From: Lachnospiraceae bacterium
GTDB lineage: Bacteria; Bacillota; Clostridia; Lachnospirales; Lachnospiraceae
NCBI GenBank assembly: GCA_017626325.1
Contig: JAGAIZ010000068.1
Span: 1 to 33,827 of the forward strand
Reading direction: 5' to 3'
Length of the DNA: 33,827 bases
Part shown: piece by piece, positions 1 to 33,827 of the stretch
How positions within the stretch are numbered: the stretch's first letter is position 1
Layout: each line of letters begins with the position of its first letter
Translations under genes and position numbers: made by a program
Notes under the pieces: model-generated
Database searches by the model: none
What the model was told of the DNA's origin: nothing
Seen by the model: the letters and a program-made list of their open reading frames with translations, nothing else

Positions 1-63
1 GCTACAATATAGAGCGTTAAAGAATATGCAGAGTTAATAGGCGGAAGAAAGCGCAGGAAACTT

Positions 64-1545
64 ATGAGAGTGGGATTTGACAACGAGAAATATTTGAAAA
101 TGCAGTCTGAGCACATTATGGAGCGCATTAATAAATTTGGCGATAAGCTGTATCTGGAGTTTGGCGGCAAGCTGTTTGACGATTATCACGCGTCGCGGGT
201 GCTGCCGGGCTTCGAGCCGGACAGTAAGCTTCGTATGCTGATGAAGCTGTCCGATCGTGCGGAAATCGTGATTGTAATAAATGCGGCGGATATTGAAAAG
301 AATAAGATACGTGGAGATCTGGGCATTACTTATGACGAGGACGTACAGCGTCTGATGCGGGAATTCGAGAGCCGCGGGCTGTATGTGGGAAGCGTGGTAC
401 TGACCCGTTACGCGGGACAGGCACGCGCGGCGGAATTTAAGGAGAAGCTTGAGAAGAAAAATGTGAAGGTATATCTTCATTACGCAATAGAGGGCTATCC
501 GTCTAACATTCCATTGATCGTCAGCGACGAGGGCTACGGCAGGAATGAATATATTGAGACGACCAGACCGCTCGTGGTAGTGACCGCGCCGGGACCGGGC
601 AGCGGCAAGATGGCCACCTGTCTGTCCCAGTTGTACCATGATAACAAGCGGGGCATCAAGGCGGGCTATGCCAAATACGAGACGTTCCCGATCTGGAATA
701 TTCCGCTGAAGCATCCGATTAATCTGGCTTATGAGGCGGCTACCGCGGACTTGAACGATATCAATATGATCGATCCGTTCCACTTGGAAGCCTACGGAGA
801 GACGACGGTTAATTACAATCGTGATATCGAGATATTCCCGGTGCTGAACGCGATATTTGAAGGCATCTATGGGGAGAATCCTTATAAGTCTCCCACCGAT
901 ATGGGCGTCAATATGGCGGGCAACTGCATTATCGACGACGAGGCGTGCAGAGAAGCTTCCTATATGGAGATCATCCGCCGCTATTATACGGCGATGAACG
1001 ATGTGATTAAGGGCAAGGCGAAGGAGAATGACGTCTACAAGATAGAGCTTCTGATGAAGCAGGCGAAGATTACCACGGATGACCGCAAGGTTACAGTGGC
1101 GGCGAAGGAGAGAGAAGAGAAGCTCCATGTGCCGACGGCGGCAATCGAACTTGCGGACGGTACGATTATCACATCCAAGACCAGCGATTTGCTGGGCGCG
1201 TCGGCGGCGCTTTTGTTGAACGCCCTGAAATATCTGGGCGGTGTGTCTCATGATACGCACCTGATTTCACCGGCGGCAATCGAGCCGATTCAGGAATTGA
1301 AGGTCAAATATTTGGGCGGTAAGAATCCCCGTCTGCATACGGACGAAGTGCTGATAGCGCTGTCTGTATCCGCGATGCAGGATGAGAACGCGAGAAAAGC
1401 GTTGGAGCAGCTTCCGAAGCTGAAGGGATGTCAGGTACATACCTCAGTGATGCTTTCCGACGTGGATATCAAAACATTTAAGAAGCTCGGCGTTGATCTG
1501 ACGAGCGAGCCTTCGATCAAAGGAAAGAGTATTGTAAATGAGTGA
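64..1545 (+). CDS. DUF1846 (UPF0371) family protein
   Basis: This 493-residue protein has the length and sequence character of the DUF1846/UPF0371 family, common in Firmicutes and without a firmly established biochemical role. A nucleotide-binding-like loop, TAPGPGSGKMAT, lies near residues 174-185 and follows a hydrophobic strand (LVVVT). The C-terminal third is rich in Ala and Leu (for example SDLLGASAALLLNALKYLGG), and no signal peptide or membrane segment is visible. The ATG at 64 is preceded by AGGAAA with suitable spacing. The stop overlaps the ftsH start by 8 bases (1538-1545), so the two genes are very probably translationally coupled. A TACAAT hexamer at 3-8 may be the -10 box, but the matching -35 lies outside the window. 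Family assignment is confident; a cellular function is not offered. Confidence 0.9.
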   Translation: MRVGFDNEKYLKMQSEHIMERINKFGDKLYLEFGGKLFDDYHASRVLPGFEPDSKLRMLMKLSDRAEIVIVINAADIEKNKIRGDLGITYDEDVQRLMREFESRGLYVGSVVLTRYAGQARAAEFKEKLEKKNVKVYLHYAIEGYPSNIPLIVSDEGYGRNEYIETTRPLVVVTAPGPGSGKMATCLSQLYHDNKRGIKAGYAKYETFPIWNIPLKHPINLAYEAATADLNDINMIDPFHLEAYGETTVNYNRDIEIFPVLNAIFEGIYGENPYKSPTDMGVNMAGNCIIDDEACREASYMEIIRRYYTAMNDVIKGKAKENDVYKIELLMKQAKITTDDRKVTVAAKEREEKLHVPTAAIELADGTIITSKTSDLLGASAALLLNALKYLGGVSHDTHLISPAAIEPIQELKVKYLGGKNPRLHTDEVLIALSVSAMQDENARKALEQLPKLKGCQVHTSVMLSDVDIKTFKKLGVDLTSEPSIKGKSIVNE

Positions 1546-3883
1546 AAATAATTTTAATCCGTATGATGGCGGTTCCATGGGGCCGTCAGGCAATAACAGG
1601 AACAGTAACGGAAACAACGGTTCCGGCGGCCCCGGCGGGCCGGGCGGCAGTGATCCTAAGAAACAGAGTCTGATCATCCTGATTATTGCGGCGCTGGTAA
1701 CATTATTCAGTATCAGTATGTTTATGAAGTTCATGACGGGTTCTACGAATCAGGAGATCAGTTATAATGATTTTGTAGCGATGGTCGAAAAGGGAGAAGT
1801 GGAAAGCGTGGTGGTTGATTCTGATAAGATCACCATCTATCCCAGGCAGGAGAAGGACGCCAATCCGTTTCTCTATGCCTATGGCGGCAGCGTCATCTAT
1901 TATACCGGTAAGATGGAAGAGGATGATGCGCTGACGGCAAGACTGCTGCAATATGATGTGGAAATGAGCAAGCAGGTGGCGGACAGCTCCAGCGTGATCA
2001 TGACGGTACTGCTCTATTATGTACTGCCGATTCTGCTTATGTGGGGATTATTGAGCCTGCTGTTTCGGAGAATGGGCGGCAAAGGCGGCCCTATGGGGGT
2101 CGGTAAGAGCACCGCGAAAGCCTATGTACAGAAAGAGACAGGCATCACCTTTAAGGATGTGGCAGGAGAGGATGAAGCGAAAGAATCCCTTGTGGAAGTC
2201 GTAGATTTTCTCCATAATCCGGGCAAATACTCCAAGATTGGCGCGAGACTTCCCAAGGGCGCTCTGTTAGTGGGGCCTCCGGGTACCGGTAAGACCCTCC
2301 TTGCCAAAGCGGTTGCAGGAGAAGCGCATGTGCCTTTCTTCTCCTTGTCCGGTTCGGATTTTATCGAGTTATATGTAGGCGTGGGCGCTTCCCGTGTCCG
2401 TGACCTTTTTAAAGAAGCGGAGAAGAATGCTCCCTGTATCGTGTTCATTGACGAGATTGACGCCATCGGCAGAAGCCGTGATTCCAAGTACGGCGGCGGC
2501 AACGAGGAGCGGGAGCAGACGTTGAACCAGCTTCTGTCTGAGATGGATGGTTTCGACGGCAAGAAGGGTATTATCATTCTGGCGGCAACCAACCGGCCGG
2601 AGATTCTGGATAAGGCGCTGCTTCGTCCGGGCCGTTTCGACAGAAGGATCGTGGTAGATAAGCCTGATTTAAAGGGCCGTGTGGAGATTCTTAAGGTACA
2701 TTCCAAGGATGTGCTGATGGATGATTCTGTTGATTTGAACGAGATTGCGCTGGCAACCTCCGGGGCAGTAGGCTCCGATCTGGCCAATATGATTAACGAG
2801 GCGGCGATTAACGCGGTCAAGATGGGCAGGGAATATGTCAGCCAGAAGGACTTATTCGATGCGGTGGAGCAGGTGCTTGTAGGCAAAGAGAAGAAAGACC
2901 GCATCATGAGCAAGGAAGAACGTAAGATTGTGTCCTATCATGAGGTGGGACACGCGTTAGTAAGCGCTTTGCAGAAGAACTCCGAGCCGGTACAGAAGAT
3001 AACGATTGTACCAAGAACCATGGGTGCGCTCGGCTATGTGATGCATGTGCCGGAGGAAGAGAAATATCTGGATACCGAGGCGGAGCTTCGGGACAGACTG
3101 GTAGGCCTTCTGGGCGGACGCGCGGCGGAAGAGATTGTATTCGATACCGTGACCACAGGCGCGGCTAACGATATTGAGCAGGCAACCAGTATTGCGAGAA
3201 ATATGATTACCAGATTCGGTATGAGTAAGAAGTTCGGCCTGATGGGGCTTGCCACGGTAGAGAGCCAGTATCTGGACGGCAGGGCGTCTCTGACCTGTTC
3301 CGATGTGACGGCGGCGGATATCGACACCGAGGTCATGAAGCTGCTTCGAGACAGCTACAAGCAGGCGAAGAAGCTGTTGAAGGAGAATCGTGAGATTATG
3401 GATAAGCTGGCGGCTTATCTGATTGAGAAAGAGACGATCACAGGCAAGGAGTTCATGAAGATCTACCGGAAAGAGAAAGGAATTCCGGAGCCGGAGGAAG
3501 AGGAAAATGCTTCCGCAAAGCTGTCCGGTGAACAGAAGGCGCAGCCGGAAAGCCGTACAGAGCTTAAGCCCCCAACGCAACCGGAATGGAAACCGCAGGG
3601 ACAGCCGGAAGCCGCCGCACAGAGTCCGGGAACACAGGAGCCGGAGGCTCCTGCACAGAACCCCGGTCTGCCGGAGCCGGAAGGCACTATACAGAGCTCT
3701 GGCCTGCCGGAGTCGGAAAGCATTGCGCAGGATCCCAATTTGCCGCAGCCGGCAGCGGATGCGCAGAGTCCGGACGGACAGCCGTGGATGCCGCCGTACC
3801 AGCATCAGCCAGAGAACCGCGGATTATTCTCTCAGACACCCGATCCAAGGAACAGTAATCAGAACTATACACAGGATGAATAA
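1538..3883 (+). CDS. ftsH: ATP-dependent zinc metalloprotease FtsH
   Basis: Membrane-anchored AAA+ protease that degrades misfolded membrane proteins and some regulators as a hexamer. At 781 residues it exceeds the usual 610-650. A Gly/Asn-rich N-terminus (1-40) precedes a first membrane helix (about 43-64), an extracytoplasmic region, and a second helix (about 152-176). The AAA domain has Walker A GPPGTGKT (246-253), Walker B VFIDE (302-306), an aromatic pore loop with Tyr (YVG, 279-281) where many FtsH proteins have FVG, and the RPGRFDRR arginine-finger segment (363-370). The zinc site is HEVGH (468-472) with a probable third ligand D545. The segment TSGAVGSDL (408-416) differs from the usual TPGFSGADL. 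From about residue 665 there is a Pro/Glu/Gln-rich tail with degenerate 12-residue repeats. The start overlaps the upstream DUF1846 gene by 8 bases. Confidence 0.97.
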   Translation: MSENNFNPYDGGSMGPSGNNRNSNGNNGSGGPGGPGGSDPKKQSLIILIIAALVTLFSISMFMKFMTGSTNQEISYNDFVAMVEKGEVESVVVDSDKITIYPRQEKDANPFLYAYGGSVIYYTGKMEEDDALTARLLQYDVEMSKQVADSSSVIMTVLLYYVLPILLMWGLLSLLFRRMGGKGGPMGVGKSTAKAYVQKETGITFKDVAGEDEAKESLVEVVDFLHNPGKYSKIGARLPKGALLVGPPGTGKTLLAKAVAGEAHVPFFSLSGSDFIELYVGVGASRVRDLFKEAEKNAPCIVFIDEIDAIGRSRDSKYGGGNEEREQTLNQLLSEMDGFDGKKGIIILAATNRPEILDKALLRPGRFDRRIVVDKPDLKGRVEILKVHSKDVLMDDSVDLNEIALATSGAVGSDLANMINEAAINAVKMGREYVSQKDLFDAVEQVLVGKEKKDRIMSKEERKIVSYHEVGHALVSALQKNSEPVQKITIVPRTMGALGYVMHVPEEEKYLDTEAELRDRLVGLLGGRAAEEIVFDTVTTGAANDIEQATSIARNMITRFGMSKKFGLMGLATVESQYLDGRASLTCSDVTAADIDTEVMKLLRDSYKQAKKLLKENREIMDKLAAYLIEKETITGKEFMKIYRKEKGIPEPEEEENASAKLSGEQKAQPESRTELKPPTQPEWKPQGQPEAAAQSPGTQEPEAPAQNPGLPEPEGTIQSSGLPESESIAQDPNLPQPAADAQSPDGQPWMPPYQHQPENRGLFSQTPDPRNSNQNYTQDE
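3614..3781 (+). repeat. Degenerate 36-bp tandem repeats in the ftsH tail
   Basis: About 4.7 in-frame copies of a 36-bp unit encode a 12-residue motif near AAQNPGLPEPEG. Units begin at 3614, 3650, 3686, 3722 and 3758 (partial), starting at FtsH residue 693. The copies are diverged (PGTQEPEA, PGLPEPEG, SGLPESES, PNLPQPAA). The tail is expected to be disordered and cytoplasmic. Confidence 0.75.
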
Positions 3884-3942
3884 CAGACAGATCATACGGA
3901 ATGAGGCAGAGTCGTTATATTACAGACTTTGCCTTATTTCGT

Positions 3943-3971
3943 TTTACTTCAATAAAATAGAATGGTATAGT
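3943..3971 (+). promoter_or_regulatory. Predicted sigma-70-type promoter for uvrC
   Basis: TTTACT (3943-3948), a 17-base spacer and TATAGT (3966-3971) match the -35/-10 consensus at 4/6 and 5/6. The predicted transcription start is only about 15 bases before the uvrC ATG. No ftsH terminator is visible, so read-through is also possible. Confidence 0.5.
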
Positions 3972-3992
3972 ATAAAATAAGAGGAATTGTAT

Positions 3993-5861
3993 ATGTTTGA
4001 CTTTGATGAAGAATTGAAGAAGCTTCCCAACGCGCCGGGCGTGTATCTGATGCACGACGGCAATGATACGATTATTTATGTGGGCAAGGCGGTGAATCTG
4101 CATAACCGTGTCCGTTCCTACTTCCGTAAGATTGTGGGAAGAGGGCCGCAGATTGATAAGATGGTGCAGCAGATTGCGCGCTTTGAATATATCGTGACGG
4201 ATTCCGAACTGGAAGCGCTTGTTTTGGAGAATAACTTAATCAAGGAATACAGTCCCAAGTATAATACGATGCTCAAGGACGACAAGACCTATCCGTATAT
4301 TAAGGTGACGCTGGGAGAGGAATATCCGCGGATTCTTTTTTCCAGAGAGATGAAGAAGGATCGCTCCAAATATTTCGGCCCTTATACCAGCGCGGCGGCG
4401 GTGAAGGATACCATCGACCTGATGAATAAGCTCTATCAGCTTAAGACCTGCAACCGGAAGCTGCCCCGGGATATCGGTCTGGAACGCCCCTGTCTGAACT
4501 ATCATATCAGGCAGTGTACAGCGCCCTGCCAGGGATATATCAGCAAAGAAGAATACCGGGAGCGGATAGAGCAGGCTCTTGATTTCCTGAACGGCAATTA
4601 CAGGCCCATGCTGAAGGAACTGGAACAGAAAATGACAGATGCGTCGGAAAAACTCGAATTTGAGGAGGCGGCACGTTATCGGGATCTCTATAACAGTGTC
4701 AAGAGCGTGGCGCAGAAGCAGAAGATTACGGACAGCGACGGTGAGGATAAGGATGTTATCGCGCTGGCCAAGGACGAGACGGATGCCGTGGTTCAGGTCT
4801 TTTTCGTCAGAGACGGGAAGCTGATCGGCAGAGAGCATTTCTATATGACGCATGTGGAAGGATACGATACGGCGCAGGTGCTTCTGGATTTCGTGAAGCA
4901 GTTCTACGCGGGTACGCCTTTTATCCCGAGAGAATTGATGCTCCAGGAGGAGATCGCGGATCTTGAAGTGCTGGAGAAGTGGCTGACGGCGCGCAAGGGA
5001 AGCCGGGTCTATATTCGTGTGCCCCGGAAAGGCTACAAGGAGAAGCTGGTGGAACTGGCGGTGCAGAACGCCCGTCTTGTCTTAAGCCAGGACAAGGAGA
5101 GGATCAAGCGCGAGGAGGGAAGAACCATCGGCGCCATGAAGGAGATCGCGGCGCTGCTTGAACTGGATAATGTGAGCCGGATGGAAGCCTTCGATATTTC
5201 CAATATCAGCGGCTTTGCCAACGTGGGCTCTATGGTGGTCTTTGAGAAGGGCAAGGCGAAACGGAGCGATTACCGCAAGTTCCGCATTCAGTCCGTGTCG
5301 GGGCCGGACGACTATGCCTGCATGAAGGAAGTGCTGACCAGACGATTCGTGCACGGCATGGAGGAGAAGGAAGAGATGAACCGGAAGGACCTGGACGAGG
5401 CCTTCGGGAGCTTCACGAAGTTTCCCGACCTGCTGCTTATGGACGGCGGCAGAGGACAGGTCAATATTGCGCTGCAGGTGCTTCATGAACTGCATCTGGA
5501 CATTCCTGTCTGCGGTATGGTGAAGGACGACAATCACCGTACCAGAGGACTGTATTACCATAATGTGGAGATTCCCATCGATACCCATTCCGAGGGCTTC
5601 AAGCTGATTACCAGAATCCAGGATGAGGCGCATCGGTTTGCTATTGAATATCACCGTTCCCTGCGCTCCAAGGCGCAGGTGAAATCTGTGCTGGATGATA
5701 TTCCGGGCGTGGGACCCGCCAGACGCAAAGCGCTGATGAAGCATTTTGGATCCATTCAGGATATAAAGGAAGCTTCCGTGGAGAGACTGAGCGAAGTGCC
5801 GGAGATCCCGGAGCATATCGCGGGGCAGATTTATGGATTTTTCCATAAGGAGCAGCCTTGA
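3993..5861 (+). CDS. uvrC: UvrABC system protein C (excinuclease subunit)
   Basis: UvrC makes both incisions around a DNA lesion in nucleotide excision repair, acting with UvrA and UvrB. The 622 residues match the usual length. The N-terminal GIY-YIG nuclease domain is visible as APGVYLM...[18 protein letters not shown] (14-44). A cysteine cluster C153/C167/C175/C179 follows, then a UVR motif for UvrB contact (about 206-235). The RNase H-like 5'-incision domain has candidate catalytic residues D401 (AFDISN), D440 (GPDDYA), D484 (LLMDGGRGQ) and H547 (DEAHRFA). Tandem helix-hairpin-helix motifs ([18 protein letters not shown]) end the protein. The ATG at 3993 is chosen because GAGG at 3981-3984 is 8 bases away; an in-frame TTG at 3987 is too close to that site. 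Probably its own transcription unit. Confidence 0.97.
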
Positions 5862-5929
5862 GGACTGACATTGTATTGTGAACCGCGACGCGTATCCATA
5901 AATTGACAGGCGCTTTTGGGCCGCATAAC

Positions 5930-5958
5930 TTTTTTTGAATATGAACTTATAGTATAAT
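5930..5958 (+). promoter_or_regulatory. Possible promoter for the secreted beta-helix protein
   Basis: TATAAT at 5953-5958 is a perfect -10 hexamer, but the -35 position 17 bases upstream is only a T-run (5930-5935). A separate TTGACA at 5903-5908 has no good partner. The leader from here to 6062 is about 100 bases and contains the short sequence at 6011-6032 that recurs after glpK. Confidence 0.4.
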
Positions 5959-6010
5959 GATATCGGTTGTTTCCTGGAGATAACGAAAGGTACAGCCATC
6001 AGAAAAATCA

Positions 6011-6032
6011 CTCTGACATGGAGGATTAGTAT
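6011..6032 (+). repeat. Short dispersed repeat, copy 1
   Basis: The 22 bases here match 33507-33528 with a single difference (C at 6017, T at 33513). The shared core is ATGGAGGATTAGTAT. This copy lies in the 5' leader of the secreted protein, 31 bases before its ATG; the other lies just downstream of glpK. Confidence 0.6.
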
Positions 6033-6062
6033 ACCAGCAAGAGTTATTGAGGAGGAAGAACA

Positions 6063-9000
6063 ATGAAGTTCATGAGAAAATGGCTTGCGCCTGTTCTGGC
6101 AATAGCGATCATGCTTGGCGACTGCGGCGGCATTTCTCTATATGCCAAAGAGTCCATACCGGCTATGGAGATGTCAGTCTCTGAAAATGATGCGGAGAGT
6201 CCGCAGGAAAGTGAAGATGACACATCCATTCCGGACGAAATGACAGAAGATTCTGCATATGCTGCGGAAGAAGAGACGGAAAGCGCCGATGATGACGATG
6301 CGCGGTCTGTCCCGGATGACAGTGAGGGCGATGAGGAGCCGGAGCTTATTTCAGATGAGGATGGGACAGCTTCGGCAGCCGAATTACCTGCCTTGCGGAT
6401 CGGACAGATCAGGAAGGGAGAAGCGCTTCCTGCTTCGGATGACTCCGATTTCGTATACGGTTTGCCGGTTTCTTTTGAGAAGGCCGACAGACTGGTGCTG
6501 TTTGTGAATTATCAGACAGAGGAGATGCCGGAGGAGGGAACGTTAGTCTGGAGCATTCTGCGCGGCGTAAGGGGAACGGCTGCGGGCAGCGCCAGCCTGC
6601 TTCAGGAGGAGGACGACTGGACTAAGTTCGAAGAAGTGTCGGAATCCCCATATTTTATCATGACGGAAAATGACGATGAAGAAAGCGGCTATTACCGGAC
6701 GGTGGAGCTTGTCCCGGCAGCAGATGTCGCTGCGGCTCCCGGGAAGAATGAATATAAGGAAGATGCGCAGGACTGGGATTATTATATCCGGGCGGCTTAT
6801 TATCCGGGAACCGGGACAGATGAGAAGGATGCGTTTTATTCTGCCGCGACGATACCGTTTCTGCCTCAAACAAACGCCGCTGCAGCAGAACAGACAGATG
6901 AGGATGCTGCCGGTACTGAGGAGGCTTCGGCAGATTCCCTGCAGGATGAGGATTCTGTTTCGGAAAATACCATTGACATCATCGAAGAAGGTATAAGCGA
7001 TGATAAAATGGAGACAGAAGAAAATGAGCAGAAGGATGCCTCTGATGCGGAAGCGGCAGAGGAGAGCGATTCAGAGCAGCCTTTGGAGAGCAGCGTTTCT
7101 GAGAACTCCATCACAGACAAGGCGGCAGAACCGGAAATTGCTGCCGTAGAGGACGGCGCTGCACAGCAGACTGTAAAGGAAAATATCGGTGTGCTTACCT
7201 TGAGTTCGGAGAGCGTAACATTGCATCCCGATGAAGAATTTACGGTCAGTGCGTCTATCGTGCCGAAGGATATCTCAGCACAGATTCAATGGGCAAGCGG
7301 CGACGAGACCATAGCCGGGGTAGTTTCCGTATCGGAAACTGGCGGCGCTCAAAACAATAATGAAAAGGTAAAAATTACCGCAAAGGCGGAAGGCACAACG
7401 CAGATTACTGCGGAATGCGGCGGTCTGACGGCTTCTGTCCGGGTAGAGGTCGTTCCCAGAGACGAGGATGAGGTATATGATCTTTCCGGCGATCTGTGGG
7501 TAGACGGTTTCCGGAAAGAAAGCGATGAGTTGGTCTATACAGGACAGAAGATCACTCAGGATTTCCGCGTATACCATAAGGAAACACTTCTAAGGGAAAA
7601 GACGGATTATACCCTGAGTTACAAAAATAACGTAAATGCCGCCGCGTGGAACTCCACGAAAGCCCCCAGCGTGACGATTACCCTGAAAGGGCAGTACAGC
7701 GGCAGCGTGACCTTGTACTATACGATCAGGCCTGCGGATATCAACAGCGCAGTCAGGGAGAATTCATCTGGTTCATCGGCATATGAACAGACGGTTGCTT
7801 ACAGCAAAAATCTGAAAATCCCGAATCCTGTGCTGACCTTTGCGAACAAGAAGCTGGCTGTTAAGAAGGATTTTGTCTGTGATTACGCTTCTCTGCCGGC
7901 GGATTATAACAAGGGAGATGCCTATATGCCGGGACAGATCTATGAGTATACCGTCCGCGGAACGGGTAATTTCACCGGCTCTTTTACCATGCAGCTTGTT
8001 GTCCTGAAGGACAAAGGCCTGAATTTCGCCTCCGCGTCGGTGAAGCTTGGTCAGAAGCAGTATACCTATCACGGTACGGCGCTGTCCAAATCAGATGTAA
8101 CGATAGAAACGCTGACTCTGAACAAAAAGGCGCTGGATAAAGCTTATTATGACTATGAAGTCTGTGCGGAAGGCACAGAGAACGCCTATGTGATGGTATA
8201 CCCTTCCGAGACGGGCAGGGAGGCAGGATACCGGGGTTACAAAAAGATCAGTCTGAAAGTAACAGGGGACCGGAATATCAAGGACGCTGCGCTTGGGGTC
8301 AACTGGAAGGAAAGCATACCCTTTTCCCAGAAGGTATTGAATGAACAGGGCGGCTTCTTCCAGGCGGAAACAGGACTGTTGAGATTCGGAAATGATACGC
8401 TTGCGGAAGGAATCGATTATACCGTAAAGTATCAAAACAACCAGAAGGCAGGAACCGCGACGGTTACCTTCACCGGGAAGGGCAGATATAAAGGCTCTGT
8501 CAGGAAAAAATATGTAATTACCCCCAATGCCGGGCAGGGAAATTTCACCTTTAGCTGGAAAAATGTGACGAAAAAAGATAAAACGCTCATGATTGCCTAT
8601 CAAAAAGGCGGGGCTGTGCCGGATTTTGTCTTGAAGGATCAGGATAATAATATTCTGAAAGACAAAACCGATTATACGGTTAAGTATAAGAATAACAAAA
8701 CGCCCGGACAGATGATGAGCTGCGAGGTCACCGGCAAAGGGAATTACAAGGGATATACACAGACGATACAGCTTCTGGTAACATACGGCGATATCAGTCA
8801 GGGAACCCTGTCTGTCCAGGATAAGCCTTACAGTACGAAGCAAAACGCATGGAAATCAGCGGTAACCGTAACAGACGTAAACGGAAAGAAGCTGTCTGCC
8901 GGAAAGGATTATGAGAAGACGCCTGCCTATACATATGCTGATATGGATAACGGCCAGCCTCCCAGGGCGGGGACGGTCATTACTGTGACGGTGAAAGGAC

Positions 9001-10724
9001 TGGGCTTATATGAAGGCTCCGTCATTACCGGGACATACCGTATTTTTAATACCAATATCAGCAAACTGCAGATTGTCATTGACGATCAGGAATATACCGG
9101 GAAGGAAGTTACATTAGAGAAAAAGGATATCCATGTATACGCAACGGCGGCTGATAAGAAAAATAAGAGAAACGAATTGACGCGGCCGTGTTATGAAATT
9201 GCAGAATACAAGAACAATATTAAAGCTGGTACCGCTAAGGTAACCTTACGCGGTATCGGAGATTACGGCGGAACAAAAACCTATTCTTTTAAGATTCAGA
9301 AGAAAACGTATCTCAAAAACGGCGTAAAGGGTATCAAACTGGACAAAACCGTTCTCTCATGTTCTGTTCAGGATACGGAGCAGAAGAGAACGCTGACTGC
9401 CACATTAAGTCCGGCAAACGATAAGGAAGCGCTTACGAATCCGACTGTAATCTGGTCTTCCTCCAATAGTAATATCGCGGTTGTGGAAAGCCGGATTGTC
9501 AATGGGACGACTGTTGCCGGAGTCATTAAGCCCAAAAGAGAAGGAAGCGTGACAATTACCGCGATTACGCAGGACGGCAATAAACGGGCGCAGTGTAAGG
9601 TCACGATATCAGATAAGCTGATTCTTATACAGGCCGGACGGACGATTCAAAGGAACGTGGGTGAAACCTATCAGTTAGAGCTTGCAGGCAGAGAGACCCA
9701 GGAAAGCCTCTCGGACGGTATTGTGTGGAGCAGCAGTAATCCCAATGCGGTAGCGGTAAGTAATACGGGCAGGCTCACCATGAAAAAGGCAGGCGCGGCT
9801 GTAATCACGGTATACAAAAAGACCGATCCCGGTTATGTGCAGCAGTGTTATGCGGTAGCGATAGGGGATGAGGAGGAACCGGAAGGAAGCAAAGTGCTCA
9901 GGTATGAGCGGCAAGCCGGTACTACGGACGATACTTCGGCGATCAACAGGCTGCTTAGGGAATGGGAATGGAATCCTGACAGATATGAGTGTATGTATAT
10001 CCCTGCAGGCGTATACCGGATAGATGCGGTGCCGACCGGCGGAGACAATGGGTTCGGCGGTATTGTCCTGACGGATAATCAGACATTGATCTTATCCCCC
10101 GGCGCTCTTTTGATTGCCAATGGAAATGATCAGGCGAATTCTCAGGTGATCTATGCGTTTGGCCGCGACAACATTACTATTTCCGGCGGTCAGATCATCG
10201 GAGAGCGCAATGAGCATACGGGCAAAGGCGGTGAATGGGGTCATGGAATCAGCATAGTGGGCTGTACCAATGTGACGATCAGGGATATGGACATCTCCCA
10301 GTGCTGGGGAGACGGCATTTATCTTGGATATTATGACGGACCGAACCTTTGCAGTAATGGCGTCACCATTGAGAACTGCAATCTTCATGATAACAGAAGA
10401 AATAATCTTTCTATCACAGATGTGTCTAATGTTACGGTAAGAAACTGTCAGTTCAATTACGCAAAAGGAACGGATCCCCAGTTCGGCATCGATATTGAGC
10501 CTAATGCCGGAAGACCGTGTCAGAATATTAATATATATGATTCTACATTTACAGGAAACGCCGTAGCCAGTATGGGAATTATGACCGCTGCGAAGGATAT
10601 CAGGATTGAGAATTGTACCATGGACGGAGATTTTATCAATTGGGCCGGCAAAAATGTGGTGCTTAAGAATACGACTGTTAAAGGCAAAATAAACGACCAT
10701 GCAGGCGGCATAAAACGGGAATGA
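6063..10724 (+). CDS. Secreted Ig-like/beta-helix multidomain protein
   Basis: A 1,553-residue exported protein. Residues 1-28 form a signal peptide (MRKW, hydrophobic core, likely cut after LYA). The next ~75 residues are acidic low-complexity, an unrecognised domain spans about 108-268, and another acidic stretch runs to about 370. The motif SVSEN occurs three times (near 38, 298, 344). A BIG2-like Ig fold lies at 376-463. Seven repeats of the type YTG...DYTVKYKNN...GTATVTFTGKGRYKGS follow (about 478-1085), then two more BIG2-like domains (about 1087-1180 and 1183-1270). The C-terminus (1278-1553) is a right-handed parallel beta-helix related to pectate lyase/polygalacturonase folds, with many VTIRDMD/VTIENCN coils. 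No LPXTG, SLH domain or C-terminal membrane helix is visible, so it is probably released or held non-covalently. AGGAGG at 6050-6055 sets the start. Carbohydrate binding or cleavage is plausible but unproven. Confidence 0.85.
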   Translation: MKFMRKWLAPVLAIAIMLGDCGGISLYAKESIPAMEMSVSENDAESPQESEDDTSIPDEMTEDSAYAAEEETESADDDDARSVPDDSEGDEEPELISDEDGTASAAELPALRIGQIRKGEALPASDDSDFVYGLPVSFEKADRLVLFVNYQTEEMPEEGTLVWSILRGVRGTAAGSASLLQEEDDWTKFEEVSESPYFIMTENDDEESGYYRTVELVPAADVAAAPGKNEYKEDAQDWDYYIRAAYYPGTGTDEKDAFYSAATIPFLPQTNAAAAEQTDEDAAGTEEASADSLQDEDSVSENTIDIIEEGISDDKMETEENEQKDASDAEAAEESDSEQPLESSVSENSITDKAAEPEIAAVEDGAAQQTVKENIGVLTLSSESVTLHPDEEFTVSASIVPKDISAQIQWASGDETIAGVVSVSETGGAQNNNEKVKITAKAEGTTQITAECGGLTASVRVEVVPRDEDEVYDLSGDLWVDGFRKESDELVYTGQKITQDFRVYHKETLLREKTDYTLSYKNNVNAAAWNSTKAPSVTITLKGQYSGSVTLYYTIRPADINSAVRENSSGSSAYEQTVAYSKNLKIPNPVLTFANKKLAVKKDFVCDYASLPADYNKGDAYMPGQIYEYTVRGTGNFTGSFTMQLVVLKDKGLNFASASVKLGQKQYTYHGTALSKSDVTIETLTLNKKALDKAYYDYEVCAEGTENAYVMVYPSETGREAGYRGYKKISLKVTGDRNIKDAALGVNWKESIPFSQKVLNEQGGFFQAETGLLRFGNDTLAEGIDYTVKYQNNQKAGTATVTFTGKGRYKGSVRKKYVITPNAGQGNFTFSWKNVTKKDKTLMIAYQKGGAVPDFVLKDQDNNILKDKTDYTVKYKNNKTPGQMMSCEVTGKGNYKGYTQTIQLLVTYGDISQGTLSVQDKPYSTKQNAWKSAVTVTDVNGKKLSAGKDYEKTPAYTYADMDNGQPPRAGTVITVTVKGLGLYEGSVITGTYRIFNTNISKLQIVIDDQEYTGKEVTLEKKDIHVYATAADKKNKRNELTRPCYEIAEYKNNIKAGTAKVTLRGIGDYGGTKTYSFKIQKKTYLKNGVKGIKLDKTVLSCSVQDTEQKRTLTATLSPANDKEALTNPTVIWSSSNSNIAVVESRIVNGTTVAGVIKPKREGSVTITAITQDGNKRAQCKVTISDKLILIQAGRTIQRNVGETYQLELAGRETQESLSDGIVWSSSNPNAVAVSNTGRLTMKKAGAAVITVYKKTDPGYVQQCYAVAIGDEEEPEGSKVLRYERQAGTTDDTSAINRLLREWEWNPDRYECMYIPAGVYRIDAVPTGGDNGFGGIVLTDNQTLILSPGALLIANGNDQANSQVIYAFGRDNITISGGQIIGERNEHTGKGGEWGHGISIVGCTNVTIRDMDISQCWGDGIYLGYYDGPNLCSNGVTIENCNLHDNRRNNLSITDVSNVTVRNCQFNYAKGTDPQFGIDIEPNAGRPCQNINIYDSTFTGNAVASMGIMTAAKDIRIENCTMDGDFINWAGKNVVLKNTTVKGKINDHAGGIKRE

Positions 10725-10805
10725 TTCCCGGGCGGCAGTATGGCGGGAATGTTGCAGTAATGCGGCAGAGGAAGTATATCAGAGATGGCAAAGGAGGGTG
10801 TCAAT

Positions 10806-11534
10806 ATGAGAATCTATTGTGCAAAGGATTATTATCATGCGAGCCGTGTGGCGGCGAACATAATATCGGCGCAGGTGATTATGAAACCGGACTGTGTGCT
10901 GGGGCTTGCCACCGGCGCTACCCCTGTCGGTACTTATGAACAGCTTGTGAGATGGTACGAGAAGGGCGACCTGGACTTTGCGTCGGTGCACAGCGTCAAT
11001 CTGGACGAGTACAGGGGACTGTCTGCCGAGGATGAGCAGAGCTACCGCTATTTCATGAACAGCCATCTCTTTGACCATATTAATATTGACAAGAAGAATA
11101 CGTATGTGCCGGACGGCATGGAGCCGGACGCGGCGAAGGCATGCAGCGCGTATGATGAGATTATCCGTTCGCTGGGCGGAATCGATTTGCAGATTCTGGG
11201 CTTGGGCCATAACGGCCATATCGGCTTTAACGAACCGGGCAGCGCTTTTGAGAAGGAGACTCATTGCGTGCGGCTTTCCCGGAGTACCATCGAGGCCAAC
11301 GCCAGGTTTTTTGACTCCATAGACAGGGTGCCCAGGGAAGCCTATACAATGGGGATCAAGTCTATTATGCAGGCCAGGAAGGTCGTGGTGATTGTCTGCG
11401 GCGAAAGTAAGCGGGAAATCGTCAGAAGAGCGTTCTTCGGCGCTATCACGCCGGAGGTGCCTGCTTCTGTATTACAGCTTCACAACGATGTGATTCTGGT
11501 GGGAGACGAAGCGGCGCTGGCGGATTGTCTGTAG
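10806..11534 (+). CDS. nagB: Glucosamine-6-phosphate deaminase
   Basis: Converts glucosamine-6-phosphate to fructose-6-phosphate and ammonia, the last step of GlcNAc breakdown. The 242-residue protein shows the phosphate-binding LGLATGATPVGTYEQL (32-47), VNLDEYRGL with the proposed catalytic D67, and GLGHNGHIGFNEPGSAF (132-148) carrying H138 and E143. Its size fits the short monomeric NagB type of Firmicutes, which lacks the C-terminal allosteric extension of the enterobacterial enzyme. The ATG at 10806 is chosen because AAGGAGGG (10791-10798) precedes it; an in-frame ATG at 10785 would put that site inside the gene. nagA follows directly. Confidence 0.96.
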   Translation: MRIYCAKDYYHASRVAANIISAQVIMKPDCVLGLATGATPVGTYEQLVRWYEKGDLDFASVHSVNLDEYRGLSAEDEQSYRYFMNSHLFDHINIDKKNTYVPDGMEPDAAKACSAYDEIIRSLGGIDLQILGLGHNGHIGFNEPGSAFEKETHCVRLSRSTIEANARFFDSIDRVPREAYTMGIKSIMQARKVVVIVCGESKREIVRRAFFGAITPEVPASVLQLHNDVILVGDEAALADCL

Positions 11535-11561
11535 ATGACAGAGGAAGAAAGGAATGGGAAC

Positions 11562-12710
11562 ATGCAGCGTTTAAAAGGTATGGTTTATACGGAGCGGTTC
11601 GTATTTGAGCCGGGCGAGGTGGTCATAGAGGGAGATACGATCTGTGCGGTAAACAGATGCGCGGAGGAAGAAATGACGGAGGCCGAGCGGAGGACATATC
11701 TTCTGCCGGGACTCATCGATATTCATTTCCATGGCTGTGCCGGATATGATTTCTGCGACGGCACAAGAGAGGCGTTTCGGGCGATTGCGGCATATGAACT
11801 GCAGCATGGGATTACTTCCATCTGCCCGGCGACCATGACTTTTCCGGAGGAGAGGCTGGCGCGGATCTGCAGTGAGTGCGCAGCCCTTGTCAGGGAGGAC
11901 GACTCGTCTCCGATTCCTTTCAGAGAGCAGCTTTGCGGCATTTATCTGGAGGGTCCTTTCATTTCCTATGACAAAAGAGGCGCGCAGAACCCGGAGTATA
12001 TCCAGCGGCCCGATATGGACATGCTGCGCCGCTTACAGCAGAAGGCGGAAGGATTAATCAGGATAGCGGTTGTCGCGCCGGAGGTGGAGGGGGCGATTGA
12101 CTGTATCCGGGAGGGCCGGGAGGAATTGCGGTTCTCCATCGCCCACACCTGTGCGGATTATGAGACAACAAGACGGGCGATCGAGGCTGGCGCGACGCAG
12201 GTGACCCACCTGTACAACGCGATGCCGCCCATGTCCCACAGAGCGCCGGGAGTTGTGGGCGCGGCTGCCGACGACGAGCGGGTAATGGCGGAGCTGATCT
12301 GCGACGGGATTCATGTACATCCTGCCATGGTGCGCAGCACCTTTAAGCTGTTTGGCGCGGAGCGGATGATTCTGATCAGTGACAGCATGATGGCGGCAGG
12401 GATGCCGGACGGCGATTATTCCCTGGGCGGGCAGGCGGTCAAGGTACAGGGCAGTCAGGCATTTCTTGCGGACGGCACAATTGCCGGCAGCGTTACGAAT
12501 CTATACGATTGTATGGTAAACGCTGTCTCGACGGGTGTGCCGAAGGAAGCGGCGGTCAGGGCGGCGAGTACGAATCCTGCGCGGGCCATCGGGATTGCGG
12601 ACCGGTACGGTTCCCTGGGCCCGGGTAAAAAGGCGGATATTTTGATAACAGACAGAGAACTCGTGCTTTATCGTGTGATGAAGTCGGGGGTGTGGGCCGT
12701 GACGGACTGA
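11562..12710 (+). CDS. nagA: N-acetylglucosamine-6-phosphate deacetylase
   Basis: Removes acetate from GlcNAc-6-phosphate to feed NagB. It is a metal-dependent amidohydrolase of 382 residues. Visible metal and catalytic elements are HFH (H55/H57), E130 in LEGPFIS, H195 in IAHTCADYE, H216 in VTHLYNAMPPMSHR, and the catalytic aspartate D274 in LISDSMMAAGMPDGDY. The ATG at 11562 is preferred because AAAGGA (11548-11553) is 8 bases upstream and the protein then aligns with the usual N-terminus. Another in-frame ATG at 11535 abuts the nagB stop but lacks a binding site. The nagB-nagA gap is 27 bases, so they form an operon. No clear terminator follows; a short GCAA/TTGC hairpin with T-rich DNA near 12723-12742 is weak. 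Confidence 0.96.
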   Translation: MQRLKGMVYTERFVFEPGEVVIEGDTICAVNRCAEEEMTEAERRTYLLPGLIDIHFHGCAGYDFCDGTREAFRAIAAYELQHGITSICPATMTFPEERLARICSECAALVREDDSSPIPFREQLCGIYLEGPFISYDKRGAQNPEYIQRPDMDMLRRLQQKAEGLIRIAVVAPEVEGAIDCIREGREELRFSIAHTCADYETTRRAIEAGATQVTHLYNAMPPMSHRAPGVVGAAADDERVMAELICDGIHVHPAMVRSTFKLFGAERMILISDSMMAAGMPDGDYSLGGQAVKVQGSQAFLADGTIAGSVTNLYDCMVNAVSTGVPKEAAVRAASTNPARAIGIADRYGSLGPGKKADILITDRELVLYRVMKSGVWAVTD

Positions 12711-12741
12711 CAGAAAAGCCGGGCAAACTTTGCTTGTTTTG

Positions 12742-12770
12742 TTGCGGCGAATTGTTTTCTATGCTAAAAT
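12742..12770 (+). promoter_or_regulatory. Possible promoter for hprK
   Basis: TTGCGG (12742-12747), 17 bases, then TAAAAT (12765-12770) preceded by TG at -15/-14, an extended -10. The -35 is weak (3/6), so this rests mainly on the extended -10. Confidence 0.4.
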
Positions 12771-12826
12771 AAAAACGATTTGGGGTACAAATTACATATT
12801 ATCATACAGGAAACAAGGAGAAGGAT

Positions 12827-13774
12827 ATGGCGAGCATCAGCTTAACTAAGATTATTGACAAATTTAAATGGGAGAACCTGACGCCGGAAATAGATATTTC
12901 CAAGATTAAGGTTACGCAGCCGGATATCAACAGACCGGCGTTACAGATGGCGGGGTACTTCGAGCACTTCGAGACGACGCGTCTTCAGATCGTAGGTTTT
13001 GTGGAATACTCTTATATGAACGAATTGAATGAGGAAAGACAGAAGGAAATCTTCGAGAAGCTTCTGAATAACCCGAACAATCCGATTCCGGCGATCGTCT
13101 TCTGCAGAGAATTATATCCGAATGAATTATTCAAGGAAATGGCGATTAAATACGGCGTTCCGCTTCTGATGAGCAAGAAAGCCACTTCCGAATGTATGGC
13201 TGAGGTCATCAGATGGCTGAATGTGAAGCTGGCGCCCTGTATCTCGGTACACGGCGTACTGGTGGATGTATATGGAGAGGGTGTGTTGATTACGGGTGAG
13301 AGCGGTATCGGTAAGTCCGAGGCGGCGCTTGAGCTTATTAAGAGAGGACACCGTCTTGTCACGGACGATGTGGTAGAGATCCGCAGAGTCAGCGAGGATA
13401 CGCTGGTTGGTTCCGCACCGGATATTACGAAGCATTTTATTGAGCTGCGGGGCATCGGTATTGTGGACGTCAAGGCACTGTTTGGTGCGTCCAGCGTCAG
13501 AGACACGCAGAATATCGATCTGGTCATCCGTCTGGAAGACTGGGATAAGGATAAGGAATACGACAGACTTGGTCTGGAAGAGGAATACACGGAGTATCTT
13601 GGCAATAAGGTAGTGTGCCATAATATTCCGATCAGGCCGGGCCGTAATCTGGCAATTATCTGTGAATCCGCCGCGGTTAATCACCGTCAGAAGAAGATGG
13701 GCTACAATGCTGCGCAGGAATTATATAAGAGAGTGCAGAATTCTCTTGCGCATGGCAGAGAGAATGACGATTAA
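12827..13774 (+). CDS. hprK: HPr kinase/phosphorylase
   Basis: Bifunctional enzyme that phosphorylates and dephosphorylates Ser46 of HPr and Crh, setting catabolite repression in Firmicutes. The family's known effectors are fructose-1,6-bisphosphate, ATP and phosphate. The 315-residue length is typical. The N-terminal domain (1-130) precedes conserved HGVLVDVYG (142-150), Walker A GESGIGKS (157-164), RGHRLVTDDVVEI (173-185, with the catalytic aspartate at 180/181), and the signature LRGIGIVDVKALFG (207-220). AAGGAGAAGG lies just upstream of the ATG. The ROK glucokinase starts 58 bases after the stop, and the HPr-like substrate candidate is encoded about 4 kb downstream in the same block. Confidence 0.97.
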   Translation: MASISLTKIIDKFKWENLTPEIDISKIKVTQPDINRPALQMAGYFEHFETTRLQIVGFVEYSYMNELNEERQKEIFEKLLNNPNNPIPAIVFCRELYPNELFKEMAIKYGVPLLMSKKATSECMAEVIRWLNVKLAPCISVHGVLVDVYGEGVLITGESGIGKSEAALELIKRGHRLVTDDVVEIRRVSEDTLVGSAPDITKHFIELRGIGIVDVKALFGASSVRDTQNIDLVIRLEDWDKDKEYDRLGLEEEYTEYLGNKVVCHNIPIRPGRNLAIICESAAVNHRQKKMGYNAAQELYKRVQNSLAHGRENDD

Positions 13775-13832
13775 GAAACAGGATGCGGTTCATGAACGGT
13801 TATGTTGAAAAATGTTTCAGAATGGAGAGAAT

Positions 13833-14771
13833 ATGGCAAAATACGTATTTGGAGTGGATGTAGGCGGTACGACCGTCAAACTTGGATTATTTGATATTAA
13901 CGGTGTGGTTGTGGAGAAGTGGGAGATTCCCACGAGAACAGCCAACGGCGGTGAGAAGATCCTGCCGGATATTGCGGACAGCATCAAAGCGAAGATGGCG
14001 GACAGAGAGATACCGAAGGAAGAGGTTGCAGGCGTAGGCGTAGGAGTTCCCGGTCCTGTAGACGGCAGGGGAATCGTGCATAAGGCGGTGAACCTTGGAT
14101 GGGGCGAGGTAGACTTGAAGAAGGAGCTGGAAGCCCTCTTAGACGGCATGAAAGTAGAAGGCGGCAACGATGCCAATGTGGCGGCCCTCGGCGAGATGTG
14201 GAAGGGCGGCGGTCAGGGACATCAGAGCCTGGTGGCTGTTACGCTGGGAACCGGTGTCGGCGGCGGTATTATTATTAATGGCAGAATTATGACAGGCGCG
14301 ACCGGAGCGGGCGGTGAAATCGGACATATTCATTTGGAGGATAACGAAACGGAAGCCTGTGGCTGCGGCAATTTCGGCTGCCTGGAGGAATACGCTTCCG
14401 CGACGGGCATTACCAGACTTGCCAACCGTGCCCTGCAGGCCTGCGATAAAGACAGCGTTCTCAGAACAGGAGAGGTGTCCGCTAAGACGGTCTTCGACGC
14501 GGTGAAAGCCGGAGATGAGCTGGCAATTGAAGTGGCGAAGAAATTCGGCGATTATCTCGGCAAGGGGCTTGGCATAATCGCGGGAGTCATCAACCCGGAA
14601 ATTTTTGTAATCGGCGGCGGCGTATCCAAGGCCGGTGAGGTGTTATTTGAATATATCAGACCTTCTTATGAAGAGACGGCATTCCATGCCTGCAAGGATA
14701 CGCCGTTCGCGCTGGCGACGCTGGGCAATGACGCTGGTATTTACGGAGCGGCTAAGATGGTATTGGATTAA
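13833..14771 (+). CDS. ROK-family glucokinase
   Basis: Phosphorylates glucose to glucose-6-phosphate in the cytoplasm. This 312-residue ROK protein carries the N-terminal ATP-binding motif DVGGTTVKLG (9-18), GVGVPGPVDGRG, the substrate/catalytic segment GGNDANVAALGE with D113, GTGVGGGIIING, and the ROK zinc signature: H165 in GEIGHIH plus C177-x-C179-x3-C183 (CGCGNFGC). It has no N-terminal helix-turn-helix, so it is an enzyme and not a NagC/XylR-type repressor. The ATG at 13833 is preferred over one at 13812 because GGAG (13824-13827) lies just upstream. It probably shares the hprK transcript. The fit to the glucokinase subgroup is good, but other hexoses or amino sugars cannot be excluded by sequence reading. 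Confidence 0.9.
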   Translation: MAKYVFGVDVGGTTVKLGLFDINGVVVEKWEIPTRTANGGEKILPDIADSIKAKMADREIPKEEVAGVGVGVPGPVDGRGIVHKAVNLGWGEVDLKKELEALLDGMKVEGGNDANVAALGEMWKGGGQGHQSLVAVTLGTGVGGGIIINGRIMTGATGAGGEIGHIHLEDNETEACGCGNFGCLEEYASATGITRLANRALQACDKDSVLRTGEVSAKTVFDAVKAGDELAIEVAKKFGDYLGKGLGIIAGVINPEIFVIGGGVSKAGEVLFEYIRPSYEETAFHACKDTPFALATLGNDAGIYGAAKMVLD

Positions 14772-14792
14772 AATGAAATAGACGGGGAAGAA

Positions 14793-14824
14793 CAAGGCAC
14801 TTGCTGTATATGGCATGTGCCTTG
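14793..14824 (+). terminator. Hairpin after the glucokinase gene, possible terminator
   Basis: CAAGGCAC (14793-14800) pairs with GTGCCTTG (14817-14824), and inner TGC/GCA pairs extend the stem past a T-T mismatch. Only a short T3 follows, so termination may be partial. Confidence 0.4.
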
Positions 14825-14892
14825 CGGTTTATACATAATCTGAATGGAACAGAACATATTAAAATAGTGAGTATCATTCATGAGCTTTGAAG

Positions 14893-14898
14893 TATAAT
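14893..14898 (+). promoter_or_regulatory. Candidate -10 box for the murB-rapZ-whiA-HPr unit
   Basis: A perfect TATAAT about 50 bases before murB, downstream of the 14793-14824 hairpin. No convincing -35 lies at 16-18 bases, so it may need an activator or be weak. Confidence 0.3.
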
Positions 14899-14946
14899 AT
14901 AACAAGAGTATAGATAAGAATAATTTTTGAAATGGGTCGGGGTGTC

Positions 14947-15861
14947 ATGTTGAGCGCGTCAATGTATGATTATATCAAAACAATTATTCCGGGAGAACGA
15001 ATTCTTTTTCATGAGCCGATGAGTAAGTATACTACCTTCCGGGTAGGCGGAGAAGCGGAATGCCTGCTGGTGGTTCAGACAGAGGAGGAACTTGCGAAGC
15101 TGATTCCGTATCTGAATCAGATAGATCAGGAATACTTTATTCTGGGCAATGGCAGCAATCTTTTGGTGGGTGACAAAGGATATCGGGGCATGATCGTCAA
15201 GTTCGGAGAGGAAATGTCGCAGATTCGGATAGAAGGTACACGAATGACTGTAAAGGCGGGGGCGCTTATGTCCAAAGCCGCCGTGACGGCGAAGCAGAAT
15301 GGTCTGACCGGACTGGAATTCGCGGCGGGGATACCTGGCAGCGTCGGCGGCGGTATCGTGATGAACGCGGGCGCTTATGAAGGAGAAATGAAGCAGATTG
15401 TAGAGTCGGTGCGGGTGATGGACAGGGACGGTCAGATTCTGATATTGGATAATGATACGATGGAATTCGGCTACCGCACCAGTATTATCAGGAACAGACC
15501 TTTTATTGTAGTGGAAGCGGTATTGCAGCTTGCCGAAGGCAGGCAGGAGGAAATAGAAGCCAGAATGGAAGAACTGGCGATGCTGCGCAAGAGCAAACAG
15601 CCGCTTGAGTATGCGAGCGCAGGCAGTACCTTCAAGCGTCCCGAAGGCTATTACGCCGGGAAGCTTATTATGGATGCCGGCATGAGAGGCTACCGTATCG
15701 GCGGCGCGCAGGTGTCCGATAAGCACTGTGGTTTCATTGTGAACACCGGCAAGGCGACGGCGGCTGATATTAAAGAAGTGATTGAGGAAGTGCAGGAGCG
15801 CGTTAAGGAGAGATTTCATGTGGCTTTGGAACCGGAGATTGTTTTTCTGGGGGATTTCTAG
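14947..15861 (+). CDS. murB: UDP-N-acetylenolpyruvoylglucosamine reductase
   Basis: FAD- and NADPH-dependent reductase that makes UDP-N-acetylmuramate, the second committed step of peptidoglycan synthesis. The FAD-binding motifs YTTFRVGG (28-35) and LGNGSNLLVGDKGYRG (66-81) are clear, followed by GLEFAAGIPGSVGGGIVMNAGAYEGE (122-147). Proposed active-site residues are R177 (GYRTSI), the proton donor S227 (AGSTFKRP) and E296 (LEPEIVFLG). The start is uncertain: ATG 14947 has GGGG four bases upstream and gives 304 residues, while ATG 14932 is also in frame without a good binding site. rapZ follows after 41 bases, suggesting one transcript for murB-rapZ-whiA-HPr. Confidence 0.94.
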   Translation: MLSASMYDYIKTIIPGERILFHEPMSKYTTFRVGGEAECLLVVQTEEELAKLIPYLNQIDQEYFILGNGSNLLVGDKGYRGMIVKFGEEMSQIRIEGTRMTVKAGALMSKAAVTAKQNGLTGLEFAAGIPGSVGGGIVMNAGAYEGEMKQIVESVRVMDRDGQILILDNDTMEFGYRTSIIRNRPFIVVEAVLQLAEGRQEEIEARMEELAMLRKSKQPLEYASAGSTFKRPEGYYAGKLIMDAGMRGYRIGGAQVSDKHCGFIVNTGKATAADIKEVIEEVQERVKERFHVALEPEIVFLGDF

Positions 15862-15902
15862 GCGGTCATGGAGAAAATTTGCGGTTGGGAAGGATAAGAG
15901 AT

Positions 15903-16766
15903 ATGAGATTTGTTGTGGTGACCGGTATGAGCGGTTCCGGGAAGAGAACCGCCATGAAGATGCTGGAGGATGTGGGCTTTTATTGCGTGGATAATCTTCC
16001 GGTGGCGTTGATTGAGAAGTTTGTGGATCTGATTACCATGCCTAACAGTGAGATCAGTAAGGTCGCGCTGGGGTTGGACGTGCGCGCGGACCAGTCCTTT
16101 GGCGATGCGCAGCGCATTCTGACCCAGCTTAAGGAGAGCGGTTATCCTCTTGAGATTCTCTTTATGGAAGCCAGTGACTCTGTTCTCCTGAAACGGTATA
16201 AGGAGACGAGAAGGCTTCATCCGCTGTCGCCGGAAGGAAGAGTGGAGGAAGGCGTCCACAAAGAGCGAGATATTCTGCAGGGCATCAGACAGAAAGCGGA
16301 TTATATTATTGATACGTCGAATCTGCTGACGAGAGAGCTTAAGGAAGAAATCGATCATATATTTGTGCGCAATGAAGAATACAACTCTCTGATGGTAAGC
16401 GTCTTGTCTTTTGGATTTAAGAACGGGATCCCGGCGGATGCCGATCTCGTGTTTGACGTTAGATTTCTTCCGAATCCGTTCTATATTGACGAGCTTAAGC
16501 ATAAAACTGGTAATGACAAGGAAGTGCAGGACTATGTTATGAGTTTCCCGGAAGCGGGGGAATTCCTGCAGAAGCTTGTGGACATGCTGGAATTCCTGAT
16601 TCCTAATTACGTCAAGGAGGGAAAGCACCAGTTGGTGATCGGCATAGGCTGTACCGGCGGAAAGCACAGGAGCGTAACGCTGGCAAATGAACTGTACGCC
16701 AGGATGAAGGTACATGGTAATTATGGTACGAAGCTGTATCATAGGGATATTAAGCAGGGAGTGTAG
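15903..16766 (+). CDS. rapZ: RapZ/YvcJ-family nucleotide-binding protein
   Basis: Members of this family bind nucleotides. In enterobacteria RapZ senses glucosamine-6-phosphate and controls glmS through small RNAs; in Bacillus the homologue YvcJ is a GTPase linked to competence. The 287-residue length is typical. The P-loop reads GMSGSGKRT (8-16): Arg15 sits where GxxxxGK[S/T] needs Ser or Thr, with Thr displaced by one. FYCVDNLP (27-33) is typical of the N-terminal domain. The C-terminal domain carries SFGFKNGIPADADLVFDVRF (169-188) and the phosphate-pocket-like GCTGGKHRSV (249-258). ATG 15903 is chosen because GGAAGGA (15888-15894) lies 8 bases upstream; an in-frame ATG at 15879 lacks this. 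whiA starts 5 bases after the stop. Confidence 0.95.
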   Translation: MRFVVVTGMSGSGKRTAMKMLEDVGFYCVDNLPVALIEKFVDLITMPNSEISKVALGLDVRADQSFGDAQRILTQLKESGYPLEILFMEASDSVLLKRYKETRRLHPLSPEGRVEEGVHKERDILQGIRQKADYIIDTSNLLTRELKEEIDHIFVRNEEYNSLMVSVLSFGFKNGIPADADLVFDVRFLPNPFYIDELKHKTGNDKEVQDYVMSFPEAGEFLQKLVDMLEFLIPNYVKEGKHQLVIGIGCTGGKHRSVTLANELYARMKVHGNYGTKLYHRDIKQGV

Positions 16767-16771
16767 AAGTA

Positions 16772-17692
16772 ATGTCTTTTTCAGCAACCGTAAAAGAAGA
16801 GCTTGCGGCACAGATCAGTTCTGCACGCCATTGTCAGTTGGCGGAGCTGGCGGCGCTGTTTCATTTTGCCGGGGGCGCTTGTGAGAATGGCGCTCATCTG
16901 ACCCTTGAGACGGAAAATGAGGCAGTTGCGAGAAAATGCTTTACATTACTTAAAAAAACATTTAATATAGAAAATGTTGTTATGCAGAATAAAACGATGC
17001 AGGGCAGAACAAGACTTCTGCCTGACGATGCGGCGGAGCATAAGGTAATACAGGCGCTGCATCTGATGGATGGAACAGGAAGCAAGGTGGCATTAAATGT
17101 GCCGGTTAATGTTCTCTTAATCAAGAATTCCTGCTGTCTGAGAGCGTATCTTAGAGGAGCGTTTCTGTGTGTGGGTTCCATGAGCGACCCGGAGAAGGGC
17201 TATCATCTGGAGTTTGTCTGCAGCAACAGGGAACAGGCAAGGCAGCTTCAGAGTATTATTCAGGAGTTTCAAATAGAATCTAAGATTATTAAGCGTAAGA
17301 AGTATGATGTGGTATATCTGAAAGAGGGAGCCGGTATCGTTGACCTTCTTAATGTGATGGAAGCTCATGTATCCCTGATGAAGCTGGAAAATCTCAGAAT
17401 CGTTAAGGAGATGCGCAATTCTATCAACAGAAGAGTGAATTGCGAGACGGCGAATATCTCTAAAACCGTTGTTGCGGCATCAAAACAGATAGAGGATATT
17501 ATTCTGGTCCGGGACAGATATGGCTTTGAAAATTTGCCGGACAATCTTAGACAGATGGCGGAGATTCGTCTGGAATTTCCGGAGGCGGCATTGAAGGAAT
17601 TGGGCGAGCACCTGGACCCGCCGGTCGGCAAGTCGGGTGTGAACCACAGATTACGCAGGCTAAGTGAGATTGCTGATAGAATCAGGTTATAA
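16772..17692 (+). CDS. whiA: WhiA-type DNA-binding protein
   Basis: WhiA combines an N-terminal LAGLIDADG homing-endonuclease-like fold with a C-terminal helix-turn-helix. In actinomycetes it is a sporulation transcription factor; in Bacillus it affects cell division and chromosome segregation. The 306-residue protein begins MSFSATVKEELA, shows the characteristic LRGAFLCVGSMSDPEKGYHLEF (about 128-149), and ends with a helix-turn-helix region (LPDNLRQMAEIRLEFPEAAL to GKSGVNHRLRRLSEIA). It lies 5 bases after rapZ and 14 before the HPr paralogue, matching the rapZ-whiA-crh order of Bacillus except that yvcK (glmR), normally between rapZ and whiA there, is absent. Confidence 0.95.
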   Translation: MSFSATVKEELAAQISSARHCQLAELAALFHFAGGACENGAHLTLETENEAVARKCFTLLKKTFNIENVVMQNKTMQGRTRLLPDDAAEHKVIQALHLMDGTGSKVALNVPVNVLLIKNSCCLRAYLRGAFLCVGSMSDPEKGYHLEFVCSNREQARQLQSIIQEFQIESKIIKRKKYDVVYLKEGAGIVDLLNVMEAHVSLMKLENLRIVKEMRNSINRRVNCETANISKTVVAASKQIEDIILVRDRYGFENLPDNLRQMAEIRLEFPEAALKELGEHLDPPVGKSGVNHRLRRLSEIADRIRL

Positions 17693-17706
17693 AGGAGGAG
17701 AATATT

Positions 17707-17961
17707 ATGATTCAAAAATCTATCCAGATTAAACTGGAGTCCGGCTTGGAAGCAAGACCGGTTGCAATGCTTGTACAGGTGGCAAGTCAGTTTGAGAGTA
17801 CTGTGTACATCAACTCAGGAGACAGGAAAGTCAACGCGAAAAGCATAATGGGTATGATGAGTCTTGGACTTGATAACGGCGAAGAAGTAACCGTAACCGC
17901 AGAGGGCAGCGACGAAGAGGCTGCTGTCACTGAGATCGAGAAGTTCCTCAGCAGTAAGTAA
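17707..17961 (+). CDS. Crh-like HPr paralogue (Glu15, Ser46)
   Basis: An 84-residue HPr-fold protein. In phosphocarrier HPr the motif GIHARPA carries His15, phosphorylated by enzyme I. Here the motif is GLEARPV with Glu at residue 15, read directly from codon GAA. The regulatory serine is intact: NAKSIMGMMSL places Ser46 exactly as in HPr and Crh. In Bacillus subtilis, Crh has Gln15 and Ser46, cannot carry phosphate to sugars, and acts as an HprK-controlled partner of CcpA. By analogy this protein is likely regulatory. AAAGGAGG precedes the ATG closely. It follows whiA by 14 bases and is followed by a strong terminator. A true His15 HPr would be expected elsewhere in the genome. The residue facts are certain; the regulatory role is inference. 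Confidence 0.93.
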   Translation: MIQKSIQIKLESGLEARPVAMLVQVASQFESTVYINSGDRKVNAKSIMGMMSLGLDNGEEVTVTAEGSDEEAAVTEIEKFLSSK

Positions 17962-18003
17962 TGGGGACAAGCAGCACGAATGACATTTGATAAGGCAGAA
18001 TAC

Positions 18004-18041
18004 AAGGGAGATTTCCGGTGGGGGTCTCCTTTTTCTTTTTT
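18004..18041 (+). terminator. Rho-independent terminator after the HPr paralogue
   Basis: AAGGGAGA (18004-18011) pairs with TCTCCTTT, extended inward by TTTCC/GGGGG, and is followed by TTTTTCTTTTTT. It ends the murB-rapZ-whiA-HPr transcript. Confidence 0.85.
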
Positions 18042-18093
18042 ATTCCCGCGGGCAATGAGCCAGGCGCGGCATACATTACGACGGGTATATAGT

Positions 18094-18178
18094 ATTTTGC
18101 AATTGCTTATGCTATGATAATACATAAGAGAATTGTTTTGTTTGTAAGATGCAGGAGTGGCCGGTCAGATTGCAAAAT
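18094..18178. repeat. 10-bp inverted repeat in the lipid kinase leader
   Basis: ATTTTGCAAT (18094-18103) and its exact complement ATTGCAAAAT (18169-18178) flank 65 bases upstream of the lipid kinase. The 273-base gap here otherwise holds the terminator at 18004-18041 and a GATAAT-like -10 at 18116-18121 with no clear -35. Confidence 0.45.
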
Positions 18179-18235
18179 CACACGGATGCGCTGATTTTAT
18201 GGTTGACAATTTGAGGCCCTGACAAGGAGGAAAGT

Positions 18236-19126
18236 ATGGATAAGAGGATGTTGTTTATTTACAATCCGAGGGCCGGTAAAGCACAGATTCGGAGTAATCT
18301 TCTGGATATTATTGATACCTTTGTCAAAGCAGGCTATGAAGTGACGGCCTATCCCACGCAGGCTGCCGGAGATGCGGTGAAGGCGGTCAAGGAGCGCCGG
18401 GAAGGATACGATATCGTGGTGTGCAGCGGCGGCGACGGCACGCTGGACGAGGTCGTGACGGGGATGATGCAGTGCGACGGGAAGCTGCCCATTGGATATG
18501 TGCCTGCGGGCAGTACCAATGATTTTGCCAACAGCCTTAAGATACCCAAGAATATGACCAAAGCGGCGGACGTGGTAGTGAAGGGCAGGAATTTCTCATG
18601 TGATATCGGCGCTTTTAATCAGGACAGTTTTATCTATGTGGCGGCTTTCGGAATCTTTACAAATGTTTCTTATGAGACGAAGCAGGATATCAAGAATGTC
18701 CTGGGGCATGCGGCCTATCTGCTGGAGGGCGTCAGGGCGCTGCCGTCCATACGCGCTTATCCGCTCAAGATTACCTGTGACGGGCGGGCGATTGAAGGCG
18801 AGTTCCTGTACGGCATGATTACGAATTCTTATTCAGTAGGCGGTTTCAGGGGCATCACAGGGCAGAACGTGCTGCTGGACGACGGACTGTTCGAGGTTAC
18901 GCTGATTAAGAAGCCTGCCAATCCGCTTGAATTAAACAATATTATTCTGGCGATGGTGGACAAACGGGTCAAATCAGAGCACATCTATTCTCTGACGGCT
19001 TCCCGCATCACGGTGGAAGCGCAGGAGCCTCTGGCATGGACGCTGGACGGCGAATTCGGCGGCGAGCATCTGCGGGCGGAGATTGAGAACAGGATGAAAG
19101 CGCTGGAAATCCGGGTTCCGGAGTAG
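18236..19126 (+). CDS. YegS/DgkB-type diacylglycerol (lipid) kinase
   Basis: Soluble kinase of the DAGK catalytic family that phosphorylates diacylglycerol or a related lipid, supporting phospholipid and teichoic-acid turnover. The 296-residue protein has FIYNPRAGKA (7-16), the nucleotide-binding VVCSGGDGTLDEVVTGM (61-77, GGDGT at 65-69), the substrate/Mg segment VPAGSTNDFANSLKIP (89-104), and C-terminal LDDGLFEVTLI and TLDGEFGG elements typical of YegS/BmrU proteins. AAGGAGG lies just before the ATG. It is separated from the HPr gene by a terminator and from fba by a promoter, so it is probably monocistronic. The lipid substrate cannot be read from sequence. Confidence 0.92.
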   Translation: MDKRMLFIYNPRAGKAQIRSNLLDIIDTFVKAGYEVTAYPTQAAGDAVKAVKERREGYDIVVCSGGDGTLDEVVTGMMQCDGKLPIGYVPAGSTNDFANSLKIPKNMTKAADVVVKGRNFSCDIGAFNQDSFIYVAAFGIFTNVSYETKQDIKNVLGHAAYLLEGVRALPSIRAYPLKITCDGRAIEGEFLYGMITNSYSVGGFRGITGQNVLLDDGLFEVTLIKKPANPLELNNIILAMVDKRVKSEHIYSLTASRITVEAQEPLAWTLDGEFGGEHLRAEIENRMKALEIRVPE

Positions 19127-19206
19127 ATGCTTTGCGAATGTTGCTGGGAACGGAGCAAACAATAATAAAAAATCGGTTGATTTAGCGTCATTTTCATAGA
19201 TTATGT

Positions 19207-19235
19207 TTGCGAAAGGACACGCTTTGGGGTATAAT
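19207..19235 (+). promoter_or_regulatory. Predicted promoter for fba
   Basis: TTGCGA (19207-19212), exactly 17 bases, then a perfect TATAAT (19230-19235). The predicted start gives a leader of about 60 bases. Confidence 0.65.
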
Positions 19236-19304
19236 AGGAGCGGTAGTTAATATCCGGTTTCGCGACCGGTCATAATAAAAAAATAAAGAAAGGTGGTAAA
19301 AACA

Positions 19305-20273
19305 ATGCCATTAGTTACAACCAAAGAAATGTTTGAGAAGGCATACAACGGCGGCTATGCGGTTGGTGCGTTCAATGTTAACAACATGGAAATCGTTCAG
19401 GGTATCACAGAGGCAGCGGGCGAGTTAAACAGCCCTGTTATCCTTCAGGTTTCCAAAGGTGCGCGTGCTTATGCTAACCACACATATCTGGTGAAGTTAG
19501 TAGAGGCGGCTGTTGCAGAGAATCCTCAGATTCCGATCGCGCTTCACTTAGACCATGGCGATACCTTCGAGCTGTGCAAGTCCTGTATCGACGGCGGATT
19601 TACTTCTGTCATGATCGATGCTTCCTCTAAGTTCTTCGAGGATAACATCGCTTTGACCAAGCAGGTTGTAGAGTACGCTCATGACAAGGGCGTAGTAGTT
19701 GAGGCGGAGCTTGGTACTCTTGCAGGCGTTGAGGATGAGGTTGTTGTTGAATCCGGCAAAGAGATGTATACACGTCCTGAGGAAGTGGAAGAGTTCGTTT
19801 CCAGAACAGGCTGCGATTCCCTTGCAATCGCAATCGGTACTTCCCACGGTGCATATAAGTTTACGGCAGCTCAGTGTACAAGAAATGAAGACGGTATCCT
19901 TGTTCCCCCTCCGCTTCGTTTCGACGTATTAGAGGAGTGCATTAAGCGTCTGCCCGGTTTCCCGATCGTTCTTCACGGTTCTTCTTCTGTTCCGCAGGAG
20001 TTCGTGGCTATGGTCAACCAGTACGGCGGCAATATGCCTGATGCGGTAGGTATTCCGGAAGAGCAGCTTCGTAAAGCGGCTGAGCTTGCTGTATGTAAGA
20101 TCAATATCGATTCCGATATCCGTCTTGCTATGACAGGCAATATCCGTAAGTACTTCGCAGAGCATCCGGATCATTTCGATCCTCGTCAGTATCTGAAACC
20201 GGCTCGTCAGGCTGTTAAGGATATGGTTGCTCACAAGATCGTAAACGTTCTTGGTTCCGACGGCAAGGCTTGA
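19305..20273 (+). CDS. fba: Class II fructose-1,6-bisphosphate aldolase
   Basis: Zinc-dependent glycolytic enzyme that cleaves fructose-1,6-bisphosphate to two triose phosphates. The 322-residue protein shows catalytic D83 and zinc ligand H84 in HLDHGDTFE, VEAELGTLAGVEDEV (132-146), zinc ligand H181 in IGTSHGAYKF, zinc ligand H224 in VLHGSSSVPQEF, and the substrate motif KINIDSDIRLAMT (265-277). Its length fits the longer clostridial/protist-type class II enzymes. The ATG at 19305 is preferred because AAAGGTGG (19289-19296) lies upstream; an in-frame GTG at 19293 would overlap that site. The third codon base is unusually enriched in T (many CTT, GTT and TCT), as expected of a highly expressed gene. 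It has its own promoter and strong terminator. Confidence 0.97.
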   Translation: MPLVTTKEMFEKAYNGGYAVGAFNVNNMEIVQGITEAAGELNSPVILQVSKGARAYANHTYLVKLVEAAVAENPQIPIALHLDHGDTFELCKSCIDGGFTSVMIDASSKFFEDNIALTKQVVEYAHDKGVVVEAELGTLAGVEDEVVVESGKEMYTRPEEVEEFVSRTGCDSLAIAIGTSHGAYKFTAAQCTRNEDGILVPPPLRFDVLEECIKRLPGFPIVLHGSSSVPQEFVAMVNQYGGNMPDAVGIPEEQLRKAAELAVCKINIDSDIRLAMTGNIRKYFAEHPDHFDPRQYLKPARQAVKDMVAHKIVNVLGSDGKA

Positions 20274-20315
20274 GAAATCGGCGAATCTGCCTGTTAGATT
20301 ATATTAGCAAACAAT

Positions 20316-20351
20316 AAAGGATGCGGTCAGCAATGGCCGCATCCTTTTTGA
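20316..20351 (+). terminator. Rho-independent terminator of fba
   Basis: An 11-bp perfect stem (AAAGGATGCGG 20316-20326 with CCGCATCCTTT 20337-20347) with a 10-base loop is followed by T-rich DNA. It may also slow transcripts arriving from the convergent symporter gene. Confidence 0.92.
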
Positions 20352-20390
20352 ATAACTTTTTGATTTTAGAATATCCCTTTTAGAATATGC

Positions 20391-21869
20391 TTAGAGTTCC
20401 TTTGCGTGCGTGTCGTTGATTTCAGGGAAGACGGAAAGCATAGGTTTCACATTTTTTCCCTTTAACACGCGGTCTACATAGTTCTTCGTGATTTTCACAA
20501 CAATAGGCGATAAGCTGAGTACGCCGATTAAGTTGGGGATAGCCATCAGACCGTTGAAGGTATCGGACAGATCCCAGGCAAGGCTTAAGTTCATCGTAGC
20601 GCCTACGAAGATCATCAGCACGAAAACAATCTTGTACGCGATCGTAGATTTCGTACCGAATAAGTATTCCCATGCCTTAGAACCGTAATGGCTCCAGCCA
20701 AGCACGGTAGAGAAAGCGAACAGCAGGATGGCAATGGCGATAAAGGCGGGACCGATGCTGCCGAATACCGTTGCGAAGGCTTCGCCTACCAGCGCGGAGC
20801 CGGAGGACTCGCTTAAGACAGCGCCTGTCTCCAGGTCAATCAGACCGGAGGAAAGAACGGAGAAAGCTGTCAGCGTACATACCACAATGGTGTCCGCAAA
20901 TACTTCGAAGATGCCCCACATACCCTGGCGGACAGGCTCTTTCACGTTGGAATTAGAGTGTACCATAACAGAGGAACCAAGACCGGCTTCGTTGGAGAAT
21001 ACGCCTCGCTTCATACCCCAGGTAAGCGCCATCTTCACGCCGGAACCGACGATACCGCCGCCTACGGCTCTCAGACCGAAAGCACCCTTGAAGATTGCGG
21101 TAAATACCGCGCCCACCTGATCGATGTTCAGGAAGAAAACGACAAGCGCGCCCAGAATATAGGCAATCGCCATAAAGGGAACCAGCTTCTCTGTAACGGA
21201 TGCGATTCTCTTAAGGCCGCCGACGATAACAAGCGCGGCGATAATCAACAGCACGATACCTGTTACATAAGGCGGAATTGAGAATGCCGCTTCCATATTC
21301 GCGGAAATGGAATTGACCTGACTCATATTGCCGATTCCGAAGGAAGCCAACAGGCAGAAGATGGAGAACAGTACGGCAAGCACCGCGCCCACCTGCTTGA
21401 AACCCTTGTAAGAACCGAGACCGTCTTTCAGGTAGTACATAGCGCCGCCGCACCATTCGTCTTTCTCATTCTTGCGGCGGTAGTAGATACCCAGTACATT
21501 CTCGGAATAATTCGTCATCATGCCGAAGAAAGCGACAATCCACATCCAGAAGATCGCGCCGGGACCGCCTGCGATTAACGCGCTGGCAACGCCTACGATA
21601 TTACCGGTGCCGATTGTGGCGGCAAGAGCGGTACATAAAGACTGGAACTGGGAAATGGACTGATCGTCCTTGTCCGTATGCTTCGTGACATGCTTGTCGC
21701 TGAAGATACCGCCAATCGTGTTTTTGAACCAGTGTCCAATGTGGGACAACTGGAAGAATTTGGTCAGTACAGTCATCAGAATACCCGTACCGACGAGCAG
21801 TACCAGCATCGGGATTCCCCACACGAATCCGTTGATGGCACTGTTCACATTTGTGATCATTTCAACCAT
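20391..21869 (-). CDS. AGCS-family Na+:alanine/glycine symporter
   Basis: Multi-pass membrane permease importing alanine and/or glycine with sodium. The 492-residue protein is hydrophobic throughout, with about ten or more helices, and carries the AGCS motif ATIGTGNIVGVASALIAGGPGAIFWMW (about 85-111). It continues through NYSENVLGIYYRRK, MKRGVFSNEAGLGSSVMVHS and GWSHYGSKAWEYLFG, all diagnostic of the family. The minus-strand ATG at 21869 has GGAGGAG seven bases upstream. The leader carries a tandem glycine riboswitch and an intrinsic terminator, so glycine is a likely substrate or signal. A predicted promoter sits at 22288-22316. The gene is convergent with fba. Confidence 0.96.
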   Translation of the reverse strand: MVEMITNVNSAINGFVWGIPMLVLLVGTGILMTVLTKFFQLSHIGHWFKNTIGGIFSDKHVTKHTDKDDQSISQFQSLCTALAATIGTGNIVGVASALIAGGPGAIFWMWIVAFFGMMTNYSENVLGIYYRRKNEKDEWCGGAMYYLKDGLGSYKGFKQVGAVLAVLFSIFCLLASFGIGNMSQVNSISANMEAAFSIPPYVTGIVLLIIAALVIVGGLKRIASVTEKLVPFMAIAYILGALVVFFLNIDQVGAVFTAIFKGAFGLRAVGGGIVGSGVKMALTWGMKRGVFSNEAGLGSSVMVHSNSNVKEPVRQGMWGIFEVFADTIVVCTLTAFSVLSSGLIDLETGAVLSESSGSALVGEAFATVFGSIGPAFIAIAILLFAFSTVLGWSHYGSKAWEYLFGTKSTIAYKIVFVLMIFVGATMNLSLAWDLSDTFNGLMAIPNLIGVLSLSPIVVKITKNYVDRVLKGKNVKPMLSVFPEINDTHAKEL

Positions 21870-21909
21870 AACATTTCTCCTCCTTCGTTCACATCAGGGA
21901 TAACGGCTG

Positions 21910-21940
21910 CGCTTACAGAATCTTTGATTCCCCTGTAAGC
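21910..21940 (-). other. Second leader hairpin, symporter mRNA
   Basis: GCTTACAG and CTGTAAGC pair around an inner GAATC/GATTC stem just downstream of the leader terminator and about 40 bases before the start codon. No U-tract follows. It may stabilise the processed mRNA or take part in switching. Confidence 0.4.
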
Positions 21941-21941
21941 T

Positions 21942-21976
21942 AAAAAAGCGCAGACATATACAAGGATGTCTACGCT
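21942..21976 (-). terminator. Leader terminator of the glycine riboswitch
   Basis: On the minus strand, AGCGTAGACAT pairs with ATGTCTGCGCT (11 bp including one wobble) around CCTTGTAT and is followed by TTTTTT (21947 down to 21942). Placed between the aptamers and the symporter start, it is the natural expression platform. Confidence 0.75.
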
Positions 21977-21990
21977 GACCATTCGTAAAG

Positions 21991-22250
21991 GGCTGTCCTT
22001 TTGCCTGAGAGATTCGCCATAGCAGAAGATACGGTATACCAATGGAATCATGCGATATAGAATATGTATCCTGTCTGTATGGTTTTCACCTTCGGCCCCT
22101 GTCATGACAAAGCAGATCGTAAAACGATGCGTATCATGGCGCAGGCTTCTCCAGCACATCATCCGTCTACAGTCCTCTCCTGGCAGTCAGGAACCTGAAA
22201 GTGTTACTCCTTCGGTAAGCCTCCCTTGCGGGAAAACGCTTTTTCCTGTA
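21991..22250 (-). promoter_or_regulatory. Tandem glycine riboswitch
   Basis: Reading the minus strand, the second aptamer has the hallmark 3' segment CTCTCAGGCAAAAGGAC (22011 to 21995) and the core GGGGCCGAAGG (22099 to 22089). The first aptamer shows TACCGAAGGAGTAACAC followed by CTTTCAGGTTCC and AGGAGAGGACTGT (about 22220 to 22170). These are the conserved elements of the gcvT/glycine riboswitch, with two aptamers in series. It lies in the leader of the AGCS symporter, a common context in Firmicutes. A terminator follows within 20 bases. Whether glycine raises or lowers expression cannot be settled by eye. Confidence 0.88.
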
Positions 22251-22287
22251 GATTTCACCTGATTTATTAAGTTATGTGACTTTACCT

Positions 22288-22316
22288 ATTGTAGCACATA
22301 GGATAACGTATAGCAA
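22288..22316 (-). promoter_or_regulatory. Promoter of the riboswitch-symporter transcript
   Basis: On the minus strand TTGCTA (22316-22311), 17 bases, TACAAT (22293-22288), with TG at the extended -10 position. It sits about 40 bases upstream of the first aptamer. Confidence 0.65.
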
Positions 22317-22412
22317 GAGAAAATTGTATACATGGATATTTGCATTTCGATTCGACAACTTATGAATGGCATGGCTGACGACGTCTCTGTATTTCAGGTA
22401 TGCCATACAGAA

Positions 22413-22470
22413 ATAGAAAAATCCCCCCATAAAAGGGAGGATGCCAAGTAAAATTGCTTTTACTTGGCAT
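22413..22470. terminator. Two adjacent hairpins in a non-coding stretch
   Basis: ATGCCAAGTAAAA and TTTTACTTGGCAT form a 13-bp perfect stem (22441-22468) with a 2-4 base loop, followed by TTTATT on the plus strand. Next to it CCCCCC (22424-22429) can pair with GGGAGG (22436-22441), and on the minus strand this is followed by ATTTTT. The 22317-22628 stretch otherwise contains only the cyclophilin terminator; no convincing gene was found. Confidence 0.5.
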
Positions 22471-22562
22471 TTATTATGAAAAAGTTTTAATTAATCAGTT
22501 ACTTTGAAGTGTTCTTTGCTTTGTTGTATCTTATGGTATTAGTATACGTTGGAGAAATGTCT

Positions 22563-22626
22563 AAAAAATGTTGCCGCCATGAATTTTTTTGAAATTAAAT
22601 TTGAACAAATTATGAACGAGGCGGCA
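22563..22626 (-). terminator. Long-loop terminator after the cyclophilin gene
   Basis: TGCCGCC (minus, 22626-22620) pairs with GGCGGCA (22578-22572) around a 41-base loop that itself contains AATTTG/CAAATT, then ACATTTTTT follows. It lies directly after the cyclophilin stop. Confidence 0.55.
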
Positions 22627-22628
22627 TG

Positions 22629-23162
22629 TCAGAATCCGGCGTGAATTTTATCCGGTTCAGGATATTCCACGCCGAAGGTCTCTACCGTAACCGTTTTGAT
22701 TTTCTGGTCTTCTAAGGGACGATCAGAATAATCAGTGGCTGTTTCTGCGATTTTGTCTACGTTTTCCATTCCCTCCGTAACCTTGCCGAAGGCAGCGTAT
22801 GCACCGTCTAAGTGCGGCGCGTTCTTGTGCATGATGAAGAACTGGCTTCCCGCGGAATTAGGATGCATGCTTCTGGCCATGGAGAGAACGCCTGCGGTGT
22901 GCTTTAAGTCGTTGGGATAGCCGTTCTGTGCGAATTCGCCGCGGATGGAGTAGCCGGGGCCGCCCATGCCTGTTCCCTCCGGATCGCCGCCCTGAATCAT
23001 AAAGCCTCTGATGACTCTGTGGAAAATCAGCCCGTCATAGAAATTCTTCTGGATGAGGCTGATAAAGTTGTTGACGGAGACGGGCGCGATATCGGGATAA
23101 AGCTCTGCCTTGATTACGTCGCCGTTCTCCATGGTAAATGTAACAATCGGATTCTGTGCCAT
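22629..23162 (-). CDS. Cyclophilin-type peptidyl-prolyl isomerase
   Basis: Catalyses cis/trans isomerisation of proline bonds during protein folding. The 177-residue protein is a single cyclophilin domain without signal peptide, so cytoplasmic. Recognisable segments are the active-site FHRVIRGFMIQGGDPEGTGMGGPGY (about 48-72), SMARSMHPNSAGSQFFIM (94-111), HLDGAYAAFGKVTEGMENVDKIA (117-139), and an acidic C-terminal extension YPEPDKIHAGF. AGAAAGGGAA lies upstream of the minus-strand ATG. It diverges from the GNAT gene and sits upstream of the symporter on the same strand, but hairpins between them suggest separate transcripts. Confidence 0.95.
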   Translation of the reverse strand: MAQNPIVTFTMENGDVIKAELYPDIAPVSVNNFISLIQKNFYDGLIFHRVIRGFMIQGGDPEGTGMGGPGYSIRGEFAQNGYPNDLKHTAGVLSMARSMHPNSAGSQFFIMHKNAPHLDGAYAAFGKVTEGMENVDKIAETATDYSDRPLEDQKIKTVTVETFGVEYPEPDKIHAGF

Positions 23163-23310
23163 TGTGTATTCCCTTTCTTCTATAATATAATAATATGGTA
23201 ATAAAGCTGCCGTACCGGAATGGCTCCTGCGTCTGCTGTCTGCGGGAGAGCATTTGATACAGCAATCTTATTTTAACGGAAATAAAGGGACAGGTAAAGA
23301 GGGATTTTGT

Positions 23311-24207
23311 ATGCTTGGTCGTGTTGTTTTTCTTTTGCGGGAATATAAAAGGACAGACTGGCGGAAGCGGCTGGAAGCGCTGGCAGAGGATTTGGAGGCG
23401 CATGGCGTCGTGTGCGTGTTCGCGGAAGGTATGCCGCAGGAGGTCTGTAGCGCTGCGGGACAGGAAGAAACAGGGTATAGGGAGAAAGAGTATGATGCGG
23501 ACAGAGAAAGTATCCTCTATGTGGCGGACAGCGCGGCGGTATGCAAGGCATTGTCCGGCGAAGGATGCTATGTACTTCCCTGCCGTCATGAGCGCAATCA
23601 GGCGGAGGTCTTTGAAAGCGGCATGTATTTCTATGTGATAGAGCAGCCTGAAGAGATGGATTATGAGTCTCTTGATATGGCATATCGCCGCCTGGCAGGT
23701 CTGCCCTGGGAGATTCTTCAGACAAGGCGCTGTATGATAAGGGAAACAACGGTGGAAGACGCGGATGCATTTTATCAGATCTATGAGGAGCCTGACATCA
23801 CTTTATATATGGAAGGTCTTTTCGCGGACCGTGATGAAGAGATCGCCTATATGGAGGATTATATTAAAAAGGTATATTATTTTTATGGGTATGGTATGTG
23901 GACAGTGGTGGAGAAAGAGAGCGGCAGAGTCATCGGCAGGGCAGGTGTAAGCTGGCGGGAAGGGTTTGATCTGCCGGAGCTTGGCTTTATGATCGGCGTT
24001 CCCTGGCAGCGGCAGGGATATGCGTACGAGGTCTGCGGGGCGATTCTCGCATATGCCCGAAAGGAACTGGAAATGACGCGGGTGCAGGCGCTGGTATTGC
24101 AGGGAAATACGAAATCTGCAAGGCTGTGCGAGAAGCTTGGGTTTGCTAAACAGCGCGAGATAAATCTGGAAGGCAATGATTATATGGTGTTTGAGATGGA
24201 TTTGTGA
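23311..24207 (+). CDS. GNAT acetyltransferase with an extra N-terminal domain
   Basis: A 298-residue two-domain protein. The C-terminal part (about 140-298) is a RimJ/RimL-like GNAT N-acetyltransferase: RCMIRETTVEDADAFYQIYEEP, GFMIGVPWQRQGYAYEV (acetyl-CoA-binding loop Q-R-Q-G-Y-A) and NTKSARLCEKLGF. The N-terminal ~135 residues are separate from the GNAT fold. VFLLREYKRTDW, ILYVADSAAVCKAL and the linker-proximal LDMAYRRLAGLPWEIL suggest a reduced HAD-like or Rossmann-type domain, but no complete catalytic motif is visible. ATG 23311 is chosen because AGAGGGA precedes it at suitable spacing; an in-frame ATG at 23254 has no clear site. The acetyl acceptor is unknown. Confidence 0.85.
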   Translation: MLGRVVFLLREYKRTDWRKRLEALAEDLEAHGVVCVFAEGMPQEVCSAAGQEETGYREKEYDADRESILYVADSAAVCKALSGEGCYVLPCRHERNQAEVFESGMYFYVIEQPEEMDYESLDMAYRRLAGLPWEILQTRRCMIRETTVEDADAFYQIYEEPDITLYMEGLFADRDEEIAYMEDYIKKVYYFYGYGMWTVVEKESGRVIGRAGVSWREGFDLPELGFMIGVPWQRQGYAYEVCGAILAYARKELEMTRVQALVLQGNTKSARLCEKLGFAKQREINLEGNDYMVFEMDL

Positions 24208-24326
24208 TAGAAAGACTCTTTACAACTGTAAACCGATATGATAAGATTCTTGCGAAACGCAGGGCAATCGCGATAAGCTGGCTCTGGACATATATTATAT
24301 ATATAGAAGAAATGGGATAACACACC

Positions 24327-25250
24327 ATGAGAAAACAATCCAGAAATATACTCTTATTGATCATAACAGCACTTATATGGGGAACTGCTTTTGTGGCGCA
24401 AAGGGAAGGCGGAGCCGAGGTGGGCCCCTATACCTTTAACTGTATCCGTTCCCTGATCGGCGCGGCGGTTTTGGTTCCGGTTATTAAGCTGCTGGGATGC
24501 CGTTCATCGGAGCGGGATATTCAGGCCGGCGCAGATAAAAAACAATTGTGGCTGGGCGGAATATCCTGCGGGGTAGTTCTGTTCGTGGCGAGTACGCTCC
24601 AGCAGCTTGGTATGTATTACGGTACTACTGCGGGCAAAGCCGGATTTTTGACTGCCTGCTATATTCTGATCGTTCCGCTGCTGGGCTTGTTTCTGGGGAA
24701 GAGATGCCGATGGAACATCTGGGTCAGCGTGTTGGTGGCGGTGATCGGACTCTATTTTCTGTGCTTGACCGATGACTTTACGGTTCAGCTCAGCGATGGA
24801 TTGGTTTTGCTGTGCGCCGTTTCCTTTTCCGTACATATATTGGTTATAGATCATTTCTCGCCGTTGGTGGATGGAGTCAGAATGTCGTGCATTCAGTTCT
24901 TCGTATGCGGCGTGCTTGGTTTGGTTCCGATGTTTTGTGCGGATATGCAGCATTCTGCGGCAGGAGTGGCAATGGTTCTGAACGCGCTGGGTTCCTGGGA
25001 TGCATGGCTTCCGATTCTGTATGCGGGTATTTTATCCTGCGGCGTGGGGTATACGCTGCAGGTGATCGGGCAGGAGGGCATCAATCCTACGATCGCTTCA
25101 TTGCTGCTGAGTCTGGAATCCGTCTTCTCGGTTCTTGCCGGTATGGTGATTCTGCATGAAACCATGAGCGGCAAGGAGCTTTTGGGATGCGTATTGGTAT
25201 TTGCGGCTGTTTTGTTTGCCCAATTGCAGTTTGATAAGAAAAGGGTTTGA
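24327..25250 (+). CDS. EamA/DMT-family membrane transporter
   Basis: A 307-residue drug/metabolite transporter with about ten membrane helices arranged as two EamA repeats (roughly 8-140 and 150-300). The N-terminal LIITALIWGTAFVAQREGG and the second-half LLSLESVFSVLAGMVILHE are typical of the family, which includes exporters of amino acids, nucleosides and other metabolites. No substrate can be assigned. Upstream (24208-24326) there is only A/T-rich DNA with TATATT/TATTAT runs and a weak GAAATGGGA ribosome site. The stop codon lies inside the first unit of a 15-bp tandem duplication. Transcription may stop or restart at the promoter at 25286. Confidence 0.9.
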   Translation: MRKQSRNILLLIITALIWGTAFVAQREGGAEVGPYTFNCIRSLIGAAVLVPVIKLLGCRSSERDIQAGADKKQLWLGGISCGVVLFVASTLQQLGMYYGTTAGKAGFLTACYILIVPLLGLFLGKRCRWNIWVSVLVAVIGLYFLCLTDDFTVQLSDGLVLLCAVSFSVHILVIDHFSPLVDGVRMSCIQFFVCGVLGLVPMFCADMQHSAAGVAMVLNALGSWDAWLPILYAGILSCGVGYTLQVIGQEGINPTIASLLLSLESVFSVLAGMVILHETMSGKELLGCVLVFAAVLFAQLQFDKKRV

Positions 25251-25274
25251 CAGGAAAACGTTTGACAGGAAAAC
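25245..25274 (+). repeat. Perfect 15-bp tandem duplication across the DMT stop
   Basis: GTTTGACAGGAAAAC occurs twice head to tail (25245-25259 and 25260-25274). The first copy contains the TGA stop of the transporter; as 15 is a multiple of 3, the second copy repeats an in-frame stop. Each copy holds TTGACA, as does the promoter 12 bases further on. Confidence 0.9.
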
Positions 25275-25285
25275 CAAATTTGTAC

Positions 25286-25314
25286 TTGACAAAGATGATG
25301 TCAGCCCGTAAACT
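25286..25314 (+). promoter_or_regulatory. Promoter of the ECF transporter/kinase operon
   Basis: A perfect TTGACA (25286-25291), 17 bases, TAAACT (25309-25314; 4/6). It gives a leader of about 230 bases before the ECF gene. Confidence 0.65.
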
Positions 25315-25323
25315 ATGAATAAT

Positions 25324-25456
25324 CGCTGACAGAAGTCAGCACTAAGCTGTTACGGCAGCAGAGCATTGCGTGACTAAACAGATAGAGAACATATTAGATT
25401 GCCAGGAAGGTAATAGATTCCATAAGAAGTGGAATGCTATGCTTTTCTGGTTTTTT
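25324..25456 (+). promoter_or_regulatory. Structured leader with terminator, possible riboswitch
   Basis: Starting near the predicted transcription start, GCTGAC/GTCAGC and GCTG/CAGC form two small hairpins. A ~55-base region follows. Then CCAGGAAGG (25402-25410) pairs with CTTTTCTGG (25442-25450), enclosing ATTCCA/TGGAAT (25417-25422 with 25430-25435), and T6 follows (25451-25456). This is terminator-like and lies before the ORFs it would control. The conserved cores of TPP, FMN, cobalamin, lysine, purine, glycine and T-box leaders were looked for by eye and not recognised. The ligand, if any, is unknown. Confidence 0.45.
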
Positions 25457-25482
25457 GTTTGTGTCTTAAAGAGGAGAAAGTG

Positions 25483-25533
25483 ATGAAATGTCCCGCAGTA
25501 CCGGGAGCGGAGGCTGCCGTGAAAGAGAAATGA
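25483..25533 (+). CDS. Possible 16-residue leader peptide
   Basis: ATG at 25483 follows AGAGGAGAAAG, a near-ideal ribosome site, and encodes MKCPAVPGAEAAVKEK before TGA (25531-25533). It lies between the leader terminator and the ECF gene, whose own ribosome site begins 6 bases after this stop. It could be a translated leader or coupling ORF, or simply a by-product of a strong ribosome site. No known peptide is recognised. Confidence 0.35.
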   Translation: MKCPAVPGAEAAVKEK

Positions 25534-25555
25534 ATAAGAAAGGAAAATGAAACTT

Positions 25556-26101
25556 ATGAAAAATGATATTAAAAATCTTGTATTGGCGGCGTTATTTATG
25601 GCGCTTGGAATAGTTCTTCCGTTTTTTACCGGGCAGATACCGCAGATTGGAAACATGCTGCTTCCTATGCATATTCCGGTTCTTCTTTGCGGGTTTATCT
25701 GTGGCTGGCAGTATGGGTTAGCCGTTGGGTTTGCTACGCCGCTTCTGCGAAGCATGATATTCGGCATGCCTGTTATGATGCCGTCGGCAATCGGCATGGC
25801 ATTCGAACTGGCTGCCTATGGCTTTGTGACGGGATTTCTTTATCGGAAGCTGCCGAAGAAGAATTATACTGTTTATGTCAGCCTTTTGGGTGCGATGATA
25901 ATCGGCAGAATCGTGTGGGGAATGGTATCTGTTGTTCTATACGGCATACAGGGTAATTCCTTTTCTGTGCAGATCTTCCTGTCAGGGGCGCTTCTCAACG
26001 CAATTCCCGGAATTATCTTGCAGATTATCTTGATTCCTGCTATTATGATTGCACTGAACAAGGCAGGGGTACTGAGGCATTATGAGACAGGAACAATTTA
26101 A
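25556..26101 (+). CDS. ECF transporter S component, vitamin-type substrate unknown
   Basis: Substrate-binding membrane subunit of an energy-coupling factor importer; its ATPases and T component must be encoded elsewhere. The 181-residue protein has about six helices and the S-component pattern IKNLVLAALFMALGIVLPFFTG near the N-terminus, which contains the AxxxA contact motif for the T component. LLPMHIPVLLCGFICGWQYGL and AIGMAFELAAYGFVTG follow. ATG 25556 is chosen over the in-frame ATG 25547 because AAAGGA ends only 2 bases before the latter, though the preferred spacing (11) is long. The gene overlaps the next kinase by 20 bases, implying coupled function. The specificity is not readable; vitamins and their precursors are typical. 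Confidence 0.87.
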   Translation: MKNDIKNLVLAALFMALGIVLPFFTGQIPQIGNMLLPMHIPVLLCGFICGWQYGLAVGFATPLLRSMIFGMPVMMPSAIGMAFELAAYGFVTGFLYRKLPKKNYTVYVSLLGAMIIGRIVWGMVSVVLYGIQGNSFSVQIFLSGALLNAIPGIILQIILIPAIMIALNKAGVLRHYETGTI

Positions 26102-26669
26102 TTTGACGCGAGCGCAGACGATACGAAAAGAGATTGACAGGCTTCTTGCGGGTGTGCAGAAGCCTGTCATTGTTGCAATAGACGGTGTGTGCGGAGGCGG
26201 TAAGACCACGCTCGGCAGATGGCTTGCAGTGCAGTATGACTGTAATCTTTTTCATATGGATGATTTTTTCCTGAGAAAAGAGCAGAGAACGCAGGAGCGA
26301 TACGCGCAGCCCGGCGGGAATGTTGATTATGAGAGGTTTTATGAAGAGATATTGAAGCCGATACTGGAGGGCAGGGAATGCGATTACAGAAAACTTACCT
26401 GCAGTACGCTGACTTTGGGCGAACCGGAACGGATCGGTTGGAAACGGCTGAATATTATAGAAGGCTCATACAGTCAGCATCCCTATTTTGGCAATCCGTA
26501 TCAGCTATGTATTTTTCTGGATTTGCCGCCGGAGGAGCAGTACAGGAGACTTTTGGCTCGTGCGCCGGAAAAAATCAATCGTTTTGCAGAAGAATGGATC
26601 CCGATGGAAAATCAATATTTCGAGGCTTATGCCATTCGGGATAAGAGCTTATGTATCGAGATGCGGTAG
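26082..26669 (+). CDS. Uridine-kinase-like P-loop kinase
   Basis: A 195-residue P-loop kinase resembling the uridine kinase/phosphoribulokinase/pantothenate kinase superfamily. Walker A is GVCGGGKTT (35-43), the acid pair D60-D61 in FHMDDFFL fits the substrate/base position, and IIEGSYSQHPYF (125-136) matches the conserved EG-Y segment. The Arg-rich lid follows (YRRLLAR, 154-160). It is a minimal single-domain form. Its start overlaps the ECF gene by 20 bases, so the two are translated together. Uptake followed by phosphorylation would trap a vitamin or nucleoside in the cell, but the actual substrate is not known and uridine should not be assumed. Confidence 0.85.
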   Translation: MRQEQFNLTRAQTIRKEIDRLLAGVQKPVIVAIDGVCGGGKTTLGRWLAVQYDCNLFHMDDFFLRKEQRTQERYAQPGGNVDYERFYEEILKPILEGRECDYRKLTCSTLTLGEPERIGWKRLNIIEGSYSQHPYFGNPYQLCIFLDLPPEEQYRRLLARAPEKINRFAEEWIPMENQYFEAYAIRDKSLCIEMR

Positions 26670-26753
26670 ACAGCAGGAGTCGCCGCATTGTTAGCGCAGC
26701 CAAGGTTGTTAAAAATTTGTTAAAATTTTGTCAATAAAAATTATTAAAAGCTA

Positions 26754-26782
26754 TTGACATACCTCAATTATGGCGTTATAAT
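26754..26782 (+). promoter_or_regulatory. Perfect consensus promoter upstream of amt
   Basis: TTGACA (26754-26759), 17 bases, TATAAT (26777-26782): both hexamers and the spacing are ideal. Upstream, 26713-26750 is very A/T-rich with A- and T-tracts, a likely UP element. A second, weaker promoter-like pair, TTGACT (26961-26966) and TATATA (26985-26990), lies just before the gene. Confidence 0.85.
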
Positions 26783-26798
26783 CCTTTTCATAAAAGCA

Positions 26799-26836
26799 AA
26801 GGCGCTTTGAGAAGAGAAATCTCGAAGTGCCTTTTT
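26799..26836 (+). terminator. Leader terminator 1 upstream of amt
   Basis: AAGGCGCTTTGAGA (26799-26812) pairs with TCTCGAAGTGCCTT (26820-26833), 14 bp with two wobbles and loop AGAGAAA, followed by T3-T5. It begins only about 10 bases after the predicted start, so the strong promoter would mostly make an RNA of about 50 bases unless something prevents stopping. Confidence 0.8.
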
Positions 26837-26923
26837 CGTTTGTCTTCTGTGATACGGAGGAAGCGGCGGTACTGCTCCGGCATGGAGGCTTAGGGGACAA
26901 CAGCATATCATTTTTGTAAAAAC

Positions 26924-26976
26924 GCGGAGCAATGGGGCTTGTGGAGAGGATAGGAGACCATTGACTTCGCTTTTTT
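26924..26976 (+). terminator. Leader terminator 2 upstream of amt
   Basis: GCGGAGCAATGG (26924-26935) pairs with CCATTG-A-CTTCGC (26958-26970) around a G/A-rich 22-base loop, followed by T6 (26971-26976). It ends 36 bases before the amt start codon. The 26837-26923 stretch between the two terminators holds only short possible hairpins such as CTCC/GGAG near 26875-26887. Confidence 0.7.
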
Positions 26977-27012
26977 AATAAGAATATATAAAAAATGTGA
27001 GGAGGAACTATT

Positions 27013-28782
27013 ATGACAGATGAAATTATGGAGGTCCTGAACGGACAGGTGTTCGGCGTCTGGTTTCTGATTGGCGCCGCATTGGTATTCTGGATGCAGG
27101 CAGGCTTCGCAATGGTAGAGACAGGATTTACCAGAGCGAAGAACGCGGGAAATATCATCATGAAGAATCTGATGGATTTCTGTATCGGTACTGTGATGTT
27201 TATTTTAATCGGTTTCAGCTTATTGCTGGGAGAGGATTTGGTCGGATTAATCGGTAAACCCGGTTTTGACATTTTTACCTCATACGAGAGCTTTGACTGG
27301 TCCAATTTCGTATTTAACTTAGTGTTCTGCGCTACCACAGCGACAATCGTATCCGGCGCGATGGCTGAGAGAACGAAGTTTTTAAGCTACTGTGTTTACT
27401 CCGCAGTCATTTCCGCTTTGATATATCCGATCGAGGCGCACTGGATCTGGGGCGGCGGCTGGTTATCCCAGTTAGGCTTCCACGATTTCGCGGGTTCCTG
27501 CGCAATCCATATGGTAGGCGGTATCTCCGCGCTGGTTGGCGCTAAGATCCTTGGCCCCCGTATTGGTAAGTTCACGAAAGATAAGAATGGAAACATTACC
27601 AAAGTAAACGCATTCCCCGGACACAGCATTCCGCTGGGCGCACTCGGCGTATTCATCCTGTGGTTAGGCTGGTACGGCTTCAACGGCGCAGCGGCTACAA
27701 GCGTAGAGCAGTTAGGATCCATTTTTGTTACTACAACAATTGCGCCTGCTGTTGCAACAGTTGTGTGTATGATCTTTACCTGGATTAAATATGGTAAGCC
27801 TGATGTATCCATGTGTCTGAATGCATCTCTGGCAGGCCTGGTTGCTATCACGGCTCCCTGTGATGTGACAGATGCTTTCGGCGCGATCGTAATCGGTGCA
27901 GTAGCCGGTGTGCTGGTAGTCTTCGGCGTCTGGTTATTGGATTATAAATTACGTATTGATGATCCTGTCGGTGCGGTTGCGGTACATATGATGAACGGTA
28001 TCTGGGGTACTATTTCGGTAGGCTTCTTTGCTACAAATACAGCGCCTGGTTATTCCATCGCGGATGCAAGCGGCAATGAACTGGTAGGTCTGTTCTATGG
28101 CGGCGGTTTCAAGCTTCTTGGTTTACAGTTGCTTGGTTTTGTGTCCGTAGCTGCATGGACGGTAGTAACCATTACGATTGTATTCCTTGTGATTAAGGCA
28201 ACGATTGGCCTTCGCGCTTCCCAGGAAGAGGAAATCATCGGTCTGGATGCGACAGAGCACGGTCTTGCTTCCGCATACTCGGGCTTCAGCATTATGGATG
28301 TATCCAATACGATGTCTATGGATATCAATGAGAACACCAGTCTTGGTACAGAGGATTACGAGTCCGCGACACAGGTACAGAAGGACGCTGCTGTCAAGGT
28401 TGCTCAGGTTCCTATGGTATCTGCAACGGGTATGTATAAGGTATCCATTATTGCGAAACTGTCCAGATATGACCAGCTTCGTAAGGCAATGAATGATTTG
28501 GGCGTAACCGGTATGACCGTAACGCAGGTTATGGGCTGCGGTATCCAGAAGGGCGCGGGCGAGATGTATCGTGGCGTTGAGATGGACGCGACCCTGCTTC
28601 CGAAGGTAAAAGTAGAAGTCGTAGTCAGCAAGATTCCGGTAGACGCTGTTGTAGAGGCTGCCAAGAAGGCTCTTTACACAGGACATATCGGAGATGGCAA
28701 GATCTTCGTATACAATGTTGATAAGGTTGTTAAGATTCGTACAGGCGAGGAAGACTTTGCGGCATTGCAGGATGTTGAATAA
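27013..28782 (+). CDS. Ammonium transporter fused to a PII regulatory domain
   Basis: A 589-residue fusion. Residues 1-405 form an Amt channel with about 11 helices: GFAMVETGFTRAKN (31-44), the conserved HMVGG with first pore histidine H166, GWYGFNGAAAT, and HMMNGIWGT with second pore histidine H325. A linker of about 70 residues follows. Residues 474-589 are a complete PII (GlnB/GlnK) domain: MYKVSIIAKLSRYDQLRKAM, T-loop QKGAGEMYRG with Tyr519 at the classical uridylylation position, PKVKVEVVV, and the GHIGDGKIFV signature. In most bacteria amtB and glnK are separate genes, with GlnK plugging the channel; here the regulator is tethered. AGGAGGA precedes the ATG, and a double-terminator leader lies upstream. 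The domains are certain; constitutive intramolecular gating is inference. Confidence 0.95.
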   Translation: MTDEIMEVLNGQVFGVWFLIGAALVFWMQAGFAMVETGFTRAKNAGNIIMKNLMDFCIGTVMFILIGFSLLLGEDLVGLIGKPGFDIFTSYESFDWSNFVFNLVFCATTATIVSGAMAERTKFLSYCVYSAVISALIYPIEAHWIWGGGWLSQLGFHDFAGSCAIHMVGGISALVGAKILGPRIGKFTKDKNGNITKVNAFPGHSIPLGALGVFILWLGWYGFNGAAATSVEQLGSIFVTTTIAPAVATVVCMIFTWIKYGKPDVSMCLNASLAGLVAITAPCDVTDAFGAIVIGAVAGVLVVFGVWLLDYKLRIDDPVGAVAVHMMNGIWGTISVGFFATNTAPGYSIADASGNELVGLFYGGGFKLLGLQLLGFVSVAAWTVVTITIVFLVIKATIGLRASQEEEIIGLDATEHGLASAYSGFSIMDVSNTMSMDINENTSLGTEDYESATQVQKDAAVKVAQVPMVSATGMYKVSIIAKLSRYDQLRKAMNDLGVTGMTVTQVMGCGIQKGAGEMYRGVEMDATLLPKVKVEVVVSKIPVDAVVEAAKKALYTGHIGDGKIFVYNVDKVVKIRTGEEDFAALQDVE

Positions 28783-28810
28783 GCGTATACCTATATCCCT
28801 TAGTTTGTAT

Positions 28811-28861
28811 ATATAAAACGGGCCCCTTGGCGCTTCCACCGCCGAGGGGTTCGTTTTATAT
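28811..28861 (+). terminator. Long hairpin terminator after amt
   Basis: ATATAAAACG pairs with CGTTTTATAT, and inner CCCCT/AGGGG and GGCG/CGCC stems give a nearly continuous 20-bp hairpin capped by CTTCCAC. The descending arm supplies the T4 tract. Confidence 0.85.
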
Positions 28862-28890
28862 GATCAGGAATGTTTTATGTGATCAGGAAC
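28853..28890 (+). repeat. 19-bp tandem duplication
   Basis: GTTTTATATGATCAGGAAT (28853-28871) is followed by GTTTTATGTGATCAGGAAC (28872-28890), differing at two positions. The first copy overlaps the 3' arm of the amt terminator. The rest of 28891-29153 holds only the pyk promoter and a U/A-rich leader. Confidence 0.85.
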
Positions 28891-28966
28891 GCGGCTGTGC
28901 AGACAGGGTGAAGGAAAGGCGCGGATTAAAAAAGTGTTAAAACCTGCCGTGGTGAGGCGGAATAGC

Positions 28967-28996
28967 TTGTTAGCCCCAGGAAAGATATGGTATGAT
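28967..28996 (+). promoter_or_regulatory. Predicted promoter for pyk
   Basis: TTGTTA (28967-28972), 18 bases, TATGAT (28991-28996) with TG at the extended -10 position. The resulting leader is about 150 bases, with no recognised riboswitch. Confidence 0.5.
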
Positions 28997-29153
28997 AAGG
29001 AAAGCAATTTTGCAGGCTTGTTATTTTGGATACAAAAGCAGCGCAGATGCGTTTGGGGCGGTTAAAGTGCCGCATATTGGTTCAAAATAATAGAAATGGA
29101 GTCAGCATAGTATATAGGAACTTCGCAGATTGAGAGAAAGGCATGGTTTTAAA

Positions 29154-30569
29154 ATGAGAAAAACAAAAATTGTATGTACTTTAGGACCCTCTACGGATAA
29201 TGAAGGTGTGTTGAAGCAAATGATACTAGAGGGAATGAACGTTGCCAGATGTAATTTTTCCCATGGAACCTATGATGAGCATAAGAAGAGAATGGATATG
29301 GTGAAGAAGCTTCGCAGAGAAGCGGGGAAGCCGGTTGCGATTCTGTTGGACACGAAGGGACCGGAGGTTCGCGTCAGGGATTTCAAGGAAGGAAAGGTAA
29401 CGCTGGAGGAAGGGCAGCTTTTTACTCTGACAGCGGAAGACGTGGAAGGAACGAAGGATAAGGTAAGCGTTACGTATAACCGTCTCTATGAAGACTTAGA
29501 GGTAGGCATGCGCGTGCTGATTGACGACGGTCTGATTGAAATGAAGGTTGAGAAGGTTAATAAGAATGACATCGTCTGCCGCGTTATCAACGGCGGAGTC
29601 GTATCCAATCATAAAGGCGTAAACGTACCGGATGTGGACCTGTCCATGCCTTATATCAGCGATAAGGACAGAGAGGATATTCTCTTCGGCATCAGTCAGG
29701 ATGTGGACTTCATCGCGGCGTCCTTCGTGCAGAAGAAGGAGGATATCTTACAGCTTCGCAAGCTGCTTGAGAAGAACGGCGGCGAGGATATCAAGATTAT
29801 CTCCAAGATTGAGAACGCGCAGGGCGTTGCCAATATCGATGATATTATTGAAGTATCAGACGGCATTATGGTAGCCAGAGGCGATATGGGCGTAGAGATT
29901 CCTTACGAGGAAGTGCCGGTGATCCAGAAGAAGATCATTAAGAAGGTGTACCGTGCCGGCAAGCAGGTGATCACCGCGACACAGATGCTGGAATCCATGA
30001 TTAAGAATCCAAGACCGACCCGCGCGGAAACGACGGATATAGCCAATGCGGTATATGACGGAACCAGCGCGATCATGCTTTCGGGAGAGACTGCGGCGGG
30101 CGCATATCCGGTGGAGGCAGTGAAGACGATGGTAAGAATCGCGGAACGCACGGAGCAGGATGTGGATTACCGCAAACGTTTCTTTGAATTTGAGCGGGAG
30201 GCGAACCCTGATATTACCGATGCGATCTGCCACGCGACCTGCACGACGGCTCTGGACTTAAATGCCAAGGCGATTGTGACTGTCACGAAGTCCGGCAGAT
30301 CGGCGAGAATGGTATCCAGGTATCGTCCGGAAAGTGATATTATCGGTTGTGCGACGACAGAGAAGGTATGCAGGCAGTTGTCTATGTCGTGGGGCGTGAC
30401 GCCGGTTCTGATTAAGGAAGAAAAAGAAGTGTTCGATCTGTTCGATAAGGCGATTGCAGCGGCGGAGAGGATAGGACTGCTGCATAAGGGAGATCTGACT
30501 GTGATTACTTCCGGCGTACCGATCGGTATGTCGGGAACCACCAATATGGTTAAGGTGCAGATAGTCTAG
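29154..30569 (+). CDS. pyk: Pyruvate kinase
   Basis: Final ATP-producing step of glycolysis, phosphoenolpyruvate plus ADP to pyruvate. The 471-residue protein has RKTKIVCTLGPS (2-13), substrate-binding R32/N34/S36 in ARCNFSHG, DTKGPEVRV, catalytic K218 in ISKIENAQGV, metal-binding VARGDMGVEIP, and TATQMLESMIKNPRPTRAE. It ends with the standard allosteric C-terminal domain (TKSGRSARMVSRYRP to GMSGTTNMVKVQIV) and lacks the extra PEP-utiliser domain of some Bacillus enzymes. ATG 29154 aligns with the family start, with AGAAAGG about 11 bases upstream. The upstream in-frame TTG at 29130 is less likely. A four-codon out-of-frame ORF (MVLK, 29142) ends on the start codon. Confidence 0.97.
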   Translation: MRKTKIVCTLGPSTDNEGVLKQMILEGMNVARCNFSHGTYDEHKKRMDMVKKLRREAGKPVAILLDTKGPEVRVRDFKEGKVTLEEGQLFTLTAEDVEGTKDKVSVTYNRLYEDLEVGMRVLIDDGLIEMKVEKVNKNDIVCRVINGGVVSNHKGVNVPDVDLSMPYISDKDREDILFGISQDVDFIAASFVQKKEDILQLRKLLEKNGGEDIKIISKIENAQGVANIDDIIEVSDGIMVARGDMGVEIPYEEVPVIQKKIIKKVYRAGKQVITATQMLESMIKNPRPTRAETTDIANAVYDGTSAIMLSGETAAGAYPVEAVKTMVRIAERTEQDVDYRKRFFEFEREANPDITDAICHATCTTALDLNAKAIVTVTKSGRSARMVSRYRPESDIIGCATTEKVCRQLSMSWGVTPVLIKEEKEVFDLFDKAIAAAERIGLLHKGDLTVITSGVPIGMSGTTNMVKVQIV

Positions 30570-30580
30570 GCCGATTCGTA

Positions 30581-30636
30581 AGCCGGTGTTCGATCCAAAG
30601 TCATTAAGTGGCAATGGGCAGAACACCGGCTCTTTT
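30581..30636 (+). terminator. Terminator of pyk
   Basis: AGCCGGTGTTC (30581-30591) and GAACACCGGCT (30621-30631) form an 11-bp perfect stem around a 29-base loop, then CTTTT. A second stem CCGTGTG/CACACGG (about 30643-30672) covers the stop codon of the convergent carrier gene. Confidence 0.75.
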
Positions 30637-30653
30637 GGTTACGCCGTGTGTAC

Positions 30654-31718
30654 CTACAGGAACAGGCACACGGCAGGAATCGTTATCAGACTTAAGACAG
30701 TGGTCAGGATGATTCCCTGTGAAATCGTGTCGGTTTCCACATTCAACTGCTTGGAAAGCATCAGAGGCATGTTGGCGGCGGGAACCGCGAGCATCAGCGC
30801 CATGGTGTTCAGGATCAGCGTATTGTGCACGAACGGGCGGACCAGCACGATACAGATGATGGGAATCAGGATCTGACGCAGCAGCGTGAAGCCGTACAGC
30901 TTCGGATGGCTGAAGATTTCCTTCGGAGTCATCTGTACCACCGATACGCCAAGCACCAGCATGGACAGCAGGGTGGTAGCCCTTCCCACATAGGATATGG
31001 TAGAGGTGATGATCACAGGTACGTCGAAGTTCCCGAGATAAAATATTATTGTGGCAGCGGCTGAGATCGTTCCGGCGTTAATGATCTTCTGCCAGCGGCC
31101 GGAACTGCCCTGGCCTGTACTGCTGTCGGAACAGATAGCGCTGTCCTGGTCGGTGCTGCTGTCGGAACGGATAGCGCTGTCTTGGTCGGTGCTGCTGTCG
31201 GAACGGATAGCGCCGCCCTGATCTGTGCTGCTGCCGGAGCCGCAAGACGCCTGTCTGGCGGCCGCCTTCTGTAAGATGGAGATGCCGAAGGTATAGATCA
31301 GAATATTAAAGAGCAGATTAAAAATCGAAACGAAAATCAGCGATTCCGTACCCAGGACGGCGGAAGCCAGAGGGATACCGATAAATCCTGTGTTTCCGAA
31401 GATGGTCAGCATTCTGTACGCGTAATGGTAACGGTTGGGTACACGAAGAATATAAGGAAGTACGAAGCTGACTGCAATCAGGACGGCGTAAATAACAGCG
31501 TATAAGGAAAAAGCGAGAGCCAGTTCCTGTATGGTCACCCTGGGACCGTCTTCGAAGGCGGAGCAGATCAGCAGCGCCGGGTTTGTGACATTGACGATCA
31601 GACCGGAGAGCTGTTTGGAGGTCATTTCGGATAACATGCCCTTCTTAAAAAGAATCATACCGATTCCGATTAACAGGAATATAATAACCATTTGCTGTAA
31701 TACGACTGTGATACTCAT
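30654..31718 (-). CDS. AEC-family (auxin efflux carrier-like) transporter
   Basis: Membrane carrier of the AEC family, whose bacterial members move organic acids such as malate or malonate. The 354-residue protein has about ten helices in two groups of five. N-terminal features are IGIGMILFKKGMLSE, LIVNVTNPALLICSAF and FGNTGFIGIPLASAVLG. The C-terminal half contains SYVGRATTLLSMLVLGVSV and MLAVPAANMPLMLSKQLNVE. Between them lies a hydrophilic loop of 12-residue repeats rich in Ser, Asp and Thr. The minus-strand ATG at 31718 is preferred because AAAAGGA is 9 bases upstream; the in-frame ATG at 31727 nearly touches that site. It diverges from glpK across a 250-base regulatory region. The substrate is unknown. 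Confidence 0.9.
   Translation of the reverse strand: MSITVVLQQMVIIFLLIGIGMILFKKGMLSEMTSKQLSGLIVNVTNPALLICSAFEDGPRVTIQELALAFSLYAVIYAVLIAVSFVLPYILRVPNRYHYAYRMLTIFGNTGFIGIPLASAVLGTESLIFVSIFNLLFNILIYTFGISILQKAAARQASCGSGSSTDQGGAIRSDSSTDQDSAIRSDSSTDQDSAICSDSSTGQGSSGRWQKIINAGTISAAATIIFYLGNFDVPVIITSTISYVGRATTLLSMLVLGVSVVQMTPKEIFSHPKLYGFTLLRQILIPIICIVLVRPFVHNTLILNTMALMLAVPAANMPLMLSKQLNVETDTISQGIILTTVLSLITIPAVCLFL
31120..31241 (-). repeat. 36-bp minisatellite in the carrier loop
   Basis: Three full copies of a 36-bp unit (31120-31155, 31156-31191, 31192-31227) and a partial fourth encode SDSSTDQDSAIR-like repeats in the central hydrophilic loop. Units 1 and 2 differ at only a few bases; unit 3 is more diverged. 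The unit keeps the reading frame, so copy-number change would alter loop length only. Confidence 0.9.
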
Positions 31719-31799
31719 AAATTTCATCCTTTTCTTCTATAAATAATAGTTTCACCAAATAAGATTTTCATCCCCTGCGGCTTCAAAACATACGCGCCT

Positions 31800-31828
31800 A
31801 TTGTAACATACTTTTTTACATATGTAAA
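31800..31828 (-). promoter_or_regulatory. Promoter of the AEC carrier gene
   Basis: On the minus strand TTTACA (31828-31823), 17 bases, TACAAT (31805-31800) with an extended -10 TG. The -35 lies inside a perfect 16-bp palindrome. Confidence 0.6.
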
Positions 31829-31829
31829 A
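31814..31829. promoter_or_regulatory. 16-bp palindromic operator candidate
   Basis: TTTTACATATGTAAAA is perfectly palindromic and covers the -35 box of the AEC promoter, the position of a typical repressor site. The regulator is not known. Confidence 0.5.
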
Positions 31830-31849
31830 GCTGCAGTTCTCACATCCGT

Positions 31850-31887
31850 AAAAACCTTTAAAAACCCCTTTAAAAACATCTTAAAAA
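31850..31887. promoter_or_regulatory. Phased A5 tracts, probable curved DNA upstream of glpK
   Basis: Four AAAAA runs begin at 31850, 31860, 31872 and 31883, spaced 10-12 bases apart, close to one helical turn. They lie just upstream of the glpK promoter and resemble a curved UP-type element. Confidence 0.5.
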
Positions 31888-31901
31888 TGCTTATGCGATT
31901 A

Positions 31902-31931
31902 TAGACGGGAAGGGATTAAATATTATATACT
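31902..31931 (+). promoter_or_regulatory. Possible promoter for glpK
   Basis: TAGACG (31902-31907), 18 bases, TATACT (31926-31931). Both are partial matches (4/6 and 5/6). The leader is about 35 bases. Confidence 0.45.
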
Positions 31932-31970
31932 TAATGTTAGGTTTGAAGCGGAAGGAGCAGGGGCATCAGG

Positions 31971-33470
31971 ATGCGGCAGTATATTATGGCATTAGATCAG
32001 GGGACTACCAGTTCCCGGTGTATTTTGTTTGACCACGAGGGTACAATCTGCAGTATGGCACAGAAGGAATTTACGCAGATTTATCCGAGGGCTGGCTGGG
32101 TGGAGCATAATCCCCGCGAGATTTGGGCGTCACAGCTTGCGGTAGCGATTGAAGCGATGGCGAATATTGGAGCGGATGCGTCGCAGATAGCCGCCATCGG
32201 TATTACGAATCAGCGTGAGACGACGATCGTCTGGGACAGACGGACGGGCGAACCGGTTTATAACGCTATCGTATGGCAGTGCCGGAGGACGGCGGAGTTT
32301 ATTGACGGATTGAAGCAGCAGGGATATACTGAGATGATCCGTTCCAGGACAGGACTGGTGCCGGACGCATACTTCTCGGGCAGCAAGATCGCGTGGATAC
32401 TGGATCATGTGGAGGGCGCAGGAGAGCGCGCCAGCCGGGGAGAGCTTTTGTTTGGCACAGTGGATAGCTGGCTGATTTGGAATCTGACTAAGGGAGCTGT
32501 GCATGCGACGGATTACACCAATGCGTCCCGCACCATGCTCTATAATATACATGAATTGAAATGGGATGAAGAGCTACTATCTATGCTGCGCATCCCTGCC
32601 CGGATGCTGCCGGAGGTGAAGCCCTCCGGTGCGGTTTATGGAATGACCGACGGCAGTATCTTCGGTTCGCAGATTCCGATTGCGGGGGTGGCAGGAGACC
32701 AGCAGGCGGCGCTTTTCGGGCAATGCTGCTTTGCGCCGGGGCAGGTGAAGAATACTTACGGCACGGGATGCTTTCTGTTGATGCATACTGGCAGAGAGGC
32801 GATCGCATCGAAGCACGGGCTGCTGACGACGATTGCGGCGGGAAGTGAGAGAACGCCGGAATATGTGCTGGAAGGCAGCGTGTTCGTGGCGGGCGCGGCA
32901 GTACAGTGGATGCGGGACGAGATGCGGATGATGAAGCTTGCGCAGCATTCGGAGAAATACGCTCTGCGGGTAAAGGACAGCAACGGGGTCTATGTGGTGC
33001 CCGCGTTTACAGGAATGGGAACGCCTTATTGGAATCCCTATGCGAGAGGCACGGTTGTAGGAATCACAAGAGGCTGTCAGAAGGAGCATTTCATCCGGGC
33101 GACACTGGAGTCTATTGCATATCAGTCGGCGGATGTGCTTGCAGCGATGGAGGAGGATGCGGGCATTGCGTTAAGTGAGCTTAAGGTGGACGGCGGCGCA
33201 AGCGCCAATGATTTCCTGATGCAGTTCCAGGCGGATATTATCGGACAGACAGTGCATCGTCCAAGCTGTATCGAAACGACAGCGCTTGGCGCGGCGTATC
33301 TGGCGGGACTGGCAATAGGCTACTGGAAGGACAAGGAAGAAATCTGCGCAAACTGGCAGTTGAACAGACGGTTTGAGGCGGGAATGGAGGAAGCCGAAAG
33401 AAGGGAGCTTCTGAAAGGCTGGAAACGCGCGGTCAGATGCGCTCTGGCATGGGCGCAGGACCAGGAATGA
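31971..33470 (+). CDS. glpK: Glycerol kinase
   Basis: FGGY-family kinase converting glycerol to sn-glycerol-3-phosphate. The 499-residue protein has [15 protein letters not shown] (7-21), [36 protein letters not shown], and the nucleotide/substrate segment [38 protein letters not shown] and [18 protein letters not shown] follow, all as expected. No glpF or glpD lies beside it here. In several Firmicutes GlpK is activated by HPr-dependent phosphorylation of a histidine in the loop before the IPIAG motif; here that loop reads [13 protein letters not shown] without His. CAGGGG (31959-31964) is the nearer ribosome site, with AAGGAG a little further upstream. Non-coding repeat-rich DNA follows. 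Confidence 0.96.
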
Positions 33471-33506
33471 ATGAGTATTCCCGACGCGTGTCATTACAAT
33501 CAATTG

Positions 33507-33528
33507 CTCTGATATGGAGGATTAGTAT
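33507..33528 (+). repeat. Short dispersed repeat, copy 2
   Basis: Matches 6011-6032 at 21 of 22 bases. In both places ACCA follows after 0 or 3 bases. It lies 37 bases after the glpK stop and just before the inverted-repeat element. Confidence 0.6.
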
Positions 33529-33574
33529 CATACCATTTATTAAGCGTTTGCGAAACTCTTCACAACATAACTTT

Positions 33575-33821
33575 AATTGTGCAAATTGTATAACCATAAG
33601 CAAGCCCCTTGGAACAAAGTCAGGCTCCGCAGCCTGACTTACAAGAATCGTCTTCGCCGATTCTTGTTGGCTTCGCACTACACATCTGCATTATTCTCTT
33701 ACAAAATAACGCCGGTACTTGGCGAGGTTTTTTCGAGCCGGTTTGGTCACAAACCTGTATCCCTGCTGCGTCTGGAACGGAGCGAAAGCGCGGCTGTGTT
33801 GGTTATACAATTTGTGCAATT
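33575..33821. repeat. 247-bp element with 21-bp terminal inverted repeats
   Basis: The left end (33575-33595) and right end (33801-33821) are complementary at 19 of 21 positions; the inner 14 bases GGTTATACAATTTG match exactly. Inside are a 10-bp perfect hairpin AAGTCAGGCT/AGCCTGACTT (33617-33640), a second 10-bp perfect hairpin ACAAGAATCG/CGATTCTTGT (33641-33667), and GGTTT/AAACC (33740-33755). No transposase, obvious target duplication or convincing gene is present. It resembles a miniature inverted-repeat element or a structured non-coding RNA unit, and may also act as the glpK 3' end. It runs nearly to the window edge. Confidence 0.6.
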
Positions 33822-33827
33822 TCAATA

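Follow-up and report, generated by a model that had tools for sequence, protein, structure and literature searches.

A whiA-linked, Crh-like HPr paralogue with an acidic residue in place of His15 is widespread in Lachnospiraceae

An HPr paralogue with an acidic residue at position 15 is widespread in Lachnospiraceae. We describe it from a 33,827-nucleotide stretch of DNA from a Lachnospiraceae bacterium, hereafter called the window, in which the gene occupies positions 17707..17961 (+) and encodes 84 residues with Glu15 and Ser46. Judging from the sequences of this protein and its relatives, we consider it somewhat probable that the acidic paralogue is a Crh-type substrate of HprK, set in a phospho-His-like state, that would act through a partner other than CcpA.

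The encoded protein belongs to the HPr superfamily (Pfam PF00381, PTS-HPr: 109 bits against a cut-off of 23, E 1.2e-31). An earlier reading of the window from sequence only had claimed a Glu codon at position 15 and an intact Ser46, and both were confirmed: codon 15 (17749..17751, +) is GAA within GLEARP, where phosphocarrier HPr has His, and codon 46 (17842..17844, +) is AGC (Ser) within NAKSIMGMMSL, at the position targeted by HprK. The protein thus lacks the His15 expected of PtsH and displays the combination expected of Crh, i.e. no His15 with Ser46 kept; it also lacks the Gln15 of Bacillus Crh, a residue found in only 1 of 113 genomes of the family. Its best sequence matches in the PDB are to “HPr-like protein crh” (E 1.4e-20), slightly above HPr-related proteins and HPr, and the crh chains are presumably those of B. 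subtilis. With the generic HPr phosphocarrier model TIGR01003 (NCBI) the protein scores 92.4 bits, above the cut-off of 47.9, and with NF010354/PRK13782, which is printed as “HPr family phosphocarrier protein” and which we take to be the Crh model, it scores 101.7 bits, below the cut-off of 123. Because the first model is passed and the second is not, pipeline annotation would probably name the product a PTS phosphocarrier, a misannotation of which the sequence-only reading had warned.

The gene closes a run of same-strand genes in the order hprK, ROK glucokinase, murB, rapZ and whiA. The HPr(Ser) kinase/phosphorylase gene hprK (12827..13774, +; TIGR00679 369.5 bits, PF07475 244.2 bits) encodes the expected kinase, complete by sequence and with an intact Walker A motif, GESGIGKS, and is separated from murB (14932..15861, +; NF010480 373 bits) by the gene for a ROK-family glucokinase (13812..14771, +; TIGR00744 300.1 bits, cut-off 260.35). 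These are followed by rapZ (15903..16766, +; NF003828 361.9 bits), for which we adopted the ATG start at 15903 where the list of open reading frames has a TTG at 15879, and by whiA (16772..17692, +; TIGR00647 291.5 bits), the immediate upstream neighbor of the acidic crh-like gene. Only 14 bases separate the whiA stop from the crh-like start codon, and they include a ribosome-binding site, AGGAGG, read from the sequence just past that stop (17693..17698, +). A terminator-like hairpin of 13 pairs with a T tail (18004..18032, +) likely marks the end of the operon; the hairpin scan is weak by itself, returning 7 such sites in the region against 4.0 expected. The placement directly behind rapZ–whiA that had been described for the gene is therefore exact, and hprK does lie in the same block, its end being 3.9 kb before this gene and on the strand that they share. 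The proposed likeness to the neighborhood of Bacillus crh also holds, since B. subtilis crh follows whiA within one operon according to PMC10714963.

We compared this arrangement with that of 80 named relatives, among them Blautia hansenii, Lactonifactor longoviformis, Robinsoniella peoriensis, Lacrimispora and Anaerocolumna. As in the window, and as expected of a crh gene, whiA is adjacent in 80/80; rapZ lies upstream in 77/80 and hprK in 55/80, and hprK is visible in 52 of the 70 named relatives whose upstream DNA extends for 6 kb or more. Two records titled Bacillus sp. and Muribaculaceae (L070 and L075) carry the hprK-to-crh block with 72–88% protein identity to the window and are probably mislabelled metagenome-assembled genomes. 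Elsewhere in the window, positions 6063–10724 (+) encode a 1553-residue surface-type protein which, from reading its translation, has repeated Ig-like stretches and a C-terminal part with the look of a right-handed helix.

To tabulate residue 15 across Lachnospiraceae, as the sequence-only reading had proposed, we used three samples, which agree that Glu is dominant. The least biased is anchored on whiA, for which 293/298 Lachnospiraceae genomes have a WhiA match, and comprises 130 whiA loci in 128 genomes (30 supplied by the WhiA search and 100 hand-picked from its best matches, leaving aside some that had been read before or that lay close to a contig end); within the stretch read, 115 of these loci (113 genomes) carry an HPr-like gene. 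Counting each genome once, 88 have Glu at position 15, 20 have Asp, 2 have Ala and one each has Gln, Gly and Asn; none has His, so that an acid is present in 108/113. Ser46 is present in 113/113 and Arg17 is kept in 97/113, and both Asn43 and Lys45 occur in all 115 rows. In 15 of the 128 genomes an HPr-like gene was not found in the stretch read after whiA (L226, L232, L267, L277, L285, L288, L290, L292, L312, L313, L335, L340, L344, L347 and L360). The second sample, the 80 named loci, represents the closest relatives and was found by the patterns KSIMGMM and A[LMV]LVQ[VL]ASQ, which fix or nearly fix residues 45–51 and leave residue 15 outside; here Glu is found in 77, Asp in 2 and Gly in 1. 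The third is a class-level sample of 110 loci (30 returned and 80 picked from the list of a profile search), in which 19 whiA-linked genes of Lachnospiraceae have Glu in 16, Asp in 2 and Gly in 1, and 27 whiA-linked genes outside the family have H in 12, Q in 5, K in 3, N in 2 and S, T, R, Y and D in 1 each. The search profile was built from 12 Glu15 proteins, and this does not hide His15, since it recovered all 19 of the His15 HPrs given to it. Conservation in relatives rules out a sequencing error, chance or a single-species oddity as the cause of Glu15, and the acid is a genuine, conserved difference from the Gln15 of Bacillus Crh.

At the nucleotide level, codon 15 in the 115 rows is GAA in 45, GAG in 45, GAT in 13, GAC in 7 and another codon in 5. 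We mapped the residue by parsimony on a tree from which column 15 had been excluded (112 rows, two duplicate-genome loci and one truncated row having been dropped). Of the 13 changes required, 8 exchange Glu and Asp and 5 are between an acid and another residue; ten other columns used for comparison take 4 to 54 changes, and column 15 is not the slowest. The 8 of 13 changes that exchange Glu and Asp exceed a codon-neighbor expectation (p 0.003 with kappa set to 2, where Asp makes up about 22% of replacements; p 0.013 with kappa set to 1), in a rough test that ignores shared ancestry and does not fix the direction of change. Since Glu/Asp exchange is mild in every protein, a conserved acid at position 15 does not prove phospho-mimicry.

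A wider tree joins 71 of the 110 class-level loci to 19 HPrs linked to enzyme I, 4 orphan HPrs from Lachnospiraceae and a single Crh from Bacillus. The 19 whiA-linked proteins of Lachnospiraceae form one clade with a support of 100/100, and nearest to it are whiA-linked genes with N/S/T, R/H and Q at position 15 (92/90). Another set of Glu15 proteins, of the type GLESK and from other clostridial families, is placed among His15 HPrs (97/93). In addition, a single Asp15 gene falls inside a whiA-linked group of nine, the rest of which have His15 in seven and Asn in one (fork 87/91). The acid at position 15 thus arose, most simply, more than once: both the GLESK clade among His15 HPrs and the Asp15 gene in a mostly His15 group, the latter on the fork supported at 87/91, speak against a single origin. 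This tree, with its 83 columns only, does not resolve the fork that holds the Crh of Bacillus. The suggestion in the sequence-only reading that a negative charge could mimic phospho-His is strengthened by the acid in 108/113 genomes and in apparently two other lineages.

Three PF00381 matches occur in the source genome, which is 3.11 Mb in size and 92% complete: the acidic gene, an 87-residue His15 HPr and a 76-residue short protein. The His15 HPr adjoins a glmM-like gene, a neighbor named by reading open reading frames, and retains a serine at position 46, though within an altered sequence, NAKSVLSVLG. The genome also has enzyme I (TIGR01417, 556 bits) and a single match to a PTS EIIC. A search for a second, His15 HPr, put forward in the sequence-only reading as a check, was hence successful, and the idea that the acidic protein is the sole HPr of a genome with PTS genes, which would have refuted that reading, was rejected, there being three HPr-family genes. 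With a His15 HPr, enzyme I and EIIC in the same genome, the acidic protein is not its phosphocarrier. In the 76-residue protein (L003:1492-1722, minus strand, contig C49; Pfam 25.9 bits, cut-off 23), the His15 loop is missing and the DAKSIMGIFSLDL serine motif is kept; its gene adjoins a thiI-like gene, again named by reading open reading frames, and its product is a possible third substrate of HprK.

The enzyme-I-linked HPrs of Lachnospiraceae belong to the same protein and bacterial families and are the mirror image of the acidic paralogue. We read 30 such genes from 29 genomes, in batches of 11 and 19 (L006, L007, L009, L011, L012, L017, L022, L024, L025, L029, L030 and L376–L394), taken as the highest-scoring PF00381 places beside enzyme I and not as a random draw. 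His15 is present in 30/30 and Ser46 in only 1/30; the other 29 have Arg, Lys, Gly, Thr, Ala or Gln at position 46, which was read by eye in the first 11. The second batch of 19 forms one clade (100/99). Since the enzyme-I-linked HPr lacks Ser46 in most relatives sampled, transport and signaling, i.e. the enzyme I site and the HprK site, would thus lie on separate proteins there. The source genome is a partial exception, in which the split is incomplete: its own His15 HPr is of another type and retains the serine, so that HprK could act there too. We tentatively extend these observations to the possibility, which we hold to be somewhat short of probable, that an enzyme-I-linked His15 HPr without Ser46 and a whiA-linked acidic Crh with Ser46 but without His15 share out the two sites at which HPr is phosphorylated, with HprK signaling mainly through the acidic Crh, which would be fixed in a P-His-like state and have a CcpA-independent output.

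Based on the position and residues of the acidic paralogue, we propose the following mechanism. HprK, encoded in the same block, would phosphorylate Ser46 in response to high levels of glycolytic intermediates; the acid at position 15 would block normal phosphotransfer from enzyme I, and at the same time would give the protein the surface charge of P-His HPr, a form reported to be unable to bind CcpA. A counterpoint is that the authors of PMC3526391 also name lower glucose import as a possible cause of the relief that they observed. Because of this P-His-like charge, the acidic protein would not serve as a CcpA co-repressor, and it would instead bind another partner in a Ser46-dependent manner. 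The leading candidate is methylglyoxal synthase (MgsA), which offers a known CcpA-independent output of Crh and is found in 60/60 of the Lachnospiraceae genomes searched (48 over the cut-off), including a single copy on contig C79 of the source genome. In B. subtilis, unphosphorylated Crh inhibits MgsA, as described in PMC9631020 and PMC13130090. In a narrower form of the proposed mechanism, MgsA would be the single main target, the unphosphorylated acidic protein inhibiting it and Ser46 phosphorylation by HprK releasing it as a methylglyoxal-bypass switch. The B. subtilis precedent and the presence of MgsA throughout the genomes searched favor this, and co-occurrence is weak evidence in a search confined, among clostridial families, to Lachnospiraceae, which is why we regard a switch of this kind as possible and on the unlikely side.

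A second alternative is that the protein is an ordinary Crh orthologue, in which Glu15 is merely another non-His residue and the Ser46-P form co-represses with a LacI/GalR protein acting as CcpA. In its favor, the best PDB sequence matches are to Crh, the gene follows whiA as in Bacillus, and residue 15 is variable in the 27 whiA-linked genes outside Lachnospiraceae. We looked at CcpA itself. With the NCBI CcpA model (cut-off 442 bits) the source genome gives 16 matches, the best at 168 bits, and no match over the cut-off was found in 200 Lachnospiraceae genomes, the best reaching 267 bits; 12 of the 200 are without any match at E 0.001, and in five of those 12 (G040, G058, G170, G212 and G218) the Ser46 protein was read. 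The cut-off was not passed in any of 146 genomes of the class either, so that a low score need not mean that CcpA is absent, and since several clostridial families reach only about 230–255 bits at best, the weak score is not special to Lachnospiraceae. Four other clostridial families, however, reach 320–358 bits.

These four families provide a comparison at the residues that contact HPr. The pair inspected is Asp at position 296 and Arg at position 303 of the solved CcpA chain, with numbering from the alignment, and we take the Asp to be an HPr-contact residue of CcpA. For the Arg, contact of B. subtilis CcpA Arg304 with Ser46-P is reported in PMC4591507. The Asp/Arg pair is present in 12/12 of the best class-level clostridial CcpAs, drawn from the four families, and in 0/12 of the aligned LacI proteins of Lachnospiraceae (6 of the 16 matches of the source genome and the 6 best in the family), one of which has the Arg alone and one the Asp alone; one further protein was without the aligned region, one was unaligned, and the other 10 of the 16 matches are candidate partners in favor of an ordinary Crh orthologue. 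Together with the argument of PMC3526391 that an acid at position 15 should disfavor CcpA binding, the low family-wide score and the absence of the contact pair from the aligned proteins make an ordinary Crh orthologue unlikely in our judgment. Lachnospiraceae seem, from these comparisons, to lack the usual partner regulator CcpA, and a weak or missing CcpA fits with an acidic protein that is not taken by CcpA. The designation as a Crh-type regulator made in the sequence-only reading accordingly stands as regards the absent His15, the retained Ser46 and the crh position, and is less supported as regards an ordinary Crh working with CcpA. Its signaling thus probably follows a route that has yet to be described.

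The relation of the acidic protein to the PTS was assessed from gene content. HprK is present in 294/298 Lachnospiraceae genomes and the N-domain of enzyme I in 268/298. Twenty of the 30 genomes without enzyme I were listed, and in the 10 of these for which the gene was read, residue 15 is Glu in 8, Ala in 1 and Gly in 1, with Ser46 in 10/10; some of these assemblies are fragmented, and enzyme I may be missed in them. In one of the 10 (G076), the gene is the only PF00381 match. Judging from these genomes, the protein can apparently do without a PTS, and the retention of Glu15 in 8/10 of them rules out that the residue is kept merely to avoid enzyme I. The same retention bears on a third alternative, that Glu/Asp15 slowly accepts phosphate from enzyme I as an acyl-phosphate, whose decay would make it a transient readout of PTS activity. 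An Asp at the active site is reportedly the subject of Napper et al. 1999, as its title has it (cited in PMC6763467), and Arg17 is kept in most genomes, both in line with such chemistry; Glu is nevertheless commoner than Asp (88 to 20) and persists where enzyme I was not found, and we consider a slow phospho-acceptor very unlikely. Finally, a decaying, functionless HPr duplicate would account for the loss of the catalytic His and is scarcely credible, being contradicted by the conservation of Ser46, Lys45 and Asn43 throughout, by the single supported clade and by the conserved place after whiA. One Lachnospiraceae genome, G296 (98% complete), yields no match to either PF00381 or HprK, and the HPr proteins and the kinase may have been lost together in it.

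Among the closest known systems, Bacillus Crh shares with the acidic protein the HPr family, the absence of His15, Ser46 in KSIMG and a gene directly after whiA (PMC10714963), and it is the best PDB sequence match. The two differ in the acid in place of Gln at position 15, in the score of the acidic protein below the NF010354 cut-off, and in the contact pair, which is absent from the 12 aligned Lachnospiraceae LacI proteins. Gln15 is seen as GLQARP in the Crh rows of the PDB matches, and Parageobacillus Crh has Gln at this position (PMC9631020). PtsH of Firmicutes shares the HPr family, the Ser46 region, Arg17 and Pro18, but the acidic protein lacks His15 and so would not carry PTS phosphate in the normal manner. 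The GLESK-type paralogue resembles it in having Glu15 in 15 of the 19 read (L143, L150, L160, L163, L164, L169, L171, L175, L177, L181, L189, L195, L197, L205 and L216; Gln in 3 and Gly in 1) and Ser46 in all, whereas no whiA lies beside it in the stretches read, Lys replaces Arg17 and it forms a separate clade; most simply, its acid would have an independent origin. Ccel_0806 of Clostridium cellulolyticum is likewise Crh-like, and the authors of PMC3656788 find no HPr orthologue in that organism; they propose CcpA-like LacI proteins as the partners of Ccel_0806. In titles and abstract openings of the open-licence literature we found no mention of an acidic Crh, or of Ser46 loss, in Lachnospiraceae, which is no proof of absence. 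As far as sequence can tell, the acidic protein works like a Crh, yet it has neither Gln15 nor a score above the NF010354 cut-off, and CcpA is a doubtful partner for it.

Lachnospiraceae are major gut fermenters. With HprK in nearly all genomes of the family and no clear CcpA in 200 genomes at the strict cut-off, the acidic Crh is the obvious substrate of HprK and offers a handle on its output. It also makes a question posed in vitro, namely whether P-His charge on HPr excludes CcpA, testable in nature. If the two phosphorylation sites are indeed split between proteins and the output is independent of CcpA, catabolite control in this major group of gut bacteria would be wired differently.
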